Source of the DNA: Rhodococcus spelaei
GTDB lineage: Bacteria; Actinomycetota; Actinomycetes; Mycobacteriales; Mycobacteriaceae
NCBI RefSeq assembly: GCF_006704125.1
Contig: NZ_VIGH01000004.1
Location: forward strand, 186,001 to 250,000
Length of the DNA: 64,000 bases
Direction of reading: 5' to 3'
The translations under genes were made by a program, and so were the position numbers. Shown here one piece after another: positions 1-64,000 of the stretch. How positions within the stretch are numbered: position 1 is the first letter of the stretch; every line of letters starts with the position of its first letter. Under the pieces are notes generated by a model, which saw nothing but the letters and a program-made list of their open reading frames with translations, was not told the origin of the DNA and did not search any database.

Positions 1-692
1 TGGTCGCGGCCGCGCGTGGCTACAAGGTGATCCTGACGATGCCGGAGACGATGTCGACCGAACGCCGGGTGATGCTGCGCGCGTACGGCGCCGAGATCGT
101 GCTCACTCCCGGCGCCGAGGGCATGGCCGGTGCCGTGAAGAAGGCCGAGGAGATCGTCGCGCAGACCGAGAACGCCGTCCTGGCACGGCAGTTCGCGAAC
201 CCGGCGAACCCGGCGATCCACCAGCGCACCACCGGCGAGGAAGTCTGGGCCGACACCGACGGCGCGGTCGACATCTTCGTCGCGGGCATCGGTACCGGCG
301 GCACCCTGACCGGCGTCGGCCGCACCCTCAAGGAGCGCAAGCCCGGTGTCCAGATCGTCGGTGTCGAGCCCGCGGACTCGCCGATCCTCACCGGGGGCCA
401 GCCCGGCCCCCACAAGATCCAGGGCCTCGGCGCGAACTTCATCCCCGAGATCCTCGACCGCGACATCTACGACGAGATCATCGACGTCGAGCTCGACGAC
501 GCGATCCGCGTCGCCCGCGACCTCGGCACCGACGAGGGCATCCTCGGCGGCATCTCGGCGGGCGCGAACGTCTGGGGCGCCCTGCAGCTGGCGAAGCGTC
601 CGGAGAACGCCGGGAAGTTGATCGTCGTGGTGGTGCCCGACTTCGGCGAGCGCTACATCTCCACCCCGCTGTTCGAACACATCCGGGACTGA
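1..692 (+). CDS. cysK: Cysteine synthase A (O-acetylserine sulfhydrylase), 5' end missing
   Basis: PLP enzyme that makes L-cysteine from O-acetylserine and sulfide in the cytoplasm. The frame is open from base 3 with no start codon, so the N-terminal part, including the PLP lysine, lies outside the window. About 229 residues are visible of a family length near 310. Seen: the MPETMS motif of the substrate loop, the glycine-rich [12 protein letters not shown] phosphate-binding loop near base 285, and GGISAGAN near the C-terminus. The stop is 5 bases before the serine acetyltransferase start, a two-gene cysteine operon in which the product of the second gene is the substrate of the first. Confidence 0.95.
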
Positions 693-697
693 GAGTC

Positions 698-1282
698 ATG
701 GGAGTGCTGCGCACGGTTCGGGAGGACCTGCAGGCCGCACGCGGCCACGACCCGGCCGCGCGCAGCAACGTCGAGAACGCCGTCGTCTACTCGGGACTGC
801 ACGCCATCTGGTCGCACCGGGTCGCGCATCGCATGTGGGCTGTGCCCGCGCTGCGCGGTCCGGCGCGCGTGCTCGCGCAGTTCACCCGGTTCCTCACCGG
901 CATCGAGATCCATCCCGGCGCGACCATCGGCCGGCGGTTCTTCATCGACCACGGCATGGGCGTGGTGATCGGGGAGACCGCGGAGATCGGCGACGACGTG
1001 ATGCTCTATCACGGCGTCACGCTCGGCGGCAGGTCGCTGGCTAAGACGAAGCGGCACCCGACGGTCGGTAACCGGGTGACGATCGGAGCGGGCGCGAAGG
1101 TATTGGGGCCCATCGTGATCGGCGACGACAGCGCGATCGGAGCGAACGCCGTCGTGACCCGTGACGTCCCGGCGGATTCGATCGCGACCGGTATTCCCGC
1201 GACCATTCGGCACCGCAGTGGCAAGCAGCACGAGGAGTTGGTGGACCCGACCACCTACATCGACCCGGCGATGTACATCTGA
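698..1282 (+). CDS. cysE: Serine O-acetyltransferase
   Basis: Acetylates L-serine with acetyl-CoA to O-acetylserine, the committed step of cysteine synthesis. The 194-residue protein is of the short bacterial type. After an N-terminal helical part it has left-handed beta-helix hexapeptide repeats ([11 protein letters not shown] near residue 68, then [11 protein letters not shown] and [13 protein letters not shown]). The [12 protein letters not shown] stretch carries the conserved Asp-His pair of the active site. The ATG at 698 follows the cysK stop by 5 bases, so translation is probably coupled. Confidence 0.95.
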
Positions 1283-1299
1283 GCTGATCCACGACAACG

Positions 1300-2277
1300 C
1301 TAGAGGTGCAGGCTCGCCTCGTCCCGCGTGGACAGGGTGAGCACGGCCTTGACGATGTGTGGGTGGCGCTCGAGCCGCGCCTCGAGGTCCCGCAGGATCT
1401 CCGCGACGGTGTGTTCGGCGAAGTCGCCGACCAGGTCGACTCCGGCGACGAGGTAGACCTGGCGCGGTCCGAGGTACTCCATCCGCAGCAGCGTCACCCG
1501 GTCCACCTCGGCCAACGCCAGCAGCGCCTCGAGTCCGCCGTGATGCAGCTGCCCGGACGCCTCCTCGCCGACCAGGAACCGGCGGTTGCGGTCGATGAGC
1601 ACCACCGCGATCACGGCGAGCAGCACGCCGACCGCGATGGACCCGATCGCATCCGGGATGGGGGATCCGGTCAACTGGTGCAGCAGGATCCCGACGAACG
1701 CGATGACGAGACCGATCAGGGCGGCGGCGTCCTCGGCGAACACCGCCCGCACGGTCGGGTCCGAAGTCTTCAGGGCGTGCTCGAGCAGGTCCCGGTCGGC
1801 GTCGTCGGCCTCGTCGCGGATCTGCCTGAACGCCTGCCGGAACGAGATTCCCTCGAGCACGAACGCGATCGCCAGCACCGCGTAGGCCACGCCGAAGTCG
1901 GTGGCCGGCTCGGAGTGGAAGAGCTCCTGGATGCCGTGCGTGATCGAGACCCCGGCGCCGAGGGCGAACAGTCCGAGGGCGGCGAACATCGACCAGATGT
2001 AGGCCTCGCGTCCGAAGCCGAGCGGGTGCGCGTCCTCGGCAGGTCGACGTGATCGCCGGTTCGCGATCAGCAGCAGCACCTCGTTGGCGGTGTCGGCCCA
2101 CGAGTGGGTCGCCTCGGCGACCATCGACGCCGACCCGGTGAGCATCGCCGCGGCGGACTTCGCGACGGCGATCGCAAGGTTCGCGCCGAACGCGAGCAGC
2201 ACGGTCAGCGTGCTCTCCTCGGCCGCGTCGTCCCGGGGCGAGCCTTCTCCCGCGGTGGACTCGCTCATGCCCGCCAC
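1300..2277 (-). CDS. Cation diffusion facilitator (CDF) family metal exporter
   Basis: Predicted inner-membrane divalent-metal/proton antiporter of about 325 residues with six membrane helices and a C-terminal dimerisation domain. TM2 carries the HSWAD (HxxxD) metal site. In TM5 the usual HxxxD is replaced by a VxxxD within AEDAAALIG, the pattern I associate with the ZnT9/SLC30A9-like branch, so the metal is not predictable. The C-terminal region (LEARLERHPHIVKAV) resembles the cytoplasmic ferredoxin-like fold. The start is GTG at 2277 or ATG at 2268; neither has a strong ribosome site. It converges on cysE with an 17-base gap and no hairpin. Confidence 0.85.
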   Translation of the reverse strand: MAGMSESTAGEGSPRDDAAEESTLTVLLAFGANLAIAVAKSAAAMLTGSASMVAEATHSWADTANEVLLLIANRRSRRPAEDAHPLGFGREAYIWSMFAALGLFALGAGVSITHGIQELFHSEPATDFGVAYAVLAIAFVLEGISFRQAFRQIRDEADDADRDLLEHALKTSDPTVRAVFAEDAAALIGLVIAFVGILLHQLTGSPIPDAIGSIAVGVLLAVIAVVLIDRNRRFLVGEEASGQLHHGGLEALLALAEVDRVTLLRMEYLGPRQVYLVAGVDLVGDFAEHTVAEILRDLEARLERHPHIVKAVLTLSTRDEASLHL

Positions 2278-2463
2278 GATAGGCGCCGCGACAGTCCTCG
2301 GCCGGGTGACGGGCGGCCACGGGTTGATCTTGAAATGCTAACGATCCGGACATCGGCACCGATCTGAACGCGGGGGCCGCATATCGTTCTGCAGTCTCCA
2401 CGGCGCCGCGGCACATGCTGAGGCCTCGGAACCGATGATCGTGCTTATGTGAAAGGGTCACAC

Positions 2464-2994
2464 ATGCGAGAAACCACCCGGAAGAGCGTCAAGCGAGTCG
2501 TCGGCGGTGCCGCGATCACCGCGGCGACCGCGGCTGCCGTGGCAATGACGATGCCCGCGACCGCGTCCGCGGCGACCACCGTCAAGCCGCCCGTCGTCGA
2601 GGCATCGTCCTCGGGAACGACGATCAAGATGACGGTGACCAACCCGAATTCGGCCGGCACCCTTCTCCCACCGAGCCTGGTCGGGTGCAATGCATTCGTC
2701 GTCAACGCCGCCGACGTGCCGGCCGTGGTCTCCGATCCGACGAAGCTGCTCAAGCAGGGCGTGGTCGTGTACCCGACCTTCTCGAGCCCGGCCACGCTGT
2801 TCGGCGCGCTGCCCGGACAGACCGCGACGAACAGCGTCGCGAACATCCCCGAGGGCCTGTACGGCGTCATCGGCGGATGCGTCGATCTCTTCGACCTCCA
2901 GCACCCGGTCGTCGGGACACCGAAGATGCTTCTCGTGACGTCGTTGGATCTCAGCGCGATCGGCAGTTCCGAGCTTCCTGCGTTCGGCAGCTGA
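2464..2994 (+). CDS. Small secreted protein, unknown function
   Basis: 176 residues. The N-terminus is basic (MRETTRKSVKR) followed by an Ala-rich hydrophobic stretch ending at TASA, a good Sec signal peptide. The mature part has two cysteines (VGCNAF and GGCVDL) that could form one disulfide, and no domain I recognise. The ATG at 2464 is chosen because AAAGGG sits at 2452-2457. An in-frame GTG at 2449 would place that ribosome site inside the gene. It is monocistronic: two hairpins follow it and the divergent CDF gene precedes it. Function unknown. Confidence 0.75.
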   Translation: MRETTRKSVKRVVGGAAITAATAAAVAMTMPATASAATTVKPPVVEASSSGTTIKMTVTNPNSAGTLLPPSLVGCNAFVVNAADVPAVVSDPTKLLKQGVVVYPTFSSPATLFGALPGQTATNSVANIPEGLYGVIGGCVDLFDLQHPVVGTPKMLLVTSLDLSAIGSSELPAFGS

Positions 2995-3015
2995 GCCGTT
3001 CTGTCTCCGTAAGAG

Positions 3016-3060
3016 ATCCTGGGGGATTCCTCCCGGATTGCGGGAGGAATCCCACAGGAT
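3016..3060. terminator. Hairpin after the secreted-protein gene
   Basis: Perfect 13-bp stem (3023-3035 with 3041-3053), loop GATTG, with the flanking ATCCT/AGGAT also able to pair. It sits 22 bases after the stop at 2994. There is no U-tract, as is common in high-GC actinobacteria. Confidence 0.75.
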
Positions 3061-3086
3061 CATCGGGGTCGGACCCCCGAAACGAC

Positions 3087-3126
3087 GAACGCGCGCCGCA
3101 CCTTTCGAGAGGTGCGGCGCGCGTTC
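3087..3126. terminator. Long hairpin between convergent genes
   Basis: Perfect 17-bp stem (3087-3103 with 3110-3126) with a 6-base loop, 11 bases from the aldehyde dehydrogenase stop. It probably terminates the minus-strand operon and can also act on the plus strand. Confidence 0.75.
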
Positions 3127-3137
3127 GCGTCAGATGC

Positions 3138-4586
3138 TCAGGCGCCGTAGCCGGGCGGCATCAGGATGGACTTGAGTTCGCAGTACTCGTCGAGGCCCTC
3201 GGGGCCGCCCTCGCGGCCGATGCCGGAGTTCTTGTAGCCGCCGAACGGGGAACCCGGATCGAAGGCGTACCAGTTGATTCCGTAGGTACCGGTGCGGATC
3301 TGCTTGGCGACCTCGAGGCCCTTCTCGACGTCGGTGGTGTACACCGAGCCGGCCAGGCCGTAGTCGGAGTCGTTGGCGATCTTGATGGCCTCGTCGACGC
3401 TGCCGTAGGGGATCACCGACAGCACGGGTCCGAAGATCTCCTCGCGCGCGATCGTCATCGAGTTGTCGACGTCCGCGAAGATGGTCGGCTCGACGAAGTA
3501 GCCCGTGTCCAGGCCGGCCGGCACACCGCCGCCGAGGACGATGCGGGCGCCCTCCTCCTTGCCCTTCTCGATGTAGCCGAGGACCTTGTCGCGCTGCTTG
3601 GCGGTGATGATCGGGCCGAGCTGCGCGGCCGGATCGTCCGGCATGCCCATCGGCATGAACCCGGCGAAATTGACCATGGCCTCGACGATCTCGTCGTAAC
3701 GCGACCGCGGCGCCAGGATGCGGGTCTGGCCGACGCACGCCTGGCCGGAGTTCATCAGGCCCGACAGCACCAGCATCGGCAGGGTGGCCGCGACGTCCAT
3801 GTCCTCGAGCAGGATCGCGGCGGACTTGCCACCGAGCTCGAGCGAACAACGCTTGAGGTTCTGCGCGGCGATGGCGCCGATCTTGCGGCCCACGGGGCTG
3901 CTGCCGGTGAAGGTGATCTTGTCCACGTCGGGATGCGAGACGAGGTACTCGCCGGTCTCCGCGCCGCCGGGGACGATGGACAGCACGCCCTCGGGCAGAC
4001 CGGCGTCGGCGAAGATCTCCGCGACCAGGTTGGCGTTCATCGGGGTTTCCGGCGCGGGCTTGAGCACCAGGGTGCTGCCCGAGAGGATCGCCGGGGCCAG
4101 CTTGTTGACCAGCAGGAACAGGGGGACGTTCCAGGCGATGACCGCGGCGACGACACCGACCGGCTCGCGCACGACCTTGCAGACACCGAACGGACCGGTG
4201 CGCTCCTCCTCCCACGGGAACGACTCGGCCAGCGCCGCGTAGCTGTTCAGGACGGCCAGCGTCGGCGTCTTCTGCATGAGCTCGACGCCCGCGCGCGGTG
4301 CGCCCATCTCGGCCGTGATCAGCGTGCACAGCTCGTCGGCGCGCTCCTCGATCAGCTTCGCCGCCTTGAGGAGGATCTCGGCACGCTGCGCCGGGGTGGT
4401 CTGCGGCCACGGGCCCGTCTCGAGTGCGGTGCGCGCGGCCGCGATCGCGGCGTCGATGTCCGCGGGTGCGGCGACGGGAACGCTGCCGACCCGCTCCTCG
4501 GTGGCGGGGGAGAAGACCTCGAGGCGCTCGTCGGTGGCCGGGGCCACCCACTTGCCGCCGATGTAGAGCTGGTCGTAGTCAGTCAT
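3138..4586 (-). CDS. NAD(P)-dependent aldehyde dehydrogenase (Rv0223c-like)
   Basis: 482 residues, full family length. Oxidises an aldehyde to an acid; the substrate cannot be read from sequence. Seen: the AWNVP motif near residue 151, the cofactor motif FTGSSPVG at 226-233, the general base Glu250 in LELGG and the catalytic Cys284 in SGQACVGQ. It is the second gene of a minus-strand pair, 100 bases after the phosphotransferase-like gene. The pair is preceded by a KstR-type operator, so I infer a role in sterol or side-chain catabolism. Its position relative to the envelope block downstream matches Rv0223c of M. tuberculosis, from memory. Confidence 0.9.
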   Translation of the reverse strand: MTDYDQLYIGGKWVAPATDERLEVFSPATEERVGSVPVAAPADIDAAIAAARTALETGPWPQTTPAQRAEILLKAAKLIEERADELCTLITAEMGAPRAGVELMQKTPTLAVLNSYAALAESFPWEEERTGPFGVCKVVREPVGVVAAVIAWNVPLFLLVNKLAPAILSGSTLVLKPAPETPMNANLVAEIFADAGLPEGVLSIVPGGAETGEYLVSHPDVDKITFTGSSPVGRKIGAIAAQNLKRCSLELGGKSAAILLEDMDVAATLPMLVLSGLMNSGQACVGQTRILAPRSRYDEIVEAMVNFAGFMPMGMPDDPAAQLGPIITAKQRDKVLGYIEKGKEEGARIVLGGGVPAGLDTGYFVEPTIFADVDNSMTIAREEIFGPVLSVIPYGSVDEAIKIANDSDYGLAGSVYTTDVEKGLEVAKQIRTGTYGINWYAFDPGSPFGGYKNSGIGREGGPEGLDEYCELKSILMPPGYGA

Positions 4587-4686
4587 TCGAATTAGTCCTT
4601 GCTCGTGTCGGTCTGGTTGTGCTGGTGCGGTTGTGGTCGGTGGTCGGCGGGTCCGGGGTCGGGGTGCGGCTCGATCGAAGCTGACG

Positions 4687-5910
4687 TCACGGCACCCTCG
4701 ACCAGTAGGTGCCGTCGAGCATCGCCTCGAGCGTCGGGCGGTGCAGGATCATGTCGTCGGGGTCGGCGGGCTGCTGCGCCTGGCCGAACGCGATCGCGCG
4801 TGCCTGCACGCGGAACATGATCGTCGCGTGCCGCAGCGCAGCGTAAAGGCTGTAGTAGTCCAGGTTCTCGCACTTGTGCCCGGTCAGCTCGGTGTACCGG
4901 GCCGCCATGTCCTCGCGCCGCATGAAGTCGGGCAGGCCGGGCAGGCCCGCGAGAGTGGCGAGATCCTCGAAGAACCTGTGCAGGAAGATCATCCACGCCA
5001 GGTCCATCTCACGCGGACCGAGCGCCGCCATCTCCCAGTCCAGCACCGCCACCGGCTCGAAGTCCCGGTACATGATGTTGCCGATCCGTGAGTCGCCCCA
5101 GCACAGCACCGCGGGGGAGTCGTCGGCCGGGACCGTCGCCTCCAGACGGTCCAGGCAGCGCTCGATCAGCGGCGAACGCGGACCGTCCGCGGCCGCCCAC
5201 TCGTAGAACCCGCGCTGCCGCGCCAGGTGTGCCCGCAGCGACTGCTCGGCGCTCGGTCCCGCGTCGTGCAGTCGCAGGAAACCGAAGTGCTGCTGCGGAT
5301 CCGGGACGGCGTGCAGTCGGGCCAGCACGTCCACCGAGGCGTCCTGCAGGGTGCGACGCTGCTCGGGGGTGGCCTCGGAGACCCAGGACCCGAAGTTGTA
5401 GGGCATCACGTCGGGCGGGACCGTGCCCTCGATGCGTTCCATCACGAAGAACGGCGCGCCGAGCGCAGTCGGGTCGGACTCCGACCAGTACGCGGTGGGT
5501 ACCGGTACGTCCGACAGTTCACCGACGCCCTTCATCACGGCGAACTGGGTGTCCATGTCGTAGCTGGGGAACACCGGCATCGAGACGGCGGTCGGCTCGA
5601 CCCGGGCGACCAGCTCGTGGGCGCGCCGTCGACCGTCTTCCGCTGTGCTCTCGGTTCGCTGCGCAGGCTCCGCTCCGGGGAGCGCGTCCTCCGCCGACTC
5701 GGTCCACGTCGCGTCGAAGAGGATGGTTTCGCTGGAGATGCCGTTGGCGTCGGGGAGCCTGACGCCGCTCACCGTGGGGTCGGCACCGTCGTGCAGGCGG
5801 CCGGCCAGCCAGACCTGCAGAGCGTGCCGCAGTTGTTCGGGGTCGCGTTTGGAATCGGTCGGCCGGGCGATCTCGGCCGCGTTGTCCGGGGCGGTTCCTG
5901 TTGTGCTCAC
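4687..5910 (-). CDS. Phosphotransferase (APH/ACAD10 N-terminal-like) family protein
   Basis: 407 residues with a kinase-like aminoglycoside-phosphotransferase fold. The catalytic-loop motif LCWGDSRIGNIMY lies near residue 268 and the metal-binding LDWEMAALGP near 289. Actinobacteria carry many such genes next to acyl-CoA and sterol genes, where they probably phosphorylate a hydroxylated intermediate and not an antibiotic. The start is GTG at 5910 with GAGGG four bases upstream. The gene leads an operon with the aldehyde dehydrogenase, and a KstR-like operator lies 56-69 bases before the start. Confidence 0.85.
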   Translation of the reverse strand: MSTTGTAPDNAAEIARPTDSKRDPEQLRHALQVWLAGRLHDGADPTVSGVRLPDANGISSETILFDATWTESAEDALPGAEPAQRTESTAEDGRRRAHELVARVEPTAVSMPVFPSYDMDTQFAVMKGVGELSDVPVPTAYWSESDPTALGAPFFVMERIEGTVPPDVMPYNFGSWVSEATPEQRRTLQDASVDVLARLHAVPDPQQHFGFLRLHDAGPSAEQSLRAHLARQRGFYEWAAADGPRSPLIERCLDRLEATVPADDSPAVLCWGDSRIGNIMYRDFEPVAVLDWEMAALGPREMDLAWMIFLHRFFEDLATLAGLPGLPDFMRREDMAARYTELTGHKCENLDYYSLYAALRHATIMFRVQARAIAFGQAQQPADPDDMILHRPTLEAMLDGTYWSRVP

Positions 5911-5965
5911 GTGCCCTCGATCCGTCGTTCCCGGTGGGGGAGCCGAAGTGTGGTGAGAAGCACAC

Positions 5966-5979
5966 TAGAACACGTTACA
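5966..5979. promoter_or_regulatory. KstR-type sterol-regulon operator
   Basis: TAGAACACGTTACA matches the 14-base KstR consensus TnnAACnnGTTnnA at every fixed position. It lies upstream of the phosphotransferase-aldehyde dehydrogenase operon. KstR is the TetR-family repressor of cholesterol catabolism in mycobacteria and rhodococci. The hsaEGF genes at the end of this window belong to the same pathway. From memory, Rv0223c is in the mycobacterial KstR regulon. Confidence 0.75.
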
Positions 5980-6039
5980 GACTTGCGGGGGTGAAAACAG
6001 CCCCTATTTCGGGAGAACCTGTAACGAAACTCCAGCGAC

Positions 6040-6927
6040 CTAGCTGACCAGCATCAATGCGCCCGCGCCGATCAGCGTTGCGCGGCCGCCGAGCTCCGCG
6101 GGCACGATCCGCAGCCCGCTGCTGAAGGACAGTCGCGCGTGCCGGGCAGCTGCCTCGACCATCGGCCCCCACAGCGGCTCACCCGACTGCCCGAAGCCGC
6201 CACCGACCACCGCCAACTCGAGGTCCAGGAGCGCGGCCGCCGACGTGATCGCCGTGCCGACCGCGGTCCCGGCCCGATGCAGCGCCGCCAGCGCCACCTC
6301 GTCGCCCGCGTTCGCGGACTCGGACAGTTCGAGGCCCGTCGACCCGACCCAGCCCCGGGCATTGGCCCAGCGGACGGCGGACGGTCCGCTGGCGACCGCC
6401 TCGAGGCAGCCGAATCCGCCGCATGCGCACGGCACGTCGTCCACCCCCGGGACCACCACGTGACCGATGTGCCCGGCGTTGCCGGTCCGGCCGCCGACGA
6501 TGCGCCCGTCGAGGATCACGCCGCCGCCGACGCCGGTCGAGACGATCATCCCGATCTGGTTCGCGGTGCCGCGGCCGGCGCCGAAACGCTGCTCGGCGAG
6601 CGCGCAGCAGGCCCCGTCGACGGCGAGTCGGACCTGCGCGCCGGGGAACAGGGACCGGACCGCGTCCACGAGGGGGAAGCCCTCGCGCCACTGCGCGATG
6701 TTGAGCGGGCCCACCACGCCCGCCTCGACGTCGACCGGCCCGGCCGAGCCGATCCCCACCGCCGTCACCGGGCGCCCCTCGGACACCTCACGCAGCAGCG
6801 TCTCGGTCGCCTCCCAGACGCCGGTCGTGGGCGTGGGCACCCGTCGCTCGCGCAGCAGTTCGCCGGCGGGGGAGACCAGTCCCGCCGCGAGCTTGGTGCC
6901 GCCGATGTCCAGGGCGAGAACGGTCAT
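6040..6927 (-). CDS. ROK family sugar kinase (glucokinase-like)
   Basis: 295 residues from the ATG at 6927. The N-terminal VLALDIGGTKLAAG is the ATP-binding DxGGTK motif. The ROK zinc motif appears as CACGGFGCLEA near residue 166, after GHIGH. All elements of an active sugar kinase are present, most likely glucose or an N-acyl hexosamine kinase; a repressor role is unlikely because there is no N-terminal helix-turn-helix. A longer TTG start at 6966 is possible. Single gene between the KstR-controlled operon and the envelope block. Confidence 0.85.
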   Translation of the reverse strand: MTVLALDIGGTKLAAGLVSPAGELLRERRVPTPTTGVWEATETLLREVSEGRPVTAVGIGSAGPVDVEAGVVGPLNIAQWREGFPLVDAVRSLFPGAQVRLAVDGACCALAEQRFGAGRGTANQIGMIVSTGVGGGVILDGRIVGGRTGNAGHIGHVVVPGVDDVPCACGGFGCLEAVASGPSAVRWANARGWVGSTGLELSESANAGDEVALAALHRAGTAVGTAITSAAALLDLELAVVGGGFGQSGEPLWGPMVEAAARHARLSFSSGLRIVPAELGGRATLIGAGALMLVS

Positions 6928-7002
6928 AGCGGGGAGAATAGGCGCCTGCGGCACTGTGAGCGCCAAACACCCCAGCCGGGGTGAACGGCGCGCACGGGCG
7001 CG

Positions 7003-7773
7003 TCAGCGCTTCTTCAGCACCACGACGAGGTTCGAGACCAGCGCCTCGCGCAGCCACGGCAACCGGACCATCCACCACGCCCAGCGCGGGTGGTAGCGCG
7101 GGAACGCGGCGAGCAGCTCGCCGTCTGCGGTGGACCGTGCCCAGCGCAGCCCGTCCGACGCACCGACGTCGAACAGCGACACCCCGAAGCGGTTCTTGGG
7201 TTCGCGGCCCTGCTTGCGTGCGTACCGGCGGGCCGCGTACTCGCCGCCGAGGACGTGCCAGGGGCCGGTCTCGTGACCGCCGAACGGACCCCACCACAGC
7301 GTGTACGAGAGCACCATCATCCCGCCCGGCTTGGTCACCCGCAGCATCTCGTCCGCCATCGTCCACGGCTCGGGCACGTGCTCGGCCACATTGGAGGAGA
7401 AGCAGATGTCGACGCTGTCGTCCCGCAGAGGCAACGCCATCCCCGACCCGCGGATGCCGCCGTGGCTGGGCAGCCCGGCCGCGTGCATCTCGGTGGGATC
7501 CGGCTCGACCGGCACGTATCGGGCGCCGGCGCGACGGAACGCGTCCGCGAAGTAACCGGGGCCGCCACCGACGTCGAGGACCGTACGACCGTCGAGGCTC
7601 TGCCCCGTCATCCCGGCATAGAGGTCCTCGATCAACTCCAGCGAGTCACCGGCCAGCGCGCCGTAGAACCGGTCCGGGTCGGACTGTTCGTAGCGGAAGT
7701 CGGAGAGCAGTCCCACCGACCGCCGGAGGGTGGCCCGGCGGGCGAAGATGCGGGTCACGGGGAGCGCGGTCAC
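7003..7773 (-). CDS. SAM-dependent methyltransferase (Rv0224c-like)
   Basis: About 256 residues. Class I fold with motif I LDVGGGPGYFADAF, an acidic VEPDPTEMHA after strand 2 and DDSVDICFSSNVAEHV. The C-terminus FPRYHPRWAWWMV closely resembles mycobacterial Rv0224c as I remember it. The frame is open to 7887, but similarity begins at VTRIFARRATLRRS, so I take the GTG at 7773; GTG 7758 is also possible. It is divergent from the glycosyltransferase, sharing the intergenic region 7774-7907. The substrate is unknown; the context suggests an envelope glycan or lipid. Confidence 0.85.
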   Translation of the reverse strand: MTALPVTRIFARRATLRRSVGLLSDFRYEQSDPDRFYGALAGDSLELIEDLYAGMTGQSLDGRTVLDVGGGPGYFADAFRRAGARYVPVEPDPTEMHAAGLPSHGGIRGSGMALPLRDDSVDICFSSNVAEHVPEPWTMADEMLRVTKPGGMMVLSYTLWWGPFGGHETGPWHVLGGEYAARRYARKQGREPKNRFGVSLFDVGASDGLRWARSTADGELLAAFPRYHPRWAWWMVRLPWLREALVSNLVVVLKKR

Positions 7774-7907
7774 GGGAGGCAACCCTACTGAGCGGCGTGG
7801 CGACCTCCCGCCGCGGCCGGAGGTAACGAAACCTTCCGAGGTCGGCAGCCGATATGGTGAGCAGCGGCCGCGCCGCGGTCGTGACATCCGACGGTCCAGG
7901 AGAAGTC

Positions 7908-9137
7908 GTGCGCGAGGTTCTGTTGTTGTGCTGGCGCGACACCGGGCATCCGCAAGGCGGCGGCAGCGAGCGCTACCTCGAGCAGGTGGGCGCCGGGCTC
8001 GCGGACCGCGGCATCAAGGTCACCCTCCGCACCGCCCGTTACCCCGGCGCGCCGCGCGAGGAGACTGTCGACGGCATCCGGATCAGCCGTGGCGGCGGCC
8101 GGTTCACGGTCTACCCCCGCGCGCTGGCCGCGATCGCCGCGGGCCGGCTCGGCTTCGGACCGCTCCGAGGCATCTCGCCCGACGCCGTCGTCGACACCCA
8201 GAACGGGATCCCGTTCTTCGCGCGGGCGGTCGCGGGCGCGCCGATCACCGTGCTGGTGCATCACTGCCACCGTGAGCAGTGGCCGGTCGCGGGACGGCTG
8301 ATCGGCCGGATCGGCTGGTGGGTCGAGTCGGTGCTGTCGCCGCGCGTGCACCGGCGCAACCAGTACCTGACCGTCTCGCTGCCGTCCGCGGAGGAACTGT
8401 CCGCCCTCGGTGTCGACGCCGAGCGGGTCGCGGTGGTCCGCAACGGCGCCGACACCGTCCCGCCGACCGTCCGCTCCGGCGACGACGACACCCGGACCGT
8501 GCACCCGAGCATCTGCGTGCTGTCGCGGCTGGTGCCGCACAAGCAGATCGAGGACGCCCTCACCGCGGTCGCGACGCTGCGGGCGCGCACCCCCGGACTG
8601 CACCTGGACGTGATCGGCGGCGGCTGGTGGGAGGAGAACCTGCGCGGTCACGCGCACGACCTCGGTATCGCCGACGCGGTGACCTTCCACGGGCACGTCG
8701 ACGAGGAGCGCAAGCACGAACTGCTCTCGCGCGCCTGGGTGCACGTGATGCCGTCCCGCAAGGAGGGCTGGGGACTCGCGGTGATCGAGGCGGCCCTGCA
8801 CGGCGTCCCGACCGTCGGCTACCGCAGCTCGCGTGGCCTGACCGACTCGATCGTCGACGGGGTGACCGGACTGGTCGTCGGCGGCGAGATCGCGGGCACC
8901 ACCGACGAGGTGGCTGCGCTGACGGACGCCGTCGAGCAGCTGCTGGTGGACGCCGAGCGCCGCGCCGAGCTCGGTGAGAAGGCCCGCGGCCGGGCCGCGG
9001 AGTTCTCGTGGACGCAGACCGCCGTCGGGGTGCACACCGTGCTCGCCGAATCCGCCGCGGGCCGGTACGTCTCAGGCCTGATCGGCCCGATTCCGGCGGT
9101 ACCGGCCGAGCACGCAGCCGAGCGCGCCGCCGGCTAG
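7908..9137 (+). CDS. GT4-type glycosyltransferase (Rv0225-like)
   Basis: 409 residues. Opens with VREVLLLCWRD and the glycine-rich GGGSERYLEQ of the acceptor domain. The GT4 nucleotide-sugar signature KEGWGLAVIEA (the E-x7-E motif) lies near residue 285. The start is GTG at 7908 because AGGAG at 7898-7902 is well placed; an upstream in-frame ATG (7854) would overlap the divergent gene. The 3' end overlaps the convergent membrane-protein gene by 66 bases. Probably a cytoplasmic-face retaining transferase acting on an envelope glycan. Confidence 0.88.
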   Translation: MREVLLLCWRDTGHPQGGGSERYLEQVGAGLADRGIKVTLRTARYPGAPREETVDGIRISRGGGRFTVYPRALAAIAAGRLGFGPLRGISPDAVVDTQNGIPFFARAVAGAPITVLVHHCHREQWPVAGRLIGRIGWWVESVLSPRVHRRNQYLTVSLPSAEELSALGVDAERVAVVRNGADTVPPTVRSGDDDTRTVHPSICVLSRLVPHKQIEDALTAVATLRARTPGLHLDVIGGGWWEENLRGHAHDLGIADAVTFHGHVDEERKHELLSRAWVHVMPSRKEGWGLAVIEAALHGVPTVGYRSSRGLTDSIVDGVTGLVVGGEIAGTTDEVAALTDAVEQLLVDAERRAELGEKARGRAAEFSWTQTAVGVHTVLAESAAGRYVSGLIGPIPAVPAEHAAERAAG

Positions 9138-10925
9138 CAGCGCCGCCCACACGAGGTGCGCGGCGACCGCCGCGCCCCGAGCAGCCGGACGGTCCGGCAC
9201 CGGGGTCAGCTCACCGGGCACCCGGTACAGCGACAGGTGCTCGTCGGCGAACACCGGCTCCAGTTGCGCGAGGGTGCCCTCGGCGAAGTCGAGCGGCCCG
9301 GACGAGTCCCGTTCGACGAGCACCCAACCCACCCCGAGGTCCGCCAGGTGCCGCGGGTCCATGCCACCGAGCAGCACCGCCTCGACCTGTTCGGCGCGGT
9401 CGCCCTCGCCGCCGATCTCGATGAAGCTGCCGCCGGTGAAGGTCGGGTCGTGGCGCGACCCGACGACCAGCCGACCGGTCTGTGGCACGTCCAGCGGCAG
9501 CATCCGCGGCGCCGGATCGAGGACCGGTGCGGTACCGGTGTACGGGAACCTGCGGAACGTCCCGCCGGGCAGCACCGCGACGTCGCCCTCCTGGCCGTCG
9601 AGCTCCGCCCCGACGGCAGCCCAGGACGGCGGGTAGTGCACCGGTCGCAGCGCGCCGCCGACACCCCACGCCAGGTCCGGCAGGGCGATCAGCAGCGCGA
9701 CGATCCCGACCGCGGCGGCGGCCGATCCTGAGGTCTTCCTGTCGGCTGGCGGTGGAAGTCCTCCGCGATCGCCGAACACCCGACGGCACAGCCGCGCCAG
9801 GTCGGGCACCCCCGCCGCCGCGGCCAGCGCGTAGAACGGGACCGCCAGCGCCACCCACTTCTGGGCGTCGCGCAGCAGTCCGGCGCCGGGCACGTGGACC
9901 ACCGCCCACTCGCCCGCCTGCAACCCCCACCCGGTCGCGCCCAGCGCGGGCAGCACGACGGCCGTCGCGGCGACGACCGCCAGCGCGACGAGCACCGGGT
10001 TGCCGCGCCGTCCCCCGCGAGCGGGAGGTACCCCCAGCCACAACGCGGGCAGCCCGCAGACGACGATCGCCAGCACGACGACGGTCCCGGCCGGCGCCCA
10101 CAGTCCGGATCGGCTGCCCGGCAGCGCTTCCGAGTTCCAGATCCCGCCCAGTCCGGCCAGACTGCCGAGGGTTCCGAGCCCGGGTTCGGCGCGGGCGGCG
10201 AACGCGGCGACCCCCGCCGGGTCCGAACCCTGCGCCCCGGCACCGGACAGGGCGGTCGCCGTCAGCCACGGCGCCGACGCCAGCACCGCGGTGGTCGCCG
10301 TCAACGCCAGCCGCGACCACCGCGCGCCCACACCACCCGGCACCGCCGCGAGGACCAGCGCGAGCGTCGCGGCGAGCAGCGCACCGGTCGGGGTCAGGGC
10401 GGCCGCGGCCAGCGCGACGGCGAGCGGACTCCACGCCCGCCACGACCACGGACGGCCCGTGCGGCGCAGTCGGTACATCGCGAGCACCGTCCACGGCAAC
10501 GCCGCGTACCCGGTCAGCAGGCTCCAGTGCCCCTGCAGCAGCCGCTCGGCGACGTACGGATTCCACAGCGTCACCGTGGACGCGAGCAGTTGCGCGCCGA
10601 GCCCGGCCGTCGGCAACAGCGTCGCGACCATCCGCGCGGCGCCCCACCCGGCCAGCCACAGCGCGGCCAGCAGGATCGCCTTGACCACCAGTCCGCCGTC
10701 GAGCACCGGCGACAGCACGGCCAGCAGCGCGTCCTGCGGGACCGCACGCGCGGCCGCGTCGGTCAGGCCCAGCGCCGAGTCGGTCAGGTACGAGCGCGGG
10801 GTGCTCACCGCGTCGCGCAGCAGCAGGTGGCCGGGGCCGAGCAGCGGTCCGAGGATCAGCATCGCCAACGCCAGGCTGTACAGGCTGGGCACGGCCCGGG
10901 GAAGCCCGGCGGGCCGCGCGATCAT
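9072..10925 (-). CDS. Large polytopic membrane protein (Rv0226c-like, GT-C-like)
   Basis: 617 residues with about a dozen predicted membrane helices and a short soluble C-terminal part (PAPRMLPLDVPQTG onward). The layout resembles GT-C polyprenyl-phosphate glycosyltransferases. The early SPVLDGGLVVKAILL and SWRAWSPLAVALAAA stretches resemble its mycobacterial counterpart as I recall it. No catalytic motif can be assigned with confidence. Residues GVPPARGG near the middle are encoded by an inserted palindromic repeat (10011-10036). It is divergent from the flippase gene, 42 bases apart, and its 3' end overlaps the glycosyltransferase gene. Confidence 0.8.
   Translation of the reverse strand: MIARPAGLPRAVPSLYSLALAMLILGPLLGPGHLLLRDAVSTPRSYLTDSALGLTDAAARAVPQDALLAVLSPVLDGGLVVKAILLAALWLAGWGAARMVATLLPTAGLGAQLLASTVTLWNPYVAERLLQGHWSLLTGYAALPWTVLAMYRLRRTGRPWSWRAWSPLAVALAAAALTPTGALLAATLALVLAAVPGGVGARWSRLALTATTAVLASAPWLTATALSGAGAQGSDPAGVAAFAARAEPGLGTLGSLAGLGGIWNSEALPGSRSGLWAPAGTVVVLAIVVCGLPALWLGVPPARGGRRGNPVLVALAVVAATAVVLPALGATGWGLQAGEWAVVHVPGAGLLRDAQKWVALAVPFYALAAAAGVPDLARLCRRVFGDRGGLPPPADRKTSGSAAAAVGIVALLIALPDLAWGVGGALRPVHYPPSWAAVGAELDGQEGDVAVLPGGTFRRFPYTGTAPVLDPAPRMLPLDVPQTGRLVVGSRHDPTFTGGSFIEIGGEGDRAEQVEAVLLGGMDPRHLADLGVGWVLVERDSSGPLDFAEGTLAQLEPVFADEHLSLYRVPGELTPVPDRPAARGAAVAAHLVWAALLAGGALGCVLGRYRRNRADQA
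10011..10036 (+). repeat. Short palindromic element, copy 1 (inside the Rv0226c-like gene)
   Basis: The element reads CCCCC, a GC hairpin core GCGAGC, then GGGAGG and TACCCCCA. It is read through in frame as GVPPARGG. A related element with a longer core lies at 39760-39792 in the opposite orientation. Confidence 0.6.
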
Positions 10926-10967
10926 GGCTCGAGACTAGTGCGGAGGCGTCGGTGCGATCATGGGCGC

Positions 10968-12194
10968 ATGACACCTCGCGCCGCCGCCACCTCCGCGGCG
11001 GCCGGGATGACGATGGTGACGATCGGGTCGATGACCGCGAACGTGGCCGCGTATCTGTTGCAGCTGTTCGCCGCCACCTGGCTCGGTCCCGCCGGCTACG
11101 GGGAGTTCGCCTCCCTGCTGGCGGCCCAGCTCGTGCTCGCGGTGCCCGCGCTGGCCCTGCAGACGGTCGTCGCGCGTGAGGTGGTGCTCGGCAGCGGGGC
11201 GGATGCGCTGCGACGGCTCGGCCTGCGGTGCGCGGCGATCGTCGCGGTGCTCGCCGCGCTGCTGGTGGTCCCGGTCGCGGCAGCCCTGCACACCTCGGTC
11301 GGGGCGACCGCTGCGGCGCTGCTGACCGCGCCGGTGCTGGTCCTGCTGGCCGCCGAGCAGGGACTGCTGCAGGGCCGAGGCCGGTTCCGGGAGCTGAGCG
11401 TCGTGCTCGCCGCGGCGGGCGTGGCGAAGGTTCCGGCGGTCGCGGTGCTCGCGGTCGGGGGCGGTCCCGGGGTCGCGCTGGTCGCCACCGCGGTCGGTAC
11501 CGCGGTGGTGGCGGCGGGGGCGCGGGTGGTGGTGGGCCGCGAGGTCGGCTCGGTCGCCGAGACCGCGCCGCCGGCAGTGGGTGTGGCCGCGGTGCTGCGG
11601 GCCTCGCAGGTGCAGCTCGCGTTGATCGCCCTGTCCTCGGTGGACCTGCTGCTGTCCCGGGTGGTGCTCGACGAGGCGCAGGCCGGGCAGTACGCCCTCG
11701 GTGCGGTCGCGACGAAGATCGCGTTCTGGTTGCCTGCAGCGGTCGGGGTGGTGCTGTATCCACGGATGGCCAACCCCGCGCACTCGGCGGGGGCGATCCG
11801 GTCCGCGCTCGGAGTGCTGGTCGGGCTCGGGGCGGTGATGGTCGCCGCGGCCGCGCTGGCCGCGCCGTTGGCGCCGCTGCTGGCGGGCCGGGACTACGCG
11901 TCGGTGCAGGGACTGCTGTGGGCGTTCGCGCTGGACGGCGCGTGCCTGGCGGTCCTGCAGGGCGCGCTGTTGTCCGCGATCGCCCGCGAGCGCACCCTGC
12001 TGGCGTTGGTCGCGTGGGCGGGGCTGGCGGTCGAGGTGACGCTCATCCTGACGGTGGCGTCGAGCATGCGGCAGCTGATCCTGATCACGGTCGCCTGCGC
12101 GGCGGTGACGGCCGCCCTGGTGAGCGTGGCCGCCCTGCGCGGTGCCGACACGCCGCCCCACCTACCGGGTGAGGGGACCCCTCGCCCGGTCTGA
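10968..12194 (+). CDS. Wzx/MATE-like polysaccharide flippase
   Basis: 408 residues and about 12 membrane helices, with the N-terminal TWLGPAGYGEFASLL motif typical of polysaccharide-biosynthesis (RfbX/Wzx) exporters. Such proteins flip lipid-linked sugars across the membrane. ATG at 10968, 42 bases from the divergent membrane-protein gene; no strong ribosome site. The last codons (GEGTPRPV and the TGA) are supplied by the 51-bp inverted repeat at 12167-12217. I do not recall a flippase at this point in the mycobacterial locus, so it may be a local addition or a loss there. Confidence 0.82.
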   Translation: MTPRAAATSAAAGMTMVTIGSMTANVAAYLLQLFAATWLGPAGYGEFASLLAAQLVLAVPALALQTVVAREVVLGSGADALRRLGLRCAAIVAVLAALLVVPVAAALHTSVGATAAALLTAPVLVLLAAEQGLLQGRGRFRELSVVLAAAGVAKVPAVAVLAVGGGPGVALVATAVGTAVVAAGARVVVGREVGSVAETAPPAVGVAAVLRASQVQLALIALSSVDLLLSRVVLDEAQAGQYALGAVATKIAFWLPAAVGVVLYPRMANPAHSAGAIRSALGVLVGLGAVMVAAAALAAPLAPLLAGRDYASVQGLLWAFALDGACLAVLQGALLSAIARERTLLALVAWAGLAVEVTLILTVASSMRQLILITVACAAVTAALVSVAALRGADTPPHLPGEGTPRPV

Positions 12195-12217
12195 CTGGTT
12201 GAAGGTTCCCTTCACCC
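12167..12217. repeat. 51-bp dispersed inverted repeat, copy A (terminator-like)
   Basis: 17-base arms (12167-12183 and 12201-12217, three mismatches) around a 17-base centre GCCCGGTCTGACTGGTT. Copy B at 28095-28145 has perfect arms and a centre differing at two or three bases. Both copies lie between convergent genes. Here the element overlaps the flippase stop codon. Confidence 0.75.
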
Positions 12218-12241
12218 CGGCGGGGCTCCGGCGGCATGGGC

Positions 12242-12997
12242 TCACAACACGACCCCGACCTCCGCGAGCCGGCGACGCAGCCGCACCAGGTGACCTCCCG
12301 GCCAGTACACCCGACCGCAGTCCGGGCATCGGCTGAACTCGGACTGCTCGCGCGCGACCTGGGCGGGGACCTGCCCGACCACCTGCGCGCCCGGGACCCG
12401 CACGAGTATGCCGTTGCATCGCGCGCACCGGGTGAAAGGTCTTGTCCGCGAATGTAACTGGAATCGGTCGAGTACCTCGCGCAGTTGACGTCTCGGGTCG
12501 GTCTCGTGCACGAACGCGCCGTGGGTCAGGGCGGCCCGGCCGAGCAGTCCGACGTCGCGGGTCAGCAGTGTCCGGGACTCGGCCAACGAGATCGTCATCA
12601 GTTCGTCGTCGTCGAGGTCGTTGCGGTAGCTGCAGTCGAATCCGAGCAGTCGTAGGTACGACGCGAGCCGGCCGAGGTGCACGTCGAGGACGAAGCGGGG
12701 CTCGCGCAGCGGTCGCGGCCGCAGTCGGGTGACGCCGGTCAGGTCGAGCCGCTCGAACATCGGGTACACCGCGACCCGCTCGCCGCCGCGCAGTAGACGG
12801 TCGAAGCCGACCGAGACGCCGTCCACCAGCACCAGGTCCACCTCGGTGTGCGGCACGCCAAGCGACTCGATCCGGTCCTTGACCGAGGGGGTGCCGTCGA
12901 AGGTGTGCGGGAAGGTTCGCTTGCGCAGGGCGGGCGCCAGGAAGTCGTTCAGCTCCTCGTAGAAGCGGAACTCGCAGCGGTGCCGGGGTGCGCGCAT
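12242..12997 (-). CDS. Mut7-C ubiquitin-like / Mut7-C RNase domain protein
   Basis: 251 residues. The N-terminal ~85 residues (FRFYEELNDFLAP, a beta-grasp) form the Mut7-C ubiquitin-like domain. The rest is the Mut7-C PIN-like RNase domain, starting FVLDVHLGRLASYLRLLGFD with its conserved Asp, and containing LTRDVGLL. It ends in a four-cysteine zinc ribbon (CARCNG and CPDCGRVYW). Proposed role: RNA or nucleic-acid processing, unproven. ATG at 12997. Convergent with the flippase; divergent from the AraC gene. Confidence 0.85.
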   Translation of the reverse strand: MRAPRHRCEFRFYEELNDFLAPALRKRTFPHTFDGTPSVKDRIESLGVPHTEVDLVLVDGVSVGFDRLLRGGERVAVYPMFERLDLTGVTRLRPRPLREPRFVLDVHLGRLASYLRLLGFDCSYRNDLDDDELMTISLAESRTLLTRDVGLLGRAALTHGAFVHETDPRRQLREVLDRFQLHSRTRPFTRCARCNGILVRVPGAQVVGQVPAQVAREQSEFSRCPDCGRVYWPGGHLVRLRRRLAEVGVVL

Positions 12998-13138
12998 GGT
13001 GGAAAGTCTCGACAGCAGGCGTCTCGACCGTGAACCTACGCCCGCGCCCGCCCCGCCGCATCGCCCCGCGATCGCACTGCCGGCGAAGCTCACGTGCGGG
13101 GCCGGACAACTCCGCTGCGACGTGGCACGATCGCGGAG

Positions 13139-13579
13139 GTGACCAACAGTCCCACCGCGGAGCAGCGCCGTCGCGACCTCACGCTGCTGCGGCGCGTGCG
13201 CGACCGGATCGACCGGGAGTACGCGCAGCCGCTGGACGTCGAGGCACTCGCACGCGGCGTGCACATCTCGGCCGGGCACCTCAGTCGCCAGTTCCGGCTC
13301 GCGTACGGCGAGTCGCCGTACGCGTACCTGATGACGCGGCGGATCGAGCGTGCGATGGCGCTGCTGCGGCGCGGCGACCTCAGCGTCACCGAGGTCTGCT
13401 TCGCGGTCGGCTGCTCGTCGCTGGGCACCTTCAGCACCCGCTTCACCGAGTTGGTCGGTGTGCCGCCGAGCGTCTACCGGGACCAGACGCGGCCCGAGGC
13501 GGAGATGCCGTCGTGCGTCACGAAGCAGGTCACCAGACCGATCAGGAATCGAGAAGCGTCGACCCAGACCCGCGCCTAG
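13139..13579 (+). CDS. AraC-family transcriptional regulator (short, HTH only)
   Basis: About 146 residues made almost only of the two-HTH AraC domain: LDVEALARGVHISAGHLSRQF (first helix-turn-helix), then VTEVCFAVGCSSLGTFSTRF and GVPPSVYR. No ligand-binding domain. GTG 13139 is proposed; GTG 13094 in frame is possible. It is first in a plus-strand run with two glyoxalase-fold proteins and a UvrA-like ATPase, and probably controls them. Confidence 0.82.
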   Translation: MTNSPTAEQRRRDLTLLRRVRDRIDREYAQPLDVEALARGVHISAGHLSRQFRLAYGESPYAYLMTRRIERAMALLRRGDLSVTEVCFAVGCSSLGTFSTRFTELVGVPPSVYRDQTRPEAEMPSCVTKQVTRPIRNREASTQTRA

Positions 13580-13589
13580 CGTGATCGTC

Positions 13590-14000
13590 ATGAACATCAC
13601 CATTCATTCGGCATTCCTCCCCCACGACGACCGCGACGCAGCGCTGGCCTTCTACCGCGACATCCTCGGCTTCGAGGTCCGCAAGGAGGTCGGTTACAAC
13701 GGGATGTACTGGATCACGGTCGGCCACCCGGACCAGCCGGGCACGTCCCTGGTCCTGCACCCGCCGGCCGCGGACCCGGGCATCACCGACGACGAGCGGC
13801 GCACGATCACCGAGATGATGGCCAAGGGGACGTACGCGATCCTCACACTGGCCACCCCCGACCTCGACAAGACCTTCGCGGAGCTGGAGGCGAGTGGCGC
13901 GGACATCGTCCAGGAGCCGATCGAGCAGCCGTACGGCATCCGCGACTGCGCGGTTCGCGACCCCGCAGGCAACCTTCTCCGCATCAACGAGGTGAACTGA
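13590..14000 (+). CDS. VOC (glyoxalase/bleomycin-resistance) family protein
   Basis: 136 residues, one vicinal-oxygen-chelate module. Starts FLPHDDRDAALAFYRDILGFEV and ends VRDPAGNLLRINEVN, both typical. Potential metal ligands include His and Glu at the usual ends of the beta strands. It starts 10 bases after the AraC stop; the next VOC gene starts 1 base after its stop. Likely binds, or modifies, a small molecule; the substrate is unknown. Confidence 0.85.
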   Translation: MNITIHSAFLPHDDRDAALAFYRDILGFEVRKEVGYNGMYWITVGHPDQPGTSLVLHPPAADPGITDDERRTITEMMAKGTYAILTLATPDLDKTFAELEASGADIVQEPIEQPYGIRDCAVRDPAGNLLRINEVN

Positions 14001-14001
14001 C

Positions 14002-14613
14002 ATGACCTCCATCGCATCCCTCACCCTCGACGTGCCCGACACCGGTGCGGCCGAGGCCTTCTACGACACCTTCGGTCTCGGCGCCCACGTGAACGTGCGC
14101 GCCGCGGAGGTACCGACGACCGGATTCCGCGGGTACACGCTGTCGCTCGTGGTGTCCCAGCCGAGCAACGTCGACATGTTCATCGGGTCCGCCCTCGACG
14201 GCGGCGCCACCGCACTGAAGCCGGCGAAGAAGGGCTTCTGGGGTTACGGCGGTGTCGTGCAGGCCCCGGACGGAGCGATCTGGAAGGTCGCGACGTCCTC
14301 GAAGAAGGACACCGGACCGGCCGCACGGCGGCTCGACGACATCGTGCTGTTGCTCGGCGTCGAGGACGTCAAGGCGAGCAAGCAGTTCTACGTCGATCGC
14401 GGGCTGGAAGTGGCGAAGAGTTACGGACGCAAGTACGTCGAGTTCGCCACGCCGCCCGAGAACGTCAAGCTGGCGCTCTACGGGCGCCGTGCCCTCGCGA
14501 AGGACGCCGGGGTCGCCCCGGACGGCACCGGATCGCACCGGATCGTCATCGGCAGCGACGCCGGATCGTTCACCGATCCGGACGGCTTCGCGTGGGAGAC
14601 CGCGTCCGTATGA
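14002..14613 (+). CDS. VOC family protein, duplicated module
   Basis: 203 residues with two VOC half-units: [23 protein letters not shown] at the N-terminus and [25 protein letters not shown] in the second half, ending [12 protein letters not shown]. Directly coupled to the previous VOC gene (1-base gap). The second-half metal site seems degenerate, so a drug- or ligand-binding role is plausible. Confidence 0.82.
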
Positions 14614-14679
14614 CGATGTTCGGGTAGGGACAGAGACCGCAGGCCGCGAAGGCGGCTCCGCTCGAGGGATGGAGACAAC

Positions 14680-17082
<2,403 letters not shown>

Positions 17083-17117
17083 TCTGGGCCGGCGCGGAAG
17101 CGCCACTGTCCGGGCAC

Positions 17118-17160
17118 AGCGAAAGGGCCCGCACTCGAGTCGAGTGCGGGCCCTTTCGCT
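17118..17160. terminator. 20-bp perfect hairpin between convergent genes
   Basis: Arms 17118-17137 and 17141-17160 are perfectly complementary with a 3-base loop. AAA and TTT occur inside the arms. It lies 35 bases after the UvrA-like stop and 10 before the DUF3068 stop, so it can terminate both strands. Confidence 0.85.
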
Positions 17161-17170
17161 GAGGGTGTGG

Positions 17171-18364
17171 CTACAGCCGGGTGGTCGGCGGATCCTGGTC
17201 GCGCGGGTCGACGGCCGGGAACTGCTCCGTCTGGTCCGTGGTCCAGTCCTGCCTCGGGATCATCTCGGTGTCGGCGTCCCGGGAGTCGTAGCCGGAGTCG
17301 CTCCGCTTGTCGAGGTTCACGCCGGGTGCGTCCGGGGTGGTGGCGGGACCGGTCGCGACGGCCGGGTTCTTCGGGCCGCGTCCGCGGGTACCGAGGTAGA
17401 TGCCGGCGATCAGCGCGATGACGCCGAGGATGCCCGCGACGATCGGCACGGTGCGGCCGAAGATCGCCAGCTTGTCCTGGCCGTCCTTGGCCTGCTGGAC
17501 CTGGTACTCGATGGTCTGCTCGTCGAACGGCAGCGTCGCCTTGAGCACCGTGACCTCGGGCTTGTCAGCGGTGCGGGCGTAGTACTGGTACAGCTTCTCC
17601 TGGCCCTTGACGACGACGCCGGTCTCCGGGTCGACCCAGGTGTCACGCTCGTTGGTGTACCAGCGGGTCATCGTGACGGGCGCGTCGCCGCCCTCGACCC
17701 CCCAGACGGAGGCCGGGAAGGTCAGCTTGTTCGTCGGCGAGGAGACCACCTTCGACAGGTCGACGGGCGCGACCTTCTGGTTGTAGTGGTACACCTTCAT
17801 CCCGTTGATCTCGGTCTCCTCGACGAAGTCGATGTCGTGAGTCTGGCGGGCGTTGATGTCGTAGTACGGGTACGACTTCTTCTCGGCGTCGAACGGCCAC
17901 TTGTACTGCAGGCCGTCGCGCTCGACCTCGTCGGCGGGCTTGTTCGCGTCGGTCTGGATGGTGCTGGTGCCACCCGGGACCGGCATCGAGCTGACCCGGT
18001 CGACGGTCACCGTGTCGACGGTCGCGGTGAGCAGGCCGGTGTCACCCTGCTTGTCGGTGCGGCGCAGCGTCTGACCGGCCTGGACGGTGATGTCGTTCGC
18101 GTTGGACGGGTCGACGACGGTGACGTAGCGCTGTGCGACGAGCGGCACGTTGGTGTTGACGACGGCCTTGCCGGAGGTCAGAGACTTCGAGTCGAGGACG
18201 TCTCCGTTACCGGTGGCGACGGTGGTGACCTCGAGGTCCAGCGGGGTCTTCTTGAGCTTGCCCACCGTGTACGTCGGGATCAGCAGTGCGGCTGCCAGTA
18301 GGAAAGCGCCGAGCCCCACCAGAATGCAGGCGAGTGTCCTGCTCGGCCCTGAGCGTTCCGCCAT
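17171..18364 (-). CDS. DUF3068 / PorA-family envelope protein (Rv0227c-like)
   Basis: 397 residues. An N-terminal membrane anchor at 10-32, a long extracytoplasmic beta-rich domain (KYPYYDIN-type motif seen as SYPYYDINARQTHD), a second membrane helix near 305-327 and an acidic cytoplasmic tail. ATG 18364 has GGAGA at good spacing. Its position between the glycosyltransferase block and the acyltransferase/aftD pair matches Rv0227c. Function unproven; an envelope role is inferred. Confidence 0.87.
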   Translation of the reverse strand: MAERSGPSRTLACILVGLGAFLLAAALLIPTYTVGKLKKTPLDLEVTTVATGNGDVLDSKSLTSGKAVVNTNVPLVAQRYVTVVDPSNANDITVQAGQTLRRTDKQGDTGLLTATVDTVTVDRVSSMPVPGGTSTIQTDANKPADEVERDGLQYKWPFDAEKKSYPYYDINARQTHDIDFVEETEINGMKVYHYNQKVAPVDLSKVVSSPTNKLTFPASVWGVEGGDAPVTMTRWYTNERDTWVDPETGVVVKGQEKLYQYYARTADKPEVTVLKATLPFDEQTIEYQVQQAKDGQDKLAIFGRTVPIVAGILGVIALIAGIYLGTRGRGPKNPAVATGPATTPDAPGVNLDKRSDSGYDSRDADTEMIPRQDWTTDQTEQFPAVDPRDQDPPTTRL

Positions 18365-18571
18365 CTGTGAATCTCCTTCGTCTCCGATGAGCCGTCCCCG
18401 TGGCACGACTGTGCGCCGCGCCGAGCGCAGAGTGCCCGAATCGTGACACTCAGTGAGCCAGACAGTAACAGTGTCGGGGGTCCTGTTGAGCTGGCACGCC
18501 GGATATCGGACACCGTAAGGAACTCGGCTCCGTGCCGCGCTCCGAGCATGCCGGGGCACACTGGACGCCAA

Positions 18572-19783
18572 ATGGATACCAATGCAGCGCCCGCGCCGTC
18601 GACGGTCGGTCCGGTCCGGGGCTTCGTCCCGGCACTCGACGGGATGCGCGGGCTGGCCGCGATCGGCGTGCTGATCACCCACGTGGCCTTCCAGACCGGT
18701 GCGGGGTCCACCCCGGTGCTGGGGAGGGTGTGGGGGCGCTTCGACCTCGCGGTCGCGGTGTTCTTCGCGCTGTCGGGCTTCCTGCTCTGGCGCCCGCACG
18801 CCGCCACGGCCCGCGGGCTGGGGAAACAACCCCCGACCGGTCGCTACTTCCTGCACCGTGCGGCGCGCATCCTGCCCGCCTACTGGGTGGTGGTGGTCGT
18901 GGTGCTGCTGTTCCTGCCCGCGGCCGGCGGCGGCTGGCGGGTGTGGGCCGCCAACCTCGGTCTGGTCCAGGTGTTCGTGCCGTTGACCCTGACCGACGGC
19001 CTGACCCAGATGTGGAGCCTGTCCGTCGAGGTGGCGTTCTACGCGCTGCTGCCGCTGATCGCGCTGGCACTGTCGCGACTGCGGGGGCCCGCGGCGAGGT
19101 GGCGCATCCCCGTGCTGCTCGGCGCGGCGGCGGTCAGCCTTGCCTGGGTGTACGTACCGGTTCCCACGCCGGACGGCATCCACTCCGACAACTGGCTGCC
19201 CGGGTACCTGCCCTGGTTCGGTGCGGGCATGCTGCTCGCCGAACTGGCGATGCTCCCGGACGGTCCGGTGCACCGGCTGGCCCGGCGTCGCGGGGTGATG
19301 GCGACGATCGCAGTGGTGGCCTTCGCTCTCGCGTGCACCGACCTGGCCGGTCCGGAGGGGCTGGTGCGGGCGGCGCCATGGCAGTACTCGACCAAGATCG
19401 TGCTCGGCGGCGTGCTGGCGTTCGCGCTGCTCGCGCCGCTGGTGCTGGACGTCGCCCGTCCGCACCGGTGGCTGGCGGGCCCCGTCGCCCTCGCGGTCGG
19501 CCGCTGGTCGTACGGGTTGTTCATCTGGCACCTCGCGGTGCTCTCGATCGTGTTCCCGGTCTTCGGCATCCTGCCGTTCCAGGGCCAGTTCCTGTTCGTA
19601 CTGGTGGTGACGCTGGCCCTGAGCCTTGCGGTGGCCTCGGCCAGCTACGCGCTGCTCGAGGAACCGGCCCGGCTGGCGCTGAACCGCTGGGAGAGCCGCC
19701 GACGCGCAGCGCGCGCGGCCGAACCCGACAGCGGCACCGCGGCCAACCCGACCGCGACCACCGCGACCAGCGTCGCGAGCTGA
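18572..19783 (+). CDS. Membrane acyltransferase, acyltransferase-3 family (Rv0228-like)
   Basis: 403 residues, about ten membrane helices. FVPALDGMRGLAAIGVLITHV is the acyltransferase-3 N-terminus with its catalytic-type His; FFALSGFLLWRP and WSLSVEVAFYALLP are the other family motifs. Transfers acyl groups to a carbohydrate or lipid acceptor at the membrane. ATG 18572. It is divergent from the DUF3068 gene (208-base gap), and its last 139 bases overlap the 3' end of aftD on the other strand. Confidence 0.88.
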   Translation: MDTNAAPAPSTVGPVRGFVPALDGMRGLAAIGVLITHVAFQTGAGSTPVLGRVWGRFDLAVAVFFALSGFLLWRPHAATARGLGKQPPTGRYFLHRAARILPAYWVVVVVVLLFLPAAGGGWRVWAANLGLVQVFVPLTLTDGLTQMWSLSVEVAFYALLPLIALALSRLRGPAARWRIPVLLGAAAVSLAWVYVPVPTPDGIHSDNWLPGYLPWFGAGMLLAELAMLPDGPVHRLARRRGVMATIAVVAFALACTDLAGPEGLVRAAPWQYSTKIVLGGVLAFALLAPLVLDVARPHRWLAGPVALAVGRWSYGLFIWHLAVLSIVFPVFGILPFQGQFLFVLVVTLALSLAVASASYALLEEPARLALNRWESRRRAARAAEPDSGTAANPTATTATSVAS

Positions 19784-22700
19784 ACCTGCCAGGCGTGCCC
19801 GACGTACCCGCCCGGTGCCCGCCACGGTCCGGTGGACAGCAGTGCCGCACCGGTCACGGTGCCCAGCCCCGCGAGCCCGACCAGGGTCCGGGCCGCCGCG
19901 ACCGGTCCACGTAGCCGCCCGACGGTGATCGCCAGCGCCGTCACGATCACGGTGACCGCCAGCCCGGGCCAGCCCGCGACGACCGTCGCCGACGCCAGCA
20001 CGCCGACGTAGCCGGCAGTGGCGCTGCGCCAGGTGCGTGGCGCCGGACCGGGATCGGTGGGGCGGCGGCGGGTCCCACGCAGCACGATCGGGCCCAGCGC
20101 CAGCGCGAACAACGGGATCAACGCGAGCAGTCCCGCCGCGATGCCGAGCCGGTACCAGCGGTCGGTCGGGAACTCGAGGGTGACGGTGCCGTCGGTGCCG
20201 GCGGGGATCACCCAGCCCTGCTGCCAGCCGTTGACCACCACCCGGGACAGCTCGGTGCCGTCCGGTGCGGTCGCGATCCAGCCGATGTTCTGCGACTCGG
20301 GGATCACCACCAGCCGGTCGCGGCCGGTGGCGGTGAAGGTCAGCTCGCGGTGGTTGGGGGTCCAGGCTGTGGTGGGTACCGGCGTCTCGGCCCGGGGCGC
20401 GTCGGAGACGGGCGGGGTGGCGGCGTCCAGGCGCAGGCCGTCGACGAAGAACGCCGGTCCCGGTGCGACCACGACGGACTGCTCGCCCGCGGGGAGTGTC
20501 GCTGCGGGGGTGCCGCAGACGGTCGCGGGAACCGGTGCGCCGGAACGCAACTGCTCGGCTGTCGCGGTCACCGTGGTGTGCAGTACCTGACCCGCGAAGG
20601 AGATCACCGGACCGTCTGCGCAGCCGACGGTGACGGTCCGATCGGCGGCGTCCGCCGGGTCGGGCCCCGTTCCGGGCATCACCACGTCCCGACCGTCGGG
20701 TCCGGCGGTGAGCACGCCGATCTCGGCGATCCCGGTCGGCTGCGGCTGCGCGAACCCGAACGCGGTCTGGTCCAACACGTCGTCCCAGGCGGTCACGCTG
20801 AGCACGATGCGGTCGGTGACGGCGGGTTCGAGTTGCACCCGGCCGTCGCGGATCTCACGTACCTGCGGGCCGGTGCCCAGGTTGACCGCGACGGCCGTCG
20901 CCGGGGCGGGCAACGCGCCGAGGCTCGGGGTGAGCTCGAGTCCCGTCACCCGGACGGGGTGCGGAAGATTCAGCGTGACAGTTGGTTTCGGTCCCTTGCC
21001 GGTGGTGGAGTCGGTGGCGGCGGTCCAGCTGGTGCGGGGGTCGCCGTCGGTCGCGGCGGCCGCCGAGCCGCGGACGTCGCCGACCTCCGAGTCCCCGACG
21101 GCCTGCACCCGAGCGGGGTCGGCCAGCAGTGCCTCGAGCGCCGGGCCCTGTCGCGACCGCACCAGCAGCCGCGGCGTCACTGTCGTGTCGGCGGGCACCG
21201 ACAGCGTCCGCTCGAACGCGGCGAGTTCCTCGGGCTGCATGGCCAGGCCGCGGCCGCAGCGCACCCGGTCGGTGGCGTCGACGCAGCCGGTGCGGCCGGG
21301 CAGTTCCTGGCCGAGGTCCCAGGCGTCGACGGTCGCGCCCGTCGGGGTGGGAGGCAGCACTGTCCGGTGGCGGATGGGCACGGTGACCGGGTGGTCCCGG
21401 TCGGTGTAGTCCTCGACCGACAGCTCGCTGATGCCGAACTGGGTTCCCACCGAACCGTCCTCGGTCCTGGTGGCGGTGATCTTGACCCAGTCGGTCTCGC
21501 CGGGCGGCAGCGAGACGGTCAGCAGGTCGCCCGGCTTGCCGACCCGCACCGCGGTGCTGCCGTTCGCGGTGGTGATCTCGAGCTGCTTGACCGGGACGCC
21601 GAGCGCGGCCGGGCTGGTCCGCAGGTGCAGCAGCCCGGCGCGGACCGGATTGTCGAAGTCGAGTCGAAGCCACTGTCCGAGTGCGCTTTCCAGGCCGTTG
21701 CTGAACCAGCCGGTGGCTTGGTCGCCGTCCACCACCGCGGCGGGCCCGCTGCCCGGCGCGGTGCCGCCGAGCTGGGTGGCGTCGGCGGCGGAGCTGGACA
21801 CGCTGATCCGGGCGCCGTCCCACACGCCGGTCACCAGCGGCGCGCCGTCGACCGGGTAGTCGGGCACGAGGTTGTAGGTGCGCCGCGGGTCGTCGGGCCC
21901 GCGCAGTGCCGAACTGTGGTTGTCGACCTGGCCGAAATCGGTTTCCCGGTCGGTCGGGGTGTCGGTGACGGTGACGGAGTCGACGGGCAGTCCGGCGCGG
22001 GCGGCGTCGGCTGCCAGCAGCACCGGTCCGGAGGTCGGGCTGTCGCCCGGCTCGCGCCGGGAGTTCAAGCGCTGCAACGACTCCGGTCCACCCTGCACGA
22101 CGGGCACCGCGGCCAGGTCCACGGTGAACGGGCCGGACGCGACCGTCTCGGGTCGATGCGGATCCGAGACCCGGTAGATCTCGACAGCCGGATACCGTGG
22201 CCGCAGGTCGCCGTCCGCGACGAACCCGTCCACGTGACCCGGACCGACGTCCTCCCCGAACTGGGCCACCCGGGACAGTCCGGGGGAGTCGTCCACGGCC
22301 TGGTGGACCAGTAGCGGTCGCGTCGAGCGGGACGTCTCCGGATCCAGGTCGTTGCGCACCACCAGGTAACTGATGCCCTGCTCGAGCAGGGTTTCGGCGA
22401 GTCCGTCGGACGGGCTGCCGTCGGCGATCAGGCGTTGCACGGAGTCGAGCGCGCGGATCGCGCCCGGTGGCACCAGCGGCACGGCGTCGCGGACCGCCCA
22501 CGGGGTGGTCGCCAGCGCCTGCAGGGGTTCGTCCCGGGTCAGGCCCCAGACCTGGGCGGCGAACGGGGCGCCCGGGACCACCAGCGCGCGCTGCGCGTCG
22601 GACCCGTCGGGTGAGGTGCCGCCGGCGTTCTCGCTCAACCAGTCCGCGGCCTCGTGCCAGTAGCCCGGCACCGCGTCGTAGGCGCCGCGCGGCGCGAGCT

Positions 22701-24102
22701 TGCCGGTCCAGGCCAGCGAGGTGGACAGGGTGAGTGCCACGAGGATCAGGCTGGTGACCGCGACCATCGGTTCGCGTTCGGGGTGCGCGAACGCGCTGCG
22801 CCAGCGGGCGGTCGGGACCGAGCCGGGCAGCGGGACCTTCGCGAGCAGGTGCGCGAGGCCGAGCGCGAGCGGCAGCCGGACCAGCGGTTCGAGCTTGTGC
22901 ACGTTGCGCAGCGGGGCGCCGCCGGAGTCGAGGAAGGTCCGGACGGTGTCGGCGAACGGGGAGCCGAGTTCACCGACGTAGCCGGCGGCGAGTCCCGCGA
23001 GCCCGACGAACAGGATCAGTACCAGCCTGCCCTTGGCGGGCATGGCCCGCATCGCCAGCCCGGCCAGGCCCGCGGCGGCGATCAGTCCGGTGGCGACCAC
23101 GGCGGCCGGCTGGGTGACCAGGACCGCGCCGGCGATGCGTTCGGGGGAGACGAACGGGGTCCAGCTGTCGGTGCCGCGCAGCACCTCGGTGAGGCTGGTC
23201 CACTGGGTGGTGACCCCGGAGGACTCGATGTAGTCGAGGAACGGCGGGCTGACCTTGCCGAGCAGCAGCAGCGGCACCATCCACCACGCGACTGCCAGCA
23301 GGCACAGCGGGATCCACCAGGCGGTGAATCGCCACCAGCGCCGGTTCGGGCGGTGGCTGACCCACCACAGCGCCGCGATCAGGCAGGCGGCGCCGGTCGC
23401 GACTGCGTTGACCGCGCCCATCAGTGCCACCGCCACCGCCGACTGCGCCGCCAGCACCGAGGCGCTCCGCGCCCGTGAGTCCTTCTGGCCCGCGTGGGGG
23501 CCGAAAGGACTCACAGGCGACGAAGTCGCAATGACAACCGGCAACAGCACCCACGGCGCCAGCATCATCGGCAGGGTCTCGGAGGAGATGGAACCGAGGG
23601 TGGTCAGCACCCGCGGCGCGAGGGCGAACGACAGCGCCGCGATGATGCGCGAGCTGCGACTGCCGACACCGAGGGCCTCGGCGAGCCGGACGATGCCCCA
23701 GAAGCCGGCGATCAGCAGCAGCGCCCACCACACCCGCTGGGTGATCCACGGCGGAATGTGTGCGAGCTGGCCGAGCGCGAAGAACGCGCCGTGCGGGAAG
23801 AAGTAGCCGTACGCCTGGTTCTGGACCTGGCCGAGGGGGGCCTGGCTGGACCACTGGTGCGAGGCGCGCGCGAGAAACCCGATCGGGTTCTGTGTGAGGT
23901 CGTACTTGGTGTCGGCGACGAGCAGTCCGGGGGACTGCAGGAACGCCAGTACGAAGGCGACGGCCGAGGCGCCGAACAGCCACCGCCGCGACAACGGCGC
24001 GGTGTTCACGCGGCCGGAATCAGTGACGGAGTTCGGCGCCCCGGACGTCGGGGACGAGCTGGAAGTCGTCTGCGAGGAGCTGTTAACGGCTGCCGTACTC
24101 AA
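19645..24102 (-). CDS. aftD: Arabinofuranosyltransferase AftD
   Basis: 1485 residues. Adds alpha-(1->3)-linked arabinofuranose branches during arabinogalactan/lipoarabinomannan synthesis, using decaprenyl-phospho-arabinose. N-terminal GT-C membrane region with the loop motif ADTKYDLTQNPIGFL near residue 64, then a long extracytoplasmic part with discoidin-like carbohydrate-binding modules (WLRLDFDNPVRAGLLHLR near 810; a second near 1060), and C-terminal membrane helices. The start is TTG at 24102, overlapping the DUF2613 stop by 20 bases; GTG 24009 is an alternative. Residues SSPVSPFGPHAGQKDS come from an inserted palindrome (23475-23514). Confidence 0.9.
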   Translation of the reverse strand: MSTAAVNSSSQTTSSSSPTSGAPNSVTDSGRVNTAPLSRRWLFGASAVAFVLAFLQSPGLLVADTKYDLTQNPIGFLARASHQWSSQAPLGQVQNQAYGYFFPHGAFFALGQLAHIPPWITQRVWWALLLIAGFWGIVRLAEALGVGSRSSRIIAALSFALAPRVLTTLGSISSETLPMMLAPWVLLPVVIATSSPVSPFGPHAGQKDSRARSASVLAAQSAVAVALMGAVNAVATGAACLIAALWWVSHRPNRRWWRFTAWWIPLCLLAVAWWMVPLLLLGKVSPPFLDYIESSGVTTQWTSLTEVLRGTDSWTPFVSPERIAGAVLVTQPAAVVATGLIAAAGLAGLAMRAMPAKGRLVLILFVGLAGLAAGYVGELGSPFADTVRTFLDSGGAPLRNVHKLEPLVRLPLALGLAHLLAKVPLPGSVPTARWRSAFAHPEREPMVAVTSLILVALTLSTSLAWTGKLAPRGAYDAVPGYWHEAADWLSENAGGTSPDGSDAQRALVVPGAPFAAQVWGLTRDEPLQALATTPWAVRDAVPLVPPGAIRALDSVQRLIADGSPSDGLAETLLEQGISYLVVRNDLDPETSRSTRPLLVHQAVDDSPGLSRVAQFGEDVGPGHVDGFVADGDLRPRYPAVEIYRVSDPHRPETVASGPFTVDLAAVPVVQGGPESLQRLNSRREPGDSPTSGPVLLAADAARAGLPVDSVTVTDTPTDRETDFGQVDNHSSALRGPDDPRRTYNLVPDYPVDGAPLVTGVWDGARISVSSSAADATQLGGTAPGSGPAAVVDGDQATGWFSNGLESALGQWLRLDFDNPVRAGLLHLRTSPAALGVPVKQLEITTANGSTAVRVGKPGDLLTVSLPPGETDWVKITATRTEDGSVGTQFGISELSVEDYTDRDHPVTVPIRHRTVLPPTPTGATVDAWDLGQELPGRTGCVDATDRVRCGRGLAMQPEELAAFERTLSVPADTTVTPRLLVRSRQGPALEALLADPARVQAVGDSEVGDVRGSAAAATDGDPRTSWTAATDSTTGKGPKPTVTLNLPHPVRVTGLELTPSLGALPAPATAVAVNLGTGPQVREIRDGRVQLEPAVTDRIVLSVTAWDDVLDQTAFGFAQPQPTGIAEIGVLTAGPDGRDVVMPGTGPDPADAADRTVTVGCADGPVISFAGQVLHTTVTATAEQLRSGAPVPATVCGTPAATLPAGEQSVVVAPGPAFFVDGLRLDAATPPVSDAPRAETPVPTTAWTPNHRELTFTATGRDRLVVIPESQNIGWIATAPDGTELSRVVVNGWQQGWVIPAGTDGTVTLEFPTDRWYRLGIAAGLLALIPLFALALGPIVLRGTRRRPTDPGPAPRTWRSATAGYVGVLASATVVAGWPGLAVTVIVTALAITVGRLRGPVAAARTLVGLAGLGTVTGAALLSTGPWRAPGGYVGHAWQVQLATLVAVVAVGLAAVPLSGSAARAARRRLSQRFSASRAGSSSSA
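23475..23514. repeat. Palindromic element inserted in frame in aftD
   Basis: Arms 23475-23491 and 23497-23514 pair almost perfectly over about 17 bases (GTGAGTCCTT core), with a 5-base loop. It is read as SPFGPHAGQKDS in a cytoplasm/membrane loop of AftD that looks unrelated to its surroundings. Confidence 0.6.
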
Positions 24103-24253
24103 CCTGGTTCAGCAGGGAGGAATTGGCGTTGCCGGTGCGGTCGATGTCCGGACGGGTGTTGTCCGAGGCGGCCGCGGTGATCCCGAAGACGGCGCCGAGT
24201 CCGAGGACCGCGCCGATCACTGCACTTGCCACGCCGGGGACAAGGAACTTCAT
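24083..24253 (-). CDS. DUF2613 small membrane/secreted peptide (Rv0236A-like)
   Basis: 56 residues from the ATG at 24253, which has GGGAGA 6-7 bases upstream. One hydrophobic segment (residues 4-28, VPGVASAVIGAVLGLGAVFG) then a short polar tail ending NQVEYGSR. This small family is found only in Actinobacteria and sits directly before aftD, as here. The stop overlaps the aftD TTG start, so the pair is translationally coupled. It may be an accessory subunit of AftD; that is inference. Confidence 0.85.
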   Translation of the reverse strand: MKFLVPGVASAVIGAVLGLGAVFGITAAASDNTRPDIDRTGNANSSLLNQVEYGSR

Positions 24254-24376
24254 CTCGGATCTCCCATTTGCTTCTGCCTGGCTGAAAACGTTTCGCGTCA
24301 AGGTATCACCCGGGGCGGGACGGGAGGGCTCGCTGCCGGAGTTTGCCTCGACGCGGTGACCCTTGCCCGCCTGCCC

Positions 24377-25459
24377 TCACGAAACGCCCAGCGCGCCGAG
24401 CAGGGTGCCGAGTTTGGTTGTCGTCTCGGCCAGCTCGGAGTCGGGGTCCGAGGCCGCGACGATGCCGCCGCCCGCCCAGGCCCGCAGTCGCAGGCCGTCC
24501 GCGTCGACCTCGGCGCACCGGATCGCGACCACCCACACGCCGTCACCGTCGGCGTCGCACCAGCCTGCGGCGCCGCCGTAGAAGCGGCGGGGTTCCTCGG
24601 TGGCGCGGATGGCGTCGAGCGACGCCGCGAACGGGGTGCCGCCGACCGCGGGGGTGGGGTGTAGCAGTCGGGCCAGTTCGAGGGCCGACGGTGCCGGGTC
24701 ACGGAGCAGTCCGCGGATGGGGGTGGCCAAGTGCCACACCTGTCGGGTACTGACCAGCTCGGGCGCGTCGGGCACCGACAGTTCGGTGCAGACGGGCCCG
24801 AGGACCTCGCGGATCCGGTCGGTGACGTAGGCGTGCTCGATCCGGTTCTTCGCCGACGCCAGCAGGGCCTGGCCCTCGGCGTGGTCGGCCTCGGGATCGG
24901 CCCGCCGCGGCGCGGTCCCCGCGAGGGGGAAGCAACGGACCTCCCGGCCGGTCCGTTCGAGCAGCAGTTCCGGGCTGGCCCCGACGAGGGCGTGCCCGGT
25001 GTAGTCGTCGCCGGCGGGGGTCAGGTCGACGCCGAATCCGTTGCCGTGCGGATCGCCGTCGACCAGTCGGGCCAGCAGCGACCACGGCCGGATCGGGTGG
25101 TCGGCTTCGAGGATCACCGAGCGTGCGGCGACCACCTTGTCCAGTTCGCCCGCCCGCAACCGGTCGACCAGGACGGCGACCCGGCGCAGGTGTTCCTCGG
25201 GAGCGGGCAGTCGCTCGGCGACGCGGACGGCGGGCAGGGTCGGCACGGCCTCGGGGCGCCACGGCCCGGTGGTGAAGACCGCGGTCTCGGGGGCGGTCAG
25301 CGCGGCCGGACCGCAGGGGTCGAAGGGCAGCGCACCGACGACGAGCGGGACGTCCCGCCGCGCGAGAGCCTCGGCGGCGGCGTCGATTCCGCGGTACTGG
25401 TCCCGGCTGCCGGAGGTGCGCAGGGTCCGGTCGGCGCGCGAGAGCAGGAAACCGTCCAT
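24377..25459 (-). CDS. Isochorismate synthase (MenF/EntC/DhbC type)
   Basis: 360 residues. Converts chorismate to isochorismate, the first step to menaquinone or catechol siderophores. C-terminal chorismate-binding fold with VVAARSV, PELLLERTG, FPLAGTAPRR, SAKNRIEHAYV, HLATPIRG, HPTPAVGGTP and FYGGAAGW, all typical and with the acidic Mg ligands in place. It stands alone between aftD/DUF2613 and uspA with no other menaquinone or siderophore gene nearby, so the pathway cannot be told. Confidence 0.88.
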   Translation of the reverse strand: MDGFLLSRADRTLRTSGSRDQYRGIDAAAEALARRDVPLVVGALPFDPCGPAALTAPETAVFTTGPWRPEAVPTLPAVRVAERLPAPEEHLRRVAVLVDRLRAGELDKVVAARSVILEADHPIRPWSLLARLVDGDPHGNGFGVDLTPAGDDYTGHALVGASPELLLERTGREVRCFPLAGTAPRRADPEADHAEGQALLASAKNRIEHAYVTDRIREVLGPVCTELSVPDAPELVSTRQVWHLATPIRGLLRDPAPSALELARLLHPTPAVGGTPFAASLDAIRATEEPRRFYGGAAGWCDADGDGVWVVAIRCAEVDADGLRLRAWAGGGIVAASDPDSELAETTTKLGTLLGALGVS

Positions 25460-25519
25460 GTCGGCTCTCGACGATAGTCGCCGGTGCCCGAGCGCCGACG
25501 TGCCGGGCGCGCCCGACCC

Positions 25520-25987
25520 CTACCTTCCTGGCGGAACGATCAGCACCGGGCGGTGACTGTGCCGCAGCACGTGGTCGGCGACCGACGACTGCAACAGCGA
25601 CTTCAGTCCGGTGGTGCCGCGGGTGCCGGTGACGATGATGTCGGCGTTCAGATCGTCGGCCGCCTCGACGATGGTCGTCCAGATGGTGGTGACGCATTCC
25701 GCCGTCCGGCCTTCCGCGTTGAGCCCGACGCTCCGCGCGAGGTCGAGGCCCTCGACGTTGACGGTCTTCGCGTCGGTCAGTGCGATGTCCTCGCTGTCCT
25801 CGTCGGGGACCCACTCGGGTTGCATCACCCCCGACAGTCCCGACATCCGGGCGGCCTGGCGGACCATCGGTTCCCAGGCGGTGATGACGACGGCGCGTTC
25901 GGCGCTGAGGAAGCGGCCTGCGTATTCGACTGCGCGCTTGGAATTCTCGGTTCCGTCGTAGGCGATGAGCATCAGGTCGGCGGGCAT
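25520..25987 (-). CDS. Universal stress protein, UspA family
   Basis: 155 residues, one Usp domain. N-terminal LIAYDGTENSKRAVEYA and C-terminal IIVTGTRGTTGLKSLLQSS, the ATP-binding GxxG-x9-G(S/T) pattern, ending ADHVLRHSHRPVLIV. AGGAGG five bases before the ATG at 25987. Single gene after the isochorismate synthase on the same strand, transcribed toward it. Confidence 0.92.
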   Translation of the reverse strand: MPADLMLIAYDGTENSKRAVEYAGRFLSAERAVVITAWEPMVRQAARMSGLSGVMQPEWVPDEDSEDIALTDAKTVNVEGLDLARSVGLNAEGRTAECVTTIWTTIVEAADDLNADIIVTGTRGTTGLKSLLQSSVADHVLRHSHRPVLIVPPGR

Positions 25988-26165
25988 CGAGACCTCCTCT
26001 TCTCGGGCGGCGATCCTGCCCTCAGGTTACCGTGCCGGGGCCCTCGCGGGGCCTCGCCGCGTAGTCGAAATGCCAGGTGGGGCCCCTTCGCCCCAGGGCT
26101 GTGCGTCCACGTGGATCCCCGGCGGCCGGCAGTGGATCTCGAGAGCGGGGCATTAGGCTCGTCCT

Positions 26166-27344
26166 GTGACCTTCACCCGATCGACCCGTGTCGCGACCCT
26201 GGTTCTCGGTCTCGGAATGCTCGCCGCGTGCGGCACCTCGGGGACCGACTCGACGACGTCGGCGGCCCCGCCCACGACGACCGAGGTCCCGAACCGGGAC
26301 CTGGTGACCGGGGCCCGCGACCAGAACGAGCCGGCGGTGTGCGGCGCCGACTTCCTGGCCGGGCTCTCGCCGCGGCAGAAGCTCGCGCAGCTGTTGAACG
26401 TCGGCGTGACCGGGACCGCCGACGCGGTGGACGTGGTGCGCCGCGAGCAGGTCGGCGGCATCTTCGTCGGCAGCTGGACCGACGAGTCGATGCTGGCGGG
26501 CAAGCAGGTACCGCAGGTCGAGGCGGTCGCGAAGGTGCCGCTGATGGTGAGCATCGACGAGGAGGGCGGACGCGTGTCGCGGGTCGCGGACCTGCTCGGC
26601 GACGACCCCGCGCCGCGGACGGTCGCGCAGACGATGACGCCGGAACAGACCTATCAGATGGCGTTGACCCGGGGCCGCCAGCTGCACGACCTCGGCATCA
26701 CCGTGAACTTCGCGCCGGTCGTCGACGTCAGCGACCAGCCGGCGAACTCGGTGATCGGGGACCGGTCGTTCTCCGGTGACCCGGCGGTCGTGACGCGTTA
26801 CGCCGGCGAGTACGCCCGCGGCATGCGCGACGCCGGGGTGTTCCCGGTGATCAAGCACTTCCCCGGCCACGGGTCGGGGTCGGGCGACTCGCACACCGGC
26901 GAGGTGACGACGCCGCCGCTGGACCAGTTGCAGACACGAGACCTGGTGCCGTACCGCACGCTCGTGACCACCGGCGTCGGTGTGATGGTCGGGCACCTCG
27001 ACGTGCCGGGCCTGACCGCGCCCGGTGTGCCCGCGAGCATCAGCCCGGCGGCGATGAACCTGCTGCGCACCGGGACCGGCTACGACGCGCCGCCGTTCGA
27101 CGGCCCGATCTTCACCGACGACCTGTCCGGGATGCGGGCGATCACCGACCGGATGGACATCGCGCACGCGGTCGGGGCCGCGCTGACCGCGGGCGCGGAC
27201 GTCGCGTTGTGGTTGACCACGGCACAGGTGCCGGAGGTGCTCGACCACCTCGAGCAGGTCGTGTCGTCGGGTCAGCTGAGCGCGCAGCGGGTGGACGCGT
27301 CGGTGCTGCGGGTGGCGCGGGCCAAGGGCGTCGTCAGCTGCTGA
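26166..27344 (+). CDS. lpqI: Lipoprotein beta-N-acetylglucosaminidase, GH3 (LpqI/NagZ-like)
   Basis: 392 residues. A lipobox LAAC at residues 19-22 follows a short signal, so it is a surface lipoprotein. GH3 fold with the NagZ motif KHFPGHGSGSGDSH near 229 carrying the catalytic Asp-His dyad, and the nucleophile Asp in FTDDLSGM near 318. Cleaves GlcNAc from muropeptides in wall recycling. GTG 26166. Followed by the TetR gene as in Rv0237-Rv0238. Confidence 0.9.
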   Translation: MTFTRSTRVATLVLGLGMLAACGTSGTDSTTSAAPPTTTEVPNRDLVTGARDQNEPAVCGADFLAGLSPRQKLAQLLNVGVTGTADAVDVVRREQVGGIFVGSWTDESMLAGKQVPQVEAVAKVPLMVSIDEEGGRVSRVADLLGDDPAPRTVAQTMTPEQTYQMALTRGRQLHDLGITVNFAPVVDVSDQPANSVIGDRSFSGDPAVVTRYAGEYARGMRDAGVFPVIKHFPGHGSGSGDSHTGEVTTPPLDQLQTRDLVPYRTLVTTGVGVMVGHLDVPGLTAPGVPASISPAAMNLLRTGTGYDAPPFDGPIFTDDLSGMRAITDRMDIAHAVGAALTAGADVALWLTTAQVPEVLDHLEQVVSSGQLSAQRVDASVLRVARAKGVVSC

Positions 27345-27418
27345 GCTCGTTGCCGCAGTGAGGGGCCGGTGCGAGTCGGAGTCGGCGTGCCGGGGAGAAT
27401 GCGGAGAACGTACGAAAT

Positions 27419-27436
27419 TCTTACTCTAGAGTAAGA
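27419..27436. promoter_or_regulatory. Operator palindrome in front of the Rv0238-type tetR
   Basis: TCTTACTCTAGAGTAAGA is a perfect 18-bp palindrome 48 bases before the tetR start. The core TTACT-N4-AGTAA recurs in the fabG4/fadA2 intergenic region at 30467-30486. Most likely the regulator's own operator. Confidence 0.8.
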
Positions 27437-27486
27437 TCGACTGTGGGGTCTCCACCGCGTGTGGGACCGCAGACTCTGGAGGAATG

Positions 27487-28080
27487 ATGGCTGGCGGCAC
27501 CAAGCGGCTCCCTCGCGCAGTGCGCGAGCAGCAGATGCTCGACGCCGCGGTCGAGGTGTTCTCCGCGAACGGCTTCCACGACACCTCGATGGACGCGATC
27601 GCCGCCGCTGCCGAGATCTCCAAGCCGATGCTCTACCTCTACTACGGCTCCAAGGACGAACTGTTCGCCGCGTGCATCGCCCGCGAGGGACTGCGTTTCG
27701 TCGAGGCCATCACCCCGGCCGCCGACCCGCACCTGACGCCGCGCGAGCAGTTGCGCGCCGCGCTCGTCGGGTTCCTCGGGTTCGTCGACGAGAACCGGCC
27801 GTCGTGGATGGTGCTCTACCGGCAGTCGATGTCCCAGCAGGCGTTCGCGTCGCAGGTGCAGGGCAGCCGGCAGCGGCTGATCGAGCTGACCGCCAAACTG
27901 CTCGAGTCCAGCACCAAGGACCCGGAGCCGGGTACCGATTTCGGCATCATGGCCGTCGCACTGGTCGGCGCGGGCGAGGCGGTCGCGGACCGCGTCGCGG
28001 GTGGCGAGATCGCCGTCGACGCCGCCGCAGACCTGCTCGAGAGCCTCGCCTGGCGCGGCCTCGCAGGCAAGAAGAAGTAG
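27487..28080 (+). CDS. TetR-family regulator (Rv0238-like)
   Basis: 197 residues. N-terminal helix-turn-helix TSMDAIAAAAEISKPMLYLY with the YYGSKDELF that follows it. The C-terminal ligand domain is unassigned. Two adjacent ATGs (27484, 27487); the second is favoured by GGAGG at 27478-27482. The gene is followed at once by htdX-fabG4 on the other strand. The same palindrome precedes this gene and lies between fabG4 and fadA2, so it probably represses itself and those lipid genes in response to an acyl-CoA or similar ligand. Confidence 0.9.
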   Translation: MAGGTKRLPRAVREQQMLDAAVEVFSANGFHDTSMDAIAAAAEISKPMLYLYYGSKDELFAACIAREGLRFVEAITPAADPHLTPREQLRAALVGFLGFVDENRPSWMVLYRQSMSQQAFASQVQGSRQRLIELTAKLLESSTKDPEPGTDFGIMAVALVGAGEAVADRVAGGEIAVDAAADLLESLAWRGLAGKKK

Positions 28081-28094
28081 TAGCGCGCCGCCCC

Positions 28095-28145
28095 GGGTGA
28101 TGGGAACCTTCGCCCGGTCTGACCGGTAGAAGGTTCCCATCACCC
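28095..28145. repeat. 51-bp dispersed inverted repeat, copy B (bidirectional terminator)
   Basis: Perfect 17-bp arms (28095-28111 with 28129-28145) and a centre GCCCGGTCTGACCGGTA that can itself fold. Lies between the convergent tetR and htdX genes. Same element as 12167-12217. Confidence 0.8.
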
Positions 28146-28167
28146 AGCCCGTGGGCGGCCGAGTCGT

Positions 28168-29061
28168 CTACCGCAGGGTCGCGGTCAGGTGCGGGTACCC
28201 CTTCTTCGGGTTGCGCATGGCCAGGTCCCAGCCCGACCCCCCGACACCCGAGGCACTGTCGCCGGTGACCTCGTCGGCGTAGACGTTCACCGTTGCCGGC
28301 AGCACCACCGGCTTGCCGAACTTGACGCGGTAGGTGACCGAGTCGGCGACCCGACCTTCCACCGCGCCGAGCACGGCGGCTGCGCTCCACATGCCGTGTG
28401 CGATGGTCCGCGGGAACCCGAATGCCTTGGCGCCCAACGACGACACGTGAATCGGGTTGCGGTCACCGGAGACGGCCGCGTACTTGCTGATGGTCTTCTG
28501 GTCCACCCGCAGGGTGCGCATGGGCTGCGGAGGCGTCTCCTCGGTGCGGGGCGCCTTCTCCTCCCTCGGCGCCCCGGTGGGGTGCATCTTCAGGAAGCTG
28601 CTGACCTGACGCCAGACCAGTTCGCGGCCGACGTTGATCTCACTGACCAGGTCCACCTGGGTGCCCTTCGGGTGCGCGCGCAGGTTCTCCGCGTGCACCT
28701 TCAGGTCCAGCGGCTCGCTCGCCGAGATCGGTCGCAGCTGCTCGATCACGTTGTCGGTGTGCACGGAACCGATTGCCGGGAAGGGGAACTCGGCCGAGAC
28801 CATCAGCTTCATCACGGTCGGGAACACCAGCGTGAACGGGTAGGTGATCGGCAGGGTGTCGCCGAACCTCAGCCCGCACACTCGCGTGTACGCAGCCAGG
28901 TTGTCGGTGTCGACCCGCAGTCCCTTCAGTGCGAGGGTCTGCTCGGGCAGGCTGCGCCGACCGCCCGACTTCCCGACCACCGGCAGCGAGCCGAGAGCGG
29001 CGCGCGCGTAGATGTCGAGGGTGCTCGGCTGCCGGTCGAGTTCGATCACGCGGCCCGCCAT
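28168..29061 (-). CDS. htdX: (R)-3-hydroxyacyl-thioester dehydratase, MaoC family
   Basis: 297 residues with a double hot-dog fold. The hydratase motif is seen as YAAVSGDRNPIHVS followed by GFPRTIAHGMWS, with the catalytic Asp and His. Hydrates or dehydrates (R)-3-hydroxyacyl thioesters. The ATG at 29061 shares one base with the fabG4 stop (TGATG), so the two are coupled. Order and orientation match Rv0241c-Rv0242c. Confidence 0.92.
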   Translation of the reverse strand: MAGRVIELDRQPSTLDIYARAALGSLPVVGKSGGRRSLPEQTLALKGLRVDTDNLAAYTRVCGLRFGDTLPITYPFTLVFPTVMKLMVSAEFPFPAIGSVHTDNVIEQLRPISASEPLDLKVHAENLRAHPKGTQVDLVSEINVGRELVWRQVSSFLKMHPTGAPREEKAPRTEETPPQPMRTLRVDQKTISKYAAVSGDRNPIHVSSLGAKAFGFPRTIAHGMWSAAAVLGAVEGRVADSVTYRVKFGKPVVLPATVNVYADEVTGDSASGVGGSGWDLAMRNPKKGYPHLTATLR

Positions 29062-30407
29062 CAGGCACCCAGCAGCGACTGGCCGCACACCCGGACGATC
29101 TGACCGGTGACGGCGTTGGAGGCGGGGCTCGCGAAGTACGCGACCAGCTCTGCGACGTCGACGGTCTGACCGCCCTGCAGCAGCGACGACATCCGGCGTC
29201 CGGCCTCGCGGGTCGCGAACGGGATCGCGGCGGTCATCGCGGTCTCGATGAAGCCGGGTGCGACGGCGTTGATGGTGATCTGCTTCTCCGCCAACACCGG
29301 AGCGGTGGCCTGCACCAGGCCGATGACGCCGGCCTTCGAGGTGCCGTAGTTGGTCTGGCCGCGGTTGCCCGCGATGCCGGCGATCGAGGACACGTCGACC
29401 ACCCGGCCACCCTCCTTGAGCGCGCCCTTGGCGACGAGGTGGTCCGTGATCTTCTGCGGCGCAAGCAGGTTGACGCCGATCACCATGTTCCAGCGGGCCT
29501 CGTCCATGTTCGCCAGCGTCTTGTCGCGGGTGATGCCGGCGTTGTGCACGATGATGTCCGCGCCGCCGTGCCGTTCGAGCAGGTGCGCGGCCAGCTTCTC
29601 CGCGGCGTCCTCGGCGGTGACGTCGAGCGCGAGCGCGGTGCCGCCGACCTTGTTCGCGGTGTCCGACAGCTCGGCGCCGGCGGCCGGGATGTCCGCGCAC
29701 ACGACGTGCGCGCCGTCGCGGGAGAGCACCTCGGCGATGGTCGCGCCGATGCCCCGGGCGGCGCCGGTGACGACGGCGACCTTGCCCTCGAGCGGCTTGT
29801 CCCAGGAGGCGGGGGCGACGGAATCGGCGGCGCCGACCCGGATCACCTGACCGCTGACGAACGCCGACTTCGCCGAGAGCAGGAAGCGCAGGGTGGACTC
29901 GACGCCGGACAGTCCGGTCGCGGCCTTCGGGGAGACGTAGACCAGCTGGGCGGTCGCGCCGCGCTTGACCTCCTTGCCGACGCTGCGGGTGAATCCCTCG
30001 AGCGCGCGCTGGGCGATCTGCTCGTCGACGCCGGACGTCTCCTCGGGGGTGGTGCCGAGGACCACGACGCGGGCGCTGGGTGCGAGGTTGCGGATGACCG
30101 GCTGGAAGAACTCGAACAGCCCGACCAGCTCGGTGACCTGGGAGATGCCGGTGGCGTCGAACACGAGTGCGCCGTAGCGGTCGTCGTGCGGCTGCGCGGT
30201 GACGTAGTCCGAGAGCAGCGCGCGCAGCGGCTCGACCAGGCGGCCGGCGCCGCCGATGACGATGGGACCGGCCAACGGCGGTTCGCCGGCCTTGTAGCGC
30301 CGCAGGTGCTCAGGCTGCGGCAGTCCGGCCTGCTTGGCGATGAATGCGCCCGGCGCGGACGAGAGGAAACTGGAGTAGAGGTCGGGAGCGCCCTTGCTGG
30401 CTGCCAC
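29061..30407 (-). CDS. fabG4: 3-oxoacyl-(ACP/CoA) reductase, high-molecular-weight type
   Basis: 448 residues, close to the 454 of mycobacterial FabG4. The N-terminal ~210 residues form a degenerate flavodoxin-like/SDR domain; the C-terminal SDR has GAARGIG, NAG and the Ser-Tyr-Lys triad ([14 protein letters not shown]). Reduces 3-oxoacyl-CoA, with NADH preferred in the known homologue. GTG 30407 with AAGGTGG upstream. It is divergent from fadA2, with the shared operator between them. Confidence 0.92.
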
Positions 30408-30466
30408 GGTCCACCTTCTTTGTCGCGAAATCGGGCACCCGCTGTCCGGGTGCGGTGTCGACATTG

Positions 30467-30486
30467 AACTTACTCTGCAGTAAGTT
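30467..30486. promoter_or_regulatory. Operator palindrome between fabG4-htdX and fadA2
   Basis: AACTTACTCTGCAGTAAGTT has perfect 8-bp arms around CTGC. The core TTACT-N4-AGTAA equals that in front of the tetR gene at 27419-27436. Sited to control both divergent transcripts. Confidence 0.8.
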
Positions 30487-30540
30487 TGATGTCGAGGCAG
30501 GATCCCAATGCATCGAGATCCCACATACATGGAGACCGAC

Positions 30541-31872
30541 GTGACCCCCAGAGCCCGAAACAGCAAGCCGGCCGCAGCCCCCAAGGCCGGTGGCAGGCAA
30601 CTTCGCCCCGTCGCCATCCTCGGCGGCAACCGCATCCCCTTCGCGCGCTCGGACAAGGCGTACGCGCAGGCGTCCAACCAGGACATGTTCACCGCCACCC
30701 TGGACGGCCTGGTGAGCCGGTTCAACCTGCAGGGCGAGCGGCTCGGCATGGTCGCCGGCGGTGCGGTGCTCAAGCACAGCCGCGACTTCAACCTCATCCG
30801 CGAGTCGGTCCTCGGCAGCGCGCTCAGCCCGTACACCCCGGCGTTCGACCTGCAGCAGGCCTGCGGCACCGGCCTGCAGTCGATCGTCGCGGTCGCCGAC
30901 GCCATCGCCGCCGGACGCATCGAGTCGGGCATCGGCGGCGGCACCGACACCACCTCCGACGCTCCCATCGGCGTCAACGACGAGCTGCGCGAGTTCCTGC
31001 TCTCGGTCAACCGCGCCAAGACCACCGCCGACCGGGTCAAGCTGCTCGGCCACGTCCGCCCCTCGATGGTCGGTCTGGAGATCCCGCGCAACGGCGAGCC
31101 CCGCACCGGACTGTCGATGGGCGACCACGCCGCGATCACCGCCAAGGAGTTCGGCATCCGGCGCGAGGACCAGGACGAGCTGGCCGCCGCGAGCCACAAG
31201 AACATGGCAGCCGCCTACGACCGCGGTTTCTTCGACGACCTGATCACCCCGTTCCTCGGCCTGACCCGCGACGACAACCTGCGGCCCGGCTCGACCGTGG
31301 AGAAGCTGGCCACCCTCAAGCCGGTGTTCGGCACCAGGCTCGGCGACGCGACGATGACGGCCGGCAACTCCACCCCGCTCACCGACGGCGCCTCCGTCGC
31401 GCTGCTGTCGACCGACGAGTGGGCCGCCGAGCGCAACCTGCCGGTGCTGGCGCACCTGGTCGACTCCGAGACCGCCGCCGTCGACTACGTGCACGGCGAC
31501 GACGGCCTGCTGATGGCCCCGACCTACGCCATCCCGCGGCTGCTGGCCCGAAACGGCCTGACCCTGCAGGACTTCGACTACTACGAGATCCACGAGGCGT
31601 TCGCCTCCGTCGTGCTCGCGACGCTGCAGGCCTTCGAGTCGGACGAGTACTGCAAGGAGCGGCTCGGCCTCGACGGCGCGCTCGGCTCCATCGACCGCAG
31701 CAAGCTCAACGTCAACGGATCCTCGCTGGCGGCCGGGCACCCGTTCGCCGCGACCGGCGGCCGGATCGTCGCGTCGCTGGCGAAGATGTTGGCGGAGAAG
31801 GGATCCGGTCGCGGCCTGATCTCGATCTGCGCGGCGGGCGGCCAGGGCGTCACCGCGATCATCGAGCGGTAG
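30541..31872 (+). CDS. fadA2: Acetyl-CoA acyltransferase (thiolase)
   Basis: 443 residues from GTG 30541; ATGs at 30508 and 30529 are alternatives. GTG is preferred because GGAG lies 6 bases before it and VTPRARNSK aligns with the known mycobacterial N-terminus. Thiolase active site: Cys in QQACGTGLQ near 108, His in [13 protein letters not shown] near 400 and Cys in [11 protein letters not shown] near 431. Cleaves 3-ketoacyl-CoA in beta-oxidation. Ends before a strong terminator. Confidence 0.92.
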
Positions 31873-31899
31873 CCGGCCACTTCGACGCACGACCTTCGG

Positions 31900-31936
31900 C
31901 GCACGGTCTCGGATCACACTGATCCGAGACCGTGCG
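31900..31936. terminator. Rho-independent terminator after fadA2
   Basis: Perfect 16-bp stem (31900-31915 with 31921-31936), loop ACACT, followed by a T-rich run GTTTCTTCTC. It separates fadA2 from the next gene on the same strand. Confidence 0.85.
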
Positions 31937-31967
31937 TTTCTTCTCGTCGTGTACGAGGATGCGAGCC

Positions 31968-32963
31968 ATGACTGTTCGCACCGTTGCGCTCGCCGAGGGC
32001 CTCGACGTCAGTGCCCAGGGGTACGGGGCCATGTCGGTCGCCCCGGTCTACGGGCCGGTCGACCCGGCGCAGGCCCTCGCCACCCTGCATCACGCGATCG
32101 ACATCGGCGTCACCTTTCTCGACACCGCCAACGTGTACGGGGACGGTGCCAGTGAGAAGGCTGTCGGCGAGGTGCTGCGCACCCGGCGTGGCGAGGTGCA
32201 GTTGGCCACCAAATTCGGTCTCGTCGGCCCCATCGCGAACGGACAGCGGGGCATCGACGGACGGCCCGAGCATGTCGCCGGGTACCTGGAGGCATCGCTG
32301 AGCCGCCTCGGCGTCGACAGCGTCGACCTCTACTACCTGCACCGGGTCGATCCGCACGTGCCGATCGAGGAGACGGTCGGTGCGATGGCGGCGCTCGTGA
32401 CCGCCGGAAAGGTCCGGCACCTCGGCCTGTCCGAGGCCACCGGCGACGAACTGCGGCGCGCCCACGCGGTCCATCCCATCGCTGCGATCCAGAGTGAGTG
32501 GAGTGTGTGGAGCCGCGACGTCGAGCGCAGCGTCGTCCCGACCGCCGCCGAACTCGGTGTCGGTTTCGTTCCGTACTCGCCGGTCGGTCGAGGGTTCCTG
32601 ACCGGCACCTACGACCCGTCCGCACTCGGCGAGTCCGACCTGCGGCGCAGGTTCCCCCGCTTCGACGCCGAGGCCCAGCCCGGCAACGCGAAGGTGCTCG
32701 AGGTGATCGAGCAGGTCGCCCACGAATCCGATGCGACGGCGGCGCAGGTCGTGCTGGCCTGGCTCTACGCCAAGGGGCGCGAGTTCGGGTTGCCGGTCGT
32801 GCCCATCCCGGGGACCCGGGTCGCCGCCCGGGTCGAGGAGAACGCCGGAGCGGTGATGTTCGACCTCACCGCCGACCGGGTCGCCCGGCTCGACGAACTG
32901 GCCGCGATCACCGTCGGGGCGCGTTCGGCTGATCCGACATGGGTGTCCGTCGGGCGGGAGTAA
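31968..32963 (+). CDS. Aldo/keto reductase
   Basis: 331 residues, a TIM-barrel NADPH oxidoreductase. Catalytic tetrad visible in FLDTANVYGDG (Asp, Tyr), QLATKFG (Lys) and DLYYLHRVDP (His); C-terminal PVVPIPGTR binds the cofactor. A general aldehyde/ketone reductase; the substrate is unknown. ATG 31968. Single gene between the fadA2 terminator and a long intergenic gap. Confidence 0.9.
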   Translation: MTVRTVALAEGLDVSAQGYGAMSVAPVYGPVDPAQALATLHHAIDIGVTFLDTANVYGDGASEKAVGEVLRTRRGEVQLATKFGLVGPIANGQRGIDGRPEHVAGYLEASLSRLGVDSVDLYYLHRVDPHVPIEETVGAMAALVTAGKVRHLGLSEATGDELRRAHAVHPIAAIQSEWSVWSRDVERSVVPTAAELGVGFVPYSPVGRGFLTGTYDPSALGESDLRRRFPRFDAEAQPGNAKVLEVIEQVAHESDATAAQVVLAWLYAKGREFGLPVVPIPGTRVAARVEENAGAVMFDLTADRVARLDELAAITVGARSADPTWVSVGRE

Positions 32964-33572
32964 CCAGGACGCCCCGAGAGTTCGATCGAACACCCTCGCG
33001 CCACCCGGTCTCGGGAAGGTCACGGAGAGAGCTTTTCGTGCGCCTGTCTGGCAACGCGGAGGTCACGAACCTCCAGCGATCCGGTGTGGCGTGTGACACG
33101 AACAGGTCCCCGCGCCGGTCCGTTCCGCGGCGACGACGCCGGGCGCCCGTTCGGTCGGGCAACGGTGCGGGAAACCCGCACGCGGGTCGCGCGGAGGGGC
33201 GGGCCAGGCCGTCGTTGCTGAGCGCCGCTGGACCCGAATTATGTTGCATTGCAGTGTCATCAGTCGAACTGTCGGTTTATCGCCGTGACGGCAGCAGGGT
33301 GGATCCCGGTTCCCGTGCCGCTGCCGTCGAGTGGCCCCGTTCGGTGGGGGTGGAGGCGGCGAATTGTCGTCGAATGTGACCTGCGTTATTCGTACGCTGT
33401 CAACGTGACGCTGGTCTCGATACCTTGAAACCCGGTCTACCTGCGGCGTTACCTGGTTGTGACCTTATTGCTGCGTGACGGTGATCAGACGGAGGCCACA
33501 ACGTCCTCCGGTGACGCCCGCGGCACCGTTCGGAGGCCGAGCCGCTCTCGGCCGAATCCTGGAGCACAACCC
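32964..33572. other. 609-base intergenic region before the GH19 gene
   Basis: No convincing coding frame. The 146-residue plus-strand frame (32939-33379) overlaps the reductase and looks like a GC artefact. A perfect 8-bp inverted repeat ACGGCAGC/GCTGCCGT (33288-33295, 33320-33327) lies in a hairpin-prone stretch. The last 150 bases are less GC-rich and probably hold the promoter of the GH19 gene. I looked for a c-di-AMP (ydaO) riboswitch, common before wall hydrolases, and did not find its conserved core. Confidence 0.5.
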
Positions 33573-34382
33573 ATGTCAGTTTCACATGCGCTGTCTGTTT
33601 CACATTCGCGCCACTTCCGTGCGGCGGTCGCCGCTGCGGCCCTGATCGCCACCGCCGGCACCGTTGCCGGCGTCGCCGGGGCGGCCAACGCCAAGGCCGA
33701 CACCGTCAGCTCGCCGCAGGCCCGCTTCCACGCAGCCAGCGACCTGTTCGCGACCCTTCAGTTCCCCGCACGCCCCGCGGTGGAGCCGGCAGGCTCCCCG
33801 CAGGCAGCCGCGCCGGCCCCGGCGGAGCCTGCGCCACCGGCCCCGGCCCCGGCCGAGGTCACCCCTGACGAGCTGGCACGCATCGTGCCGCGCATGCCCA
33901 CAGAGAAGGTGGCGGAGTACGTCGCGCCGCTGAACGAGGCGATGGCACGCGGCGGTATCGACACTCCCGTCCGTCAGGCAGCGTTCATCGCGCAGCTCGC
34001 CGTCGAATCCGACTCGTTCCGCACGTTCCAGGAGTATGCGTCCGGAAGTGACTACGAGGGCCGAGCAGACCTCGGCAACACCCAGGCAGGCGACGGCGAG
34101 CGCTACAAGGGGCGCGGCGCCATCCAGATCACCGGTCGCCACAACTACGAGAGTGTGAGCCAGTACACCGGCATCGACTTCGTCGCCCATCCCGAGCTGC
34201 TGGAGGCGCCGGAGAACGCGTTCACCACAGCGGCCTGGTACTGGACGTCCCGCAACCTCAATCAGGTCGCGGATTCCGCGGGAATCGTCCGGGTGTCCGA
34301 GGTCGTCAACGGTGGTCACAACGCCCTCGCCCAGCGGGTGGCGGACTTCCAGCGCGGTCTGGACGTGCTGATCCACCCGTAG
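33573..34382 (+). CDS. Secreted GH19-type (chitinase/lysozyme-like) hydrolase
   Basis: 269 residues. Signal peptide (residues 1-42, ending GAANAKA), an Ala/Pro-rich linker at about 65-90, then a GH19 domain: AAFIAQLAVESDSFRTFQEY with the catalytic-type Glu, GDGERYKGRGAIQITGRHNY near 185, and WYWTSRNLNQVAD. Predicted to act on peptidoglycan or chitin outside the membrane. ATG 33573 with GGAG 8 bases upstream. The next gene on the same strand, a VanW protein, is also extracytoplasmic, but a 420-base gap separates them. Confidence 0.88.
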   Translation: MSVSHALSVSHSRHFRAAVAAAALIATAGTVAGVAGAANAKADTVSSPQARFHAASDLFATLQFPARPAVEPAGSPQAAAPAPAEPAPPAPAPAEVTPDELARIVPRMPTEKVAEYVAPLNEAMARGGIDTPVRQAAFIAQLAVESDSFRTFQEYASGSDYEGRADLGNTQAGDGERYKGRGAIQITGRHNYESVSQYTGIDFVAHPELLEAPENAFTTAAWYWTSRNLNQVADSAGIVRVSEVVNGGHNALAQRVADFQRGLDVLIHP

Positions 34383-34802
34383 TGGCCGCTGCAGATACGG
34401 CAGTCGGCGCCGGTAGCGCCAGTTCTCGACGAGGACTCATCGGCTGCCGCGTCCCCCGCATCGAGGGAGGGTCATGTTTCGGCAGGTAGGAACGGTTTCT
34501 TGGGACCGCTCACAATCCGAGCGAAGAATCTTTGGAATTTGTGTAACGCCCCCGCAAGGCGGTGCGATAGTCAGGTTGTCCCGTGCAGCAGCCAGACCCC
34601 CGACCCGGTTGCTGTGCGGGACATCCTTGTTTCACGTGGATTCCGGACTCGGACCGGTCGTGACAACGACGAGCGTGGCGGATGAATGATTGTCATCTCC
34701 TCCATCGGTATTCGGGTGGGCGCTGGTCGATTTGTCCGGGCTAGGCTGGTTCGGTCGGCGGGCAAGCGGCCCAGCTCGACGAATACGATCGGGAGGGCCT
34801 TG
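34383..34802. other. 420-base intergenic region before the VanW gene
   Basis: Contains an imperfect but strong hairpin around 34577-34626 (TGTCCCG ... CGGGACA arms with CAGCA/TGCTG). A 71-codon frame at 34474-34689 has a GGGAGGG before its ATG but no plausible composition; I do not call it. The promoter of the VanW gene is probably near 34720-34750. Confidence 0.4.
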
Positions 34803-36911
34803 ATGACCGGCGGTATCGGCAGGCATTCGGGCGGCGAGACGCCGCCGCGGAGCCCCGACGACGGGCACGAGCCCAGGCATGCGGACGGCCCGAACAACGA
34901 GGGGCCCGCTCAGTCCCAACTCCCCGCGGACGCCCCCACTGTGCGCATCCATCGACCGGCTCCGGCGGCCGGAACTGCTTCACCCGCAGCGGATTCCGGC
35001 GCAACACCGGACGTGGACACACAGGCGACGGGAGCTCCGGCCGCGGAGGCGGCGACTGTTGCGCAGCCGGTCGCCGGGCTCACGTCCGCGCCCGCCGGGC
35101 CGCCGCCCCCGCAGCCACCGACAGAACCCCCGCAGCCGCCGGCCGAACCCCCGCAGCCGCCGGCCGAACCCCCGCAGCCGCAGGCCGAACCCCCGCAGCC
35201 GCCGGCCGGGCCCGAGGCGTCACAATCCGGACCGGCAGGCCGCTCGCGGCGATTCAAGGTCGGCGTCGGCGTCGCTGCGGTACTCGCGGCGGGCGCAGTC
35301 GTCTATGCGGTGGACTACGCCATGTCGGCGGATCGGGTGCCGCGCGGCGTCACCGTTGCGGGCGTGGACGTCGGTGGCAAGACACGTAGCGAGGCGGAAA
35401 CCGTACTGCGCGCGCAGATCGGCCCGCGGGCGCAGCAACCGGTGCAGGTGCAGGCCGGCGACGTGCAGGCCCAGTTGGTACCGGAGGCCGCCGGTCTCGG
35501 CGTGGACTGGCCCGCGACCCTCGATCGCGCCGGCAACCAACCGCGCAGCCCGTTGACCCGGTTCACCTCCCTGTTCTCCCATCGCGAAGTCGGGGTGAGC
35601 GCCACCCGCGACGACGCGAAGCTGGCGGCAGCGGTGAACGAACTGCGTGCGCAGACCGACCGCGGCCCGCTCGAGGGTGCGGTGGTGTTCGAGGGCGCGA
35701 ACCCCGTCGGTGTGCCCCCGCGCGACGGCCAGACCCTCGACGGTCCCGGCGCCGAGGCGGCGCTCGCCGACGGCTGGGCCGATCGGGACGGTGTGCGGGT
35801 GCCGGTGCAGGTCACGCGGGTGTCGGTCACGCAGGACGCCGTGGACAGTGCACTGCGGGACGTCGCTGCCCCGGCTGTCGCCGCCGACCTCGTGGTCACC
35901 GGCAGGGACGGCAAGAGCGCGGTGCTCGGCCGAGACCAGGTCGGCGCTGTGCTGACGTTCGCGCCGGACGATCGCGGCGGGCTCACCCCGCGGTACAACG
36001 TGGATGCCGCGGCCGGGCTGCTCGGCCCGCAGCTCGCCTCCACCGAGGTGCAGCCGAAGGACGCCTCGTTCTCCCTCGCGGGCGGCACCCCGACCGTCGT
36101 GCCGGCGGTGGCCGGCGAGGCGATCGACTGGCACAAGACGCTCGATCCACTGCCGACCCTGCTCACCGGCCAGGCGCCGCGGACCACCGCGGCGATCTAC
36201 CAGCCGAAGCCGCCCGCCCTGACCACCGAGGCAGCGCAGAAGTTGGGCATTCGGGAAGTCATCGGCGAATTCACCAGCGGCGGTTTCGAGTACGCGTCCG
36301 GGGTGAACATCAGACTGGCGGCCAAGGAGATCGACGGTGCGCTGGTGAAGCCGGGAGACACCTTCTCGCTCAACGGGTACACCGGCCCGCGCGGCTCGGC
36401 GCAGGGCTATGTGGAGTCGGGGATCATCAACAACGGTCGACCGGACAAGGCAGTCGGCGGCGGCATCAGCCAGCTGGCGACGACGCTGTACAACGCCGCG
36501 TACTTCGCGGGCATGGAGGACGCTGGTCACACCGAGCACAGCTACTACATCTCGCGGTACCCCGCGGCCCGCGAGGCCACGGTGTTCGAGGGCGCGATCG
36601 ACCTGCAGTTCAAGAACGCCTCACCGACCGGCGTCCTGATCGAGACGATCGGCACGGGATCGGATGTGACGGTGCGGCTCTGGGGCACCAGGACGGTGGA
36701 TGTGCAGTCGATCACTGGCGACCGCTCCAAGTACACCTCCCCGAACACTGTGACCCTGCCGAAGGGCCCGGGATGCGTGGCATCCGGCGGCGCCCAGGGC
36801 TTCACCACCAGCGACACCCGGGTGATCACCGATCACGCGTCGGGCAAGGAGATCTCGCGGCACACCCGGACCGTCAAGTACGACCCGGTGCCGATCGTCA
36901 AGTGCGAGTGA
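34803..36911 (+). CDS. VanW-family protein with peptidoglycan-binding domains
   Basis: 702 residues. Cytoplasmic N-terminus of about 145 residues, rich in Pro/Gln/Ala with five PPQPPAE-like heptads; one membrane helix (KVGVGVAAVLAAGAVVYAV); then a YoaR/PG-binding-4-like region (PRGVTVAGVDVGGKTRSEAE onward) and the VanW domain: EFTSGGFEYASGVNIRLAA, GDTFSLNGYTGPR, GGGISQLATTLYNAA. Wall-associated, function unproven. ATG 34803 with GGAGG six bases upstream. Confidence 0.88.
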   Translation: MTGGIGRHSGGETPPRSPDDGHEPRHADGPNNEGPAQSQLPADAPTVRIHRPAPAAGTASPAADSGATPDVDTQATGAPAAEAATVAQPVAGLTSAPAGPPPPQPPTEPPQPPAEPPQPPAEPPQPQAEPPQPPAGPEASQSGPAGRSRRFKVGVGVAAVLAAGAVVYAVDYAMSADRVPRGVTVAGVDVGGKTRSEAETVLRAQIGPRAQQPVQVQAGDVQAQLVPEAAGLGVDWPATLDRAGNQPRSPLTRFTSLFSHREVGVSATRDDAKLAAAVNELRAQTDRGPLEGAVVFEGANPVGVPPRDGQTLDGPGAEAALADGWADRDGVRVPVQVTRVSVTQDAVDSALRDVAAPAVAADLVVTGRDGKSAVLGRDQVGAVLTFAPDDRGGLTPRYNVDAAAGLLGPQLASTEVQPKDASFSLAGGTPTVVPAVAGEAIDWHKTLDPLPTLLTGQAPRTTAAIYQPKPPALTTEAAQKLGIREVIGEFTSGGFEYASGVNIRLAAKEIDGALVKPGDTFSLNGYTGPRGSAQGYVESGIINNGRPDKAVGGGISQLATTLYNAAYFAGMEDAGHTEHSYYISRYPAAREATVFEGAIDLQFKNASPTGVLIETIGTGSDVTVRLWGTRTVDVQSITGDRSKYTSPNTVTLPKGPGCVASGGAQGFTTSDTRVITDHASGKEISRHTRTVKYDPVPIVKCE
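35107..35211 (+). repeat. Five 21-bp tandem repeats in the VanW gene
   Basis: Unit CCCCCGCAGCCGCCGGCCGAA encodes PPQPPAE; versions read PPQPPTE, PPQPPAE twice, PPQPQAE and PPQPPAG. Whole codons, so copy number can change without a frameshift. Confidence 0.85.
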
Positions 36912-36985
36912 GGCATCCGGCCGTCGGCGGAGTTCGAGCATGGTGAGCAGTCGACGGTAGGTGTCCGCCTCACATCGGGTGAAGC

Positions 36986-38233
36986 TCACTCCGAGTGGGT
37001 GATGCGTCCGATCGGCGGGCGCTCGCCGCCGAGCAGTCGGCGGTGCGCGTCGTCCAGCTGGCGCTCGGCGCGCGCGTCGACCCACCGCTGCCCGCCGGGC
37101 AGTCGGGCGATGCCACGGTGCTTGACCGTGTTCGCGACGGCGCGCCACACCGGATACCACGGCGGCCGCATCGGCACGCGGAGCGCGAGCACCCCGGCGG
37201 GTCCGAGCAGTGTGGTGGCGAGACTCAATCCGCGTTCGTAATCGTAGGTCCGACGGATCCGCTGGAAGTTCTTGTGGCGGATCAGTTTCGGTGAGTCGAT
37301 CAGCGACTTCGCCAGGGCGAGGCTGTTGGCGTCCGCCGCAGGTGACGCCGTCCCGATGTGATAGATCATCCGCCGCCCGGCGGCCTCGGTGAACGGCAGC
37401 CAGTGCTCGTCCACGCCCATCAGCCAGCCGACGTAGCACCACAGGTGCATGGCGGCGTCGGCGTCCCGCTTCGAGTAGGGGATGCCGAGCACCCGGGTGT
37501 GGATCAGGAAGGTGGTCGAGAACAGCCCCAGGGTGCCCGCCTGGTCGAACTGGTTGATCGGCAGGCCGAGCCGGTCGCTGCGCCAGGTGGGGTCGTGTTC
37601 GTGCTGGTAGTTGAGGAAGGCGTGCATGGCGCGCACGTGCACGGTGAGCTTCCAGCCCTCGCCGTCCCGATCGAGCCCGCCAGGCGCGGTGACTGCCCGC
37701 CACCACACGCTGGTCTCGGACACCCGCCGCAGAGTCTGCTCGCCGGTGAGCTTGCCCGACGCCATCAGGACCGGCAGCGGCCCCGAGTTGTTGTAGCCGC
37801 CGAGCAGTGAGCCGTAGCCGAGGACCAGCGACGCGTCGAGTCCCGCGCGCCGCAGCACCCGCGCCCCGTGCGCCAGCTTCTGCTCGTCCACCCAGTCCGG
37901 GGTCCGGGCCAGGAGTCCGAAGAACTCCCGCAGCGGTTCCGGGGCATCGGGGATCGACTCGATGCCGCGTTCGAGGGCCTCGCGGAACATCGGCATGGAC
38001 ACGACGTGGTCCTCGCGCACCGCTCGGACGAGGGCGTCGCCCGGTTCGTCGCGTTCCAGCAGTGCTCGGCCCAGTCGGTCCCGCTCCTCGTACGTGGGAT
38101 CCGGCGCCGCGCCGAGGAACAGTCGCAGGGGCGCCGCGACTCGTCCCGCGGAGATCGGATCGCGCATGAACCGTTCCGGGACCGCCGCGGGCGGTGCCGA
38201 CGTGGCCGGGGCCGCCGATCGAGGCTTGCTCAC
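36986..38233 (-). CDS. MpaB-like (DUF2236) oxygenase family protein
   Basis: 415 residues from GTG 38233 (ATG 38245 and ATG 38167 also in frame). DUF2236 fold shared by MpaB, latex-clearing protein Lcp and related heme-dependent oxygenases. Visible: LRRVSETSVWWRAVTAPGG, the His of VRAMHAFLNYQHEHDP near 198, INQFDQAGTLGLFS and DADAAMHLWCYVGWLMG. Many such rhodococcal genes have unknown substrates. The GTG would be nearly leaderless behind a TTGACA box carrying a perfect palindrome (38252-38269). Confidence 0.82.
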   Translation of the reverse strand: MSKPRSAAPATSAPPAAVPERFMRDPISAGRVAAPLRLFLGAAPDPTYEERDRLGRALLERDEPGDALVRAVREDHVVSMPMFREALERGIESIPDAPEPLREFFGLLARTPDWVDEQKLAHGARVLRRAGLDASLVLGYGSLLGGYNNSGPLPVLMASGKLTGEQTLRRVSETSVWWRAVTAPGGLDRDGEGWKLTVHVRAMHAFLNYQHEHDPTWRSDRLGLPINQFDQAGTLGLFSTTFLIHTRVLGIPYSKRDADAAMHLWCYVGWLMGVDEHWLPFTEAAGRRMIYHIGTASPAADANSLALAKSLIDSPKLIRHKNFQRIRRTYDYERGLSLATTLLGPAGVLALRVPMRPPWYPVWRAVANTVKHRGIARLPGGQRWVDARAERQLDDAHRRLLGGERPPIGRITHSE

Positions 38234-38251
38234 AGGGCTAAACATGCAGGA

Positions 38252-38269
38252 TGACAACGGGCGTTGTCA
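38252..38269. promoter_or_regulatory. Perfect palindromic operator before the MpaB-like gene
   Basis: TGACAACGGGCGTTGTCA, 18 bases with 8-bp arms. On the minus strand it overlaps a TTGACA -35 box (38268-38263), with CATGTT about 18 bases further as -10. Consistent with a TetR-type repressor, not encoded next to it. Confidence 0.7.
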
Positions 38270-38281
38270 ATGCCTGCGCCG

Positions 38282-38323
38282 GTGGTGCGGATGCGGCGTG
38301 CCCGCCCTCCGTATCCGCACCAC
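38282..38323. promoter_or_regulatory. 15-bp inverted repeat before the GYD gene
   Basis: Arms 38282-38296 and 38309-38323 (GTGGTGCGGAT.CGG) differ at one position, with a 12-base loop. It is 52 bases before the GYD gene start; it could be an operator or the stem of a leader RNA. Confidence 0.45.
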
Positions 38324-38374
38324 TGCGGCGGGGCCACATCTACGATTGATTCACGTCGAATCGAGGAGGCAGCG

Positions 38375-38695
38375 ATGCCGCGATACCTGTGGCAGGTCAC
38401 GTACTCGTCCGAGGGTGCGAAGGGTTTGTTGACGGAAGGCGGCTCATCCCGTCGCGATGCGATTACGCAGATGGTCGAAAGTGTCGGCGGCACAGTCGAA
38501 TCCTGCTACTTCGCGCTCGGCGGGCATGACCTGGTCGTGATCGGGCAGGTGCCGGACGAGGTGGCGGCGGCGACGCTCGGTATCCGAACCGCCGCTGCGG
38601 GTGCCGCGAGATCCGAGTCGGTGGTTTTGTTGACGCCGGAACAGGTGGACGACGCGGTGCGGCGCGAGGCCGAGTATCGAGTGCCCGGTCGCTGA
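38375..38695 (+). CDS. GYD-domain protein
   Basis: 106 residues, a ferredoxin-like alpha-beta barrel. N-terminus YLWQVTYSSEGAKGLLTEGG and centre VESCYFALGGHDLVVIGQVPD, which holds the variant of the GxYD motif. Family function unknown. ATG 38375 with a strong GAGGAGG site. Divergent from the MpaB-like gene. Confidence 0.82.
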   Translation: MPRYLWQVTYSSEGAKGLLTEGGSSRRDAITQMVESVGGTVESCYFALGGHDLVVIGQVPDEVAAATLGIRTAAAGAARSESVVLLTPEQVDDAVRREAEYRVPGR

Positions 38696-38721
38696 CTCGG
38701 CGATTGGCCAGGCTTCTGAGG

Positions 38722-40277
38722 TCACGGGACGTCGCCGTCCTCGGGAGCCTCGTGGTCGGCGTCGGGGCGCGTTATGCACTCGCGGTGTCGTCGTAGGTCC
38801 GCGTCCCGGCGTGCGCGGGCGCGTTGGAGTGCCTGGGCGAGGAGGTCGTCCAGATGGTGGCGGTGATTGATGCGCGGTTGTCGGTCGGGGTCGATGTGGG
38901 CGGGTGCGATCCACTCGGTGCGCCCGGGATGTTCGGATTCCGGTGGCGCGGTGCGGGTTCTCCACCCCGCGGGGCCGTCCTTGACGAGGGCGTGGCATGC
39001 GTCGCATGCGAGGTCTTCGTTGGTGATGTCGGTGCCGGCGCCGTGGTTCCACTCTCGGATGTGATGCACGGCGGTCATGGTGGCGGGCGCGTCGCAGCCG
39101 GGGCGGGTGCAGCCGCGGGAGGATGCGATCAACGCCAACCTCTGGTCGGCGGTGGCGAGGCGTTTCGAGCGGCCCAGGTGCAGCGGGCGCCCGTGGTGGT
39201 CGAACAGACACAGCACCGGGTGTGCGTGTTCGGCCATCCGCAACGCGTCCCGGATGGGCACGATCCCACCGCCGGCGGTCGTCGCCACCCCGGACGCGTC
39301 TTCGAGTTGCTGCAGCGTCATGGTGATGATCGCGGTGACCGGCAGTCCGCGGTGACTACCCAGCACCCCCGACCCGAGCAGGTGTCGCAGGCCGGTCTTG
39401 AGGGCGTCGTGACCTCGTTGTCCGGCGGTGCGGGTGTCGCGGGCCGCGGCCTTCACGAGGGCATCGTGGTCGAGGTTCGGGGATTCGGCGTCGCCGGCGG
39501 GCGAGTCGGGGTCGTCGGGGTTGTTCATGCCGGGCCGGGCGAGTTTCGCGAGCAGCGGTTCGAGCAGCGCCCTGGTTTCGGGGTCGACCAGCCCGGAGAT
39601 CGGGGTCATGAGGTCGGCATCCTGTTTGCCCATGCGGAAGCAGCGTTGGCGGGCGCGGTCCGTGTCATCGGTGAGGCTGCCGTCCGGATTGAGGTACCCG
39701 AGCAGCTGCTGGCCCGCGTCGGCGACCGCCCTCGGGGTCGAGGACCGGGCCAACTCGGCTGGGGGTCCCTCCCTGCACGAAGTGCTTGGGGGCGGATCTG
39801 TTCGGCCACCTCCACGGCGGCGGGGTCGACGGCGCGGGGGGTTTTGCCGAGCACGCCGCGGATCTCGTGGACGTGGTCGGGGCCGATGGCGCCGTCGCGT
39901 TGGGCGGTGGCGGTGGCGGGTAGGTCGGGGGGTAGTTGTTCGCCGGTGGGGTTGTGCCAGGTGCCGACCTTCTTCGCCGCCGCGACCCGGCGGGCCGCGT
40001 CGCCGGAGGAGATCCGCAGGGTGGCGATGAGGAAGGTGCTGATCGAGGAGCAGTCGAGGCTCCCTGGCAATGACCGCTCAACCGCTTCCACCACCAGTCG
40101 GGTTCCGACCGCCGCCGCCTTGCGCAGCGAGGCCTCCAGGCGCTGGAGCGTCTCGACGACTTCGGCATCCGTCAGCCCGGACAACTCATCGGTGAGCAGG
40201 CCGTCGACGGCGGCGGAGAGGGCGGTCAGGTGTGTTGCCACCTGCCCGACCTCTCCGACCCCTGCTATCGAATGCAT
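38722..40277 (-). pseudogene. DUF222 / HNH endonuclease (13E12 type), frameshifted
   Basis: The N-terminal half (40277 down to about 39790) has the DUF222 helical domain (EVVETLQRLEASLRKAAAVGTRL). The C-terminal half (about 39753 to 38722), in another frame, begins LARSSTPRAVADAGQQLLGYLNPDG and carries the HNH motif (CTRPGCDAPA, VHHIREW, ACDACH). Together they make one full 13E12-type protein of about 510 residues. The frame breaks exactly at a 33-base palindromic element (39760-39792). Removing the element and a few flanking bases would restore a continuous VAEQ-AELARSS reading. Confidence 0.8.
39760..39792 (-). repeat. Short palindromic element, copy 2 (breaks the DUF222 gene)
   Basis: On the minus strand: CCCCC, hairpin core with GCACTTCGTGC, then GGGAGG and GACCCCCA. 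Same ends as copy 1 at 10011-10036. Its length is not a multiple of three and it coincides with the frame change. Confidence 0.65.
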
Positions 40278-40726
40278 GTTCGAAACACTAGCGCGACCCA
40301 CCGACAAGAATTCGTGGAATGTCACCCTGACCTTCCGCCGACTCTGATCGGCTGCGTTCCGCCATGTCGAGATGCACGAAAGATTGACGGGAACGCCGGA
40401 CTACTTTGACGAAGCTCGGGTGTGGCGGCCGTGACAGGTCAGATTGGAGTGCGCCGCGGACTGCGGTGTTCGGCAAAGACGGTATTGCTGATTGGAAACC
40501 TGTTGGCTGCAGGTCAAGGTGACGGGCGGCTTACCTGATCGAATTGGACCAGTTGTCACATTTCCGTCGTGGGCGGTGTCTTTACGGTGTGTGATCGAGG
40601 TCGACGACGGACCATCCGAGGGCTCTGCGTCGTCTGAAGTTCCGAAAAGCTCGGCCATAGAAGGACTTTGCATTCCCTAACCCGAATGACAGGACTGAAC
40701 ATGGACACGACATCGGCAGGAGAATC
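40278..40726. other. 449-base intergenic region before the flavodoxin gene
   Basis: Divergent promoter region between the DUF222 gene and the flavodoxin gene. No coding frame with good composition or ribosome site; less GC-rich than the genes. No clear operator palindrome seen. Confidence 0.4.
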
Positions 40727-41203
40727 ATGGTGAGGGCACTGATCGTGTGCACGTCCGTCTCGCACGGCAACACCCGAAAGATCGCGGACGTCATGGGCGC
40801 GGTGCTGTCTGCGTCCGTCATGGCTCCCGAGGAGGTCGATCCGACTGAGTTGCAGGGCTACGACCTGGTGGGATTGGGTTCCGGGATCTTTCAGATGTCG
40901 TTCCACCCACAGCTACGAGAATTCGTCCGGGCACTCCCACCGCAGCCTGCAACCGCGGCGTTCCTCTTCTCCACCAGCGGCTTTTCCGAACCTCCGTTCC
41001 GGCGCTACAGCCGCTCCCTCGAACGGCAACTCGAGCAGAAGGGGCTCAAGGTGCTCGATACGTTCTCCTGCCGGGCGTTCGACACCTACAAGCCGTTCAA
41101 GCTCGTCGGCGGCATCAGAAAGGGACGGCCGGATATCGACGATCTGCAGGCAGCGCATACATTCGCCGAGCACCTCCGTATGCAGACCATCCCCGCGTCC
41201 TGA
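40727..41203 (+). CDS. Flavodoxin-family protein
   Basis: 158 residues. FMN phosphate loop TSVSHGNTRKIA at 9-20, GLGSGIFQMSFH and FSTSGFSEPPF for the isoalloxazine loops. Closest in style to flavodoxin/protoporphyrinogen-oxidase HemG-like proteins. Electron carrier or quinone reductase; partner unknown. ATG 40727 with AGGAG 4 bases upstream. Confidence 0.85.
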   Translation: MVRALIVCTSVSHGNTRKIADVMGAVLSASVMAPEEVDPTELQGYDLVGLGSGIFQMSFHPQLREFVRALPPQPATAAFLFSTSGFSEPPFRRYSRSLERQLEQKGLKVLDTFSCRAFDTYKPFKLVGGIRKGRPDIDDLQAAHTFAEHLRMQTIPAS

Positions 41204-41237
41204 GCGGTCCGACGCCGATGGCCAGATCACGATCAGA

Positions 41238-41282
41238 ACGGCGCTGCCGCGCACCGAACTGGTCGGTGCGCGGCAGCGCCGT
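41238..41282. terminator. 20-bp perfect hairpin between flavodoxin and fadE5
   Basis: Arms 41238-41257 and 41263-41282 pair fully around ACTGG. Midway between convergent stops at 41203 and 41313; bidirectional. Confidence 0.85.
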
Positions 41283-41312
41283 CGTGTATCCGGGTTTTGC
41301 TACCCGAAGCGT

Positions 41313-43148
41313 CTAGAACGCCGCTTCGTCGAGCTCCATGATGTCGTTGTCGACGTTCGCGATGATGGCGCGGTTCGCGGTGAGCTCCGGCAGCACGTTC
41401 TTCGCGAAGAAGGACGCGGTCGCGACCTTGCCCTCGTAGAACGCCTTGTCCTTGTCGCCGGCACCGGCGTCGAGCGCCTTGATTGCGATCTCGGCCTGCT
41501 CGAGCAGACGCCAGCCGATCAGCAGGTCGCCGACGGACATCAGGAAGCGGACCGAGCCGAGGCCGACCTTGTACAGCTCGGTGGGCTGCTCCTGGGCGCC
41601 CATCAGGAAGCCGGTCAGCGTCGCGGCCATCGTCTGGACGTCCTCGAGAGCGGTGGCCAGCAGCGCACGCTCGCTCTTGAGGCGGTTGTCCGCGCTGTCG
41701 CTGTCGATGAACTTCTTGACCTGGCCGGCGACGTGGGCCAGGGCGACGCCGCGGTCGCGGGCAATCTTCCGGAAGAAGAAGTCCTGCGCCTGGATCGCGG
41801 TGGTGCCCTCGTACAGCGAGTCGATCTTGGCGTCGCGGATGTACTGCTCGATCGGGTAGTCCTGCAGGAAGCCGGAACCGCCGAGGGTCTGCAGGGACTC
41901 GGTCAGGTACTGGTACGCCCGCTCGGAGCCGACACCCTTGACGATCGGGAGCAACAGGTCGTTGACGCGGAACGCGAGGTCCTTGTCGGCGCCGGAGACG
42001 GCCAGCGCGGCGGCCTCGTCCTGGTGCGCGGCGGTGTACAGGTACACCGAACGCAGGCCCTCCGCGTACGCCTTCTGCATCGCGAGGCTGCGTCGGACGT
42101 CCGGGTGGTGGGTGATGGTGACGCGCGGCGCGGCCTTGTCGGTCATCTGGGTCAGGTCGGCACCCTGGACGCGCTGCTTGGCGTAGTCCAGTGCGTTGAG
42201 GTAGCCGGTGGAGAGGGTGGAGATGGCCTTGGTGCCGACCATCATGCGGGCGTGCTCGATGACGTCGAACATCTGCGCGATGCCGTTGTGCACCTCGCCG
42301 ACCAGCCAGCCCTTGGCGGGGATGCCGTGGCCGCCGAAGGTGAGCTCACAGGTGGCGGAGGCCTTGAGGCCCATCTTGTGCTCGACGCCGGTGACGAAGA
42401 CGCCGTTGCGCTCGCCCATCTCGTTCTTCTCGAAATCGAAGTGCGTGTTCGGCACGAAGAACAGGCTCAGGCCCTTGGTGCCCGGTCCGGCGCCCTCGGG
42501 GCGTGCCAGGACCAGGTGGAAGGTGTTTTCGAACATGTCATCGGAGACGGCGGAGGTGATGAAGCGCTTCACGCCCTCGATGTGCCAGGAGCCGTCGTCC
42601 TGCTTGATCGCCTTGGTGCGGCCGGCGCCGACGTCGGAACCGGCATCCGGCTCGGTGAGCACCATGGTGGCGGCCCAGCCGCGCTCGACGCAGGTCTCGG
42701 CCCACTTCTTCTGCTCGTCGGTGCCGTTCTCGAACAGCACGCCCGCGAAGGACGGGCCTGCGGCGTACATGAAGGCGGCGGGCTGCGCGCCGAGCAGCAT
42801 CTCGGCGATGGCCCAGACCACGGCGCGGGGCGCGGGAACGCCGCCGATCTCCTCCTGCAGGCCCATGCGGTACCACTCGCCGTCCCACATGGCCTTGAAG
42901 GAGGCCTTGAAGCCCTCCGGAATCGCCAGGGTGTGGGTCTCGGGATCGAAGACGGGCGGGTTGCGGTCCGTGTCGGCGAAGGCCTCGCCCAGCGGACCCT
43001 CGGCCAGCTTGGCGACCTCGGCCAGCATGGTGCGGATCGTGTCGGCGTCCAGGTCTCCCCAGGCGCCCGCACTCAGGGGCTTCTCCAGGTCGAGTACCTC
43101 GAACAGGTTGAACTCCAGGTCACGGACGTTGCTCTTGTAATGGCCCAT
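41313..43148 (-). CDS. fadE5: Acyl-CoA dehydrogenase FadE5
   Basis: 611 residues, the same length as mycobacterial FadE5 as I recall. Starts [19 protein letters not shown]; has [51 protein letters not shown] with the arginine and [22 protein letters not shown] enzyme that makes the 2-enoyl-CoA; the homologue has broad chain length. The long frame continues to 43205 but ATG 43148 matches the family and has GGGAGAG upstream. In the mycobacterial order this is Rv0244c, next to fadA2; here about 9.4 kb separates them. Confidence 0.94.
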
Positions 43149-43249
43149 GTCTTCTAACTCTCCCGGTGAGATGGTGCGGTCTAGCCCCTGGTCAGTACCG
43201 CCCAAGTGGCTACTCGTCGGTAACTTAGCCGATGTTACTCGTGATTCAG

Positions 43250-43840
43250 TTAGCTGCCAACAGAAGTGCGAAATCCGACGACCAGGTTGTCGACAGCCGG
43301 GCCCTGCTCGGTCTCGCGTACGCGACGCACCGCGACGGTGATCGTCAGTAAGTCGCCCAGCGCTGCCTCCAATTCTATTGCAGTGCTGTGAGATTCGTCG
43401 TCGAGGCGGTCCGGGTCCGGATGCTGGTCCAGGATCAGCAGGATGCCTCCCGGCCGCAGGGCGGCGACCGCTCTGCGCAACACCGCGGCCCGCTCGTCAG
43501 GGCAAAGGTGCAGGTAAACGGCCAGGGCTAGGTCATAGTCGGTCCCGAATTCGAGATTCGTCACATTTCCGAGGGCCCAGTCGATCCGGCCGCGGACCGA
43601 ACGGGGCAGTGGCGCTGCGCTGCGCTGCGCCTTGTTCAGTGCGACTGCCGAGAAGTCCACTGCGGTGACCTGCCAGCCGCGGGTGGCCAGCCACAGCGCA
43701 TTGCGGCCCTCCCCGCACCCCAGGTCGAGAGCGCGGCCTGCCGGAACCGAGGTGACCTGCTCCACCACGGTCGCGCTCGCGGCCGATCCCCACAACAGTT
43801 CATCGCCCGCGTACCGGGTGTCCCAGTCGTGTGAATCCAT
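43250..43840 (-). CDS. Class I SAM-dependent methyltransferase (TehB-like)
   Basis: 196 residues. Motif [20 protein letters not shown] near 41-59, then [10 protein letters not shown], and [16 protein letters not shown]. Similar to small methyltransferases of the tellurite/thiopurine type. The substrate is unknown. Same strand as fadE5, about 100 bases upstream; no strong ribosome site. Confidence 0.85.
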
Positions 43841-43899
43841 GAGGGGCACGGTATCGGCTGGTCGCGGGGAACGTGGTTCGCGAGCGTGATCGTGTGAAG

Positions 43900-44832
43900 T
43901 CAGCCCTGCTCGAGGAAGGCGTCGATCAGCACGAGCTCGTCCTCGTCGAGCGGGCGGGACAGGTGCGAGAGGTTGCGTTCCACCTGGCGTGGGCTGGACG
44001 AGCCGATCAGCACGGACGTCACCTGTGGTTTTGCGTCGAGCCACGCCACGGCGAGCTCGGACAGTGGGCGGTCGAGCTCGCTCGCCAGGCCGAGCAGCTC
44101 CTCTACCCGGGTCAGCGCCGCGTCCGTCGCGCCGGCCGCGAAGTACTCGGACTTGTCGAACCGGGAGCCCTTCGGGAAATCCATGTTCTTGCGGTACTTG
44201 CCGGTGAGCAGTCCGGCCGCCAGCGGGTAGTAGGGGATCACGCCGAGGCGGTGTTCTTCGCACGCCGGCACGAGGTCCGCCTCGACCGCGCGCTCGAGCA
44301 GATTCCACTCGATCTGGGCTGCGGTGAATCGCGCGAGTCCGCGCTCGCGCGCAGTGCCGTCGGCCTGGCTGATCTGCTGGGCCGAACTGTTCGAGCACGC
44401 TATGTGACGGACCTTGCCGGCCTGCACGAGCGCGTCGAGCGCTTCGAGGGTGTCCTCGATCGGCACCTCCGGGTCTGGGGTGTGCTGGTAGTAGAGGTCG
44501 ATGTGGTCGATGCCGAGCCGCCGCAGACTGGCCTCGCATGCGCGCCGGACGTATGCGGGGGACGAGCCGCGGTCCTCCGTGTCCATCGGTGCGCCGAACT
44601 TGGTCGCGACGACGGCGAGGTCCCGGCGTCCGGCCAGCGCCGCGCCGAGGATCTTCTCGGACTCTCCGGCGGAGTAGACGTCGGCGGTGTCGAAGAACGT
44701 GATGCCGTGCTCGAACGCCGCATCGACGACCTCGCGCGAGGCGGCGGTGTCGAGGCGGGATCCGAAGTTGTTGCAGCCCAGGGACACGGTCGAGACGACC
44801 AGATCGGTTCCGGGCAAGGGCGCGTAGTGCAT
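43900..44832 (-). CDS. Aldo/keto reductase
   Basis: 310 residues. Tetrad residues in FFDTADVYSAGESE (Asp, Tyr), VVATKFG (Lys) and DLYYQHTPDP (His). Cofactor site SVLIGSSSPRQ near the C-terminus. ATG 44832 with AGGAG 10 bases upstream. Only about a third identical by eye to the reductase at 31968, so not a recent copy. Confidence 0.9.
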   Translation of the reverse strand: MHYAPLPGTDLVVSTVSLGCNNFGSRLDTAASREVVDAAFEHGITFFDTADVYSAGESEKILGAALAGRRDLAVVATKFGAPMDTEDRGSSPAYVRRACEASLRRLGIDHIDLYYQHTPDPEVPIEDTLEALDALVQAGKVRHIACSNSSAQQISQADGTARERGLARFTAAQIEWNLLERAVEADLVPACEEHRLGVIPYYPLAAGLLTGKYRKNMDFPKGSRFDKSEYFAAGATDAALTRVEELLGLASELDRPLSELAVAWLDAKPQVTSVLIGSSSPRQVERNLSHLSRPLDEDELVLIDAFLEQG

Positions 44833-44991
44833 GGTGGACGAACTCCTGACGTTGGCACGTGTACGGGGCCGGGGTGCGACCCGGATCCGGACAGTACGCA
44901 GCGTCGCGGCGTCCCCCGACGCCGAATCCCGCTGTGTGGTAACGGAAAACGGGCTCGGCGAGCAGGTGTGACGAGAGCGTGTCGGTGACCG

Positions 44992-46116
44992 TCAGCGAGT
45001 GAGCGTGGTGTGCAGGAGCAGGACGTTGTAGTTCGAGTGCACCGTGGTGAGGAAGTACAGGTCCGGTCCACTCGACCAGGGGTGCATGTAGGCGCCATAT
45101 GCGGTCGGCAGCTCGCGCGCGTCGACCAGTACCTCGGGCGGACCCCACGGCCCGGTCGGGCTCGGTGAGCGCCGCATCACCACCGAGTTGAAGTTGTCGG
45201 TGGTGAGCATCAGGTACTGGCCGAGGAACTGGTTGAACTGCACCGACAGCTCGCCGACGCCGCCGAACACGATGGGCGCTGCCGCATTGACGTCGCCCTT
45301 CTTCCATTCGTTGCCGTTCCAGTACTCGTACGCACCGAGGTCGCGGAGCTGCTTCTCCGGCACCCGCGCCACGTAGGCGAGTCCGCCGCGACCGGGCGGC
45401 GTGCCGTACTGGTAGACGTAGCCGCCGTCCTTGAGGAAGGCGCTCATCTGGAAGTTCCGGTTGCCGCCGTCGCTGGGACGGATGGTCTCGGGTGCCATCG
45501 CCCAGTTCTCGCCGTTGTCGGTGGAGAACGCGAGTCCGGAGTTGTTGGTCTCCCAGTGGCCCGGCTCGCCCCAGTGGTTGACCGACATCATCGACATGTA
45601 CTGCACGCCGTCGACCGCGACTCCCGCGGTGGGGATGTGGCTGATCTCCACGTACGGGATCTTCGGGCTGGGGATCAGCTCCTTGGACTGGCCCAGGAAG
45701 TCGCGCGGGGAGCTGTCGAAGGTCATGCCGTCCGCGAGCTGGTGGTCCGAGCTGCGGAACAGGGTGTTGCTCCGCCACGACCACAGGCTGCCAGCCAGCA
45801 GGTTCGGGATGCCGAGGCCGGCGGAGTCGCCGAACGCGGTGAGGATCTGGCCGTTGCCGTTGTCCCACATGATGCCGAGATCGGTCCCGAGCACATTGTC
45901 GTCCTGGGTGCGGTTGGCACTGAGCAGGCCCGTCATCTGTGCGACCGCGTTGGTGCGACCGCGCAGATCCGGTAAGCCGTTCGTGCCGTTGAGCCCGGGA
46001 ATGGGATTGACCGTGTTCGGATCCGCTGCGGCAGGACCGGCGAGCGCGACCAGCGCTGCCATGCCGAGGATCGAAGCCTGTACGACTGTCTTGGTACGTC
46101 CAACCATCACACGCAT
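44992..46116 (-). CDS. Secreted DUF4185 protein
   Basis: 374 residues. Signal peptide VVQASILGMAALVALAGPAAA, then a beta-propeller-like domain: DLGIMWDNGNGQILTAFGDS and LAFSTDNGENWAMAPETIR, with repeated aromatic-Gly turns. Function unknown; sialidase/glycosidase-like propellers share these features. ATG 46116 sits against GAGGAG, so ATG 46107 or GTG 46110, at better spacing, may be the real start. Confidence 0.85.
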   Translation of the reverse strand: MRVMVGRTKTVVQASILGMAALVALAGPAAADPNTVNPIPGLNGTNGLPDLRGRTNAVAQMTGLLSANRTQDDNVLGTDLGIMWDNGNGQILTAFGDSAGLGIPNLLAGSLWSWRSNTLFRSSDHQLADGMTFDSSPRDFLGQSKELIPSPKIPYVEISHIPTAGVAVDGVQYMSMMSVNHWGEPGHWETNNSGLAFSTDNGENWAMAPETIRPSDGGNRNFQMSAFLKDGGYVYQYGTPPGRGGLAYVARVPEKQLRDLGAYEYWNGNEWKKGDVNAAAPIVFGGVGELSVQFNQFLGQYLMLTTDNFNSVVMRRSPSPTGPWGPPEVLVDARELPTAYGAYMHPWSSGPDLYFLTTVHSNYNVLLLHTTLTR

Positions 46117-46531
46117 CTCCTCGACCGCTGTCGTGTTGTCCCGTGTCTTGTCCTGAACCCACTTACATCTGTCGCGAACTACATCCGTGCTGAACTACAT
46201 CAGTCTTGAACTACATCCGTCCTGAACCCACTTCAATGGCCGACCGCCGTGCGGCCGACCCCCGTCGATCGTAGTGATCTTGGACATAAAGTCACAGTAC
46301 TTCTTGTTATCGGTGTGTACGCATGGGGCAGATGAGGTAAATGCGAGGTTCTCGCGACCGGTTCGTCCCGGTTTCGCCACGCCACCGGGTCGGTCGGTGA
46401 TATGAACCGGACCGCAAAGTCTGCTGTGGACTCCGTCACCGTGCGGGGGACGCGCACAGTACGGTGTCGGGTGAGGAGTTCGTGTGATTCACCCGAGCAT
46501 CCGACGGAAGAGATATAGAGGAGAACAAGCA
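46117..46531. other. Divergent intergenic region, DUF4185 / FabH
   Basis: 415 bases holding both promoters and a degenerate tandem repeat at 46150-46233. The stretch 46270-46320 is AT-richer than its surroundings. A 38-codon frame at 46402 lacks a ribosome site and is not called. Confidence 0.5.
46150..46233 (+). repeat. Degenerate 16-bp tandem repeats
   Basis: Three central 16-mers of the form GTCNTGAACTACATCC (46171-46186, 46187-46202, 46203-46218), bounded by two copies of GTCCTGAACCCACTT (46150-46164, 46219-46233). Confidence 0.75.
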
Positions 46532-47551
46532 ATGGGTGCAGCGATCGCGAACTCCACGGAGCTTCGTCATTCCGCGATCCTCGGTCTCGGCGTGTACCGG
46601 CCCGAGCGGGTCGTGACCAACGACGAGATCTGTGAGCTCATCGATTCGAACGACGAGTGGATCCAGTCCCGGTCGGGAATCAAGAACCGGCGCTTCGCCG
46701 GCCCCGAGGAGAGCGTGCTCGCGATGGCGATCGAGTCGGGCCGCCGTGCGCTGGCCGCCTCCGGTCTCACCGGTGAGCAGATCGGCGCCGTCATCGTCGC
46801 CACCTCGACCTACCCGGTGCAGACCCCGCCGGCCTCCGCCCTGGTGGCGGACGCGCTCGGCACGGGTGGCGCGGGAGCCATCGACGTCGCCGCCGGCTGC
46901 GCGGGCTTCTGCTACGCGCTCGGCCTGGCCTCGGACATGGTGCGAGGGGGCACCGAGGAACACGTGCTGGTGATCGGCGTCGAGCGGATGAGCGACTCCA
47001 CCGAGCCCACCGACCGATCCGTTCGCTTCATCTTCGGCGACGGCGCGGGCGCGGTCGTGGTCGGGCGTGGCGACGAGGCCGGCATCGGCCCGGTCACCTG
47101 GGGTTCGGACGGCGCGCAGGGCCGGGCCATCCGCCAGGAGCCGGACTGGGTGGACTTCGCCGAGAACCCGACCCAGAAGCGGCCGTGGATCAAGATGGAG
47201 GGCACCTCGGTGTTCCGCTGGGCGGCCTTCGAGATGGGCAAGATCGCACAGCGCGCCCTGGACCGGACCGGCATCACGGTCGAGGACCTCGACGTCTTCA
47301 TTCCGCACCAGGCCAACGCACGCATCACCGAGGTCATCGCGCGCAGCATGAACCTGCCGGAGACCGTCTCGGTCTCCAACGACATCGCCGAGACCGGTAA
47401 CACCTCCGCCGCGTCGATCCCGCTGGCGATGGAGGAGATGCTGCGCACCGGCAAGGCGAAGGCCGGCGACACCGCGCTGCTGCTCGCCTTCGGCGCCGGA
47501 CTTGCCTACGCGGGCCAGGTCGTGAAGATGCCGGTGCTCGCCGAGAGCTGA
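46532..47551 (+). CDS. 3-oxoacyl-ACP synthase III (FabH-type)
   Basis: 339 residues. Catalytic Cys in AAGCAGFCYALG near 122, His in IPHQANARI near 258 and Asn in ETGNTSAAS near 289, a full KAS III triad. Starts fatty-acid elongation from an acyl-CoA and malonyl-ACP. ATG 46532 with GAGGAG upstream. It stands alone, ended by a perfect hairpin, so it is not in a fatty-acid operon; a specialised synthase is also possible. Confidence 0.9.
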   Translation: MGAAIANSTELRHSAILGLGVYRPERVVTNDEICELIDSNDEWIQSRSGIKNRRFAGPEESVLAMAIESGRRALAASGLTGEQIGAVIVATSTYPVQTPPASALVADALGTGGAGAIDVAAGCAGFCYALGLASDMVRGGTEEHVLVIGVERMSDSTEPTDRSVRFIFGDGAGAVVVGRGDEAGIGPVTWGSDGAQGRAIRQEPDWVDFAENPTQKRPWIKMEGTSVFRWAAFEMGKIAQRALDRTGITVEDLDVFIPHQANARITEVIARSMNLPETVSVSNDIAETGNTSAASIPLAMEEMLRTGKAKAGDTALLLAFGAGLAYAGQVVKMPVLAES

Positions 47552-47570
47552 GCCCGAACCCGTACGTAAG

Positions 47571-47613
47571 CACTGAAGGTGCCGCTCCGAGATTCGGAGC
47601 GGCACCTTCAGTG
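47571..47613. terminator. 20-bp perfect hairpin between FabH and Ig-like genes
   Basis: Arms 47571-47590 and 47594-47613 fully paired around GAT. Convergent stops at 47551 and 47637. Confidence 0.88.
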
Positions 47614-47636
47614 TTCTGTGCGGTGGATCGTCGCGG

Positions 47637-49355
47637 TCAGCGACCGAAGAGGCTGTCCAGCGATCCGGTGCCGCCACCGGTGCCCGGTGTCGACGGAGCG
47701 GACACGTTGACCACCCGAGCGTCCGACGACGAGCCGAGGAAGCCCGCCGCCCCGCTGTAGACCGCGGTCACGCCGTGCGCGCCGACGGTGGTGAAGGCGT
47801 GCGAGAGGGTCGCGGTGCCGCCGCCGAGCGCAACGGGGCCTCCGATCGCGGTGGTGCCGTCGAAGAACTGGACGGTCCCGCCGGCCTGGCCCGGCGCGAC
47901 GGTGGCCGTCAACGTCGTGGCCTGATCGGGTGCCGCGGTCGCAGGCGCGTTCAACGAGGTGGTGGTCGCGGCCTCGTTCGGGGCGGGCACCGACACGGCG
48001 ACGGTCCTCGCGGAGGCGGTGGACGAGGCGAATCCCCTTACGCCGCTGAAGCTTGCGGTGATCGAGTGCGACCCGGCGGTGTCGAAGGTGTGGGCGAGGA
48101 CGGCCACCGAGCCCGACACGGCGACCGGCGCGCCGAGGGGAGCGCCGCCGTCGAGGAACTGCACGGTGCCGCCGGCCGGTGCGGGCGACACGGTGGCCGC
48201 GATGCTGACGGCCACCCCGGTCTTGGCGTGGGTGGGGGTGGTCAGCGTGGTGGTGGTGGCGACGTCGACCGTGTTCACCGTGACGGTGCGGGCCTCCGAG
48301 GTGGACCCGGCGAACCCGGGCGCGCCGCTGTAGACCGCGGTGACTGCATGCGCGCCGTCGGTGCCGAAGGCATGCGAGAGGGTGGCCGTCGTACCGGTCA
48401 GTGCGACGGGGTCGCCGATGTTCGCGTCACCGTCCTTGAACTGCACGGTGCCGCCGGCCGGGGCCGGACTGACCGTGGCCGTGAGATCAACGGCCACACC
48501 GTTGTTCGCGGTGGCCGGGGCTGCCAGAGCGGTCGAGGTGGTGGCGTTCGGCGGGGCGGTGACGTTGATCGTCGCGAGTGGTCCGGCGCCGACGTTCAGT
48601 GCCGCGCCCGCATTGTCGCGAGGAGAGCAGCGCGTCGCGGACCAGTACGAGACGGAGAACACGGGGTCCTTCTCGCGGACCAGCGAGGTGTAGAAGTTCT
48701 CGTCCGCCTTGTAGTTCGCGGCGTTGCCGGCGGTGCGAACCTTCGGCTGCACCGTGCCACCCGCGGGGCCGGCCACAGCCGTCACCTCGATCGCGGGCAG
48801 TTGGTAGGAGGTGTCGCCGGAGTCGGCCGAGGTGACGACGATGCCGCCCTCGGCGCCGTCGTTCGTGGCCGGGCCGTTGCCGACGGTCTCGTTGTTGCCG
48901 GACAGGCGCAGGATCGTGCCGGTCGCGGACGGGGAGCCGGTCTCGGCAACTCGGGTGACCGTGGGCGCCGCGCCCCCGAGGTTGACCCCGGTACCGGGAA
49001 CTACTGTGGCCGAGACGAACTGGGCGCCTGCGGGGATCTCGTAGTCGAACTTGATCCGTGACACGCTCGAGCGGATCCGCAGGTTCTCCCCGTTGCGCGG
49101 CAACGACATCGGGGCCGGCTGGAGTCGGTAGGTGAACGTGCTGCCCGTCACCACGCTGGCCGGGGCGTCGACCGTGACCCCGGTGGCGATGGTCTTGTCG
49201 GTGGTGTCGAGCAGGCTCTTGAACTTGCCCCAGCAGGCGGCGTTGAACGATGCCGTGGTCGGTGCGGCGGTGGCGGGGGCGGCGAGCAGCAGCCCGCCGG
49301 CGGTCAGTGCGGCGGCCGCGAGGGCCGCCGCTGCGCGCGTGGACGCGTGCGACAT
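47637..49355 (-). CDS. Secreted Ig-like-repeat protein, paralogue 1
   Basis: 572 residues. Signal peptide ends APATAA near 31. A ~230-residue N-terminal domain of unknown type follows, with FTYRLQPAP, RIKFDYEIP and LRLSGNNE, and two cysteines (NAACWGKF, ATRCSPRD) placed to bridge its ends. Then three Ig-like domains (about 265-360, 361-455, 456-555), each with GGTVQFxDG and a closing AVYSGxxGFxGS. The tail is GTGGGTGSLDSLFGR; no LPXTG or membrane anchor. ATG 49355 with GGAG 5 bases upstream. Probably an exported surface or matrix protein. Confidence 0.85.
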   Translation of the reverse strand: MSHASTRAAAALAAAALTAGGLLLAAPATAAPTTASFNAACWGKFKSLLDTTDKTIATGVTVDAPASVVTGSTFTYRLQPAPMSLPRNGENLRIRSSVSRIKFDYEIPAGAQFVSATVVPGTGVNLGGAAPTVTRVAETGSPSATGTILRLSGNNETVGNGPATNDGAEGGIVVTSADSGDTSYQLPAIEVTAVAGPAGGTVQPKVRTAGNAANYKADENFYTSLVREKDPVFSVSYWSATRCSPRDNAGAALNVGAGPLATINVTAPPNATTSTALAAPATANNGVAVDLTATVSPAPAGGTVQFKDGDANIGDPVALTGTTATLSHAFGTDGAHAVTAVYSGAPGFAGSTSEARTVTVNTVDVATTTTLTTPTHAKTGVAVSIAATVSPAPAGGTVQFLDGGAPLGAPVAVSGSVAVLAHTFDTAGSHSITASFSGVRGFASSTASARTVAVSVPAPNEAATTTSLNAPATAAPDQATTLTATVAPGQAGGTVQFFDGTTAIGGPVALGGGTATLSHAFTTVGAHGVTAVYSGAAGFLGSSSDARVVNVSAPSTPGTGGGTGSLDSLFGR

Positions 49356-49393
49356 GGAAACTCCTGAGTCGAAGATGCGGCGGTGACGAATGG

Positions 49394-51130
49394 TCATGAG
49401 CCGGACGGGAATCCACCGGCACTGCCAGTGCCGCCGCCGGTCTCGGCCGCGGATGCGGTGACGGTGAAGGCGGGGGAGGTCGAGGCGACGAAGCCCGGTG
49501 CGCCGCTGTAGACCGCGGTGATCGAGTGTGCGCCTGCCGTGGTGAACGTGTACGGCGCGATCGCGACACCATTGACCACCGCCACGGGCGCGCCGATCGC
49601 AGTGGTGCCGTCCTTGAACTGGACGGTGCCGGTGGCGGCGACGGGCGAGACGGTCGCCGAGAGGTCGACCTTGCTGCCGACGGTCGCGGAGGGCAGGGCC
49701 GTCACCGTGGTCACGGTGGCGACGTCGGACGGCGCCGGGGCGTTGACGTCGACCGTGGTCGAGGCCGACCCGGACGGCGCGAAGCCGATCGCGCCCGAGT
49801 ACGACGCGGTGATGTTGTGATGACCGGTGGTGGTGAAGCTGTACGCCAGCGTTGCGACGCCGCCGACGACCTCGACCGGCGCACCGATCGGGGCGTTGTC
49901 GTCGAGGAACTGGACCGTGCCACCGGTGGGTGCCGGTGCGACCGTGGCGGACAGGCCCACCGCGGAGCCGGTCGTCGCGGTGGCGGGCAGGGTCAGGGAG
50001 GTGGCGGTGGGCGCCGCGACCACGCTGGCGGGCTGCACGTCGACGGTCTGCGGGGCGGAGGTGGAACCGGTGAAGCCGGCGACGCCGCTGTAGACGGCGG
50101 TGACGGCGTGCGGTCCGGTGGCGGTGAAGGTCTGCGACAGCGTCGCGACGCCTGCCTTGACGGCGACCGGTGCGCCGAGGTTGGTGGTGCCGTCCTTGAA
50201 CTGGACGGTGCCGCCGGAGGGCGCCGGAGCCACGGTCGCGGACAGCGTGACCGCCGCGCCTGCGGTGGCCGTGCCGGGCACGGTCAGGGTGGTGCCGGTC
50301 GCGACGTCGGGGGCGGCGATGGTGACGGTGGCCAGGGGGCCGCCACCGGCGTTGAGGGCGGCGGCGCCCTTGCTGTCCTTGGGTACGCACCGCGTCGGCG
50401 CCCACACCGTTCCGACGAGGGGTGCGCTGGCCTTGGCCAGCTGGGTGCTGTAGTTCTCGTCACTGTTGTACGAGGCCGCGTTCCCGCTGACCCGCAGCTT
50501 CGGGGTGATGGTGCCCGCGTTGCCCGCGACCACCGTGACGTCGACGGCGGGCAACTGGAAGACGCTGTTGCCGCCCGAGTTGGTGGTGCCGTCGAGGTTC
50601 TTCTTGAGTTTCGGCGCGCGGATGCCGCCCTCGCTGCTGCCGCTCGAGGAGGGGCTGTTGCCGATGACCTCGTTGTTGCCGGACAGGCGCAGGAACGGCC
50701 CGGCGGCGTCGACGCTGCCGGCACTGTTGATGCGCAGCACGTTCGGTGCGACGTTGTCGATGTTCTTCGCGGTGCCTGCGACCACCGCGGCGTTGACGAA
50801 GGTCGAGTTGGCGGGGATCTCGAAGTCGAACTTGATCCGGGACAGGTTGGTCGTGGTGCCGCCCGACTGGGAGTCGGGGTACGAGGCGGGCGCCGGCTGG
50901 ATCCGGTAGGTGAACGTCTGGCCCGGGGTGACGGTGGCGGGAGCGGTCACCGTCGCCGACGTGGCGGACATCTGGTGCTGGGGGCCCGCGAACTGTGACG
51001 GGGTGGCCTGGCAGGCGTTCTGGAAGGAAACGGTGTCTGCGGTGGCGGGCGAGCCGATCAGGGCGAGCCCCGCGGTCAGGGCGACGACGCCGATGGGCGC
51101 CGCACAACCGCGCAGGGTGGATCGAGGCAT
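49394..51130 (-). CDS. Secreted Ig-like-repeat protein, paralogue 2
   Basis: 578 residues with the same plan as the gene at 47637: signal peptide ending SPATA, N-terminal domain with FTYRIQPAP, RIKFDFEIP, LRLSGNNE and paired cysteines (NACQATP, PTRCVPKD), three Ig-like domains from about 272, and a GGGTGSAGGFPSGS tail. The stop is 38 bases before the start of paralogue 1, so they are one operon from a tandem duplication. Divergence is strong outside the motifs, so it is old. Confidence 0.85.
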   Translation of the reverse strand: MPRSTLRGCAAPIGVVALTAGLALIGSPATADTVSFQNACQATPSQFAGPQHQMSATSATVTAPATVTPGQTFTYRIQPAPASYPDSQSGGTTTNLSRIKFDFEIPANSTFVNAAVVAGTAKNIDNVAPNVLRINSAGSVDAAGPFLRLSGNNEVIGNSPSSSGSSEGGIRAPKLKKNLDGTTNSGGNSVFQLPAVDVTVVAGNAGTITPKLRVSGNAASYNSDENYSTQLAKASAPLVGTVWAPTRCVPKDSKGAAALNAGGGPLATVTIAAPDVATGTTLTVPGTATAGAAVTLSATVAPAPSGGTVQFKDGTTNLGAPVAVKAGVATLSQTFTATGPHAVTAVYSGVAGFTGSTSAPQTVDVQPASVVAAPTATSLTLPATATTGSAVGLSATVAPAPTGGTVQFLDDNAPIGAPVEVVGGVATLAYSFTTTGHHNITASYSGAIGFAPSGSASTTVDVNAPAPSDVATVTTVTALPSATVGSKVDLSATVSPVAATGTVQFKDGTTAIGAPVAVVNGVAIAPYTFTTAGAHSITAVYSGAPGFVASTSPAFTVTASAAETGGGTGSAGGFPSGS

Positions 51131-51294
51131 GGATGAACCGGGTCTCTCATGAGGAATGCGGGCATAGATCGCCGGTAGTAGAGCACGCGGGCCCCGGTCG
51201 AAGAAGGTGATTCGGTGAAATATATGGACGACTGTTCAGGAAGGGTTGTTGTCGGCGGCGGCACCGCCATGACCTGGGGTTATTCGGAGACGCC

Positions 51295-51326
51295 GAAGGG
51301 CGCCTCCGCGAACGGAGACGCCCTTC
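51295..51326. terminator. Terminator hairpin after the cold-shock gene
   Basis: 14-bp stem with one G-T wobble (51295-51308 with 51313-51326), tetraloop CGAA. It lies 52 bases beyond the cold-shock stop on the minus strand. Confidence 0.8.
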
Positions 51327-51377
51327 AGTGGTCAGGTGGAGGCGCCTGATCGGCGCGCTCCGACGAGACTAAGTCGC

Positions 51378-51581
51378 TCAGATGGTGCGAACGCCGGTGG
51401 CCTGGGGGCCCTTCTGGCCCTGGCCGATCTCGAACTCGACCCGAGCACCCTCGTCGAGGGTCTTGAAGCCGCTGCCCTGGATCTCGGAGTAGTGCACGAA
51501 CACGTCGGGTCCGTCACCGTCCTGCTCGATGAATCCGAATCCCTTTTCGCCGTTGAACCACTTGACGGTGCCCTGTGCCAC
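51378..51581 (-). CDS. Cold-shock protein, CspA family
   Basis: 67 residues, a single OB fold. RNP1 KGFGFIEQ and RNP2 VFVHYSEI both intact. Single-stranded RNA/DNA chaperone. GTG 51581 with AGGAG 7 bases upstream. Single gene. Confidence 0.95.
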
Positions 51582-51872
51582 GTTATTACTCCTGTTACTG
51601 CGAGCGGGTCCTCAGGTCGAGAACCCTGGTCTCGGTTGTACAGCCTGCCAGCTCATGGTCGTGCTGTCGACAGCGGGGCCTACACTAGGTGGTTCTGCGG
51701 CCATAATCACGCCGCCACGCGGGTGTTGCATCGGTCTCCGCACCGGCGAAGGATTGAAGCCGCAGTGGTCGCGGTCGTGGGCCGCCCGGTTGTCGTCGCG
51801 GCGGTGGACCGCGATGCGTCGACCGCCGGAAGTTGCTCGCTGCGGGCGTGCCCCGTGGCAGGAGGCGACGCG

Positions 51873-52481
51873 ATGTTCATTCAGCTCATTCAGGGGAAGG
51901 TCGCCGACGAGGCCGGCCTACGGCAGTGCATGGATCGTTGGCGGGACGAACTGCAGCCGGGTGCGACGGGGTACCTGGGCGCCACCAGCGGTATGTGTTC
52001 GGACGGTACGTACATCGCACTGGTGCGGTTCGAGTCCGCCGAGGCCGCTGCTCGGAACAGTGAGCGACCCGAGCAGGGCACGTGGTGGGCCGAGACCGAG
52101 CGGTGCTTCGACGGTCCGGTGACGTTCATGGATTGTGCCGAGGTCAGCGAGTGGATGGGCGGCGGGTCGGACGCCGCCGGCTTCGTCCAGGTCATGGAGG
52201 GGCACAGCCGGGACACCGCGCGGATGCGCGCGCTGCTGACGCAGGTCGAGGGCGAAGTGCAGAAGGCCCGGCCGGAGATCCTCGGTGGGACCCTCGGCAC
52301 CGACGGCAAGGACGGATACGTCGAGGCCGTGTACTTCACCTCCGAGGCCGAGGCGCGGGCCCACGAGCGGATCGAGATCCCCGACGACCTGCGCTCGCTC
52401 TTCGAGGAGGAGAACGAGCTGATGGGGGAGGTCGCCTACTACGACATGCGCGAGCCGGTGATGGAGTCCGCGCGGAGGTGA
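51873..52481 (+). CDS. Duplicated dimeric alpha-beta-barrel protein, unknown function
   Basis: 202 residues built from two similar halves: MFIQLIQGKVADEAGLRQCM ... YIALVRFESAEAAARNSERP and FVQVMEGHSRDTARMRALL ... YVEAVYFTSEAEARAHERI. Each half looks like an ABM-type ferredoxin-like barrel. ATG 51873 with GGAGG 7 bases upstream. Role unknown; could be a monooxygenase-like or sensor protein. Confidence 0.75.
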   Translation: MFIQLIQGKVADEAGLRQCMDRWRDELQPGATGYLGATSGMCSDGTYIALVRFESAEAAARNSERPEQGTWWAETERCFDGPVTFMDCAEVSEWMGGGSDAAGFVQVMEGHSRDTARMRALLTQVEGEVQKARPEILGGTLGTDGKDGYVEAVYFTSEAEARAHERIEIPDDLRSLFEEENELMGEVAYYDMREPVMESARR

Positions 52482-52537
52482 GTACCTGATCTGTGCGCGT
52501 GCCGGAAGGCGCACCGGACGATCGACACCCGGGAAGG

Positions 52538-52567
52538 TTGACAGCGCTCGTCGGCGGCACCTACCGT
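52538..52567 (+). promoter_or_regulatory. Sigma-70-type promoter of the ABC exporter operon
   Basis: TTGACA at 52538-52543, 18-base spacer, TACCGT (TAnnnT) at 52562-52567. The operator palindrome follows at once. Confidence 0.6.
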
Positions 52568-52569
52568 CG

Positions 52570-52589
52570 AATTCACCAGCTGATGAATT
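52570..52589. promoter_or_regulatory. Palindromic operator of the ABC exporter operon
   Basis: AATTCACCAGCTGATGAATT: outer arms AATTCA/TGAATT and a CAGCTG centre, one mismatched pair. It sits at the expected transcript start, 38 bases before the permease gene whose operon ends in a TetR gene. Confidence 0.7.
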
Positions 52590-52627
52590 ATCGCGAGTTC
52601 GCTGCCCACCTTCCTCGGGAGTGCCCA

Positions 52628-53683
52628 ATGCGCGCCATGATCGTCAAGGAATTTCGAGAACTCGGCCGGGACCGCCGCACGCTCGCAATGCTCGTCGCGC
52701 TGCCTCTGCTGCTACTGGTCGTCTTCGGATTCGCCGCAAACTTCACTGTCTCGACGCTCGACGTGACGGTTGTCGGACCCGGGGCCGACGCGGTGGCCAG
52801 TCGCATCGCGTCCGACGCGCAGACGGCACAGGTCCTGCACGTGAGCACCGTCGATCCGTCGGGCACCGACGCGACCGCCCGGGACGCGCTGCGTGACGAC
52901 GTCTCGGACCTGGCGATCGTCACCGGGTCCGGAAAGCCGATGGTGTACATCGACGGGTCCAACCTCTTCGCCGCCCAGTCGGCGAAGATTGCGGTCGCGA
53001 AGATGGGCCCGGCCGTCGAGTCCGAGGTGCTCTACAACCCGGATCTGAAGACGTCCTGGGTGATGGTGCCCGCGATCATCGGCCTCATTCTCACCTTCAT
53101 CGGCACCATCATCACCAGCATCGGCCTCGTCAAGGAGCGTGAGGCGGGAACGCTCGAACAGCTTGCCGTGATGCCGTTCTCGCCGGCAGAGGTGATCCTC
53201 GGGAAGATCACGCCGTACTTCCTGCTGGCCGCCCTCGACATGATCGTGGTGACCGTGCTCGGCATGTGGATCTTCTCCGTGCCGTTCAACGGCAACGTGC
53301 TGATCTTCGCCTTGGGGGCCGCGATCTTCCTGTTCGTCGTGCTCGGGATCGGGGTGTTCATCTCCACGATCTCCAAGACCACGGGGCAGGCGATCCAGGC
53401 GGCGATGATGGTGCTGCTGCCGCAGATTCTGCTGTCCGGCATGATCTTTCCGCTCAACGCGATGGCGGCCGGTGTCCGCTGGATCGGCTACCTGCTGCCG
53501 CTGACGTACTTCACCAAGATCTCCCAGGGCGTGATGTTGCGCGGAGCGGGCCTGAACACTCTCTGGGGTCCCATTGTCGTGCTGATCGTCATGGCGGTGG
53601 TGATCTTCGGCGCCGCCGTGGTCCGGCTCAAGCGGTCGATCGCACCGGCAGGAAAGGCGGTGGTGCGCAGTGCAGTCGCCTGA
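52628..53683 (+). CDS. ABC-2 type permease
   Basis: 351 residues. One N-terminal helix (LAMLVALPLLLLVVFGF), a large extracytoplasmic domain, then five helices with VKEREAGTLEQLAVMPFSPAE, the ABC-2 coupling motif. Similar to YbhS/YbhR and NodJ-type drug or lipid exporters. ATG 52628 with GGGAG 6 bases upstream. Its stop overlaps the first ATPase gene by 14 bases. Confidence 0.9.
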   Translation: MRAMIVKEFRELGRDRRTLAMLVALPLLLLVVFGFAANFTVSTLDVTVVGPGADAVASRIASDAQTAQVLHVSTVDPSGTDATARDALRDDVSDLAIVTGSGKPMVYIDGSNLFAAQSAKIAVAKMGPAVESEVLYNPDLKTSWVMVPAIIGLILTFIGTIITSIGLVKEREAGTLEQLAVMPFSPAEVILGKITPYFLLAALDMIVVTVLGMWIFSVPFNGNVLIFALGAAIFLFVVLGIGVFISTISKTTGQAIQAAMMVLLPQILLSGMIFPLNAMAAGVRWIGYLLPLTYFTKISQGVMLRGAGLNTLWGPIVVLIVMAVVIFGAAVVRLKRSIAPAGKAVVRSAVA

Positions 53684-54512
53684 AAGCATCTGGGGTGCAG
53701 ACGAGCTGACCGTCCGATACGGTGACCGGCCCGCCCTCGACGACGTGACCGTGGACATTCGGCGGGGGGAGGTGACCGCGGTCGTCGGCGGCGACGGCGC
53801 GGGCAAGACCAGCCTGCTCGGAGCGTTGGCCGGACGGGTGCCGATCGCGGACGGCACCGTCACGATGCCCGCCAAGAACGACGTGGGTTTCCAGCCGAGC
53901 AGTTCGGGTGTGTGGCGGGACCTGTCGGTGGACGAGAACGTCGAATTCGTCGGCAGCGCTTACGGAATGAGCTCGAATGTGCTCGCCGACCGGAGGGCGC
54001 GACTGCTCGGGCCCGCGGGACTCGATGGTGTCGGTGGCCGACTCGGCGGCCAGCTGTCCGGTGGCATGCGGCAGAAGCTCGGCTTCTGCCTGGCGATGCT
54101 GCACCAGCCGCAGGTGCTCCTGCTCGACGAACCGAGCACCGGCGTCGATCCGGTGAGCCGGGTGGAGTTGTGGAGGATGGTCGCCGAAGCCGCCGCTGCG
54201 GGCACGGCGGTCCTGATGTCGACGACCTACCTGGACGAGGCCGAGCGGGCCCAACGCGTGCTGGTCCTCGAGGACGGTGGGGTGCTCGGGCTCGGCACAC
54301 CGGACGAGGTGATCGCCTCGGTGCCGGGCTCGATCTCCGCCGAGCCCACCCGCCCTGGCGCGTCGTCGAACCGGGTCTGGCGTCGCGGCAACACCTTTCG
54401 AACGTGGGACCCGGACGGACCGGGGAACGAGGACGGTGAGCTCGATTTGGAGGACGCGGTGATCGCACTCATGCTGGCCAGGAACGAGCGGCTGGAGGCC
54501 CATGGTGGCTGA
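53670..54512 (+). CDS. ABC transporter ATPase 1
   Basis: 280 residues. Walker A GGDGAGKTS near 41, signature LSGGMRQKLG near 129, Walker B VLLLDEPSTG near 149, and the H-loop position is occupied by TTYLDEAERA (Thr where His is usual). GTG 53670 inside the permease gene end. Energises the exporter with ATPase 2. Confidence 0.88.
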   Translation: MQSPESIWGADELTVRYGDRPALDDVTVDIRRGEVTAVVGGDGAGKTSLLGALAGRVPIADGTVTMPAKNDVGFQPSSSGVWRDLSVDENVEFVGSAYGMSSNVLADRRARLLGPAGLDGVGGRLGGQLSGGMRQKLGFCLAMLHQPQVLLLDEPSTGVDPVSRVELWRMVAEAAAAGTAVLMSTTYLDEAERAQRVLVLEDGGVLGLGTPDEVIASVPGSISAEPTRPGASSNRVWRRGNTFRTWDPDGPGNEDGELDLEDAVIALMLARNERLEAHGG

Positions 54513-55380
54513 GCAGTTGTCGATCGACGCGCGCGCGGTGTGGCGGAACTTCGGGGCGTTCACCGCGGTGCGCGAGATGTCGCTCCAGGTACGCCCCGGC
54601 GAGATCGTCGGCCTGATCGGTGCGAACGGGGCAGGCAAGACCACCCTGATCCGGATGATCCTCGGACTCGAGGCGGTGGACCGGGGCGAGGTGGACGTAT
54701 TCGGCCTCCCGCCGTCGCGGCACACACGCAGCCGTCTCGGCTACATGCCGCAGGGGTTGGGTCTCTATCAGGAGCTGTCGGTCCGGCAGAACGCGGAGTT
54801 CGTCGCCGAGGCGTTCGGGATCGCGGCGCCCGCCCTGCCGGCGGCACTCGAGGCGGTCGCCTCGCGTCCGGTGCAGGAGATCGGTCTCGGCCTGCAACGT
54901 CGACTCGCGTTTCACTGCGCACTGCTGCATCGGCCGGAACTACTGGTCCTGGACGAGCCCACGTCGGGTGTGGACCCGCTGGCGCGCAGCCGGCTGTGGG
55001 ACACCATCCACGACCAGGCCGACGCGGGCTGCGGGGTGCTCGTCACCACGCACTACCTGCAGGAGGCGCAGCAGTGCACCCGGTTGGCGATCATGTCCCA
55101 CGGCCGGCTGGTCGCGCACGGGAGCCTCGAGGACATCATCGGCGGGCAGACCGCGGTGGCCGTGCGGGCGCCCGAGTGGGCACGGGCCTTCGATGCACTG
55201 GTCGCGGCGGGGCTACCGGTGACGCTCGCCGGTCGTCTGGTGCGGGTAGCGGGGGTCAGCGCCGCGGAGGTGCGTGCCGCGCTCGTGTCGGCGGGAGTGG
55301 AAGCGGCGGTGACGGAGGTGCCCGCCACGCTCGAGGAGACGATGGTGCTCATCGACCGCGAAGTGAAGATCCCGTCCTGA
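54502..55380 (+). CDS. ABC transporter ATPase 2, atypical signature
   Basis: 292 residues. Walker A GANGAGKTT near 41 and Walker B LLVLDEPTSG near 148 are intact; the switch His is in VTTHYLQEAQ. The signature region reads EIGLGLQRRLAFHCALL with no LSGGQ, so this may be the non-hydrolysing half of an asymmetric ATPase pair. It overlaps ATPase 1 by 11 bases, and its stop overlaps the TetR start (TGATG). Confidence 0.88.
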   Translation: MVAEQLSIDARAVWRNFGAFTAVREMSLQVRPGEIVGLIGANGAGKTTLIRMILGLEAVDRGEVDVFGLPPSRHTRSRLGYMPQGLGLYQELSVRQNAEFVAEAFGIAAPALPAALEAVASRPVQEIGLGLQRRLAFHCALLHRPELLVLDEPTSGVDPLARSRLWDTIHDQADAGCGVLVTTHYLQEAQQCTRLAIMSHGRLVAHGSLEDIIGGQTAVAVRAPEWARAFDALVAAGLPVTLAGRLVRVAGVSAAEVRAALVSAGVEAAVTEVPATLEETMVLIDREVKIPS

Positions 55381-55985
55381 TGGTGGTGGGACGGCGCAGC
55401 GGGCGGCGGCCTGGGAAGCGGGACACCCGGGACGAGATCCTCGACGCGGCGCGGCAGGCGTTCGCCCAGTCCGGGTACGACGCCACCACGATCCGAGCGG
55501 TCGCGGAGTCGGCCGGGGTGGACTCGGCGTTGGTGCATCACTATTTCGGCACCAAGGAGAAGCTGTTCCTGGCGACGATGGACGCGCCCGTCGACCCGAG
55601 GCGCTACGCGGAGAAGGTCATCGACGGGCCTCGGGACCAACTCGCGGAGCGACTGTTGCACACGGTTCTCGCACTGTGGGACTCGCCGAAGGGTTCGGCC
55701 GCGATTGCCTTGGTGCGCAGTTCGATCGCGCACGAATGGAGTGCCAAGCTGCTCCGCGAGTTCCTGCTCAAGCGCGCCCTGCAACCGATCGTCGAGTCGG
55801 TCGAGCCCGATCCGGATCTGGCCCGGTGGCGGACGAACCTGGCCGCCACCCAGCTGATGGGTCTGCTGTCGATGCGCTACCTGTTGGCCCTCGAACCGCT
55901 CGCCTCGGCGCCGCACGGGCAGATCGTCGAGCTGATCGGACCCAATCTGCAGCGATACCTCACCGGCGAGTTGGGGGAGTCCTGA
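55380..55985 (+). CDS. TetR-family regulator of the ABC exporter
   Basis: 201 residues. Basic N-terminus, HTH TTIRAVAESAGVDSALVHHYFGTKEKLF at about 36-63, C-terminal TetR_C-like ligand domain. Last gene of the permease-ATPase-ATPase-TetR operon (one-base overlap). Predicted to bind the 52570-52589 palindrome and respond to the exported compound. Confidence 0.9.
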   Translation: MVVGRRSGRRPGKRDTRDEILDAARQAFAQSGYDATTIRAVAESAGVDSALVHHYFGTKEKLFLATMDAPVDPRRYAEKVIDGPRDQLAERLLHTVLALWDSPKGSAAIALVRSSIAHEWSAKLLREFLLKRALQPIVESVEPDPDLARWRTNLAATQLMGLLSMRYLLALEPLASAPHGQIVELIGPNLQRYLTGELGES

Positions 55986-55992
55986 CGAACGC

Positions 55993-56370
55993 CTACGGAA
56001 GCGAGAGCGTGTGGGTGTGCGACTCGACGGCCCGCTGCAACTCCTGACGCGACAGGGTCCGCGCGCCGCACGCGCAGCGGACGGGCAGGGCGTCGTCCTC
56101 GAACTCGGAGGCCTCGATCAGGTCGACGAACTCGGAGCCGAGGCTGTCGCCGTGGTGCGCGGTGTCGACGAAATCGCGTGAGCCGTGGGTGTGGGGTCCG
56201 CCGGACACGACCGCGGGACCTTCCTCGGTTCGGTAGACGGTCGCCACGTGGTGGCTTGCGGGGCAGGTGACCCGTACCAACGCGTGATCGCTGCGTTGCC
56301 GACCCAGGGCATCGACCGCGGTCCGCGCGATCGCACGGCGTTCGGACGGGGAGACAGTTCTGGTGTTCAT
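55993..56370 (-). CDS. Conserved hypothetical protein with His/Cys motifs
   Basis: 125 residues. TCPASHHVATVYRT and a C-terminal RCACGARTLSRQELQRAVE suggest a structural metal site (CxC with nearby His). ATG 56370; converges on the TetR gene with a 7-base gap. Function unknown. Confidence 0.7.
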   Translation of the reverse strand: MNTRTVSPSERRAIARTAVDALGRQRSDHALVRVTCPASHHVATVYRTEEGPAVVSGGPHTHGSRDFVDTAHHGDSLGSEFVDLIEASEFEDDALPVRCACGARTLSRQELQRAVESHTHTLSLP

Positions 56371-56498
56371 CACTCCATTGCACACCCGGAACGCACCCGG
56401 CATAAGGGGTGAATTTTCGTCATCCACTCGACGAACGGGAGGTTGTCGGGACAACGGCCGAGAGGCCTGCCCGGTAACCGCCCGTTCGCGGTGAAGAA

Positions 56499-56757
56499 CT
56501 AGTCGACCACGTAGGCGGCGAACCCACCGTTGCGGTCCCCGAGAGCGAACAACACTCCGGCCACGTCGCCGTCCGGAACCTCGACCGAGGCGCGCAGGGT
56601 GCCGCCGCCGTGCAGTCGGGGCAGCGCCGGCCCAGCGCGTCACGAGTTCGCGCACGACGTCCGGGTGTTCGTCGGCGATGTCGTGCGCCTCGGAGAAGTC
56701 CTCGTCGAAACGGAACAGTGCCCACCGGTCGTCGGCGAAGTCGCGATTGCCCGTCAT
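56499..56757 (-). pseudogene. Arylsulfatase C-terminal relic
   Basis: Reading from 56757: DRWALFRFDEDFSEAHDIADEHPDVVRELVTRW, as in the C-terminal part of arylsulfatases. After a frame change near 56635 the other frame gives RLHGGGTLRASVEVPDGD and VAGVLFALGDRNGGFAAYVVD then TAG, also arylsulfatase-like. The catalytic sulfatase domain is absent and the middle is deleted. Confidence 0.65.
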
Positions 56758-56758
56758 C

Positions 56759-56796
56759 AGTTCCTCGTCCCGTGAATAGTTCCTCGTCCCGTGAAT
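56759..56796 (+). repeat. 19-bp perfect tandem duplication
   Basis: AGTTCCTCGTCCCGTGAAT occurs twice head to tail (56759-56777, 56778-56796), beside the arylsulfatase relic and upstream of the ECF42 promoter. Confidence 0.9.
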
Positions 56797-56816
56797 CTGA
56801 AGAAATTTGGCGGACG

Positions 56817-56845
56817 TGTCGATCCACTGGCTTCCCCGTTCGACC
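56817..56845 (+). promoter_or_regulatory. Candidate ECF42 promoter
   Basis: TGTCGA at 56817-56822 and CGAC at 56841-56844, 18 bases apart, 52 bases before the DGPF gene. This resembles the -35/-10 pattern I recall for ECF42 sigma factors, which control DGPF genes. Confidence 0.45.
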
Positions 56846-56896
56846 TGTGGATGAGAGGGTCCGAGAGCGGATCCGGCCAACCCAGGGAGAAGAACC

Positions 56897-57319
56897 ATGA
56901 AGTACATGCTGATCATGCGCGCCACCGACGATGCCTTCGCGGGAATGATGGACGTCGACTTCGGCGAGATGCTCGAGACGATGGGCAGGTACAACGACGA
57001 GATGATCCGGGCCGGAGTGCTGGTCGCGGCGGAGGGCTTGGACCCCGACTCCGCCTCGGGCGTCGTGGTCGACCACTCCACCGAGCAGCCGGTGATCACT
57101 GACGGCCCGTACGGCGAGACCAAGGAGTTGTTCGGCGGGTTCTACATTCTCAACGTGGCGTCGAAGGAGGAGGCTGTCGAGTGGGCCAAACGGTCACCGG
57201 TCACGGGCGCGGGCTTCAAGACCGAGATTCGCCGGGTCACGACGATCGACGAGTTTCCCCAGGAGAACGAGTGGATCCAGAAGGAACGGACGTGGCGCGA
57301 GGCCACCGGCCAGCTCTGA
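56897..57319 (+). CDS. DGPF/YCII-related protein
   Basis: 140 residues, YCII alpha-beta barrel. Contains ITDGPYGETKELFGGFYIL, the DGPF motif with PY. GGGAG 8 bases before ATG 56897. Its stop is 5 bases before the sigma factor GTG. DGPF proteins are the standard partners and targets of ECF42 sigma factors; their activity is not known. Confidence 0.88.
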   Translation: MKYMLIMRATDDAFAGMMDVDFGEMLETMGRYNDEMIRAGVLVAAEGLDPDSASGVVVDHSTEQPVITDGPYGETKELFGGFYILNVASKEEAVEWAKRSPVTGAGFKTEIRRVTTIDEFPQENEWIQKERTWREATGQL

Positions 57320-57324
57320 GCGGA

Positions 57325-58614
57325 GTGACGGGCGACGGCCACACCGGGCGTGAGGCCGTCGCCGCCGTCTGGCGAATCGAGTCCGCGCGGATCGTCGGTG
57401 CGCTCGCGCGGTACACCGGCGACTTCGCGCTGGCCGAGGACCTGGCCCAGGAGGCGTTGGCCGAGGCCCTCGTGACCTGGCCACGTGACGGTGTGCCACG
57501 TAACCCCGCGGGGTGGCTGCTCACGGTCGGTCGGCGTCGCGCGATCGACGCGTTCCGTCGGCGGTCCGCCCTCGACGAGCGGTACGCCGCCCTCGCCCAC
57601 GGTCTGGGCGAGGGTGGTGTCGTCGCGGGGAGCGGCCCCGCCGATCCGCGGGACGCCGAGGACGTCTTGTGGGATCCGGACCAGATCGACGACGACGTGC
57701 TCGCGCTGATGTTCATCTCCTGCCATCCCGTTCTGTCCCGGGAGGCGCGGGTGGCGCTCACCCTGCGGGTGGTCGGCGGTCTGACCAGCGACGAGATCGC
57801 CAAGGCGTTCCTCGTCCCGACTGCGACCGTGCAGGCGCGGATCACGCGAGCGAAGAAGACCCTCGGGGCGGCCCGCGTACCGTTCGCGGTGCCGTCGGTG
57901 GAGGAGCGTTCCGAGCGGCTCGGCTCGGTGCTCAGCGTGATCTACCTGATCTTCACCGAGGGGTCCTCGGCAAGCTCGGGTGGCGACCTGATCCGCTTCG
58001 ATCTCGCGGGCGAGGCGCAGCGTCTCGCGCGGGTGCTGGCCGGGCTGGTGCCGAACGATCCCGAAGTCCACGGCCTGCTGGCGCTGCTCGAGCTGACCGC
58101 GGCGCGCTTCCCTGCCCGCACCGGGACGGACGGCGAGCCGGTCCTTCTGGAGCACCAGGACCGCCGCCGCTGGGACCGCGCCGCGATCCGCCGGGGGCGA
58201 GCCGCACTGGCCCGCGCGGAGCAAGCCGGCCGGGGCCTGGGCACCTACGGCCTGCAGGCGGCGATCGCCGAATGCCATGCCGTCGCGCCGTCGGTCGACG
58301 CGACGGACTGGGAGCGCGTGGTGCTGATCTACGAAGCGCTCGGCCGGCTCGCGCCGTCACCGGTGATCGGCCTCAACCGGGCGGTGGCGGTCTCGATGGC
58401 CCAGGGACCGGCGGCTGCGCTGCCGATCGTGGACGAACTGGTGGCCGCCGGTACGTTGTCGAACTCGCACCTGCTGCCGAGCGTTCGGGGGGAGCTGCTG
58501 GTCCGGCTGGGACGCGCAGACGACGCGCGGACGGAACTGCAGCTCGCCGTTCGGCTGTGCGGCAACGAGCGCGAGCGGGCGGTGCTGGAGCGCAAGCTCG
58601 CCGACCTCGGCTGA
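57325..58614 (+). CDS. ECF42-type RNA polymerase sigma factor
   Basis: 429 residues. Sigma-2 region: ARYTGDFALAEDLAQEALAEAL then PAGWLLTVGRRRAIDAFRR; sigma-4: GLTSDEIAKAFLVPTATVQARITRAKK. A long C-terminal helical extension (TPR-like, about 200 residues) replaces an anti-sigma factor in this group. GTG 57325 with GCGGA just before it. Transcribed with the DGPF gene. Confidence 0.9.
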   Translation: MTGDGHTGREAVAAVWRIESARIVGALARYTGDFALAEDLAQEALAEALVTWPRDGVPRNPAGWLLTVGRRRAIDAFRRRSALDERYAALAHGLGEGGVVAGSGPADPRDAEDVLWDPDQIDDDVLALMFISCHPVLSREARVALTLRVVGGLTSDEIAKAFLVPTATVQARITRAKKTLGAARVPFAVPSVEERSERLGSVLSVIYLIFTEGSSASSGGDLIRFDLAGEAQRLARVLAGLVPNDPEVHGLLALLELTAARFPARTGTDGEPVLLEHQDRRRWDRAAIRRGRAALARAEQAGRGLGTYGLQAAIAECHAVAPSVDATDWERVVLIYEALGRLAPSPVIGLNRAVAVSMAQGPAAALPIVDELVAAGTLSNSHLLPSVRGELLVRLGRADDARTELQLAVRLCGNERERAVLERKLADLG

Positions 58615-58652
58615 CGGCCCGGAGGGGCGGTGATTGCACTGCGTGGCAACCG

Positions 58653-59174
58653 TCAGACGTATCCGTCCGCCCGAGGTTGGAGCGCTCGGAGGTAGCGGTC
58701 CGTGATGCGACGCTGCACGATCCGGGCGATCGGGGAGCCCGCCCGCGACCACCACGTCGCCGGACGGGAGAACGCGGTGATCGCGAGCGTCACCGTGTCG
58801 TCGTCGTGCCACACGACGCAGAACCGCTCCTCGCCGCGTTCGGGATGCCCGGTCAGGGTGCCGTAGGCGAATCCTCGACGCCGCGCCTCGTCGACGACGT
58901 ACACGACCTCGCAGTGCGCAGTCAGATGCACCGGTCCGGCGCCGAGTCGCAACGTCACCCGGGCGCCGGTCTCCGCACGCGGGGTCGTCGCGGACACGCC
59001 GATTCCCGCGCGGCGGTGCATGTCCCAGCGCATCAGTCGCTCGGTGGCGTCACGGAACGCGGCCTCGCCCCGCCCGATCACGCAATCGCGCCGGACATGG
59101 TGGTACCCGGCGGGCAGTTCCGTTGCAGTGGCACCGATTTCGGCGTACGTCAGCTGTAGCGGTCGATCGTTCAC
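58653..59174 (-). CDS. DUF1990 family protein
   Basis: 173 residues. LPAGYHHVRRDCVIGRGEAAF, then MRWDMHRRAGIGV and GFAYGTLTGHPERGEERFCV, the family hallmarks; the last is a GTLxGHPExGEE motif. Related to plant-like lipid-binding folds; function unknown. GTG 59174 with GAGGGGG upstream. It converges on the sigma factor gene. Confidence 0.85.
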   Translation of the reverse strand: MNDRPLQLTYAEIGATATELPAGYHHVRRDCVIGRGEAAFRDATERLMRWDMHRRAGIGVSATTPRAETGARVTLRLGAGPVHLTAHCEVVYVVDEARRRGFAYGTLTGHPERGEERFCVVWHDDDTVTLAITAFSRPATWWSRAGSPIARIVQRRITDRYLRALQPRADGYV

Positions 59175-59502
59175 GGGCGGTGCCCCCCTCTCGCCGGGTG
59201 TCGCGGCATGGTGGTGACGTCGAGGGTAGACCCGCCGGGCGGATCGGGCCGGTAGCCGAGACGGGCGAGGTCCGCGCTCTGGAACGGGGCGTCGATGCGG
59301 CTCGAGCCCGCATCGACTCGGGACTAGTCTGGACACGAGGTCGGGACCGCGTCCTCAGGAGGTCGTGATGATCTGTGACCCGGTGTGCTTCTACCCGCTC
59401 GATCGGCCGTGGGCGTGGCCGTTCTGGCGCGTACTGTTCCCCGGACTGTTCCCGTCGTCAGGCATCTGGCCCTGGTGATCGACCGAGTCCGACCATCTGA
59501 CC
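59175..59502. other. 328-base region between DUF1990 and isomerase genes
   Basis: Holds the DUF1990 promoter side and the small ORF at 59368-59478. Nothing else recognised. Confidence 0.4.
59368..59478 (+). CDS. Possible 36-residue small protein
   Basis: MICDPVCFYPLDRPWAWPFW is the first part of a 36-residue peptide with five tryptophans and several Pro/Phe, ending GIWPW. A perfect AGGAGG (59357-59362) lies 5 bases before the ATG. It lies in a gap between two minus-strand genes with a TAGTCT-like -10 at 59325. Aromatic-rich and hydrophobic: could be membrane-associated or a leader peptide. Unsupported by homology. Confidence 0.45.
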   Translation: MICDPVCFYPLDRPWAWPFWRVLFPGLFPSSGIWPW

Positions 59503-60219
59503 TCAGAGCCAGCGCGGCGGCGCCTCGTCCGCGCCGGTCGTAAGTCCGATGCCGCCGCGTCCGGCGGCCCAGCGCACGACCGACGCGAGCGGACCGCTCA
59601 CCCGTGCCGCGGTCGCGGAATCCTCCTGCACGGCACAGGGTGTGAGGCCGTCGACCTCGAGCACGATCCCCGCACCGAGGTCCTTCTTGCGCCACATCCC
59701 GACGATGTCGTCGAGCAGCGACTCGAGAACCACGGTCGGGAAGTCCCCGAAGCGACCCCCCTCGCCGAGGTCGACGGCGTGGATCCACACCTCGCGGGTG
59801 CGCATCCACGCCGTCTCGGCGGCGGGGACGATCCGGCCCTGCGCGGTACGCACCTGCGCGGACCACGCCGACGGCGGCAGGTTCCGCCACTTCTCGTCGA
59901 GCCGGGCAACGGTGTGTGTGAACAGGTTTCGCAGGGCCGCCGCGTTGAGCGTGGCACCCTCGTCGATCTCGTGTGCCCGCTGCTCGGTGGAGGCGTACAT
60001 CGGCGTCTCGACGCCGGTCGCCGCCCAGTCCAGCAACCGGCACAGCGCGGCCGCGTTATACCCGACGTGCGCGACCAGGTGCCTGCGCGTCCACCCGGCG
60101 AGCAGGGTGTCGCCGTCGAGTTCGTCGTCGGTCAGCTCGGCGAGATGCTGCGCGAAGTACGCGGTACCGCGCCGCGCGACCAGCAGCCGCTCGGACAGGT
60201 CGAGATCGTTGAAACCCAC
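59503..60219 (-). CDS. Mycothiol-dependent maleylpyruvate isomerase-family protein
   Basis: 238 residues, DinB-like four-helix bundle with the metal-binding HLVAHVGYNAAAL near 47-59 and REVWIHAVDLG near 145, then the MDMPI C-terminal domain. Isomerises maleylpyruvate to fumarylpyruvate in gentisate breakdown, with mycothiol. Full length, but the gentisate dioxygenase and hydrolase genes that normally precede it survive only as the relic at 60231-60490. Confidence 0.88.
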   Translation of the reverse strand: MGFNDLDLSERLLVARRGTAYFAQHLAELTDDELDGDTLLAGWTRRHLVAHVGYNAAALCRLLDWAATGVETPMYASTEQRAHEIDEGATLNAAALRNLFTHTVARLDEKWRNLPPSAWSAQVRTAQGRIVPAAETAWMRTREVWIHAVDLGEGGRFGDFPTVVLESLLDDIVGMWRKKDLGAGIVLEVDGLTPCAVQEDSATAARVSGPLASVVRWAAGRGGIGLTTGADEAPPRWL

Positions 60220-60230
60220 TGTGCGGTCCT

Positions 60231-60490
60231 TTACTTGACGATCGTCTTGTTGCGCACCGAGCCCGCGATGTACGCGCCGGCGTCGGCCTCGGACACCTGA
60301 TGGGCCTGCTTGTCGATCACGACCGCCAACTCTGCCTCCCAGTCCCGCTGCCCGGAGGTGCGGTGCAAGTGCAGGCGCTCGACGATCGGATCATCAGAGA
60401 AGGCGAAGAGGTCCACCCGGACTCGGCGCCCTGGGACCACTCGACCAACGACGGCACAACGATCATGTCACCCTTGCCGACAGTGTGATC
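60231..60490 (-). pseudogene. Fused relic of gentisate 1,2-dioxygenase and fumarylpyruvate hydrolase
   Basis: Reading the minus strand from about 60480: GKGDMIVVPSLVEWSQGAES, as at the cupin C-terminus of gentisate dioxygenase. One base is missing near 60420; the next frame continues VDLFAFSDDPIVERLHLHRT, the end of that enzyme. It then runs directly into DWEAELAVVIDKQAHQVSEA, which is FAH-hydrolase sequence, cut off at SVRNKTIVK-TAA. Eleven bases later the intact isomerase starts. Confidence 0.65.
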
Positions 60491-60512
60491 GGCGGCCGCC
60501 TACCCTGGGGAC

Positions 60513-61061
60513 ATGGCCGAGCTCCCGGGTACGCGCATCGGGACGTTCGAGCGCGAACAGGCGGTCGAACTCCTGACACGGCACCTCGGCGAAGGGCGGT
60601 TGACCCTCGCCGAGTTCGGCGACCGCTGCGCGCTGGTGGAATCGGCCCGTACCAACCGTGATCTCGCGGTGCTGTTCTCGGATCTACCCGACGTGACTGC
60701 GCAGTCGGGGCGTCGACGATTGCTCTGGCTGCTCGTCCCGGTCCTGCTGGTCGGTCTCTACCTCGGGCTCGCCGCGGCCGACCTGACCATGTGGTTCATG
60801 CCCGCTGCGCTGGTGGTAGTGGTCGGTGCCGGTGTGCTTCGCCTCGGTACACGTCGCCGGCGACCGGCCCGTCCCGGATTCCTCGCCACCGAGGACGTCG
60901 TCCCGGCGACCGTCGCAGCTGCGCCGCGACGCAACTTCGCCCTGATTCCGTACGCACTGGTCCTGATGGCCCCGGCACTGATGCTCAGGCTGCCGATCGT
61001 CGTGCTCGCCGCCGTCGGATTCCTGATCTTCGCGGTCGTCCAGGCCGTCGACAACGGCTGA
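60513..61061 (+). CDS. DUF1707-domain membrane protein
   Basis: 182 residues. N-terminal DUF1707 domain (FEREQAVELLTRHLGEGRLT, LAEFGDR) then two or four membrane helices (LLWLLVPVLLVGLYLGL, AALVVVVGAGVL, FALIPYALVLMAPAL). Common in actinobacteria as a putative membrane regulator. ATG 60513. Confidence 0.85.
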   Translation: MAELPGTRIGTFEREQAVELLTRHLGEGRLTLAEFGDRCALVESARTNRDLAVLFSDLPDVTAQSGRRRLLWLLVPVLLVGLYLGLAAADLTMWFMPAALVVVVGAGVLRLGTRRRRPARPGFLATEDVVPATVAAAPRRNFALIPYALVLMAPALMLRLPIVVLAAVGFLIFAVVQAVDNG

Positions 61062-61076
61062 CACCTACACCTACAG

Positions 61077-61114
61077 CTCGGGCGCTGTGACCGGAACCGG
61101 TCACAGCGCCCGAG
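61077..61114. terminator. 18-bp perfect hairpin between DUF1707 and hsaF
   Basis: Arms 61077-61094 and 61097-61114 fully complementary with AA between. Convergent stops at 61061 and 61127. Confidence 0.85.
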
Positions 61115-61126
61115 TGGTGCCTGAGG

Positions 61127-62158
61127 TCAGGCGCTTGCGGCCTCGCGCTCCGCGACGATGGTCAGCGCGATGTCGATGAGCATGTCCTCCTGGCCACCGA
61201 CGAGGCGGCGCTTACCGGCCTCGAGCAGCAGGGTGCGCACGTCGACGCCGTAGCGCTCCGACTGGATCTCCGCGTGGCGCAGGAAGCTCGAGTACACGCC
61301 GGCGTAGCCCAGGGTGAGGGTCTCACGGTCGACGCGGACAGGCCGGTCCTGCAGCGGGCGGACGATGTCGTCGGCGGCATCCTGCAGCTTGAAGACGTCG
61401 CAGCCGTGCTTCCACTCGTACAGATCGGCAACCGCGATGAACGGCTCGATCGGGCAGTTGCCCGCGCCGGCGCCGTGTCCGGCCAGCGACGCGTCGACGC
61501 GGTAGACGCCTTCCTCGACGGCGACGACGCTGTTGGCCACCGACAGCGAGAGGTTCTCGTGGGCGTGGATGCCGATCTCGGTGCCCTCGTTCAGGACGTC
61601 CTTGTAGGCACGGACGCGGTCACGGACCCCGCCCATGGTCAGGCGTCCGCCCGAGTCGGTGACGTAGACACAGTGCGCGCCATACGATTCCATCAGCTTG
61701 GCCTGCTTGGCGAGCTCCTCGGCGGGCGCCATGTGGCTCATCATCAGGAAGCCGGAGACGTCCATGCCGATCTCGCGGGCGGTCTCGATGTGCTGCGCGG
61801 AGACGTCGGCCTCGGTGCAGTGCGTGGCGATGCGCACCGACCGCACGCCGAGCTTGTAGGCGTGCTTGAGCTCCTCGATGGTGCCGACGCCGGGCAGGAG
61901 CAGGGTGGTCAACCGGGCGTGCTCGAGCACCTCGGCGGCCGCCTCGATCCACTCCCAGTCGGTGTTCGAGCCCGGGCCGTAGTTCACGGAACCGCCGGCC
62001 AGGCCGTCACCGTGGGCGACCTCGATGGCGTCGACTCCGGCGTCGTCGAGGGCCTTGACGATCCGCTTGACGTTGTCCGTCGAAATCCGGTGACGCACCG
62101 CGTGCATGCCGTCACGGAGGGTGACGTCCTGGACGAAGATGGTGGGGTTGGTGCTCAT
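61127..62158 (-). CDS. hsaF: 4-hydroxy-2-oxoacid aldolase (HsaF/BphI)
   Basis: 343 residues. DRE-TIM aldolase with [13 protein letters not shown] near 13-25 and the [10 protein letters not shown] metal motif near 195-204. Splits 4-hydroxy-2-oxohexanoate (or -valerate) into pyruvate and an aldehyde, channelled to HsaG. ATG 62158 overlaps the hsaG stop (ATGA). Order hsaE-hsaG-hsaF is that of mycobacteria. Confidence 0.93.
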
Positions 62159-63099
62159 CGGGTGGCTTCCTTCTTCTGGGCGATCCGCTCCGCGATCTGC
62201 TGTCCTGCCGAGGTCATGATGTCGAGGTTGCCGGCGTAGGCGGGCAGGTAGTGGCCCGCGCCCTCGACCTCGAGGAAGATCGACACCTGGTGCGTCGGGC
62301 GGTTGCCGTCGACGAGCAGGGTCTCGACCGGCTGGTCGGCCGGAATCTCGGTGATCTGCACCTGCTGCTTGAGGCGGTAGCCGGGCACGTAGGCGGAGAC
62401 GTCGCCGACCATCTTCTCGATGGACTGGCGGATCTCGTCGTGGGTGGCCGGGTCCGGGGCGTCGACCAGGCAGAAGACCGTGTCACGCATGATCAGCGGC
62501 GGCTCGGCCGGGTTGAGGATGATGATCGCCTTGCCGCGCTTGGCGCCGCCGACCGACACGATCGCCGCCGAGGTGGTCTCGGTGAACTCGTCGATGTTCG
62601 CGCGGGTGCCCGGACCGGCCGACTTCGACGCGATGGACGCGACGATCTCGGCATACGCCACCGGCACGACGCGGGAGACGGCCGCGACCATCGGGATGGT
62701 GGCCTGGCCACCACAGGTGACCATGTTGACGTTCGGGGCGTCGAGGTGGTCGTCACCGTTGACCGCGGGGATCACGTACGGGCCGATGGCGGCCGGCGTC
62801 AGATCGATCATCCGCTTGCCGAACGCCTGCAGACGTTCGTTGTTGACGACGTGCGCCTTCGCCGACGTGGCGTCGAAGACGATCTCGATCTCGTCGAAGT
62901 TCGGCAACTTCACCAGACCCTCGACGCCTTCGGCGGTGATCGGCACGCCCAGGGCGGCGGCCCGCGCAAGACCGTCCGAGGCGGGGTCGATGCCGACCAT
63001 TGCACCCATCTCCAGGTGCTCCGAGTGGTTCAGCACCTTGATCATCAGGTCGGTGCCGATGTTGCCGGATCCGATGATCGCGACCTTGACTTTGCTCAT
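62155..63099 (-). CDS. hsaG: Acylating acetaldehyde/propanal dehydrogenase (HsaG/BphJ)
   Basis: 314 residues. NAD motif [14 protein letters not shown] at the N-terminus; active-site Cys in [11 protein letters not shown] near 127; [16 protein letters not shown]. Oxidises the aldehyde from HsaF to its CoA ester. ATG 63099 overlaps the hsaE stop by 4 bases. Which aldehyde (acetaldehyde or propanal) cannot be read from sequence; the KstR site elsewhere favours the sterol type. Confidence 0.93.
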
Positions 63100-63920
63100 G
63101 CGTTCTCTCCTTCCGTGAAATGTGCTGTCACGGAACCGAGTCCGGACACTGTGACGACGACGGTGTCGCCGGACGAAACGGGTGCCATCGGGCCGAGGGC
63201 GCCAGAGAGGATCACCTGACCGGCGCGCAGCGGCTGGCCGAGCTCGCGCGCGGTCTGCGCGAGCCACACCACGGCCGCGATCGGGTCGCCCAGGCAGGCG
63301 GCGCCGTTGCCGGAGGAGACCTCCGTGCCGTTGACGCTCATCGACATGGTCACCTCGACCGGCTCGACCTCGTCGAGGGTGCGGCGCTCGGTGCCCAGTA
63401 CGTACACGCCCGACGAGGCGTTGTCGGCGACGGTGTCGCCGAACCGGATGTCCCAGTCGGTGATCCGGCTGTCGCAGATCTCCAGGGAGGCGACGGCGTA
63501 GTCGATCGCGCCGCGGACCTGCGCCGCGTCCAGGGGGCCGTCGACGAGATCCGCGCCGAGCACGAAGCCGACCTCACCCTCGATCTTCGGCTGGATCAGT
63601 CGGCTCATCGGGATGTCGCTGCCGTCGGCGAACTCCATCTCGTCGAACAGCACGCCGAGGTCGGGCTGGCCGACGCCGAGCTGCTCCTGGACGGCCTTCG
63701 AGGTCAGACCGATCTTGCGGCCGACCACCCGGGCGCCGGCCCGCACCCGCAGATCGTTGAAACGCTGCTGGACCGCGTAGGCGGCCTCGAGGTTGTCTGC
63801 GCCGATCAGTTCCCGGATCGGCGCGCACGGCACACCGGCCGCGGCGGCGGCCGCGAGGCGGTCCGCGGCGGCGGCGACGGCGGACTCGCTCGCTGCGATG
63901 GAGTTCGTGGGCTGGCTCAT
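63096..63920 (-). CDS. hsaE: 2-hydroxypenta/hexa-2,4-dienoate hydratase (HsaE/MhpD)
   Basis: 274 residues, FAH-fold hydratase. [22 protein letters not shown] near 66-87 and [11 protein letters not shown] near 115-125 hold the metal-binding glutamates. Adds water to the dienoate from meta-cleavage, giving the HsaF substrate. ATG 63920. First gene of the hsaE-hsaG-hsaF operon. Confidence 0.93.
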
Positions 63921-64000
63921 GACCCCTACTGTTACGGGATTCGGACGCCTGATCCAGGTAGTTGTCTCACTCAGCGATACGCTCGAACGATGACGGGCGC
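63921..64000. promoter_or_regulatory. Upstream region of hsaE and possible start of a divergent gene
   Basis: 80 bases with no KstR-type AACnnGTT. ATGACGGGCGC at 63990 could start a plus-strand gene; in mycobacteria the ketosteroid dehydrogenase kstD is divergent from hsaE, so it may be that. Only 11 bases are visible, so no call is made. Confidence 0.3.

Follow-up and report, generated by a model that had tools for sequence, protein, structure and literature searches.

Genes and putative operators at the locus

The window, i.e. the whole 64-kb stretch of DNA that was analysed, contains a TetR-family regulator gene of the FdmR/Rv0238 type (positions 27484 to 28080, forward strand), which encodes a protein of 198 amino acids with the domains TetR_N and TetR_C_46. 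It is preceded on the same strand by a glycoside hydrolase family 3 (GH3) gene (26166 to 27344; PF00933), which served as a synteny marker and lies outside the regulon. An htdX-like gene for a MaoC-domain hydratase (28168 to 29061; PF01575) and a fabG4-like 3-oxoacyl reductase gene (29061 to 30407; NF006110, E = 2.6e-205), which overlaps the start of htdX, follow on the reverse strand. The fadA2-like thiolase gene is on the forward strand (30508 to 31872; Thiolase_N and Thiolase_C; NF006740, E = 1.9e-235), its start codon being uncertain, at either 30508 or 30529, and the next gene encodes an aldo/keto reductase. The gene names tetR, htdX, fabG4 and fadA2 used in the earlier note agreed with these domain and family-model matches. 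The order GH3, tetR, MaoC, fabG4 and thiolase is that of a TetR protein in a neighbourhood of the Rv0237-Rv0243 type; the GH3 gene occupies the position of Rv0237 (lpqI), and Rv0241c is htdX.

Two palindromes with a common core were present where the earlier note had placed them. Operator 1 (TCTTACTCTAGAGTAAGA, 27419 to 27436), upstream of tetR, is a perfect palindrome of 18 bp. Operator 2 (AACTTACTCTGCAGTAAGTT, 30467 to 30486), between fabG4 and fadA2, has perfect arms of 8 + 8 bases around CTGC, and carries TAAGTT on both strands. By eye, it is nested in a longer, imperfect palindrome (30458 to 30495) in which 15 of 17 arm bases are paired. These were the only two matches to the core TTACTNNNNAGTAA in the window, where none was expected from 100 shuffles.

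Across the 4.8 Mb (18 contigs) of the genome there were six TTACTNNNNAGTAA sites and none for the reversed control, and 61 genomes of the family together contained 234 sites as against 25 for the reversed control, so the core is not frequent at random places. All six genomic sites were located at the start of tetR or of a gene for a lipid enzyme. Apart from the two in the window, one (L001) adjoins a gene for an enoyl-CoA hydratase (crotonase), the last base of the operator being also the first base of its start codon. Another lies about 40 bases before an acyl-CoA dehydrogenase gene on a different contig (L002), a third about 10 bases before the gene for a DUF4442 hotdog protein (L005), and the last about 65 to 80 bases before that for a two-domain reductase/SDR protein (L006). 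The sites of 55 fadA2, 30 dehydrogenase and 30 tetR genes gave the 20-bp consensus ANCTTACTCNNGAGTAAGNT.

Probable identity of the regulator and conservation of its predicted sites

The tetR product seems to correspond, in Rhodococcus, to FdmR, a known mycobacterial repressor of fatty-acid breakdown. Its probable assignment to the Rv0238 type was based on the neighbourhood (GH3, tetR, htdX, fabG4 and fadA2) and on the presence of one clear orthologue in each genome. The protein matched the TetR-like regulator of PDB entry 3F1B over 197 residues (E = 1.2e-104). In all likelihood this entry, which comes from Rhodococcus RHA1, is the same protein from a second Rhodococcus, and it provides a solved structure only. 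Among the best 80 of 573 named loci, the closest relatives were those of Rhodococcus tukisamuensis, Rhodococcus sp. RD6.2 and R. maanshanensis, with 90 to 93% identity, which suggests that the window derives from Rhodococcus in a broad sense, and all 80 belonged to Rhodococcus, Prescottella, Rhodococcoides, Antrihabitans or Nocardia. Genomes of genus g2, taken as Mycobacterium, carry a copy that is 55 to 63% identical to the regulator of the window.

FdmR (Rv0238) was reportedly described in M. marinum by Dong et al. in PNAS in 2021. Later papers characterize Rv0238 as a long-chain acyl-CoA-responsive repressor of genes for fatty-acid degradation and modification (PMC12403877), which controls catabolic genes, fadE5 among them, and whose loss in M. 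marinum left cells defective in growth while fatty-acid use was high (PMC9262360). The regulator can thus not be called uncharacterised, as it had been in the earlier note. Rv0238 is also among five TetR regulators retained by all mycobacteria studied, including M. leprae, and the motif table for divergently placed regulators in the accessible text of the same paper has no entry for it (PMC4482099). A literature search based on partial texts, with the original FdmR study (Dong et al. 2021) outside its coverage, found no earlier publication of the operator.

The locus resembles the FdmR system in the TetR family of the regulator, in the numbering of Rv0238 near Rv0242c (fabG4) and Rv0243 (fadA2), and in the predicted control of fatty-acid degradation genes, at which operators were found here. 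The upstream GH3 gene fits Rv0237, which is likewise a GH3 gene. The locus differs in that it belongs to a Rhodococcus-type genome and that the reported target fadE5 is not the next gene after fadA2. The shared operator is therefore a sound finding but mostly known in kind, as it belongs to a member of the FdmR system.

A clear orthologue of the regulator (at least 146 bits; next matches at most 91 bits) was found in 55 of the 61 family genomes, and was missing from G121, G123, G125, G147, G150 and G164. Operators were scored by the number of matching bases among the 10 core bases. All 55 regulator-bearing genomes, examined in two rounds of 30 and 25, had an operator scoring at least 9 upstream of fadA2. 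The earlier note's proposal of one operator common to tetR and the htdX-fabG4/fadA2 divergon is supported, as is the wide role that it suggested for the regulator. Counted genome-wide, exact cores numbered 0, 1, 0, 1, 2 and 4 in the six genomes without the regulator; three genomes with it had no exact core and retained near-matches.

Upstream of tetR, each of the 30 best-matching family loci had a site scoring at least 8, and in 26 the score was at least 9. In 80 named loci from Rhodococcus, Nocardia and close genera, this site scored at least 8 in 78, of which 75 reached 9 or more. A further site downstream scored at least 9 in 64 of these 80 loci and was missing from 16 within the available sequence, some records being short. 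In the distant families f13 and f11 of the order, all 13 loci had a tetR site scoring at least 8, and 12 of them reached at least 9. Eleven loci of genus g2 gave scores of 9 (one locus), 8 (four), 7 (two), 6 (one) and 5 (three), and ten loci of genus g84, taken as Streptomyces, gave 9 (one), 7 (one) and 6 or less (eight). The self-repression predicted in the earlier note is thus well supported by the sites of Rhodococcus and Nocardia but not as a general rule, as the sites in g2 and g84 were mostly weak. Judged from these scores, self-control is probably strong in Rhodococcus and Nocardia and weak in g2.

Predicted unlinked targets and proposed overlap with the promoter

The predicted control extends past the divergon to unlinked fatty-acid genes. 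The acyl-CoA dehydrogenase gene had an operator scoring at least 8 in all 54 regulator-bearing genomes examined (10 in 36 genomes, 9 in 16 and 8 in 2); the dehydrogenase matches in G133, G155, G006 and G030 were only 48 to 53% identical, and their orthology is less sure. A search of G128, which has the regulator, gave no match to the dehydrogenase gene. Two sites, mostly 21 to 25 bases apart, were present upstream of the dehydrogenase in many genomes. As a background, base-shuffled upstream regions reached a score of 9 in 9 of 1,850 cases. The DUF4442 gene, present in 49 regulator-bearing genomes, had an operator scoring at least 8 in 27 of the 37 loci examined and no site in the other 10. For the crotonase/hydratase gene, a score of at least 9 was obtained in only 9 of 30 loci examined out of 49 listed. 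Together with HtdX, FabG4 and FadA2, the predicted targets cover the four steps of beta-oxidation and may run as one cycle.

A putative -10 element, TAAGAT (27432 to 27437, forward strand), was recognized by eye and would overlap the right half of operator 1. The right end of the tetR and dehydrogenase sites is mostly TAAG(A/G)T. The last T was present in 57 of 60 fdmR and dehydrogenase (fadE) sites, as against 37 of 60 for the mirror base (Fisher p = 1e-5, which is not a strict probability as the sequences are related). In the divergon, the terminal T was present in 55 of 55 sites towards fabG4 and in 19 of 55 towards fadA2. Upstream of the DUF4442 gene of the window genome, TAAGAT was seen by eye to be followed by six bases and then ATG, the distance expected for leaderless starts in actinobacteria. 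This asymmetry of the terminal T and the leaderless-like spacing suggest that one half-site doubles as the -10 element (TAnnnT; TAAG(A/G/T)T), so that the bound protein would exclude RNA polymerase. Such an overlap, as read from the DNA, makes repression the likely mode of action.

Relation to FasR and alternative explanations

FasR (Rv3208) is a TetR paralogue with about 30% identity to the regulator within the window genome, and is likewise an acyl-CoA sensor with a related operator core. Unlike FdmR, it is described as an activator of fas-acpS and not as a repressor of degradation, the outer bases of the fas sites differ, and it forms a separate clade in the tree. The regulator of the window scored 90 bits against the FasR family model NF053731, far below the cut-off of 330 bits.

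As short matches in two copies can arise by chance and both sites are inverted repeats, the palindromes could in principle be accidental or have another use, as terminators or attachment sites. The shuffled and reversed controls described above speak against this, as does the fact that the sites recur ahead of orthologous genes, in 55 of 55 genomes for fabG4/fadA2 and in 54 of 54 for the dehydrogenase; the probability of this explanation is negligible, and it was rejected. FasR, an acyl-CoA-sensing activator of fatty-acid synthesis, was a more serious candidate for the protein that mainly binds the operators, tetR then being merely one of its targets. Among proteins of solved structure, it comes next in similarity to the regulator (E = 4.2e-16), and the DNA in its crystal contains TACTGGCGAGTT, which matches the common core TACTNNNNAGTA less one base (PMC7382501). 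A core matching in at least 7 of 8 bases was found in 31 of 47 fas upstream regions, and genus g50, which lacks FdmR and carries FasR, still has core sites at the divergon and the dehydrogenase promoter. However, when all sets were selected alike, by a core match of at least 7 of 8 bases, T/A formed the outer pair in 113 of 130 sites at fadA2, dehydrogenase and fdmR genes but in only 5 of 48 fas sites, the fas stretches being longer and so giving more chance matches. Moreover, the same sequence precedes tetR itself in many genera, and the divergon sites of g50 read GCTACTC..GAGTA(G/A) instead of CTTACTC..GAGTAAG. FasR as the main binder is thus disfavoured by the outer bases and appears quite improbable.

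Binding of both the FdmR-type regulator and FasR to overlapping sites, with cross-control of fatty-acid degradation and synthesis, is less improbable but still unlikely. The fas sites and the FdmR-type operators have the core TACTNNNNAGTA in common, and intermediate sites were present in the window genome before L007 (MCE-family), L008 (ABC ATPase), L010 (fas) and L016 (biotin carboxylase). L010 was presumed to be fas from its reading frame of roughly 3,100 codons. The translation of L016 was also read by eye as a wax-ester synthase. Against cross-control, the outer bases separate the two groups of sites well, and the FasR motif was weakly defined from these promoters, the full core being present in only 5 of 48 fas sites. 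Control by the FdmR-type regulator is thus the preferred reading, and some of the sites could be those of FasR because the operator core of this paralogue is related.

The genomes without the regulator were of two kinds with respect to FasR. G121 and G147 (genus g46) had neither the regulator nor a clear FasR, the best matches to a FasR query being 32 to 34% identical and in another clade. Both retain fadA2 and fabG4 in the divergent arrangement, and no operator was found at their divergon (best score 7; no full core in 10 kb). In G147, the dehydrogenase and DUF4442 genes likewise gave scores of only 7. G125 and G150 (genus g50) lack the regulator and have kept FasR at 60 and 56% identity. Their divergons each contain two tandem sites 22 to 23 bases apart; of these four sites, three read GCTACTC..GAGTAGC and the fourth has GAGTAAC on the right. 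Upstream of the dehydrogenase gene, G150 carries an exact TTACTNNNNAGTAA core between different flanking bases and G125 a site scoring 9 of 10; the DUF4442 sites in the two genomes scored 8 and 7. The 900-base stretches upstream of the g50 fas genes (L411 to L413) contained no core matching in at least 7 of 8 bases.

A tentative reading of these data, on balance rather unlikely, is that FdmR and FasR read operators which differ mainly at the outer bases. FasR would then have taken over the fabG4-htdX/fadA2 divergon in the FdmR-less g50, represented by two genomes, by a change from CTTACTC..GAGTAAG to two tandem GCTACTC..GAGTA(G/A) sites, while g46, with neither FdmR nor a clear FasR, has no operator there.

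Proposed mechanism and significance

Taken as a whole, it is very probable that an FdmR-type repressor acts at 20-bp operators in its own promoter, the divergon and unlinked promoters, by overlap with the -10 element and with release by acyl-CoA. The repressor would bind as a dimer to ANCTTACTCNNGAGTAAGNT at its own tetR promoter, in the shared fabG4-htdX/fadA2 region and at a few unlinked fatty-acid genes, predicted to be those for the acyl-CoA dehydrogenase, the enoyl-CoA hydratase, the DUF4442 hotdog protein and the SDR/reductase. Half of the operator would coincide with the -10 element TAAG(A/G/T)T, and binding of repressor and of RNA polymerase would be mutually exclusive. By analogy with FdmR of M. 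marinum, long-chain acyl-CoA would release the repressor. Release would switch on a beta-oxidation cycle of acyl-CoA dehydrogenase, MaoC and crotonase hydratases, FabG4 reductase and thiolase.

New in this analysis are the depth of the conservation, the operator core common to the FdmR-type sites and the FasR sites of fas promoters with differing outer bases, and a possible takeover by FasR in one FdmR-less genus, for which the evidence from two genomes is mixed. The analysis gives a precise predicted operator for a repressor that is encoded by 55 of the 61 family genomes sampled. The predicted regulon reaches Rhodococcus and Nocardia and offers candidate target genes for rhodococci that use lipids. 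The remaining interest lies in the close resemblance of the FdmR-type operator to that of the fatty-acid synthesis regulator FasR and in the possibility that one genus changed its regulator. If true, the takeover in g50 would show in nature how one regulator can replace another while the target stays the same.

Symmetry and retention of the divergon

Operator 2 (30467-30486), the palindrome between fabG4 and fadA2, was enclosed by a longer imperfect palindrome (window 30458-30495) with arms pairing at 15 of 17 bases, so that both divergent promoters look nearly mirror-symmetric in sequence. The fabG4/fadA2 divergon was retained in genomes G125 and G150, which lack the FdmR-type regulator and possess the paralogous acyl-CoA sensor FasR. 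At the divergon each of these genomes carried a tandem pair of GCTACTC-type sites with a spacing of 22-23 bp (L431 5938-5971 and L432 6545-6579), and FasR is a candidate for binding them.

Acyl-CoA dehydrogenase and regulator genes in other genomes

The upstream regions of the unlinked acyl-CoA dehydrogenase gene (L218-L241, L286-L304) contained two operators in many genomes, mostly spaced 21-25 bp apart and in a few cases 16 or 34 bp, an arrangement that suggests binding of paired regulator dimers. In two distant families of the order, f13 and f11 (L034-L046), the regulator gene was divergent from another ORF, with an operator in between. This ORF started with MTDFDPANFANVGPKEFAQLV or similar in f13 and with MFSLDLSEEQ in f11 (L041, L044); the latter appeared acyl-CoA-dehydrogenase-like by eye.

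Further sites in the window genome

Two near-consensus sites (L011 1501-1539) preceded a MaoC-domain gene by about 350 bp and, on the opposite strand, a long ORF by about 180 bp. A biotin carboxylase gene and an ORF that by eye resembles a wax ester synthase flanked a pair of related sites, each with two mismatches and spaced by 23 bp (L016 1501-1514 and 1524-1537). One-mismatch sites occurred where an MCE-family (MlaD) gene begins (L007 1501-1514) and about 50 bp upstream of an MlaF/Mkl-like ABC ATPase gene (L008 1501-1514), hinting that lipid import belongs to the same regulatory network in this genome.
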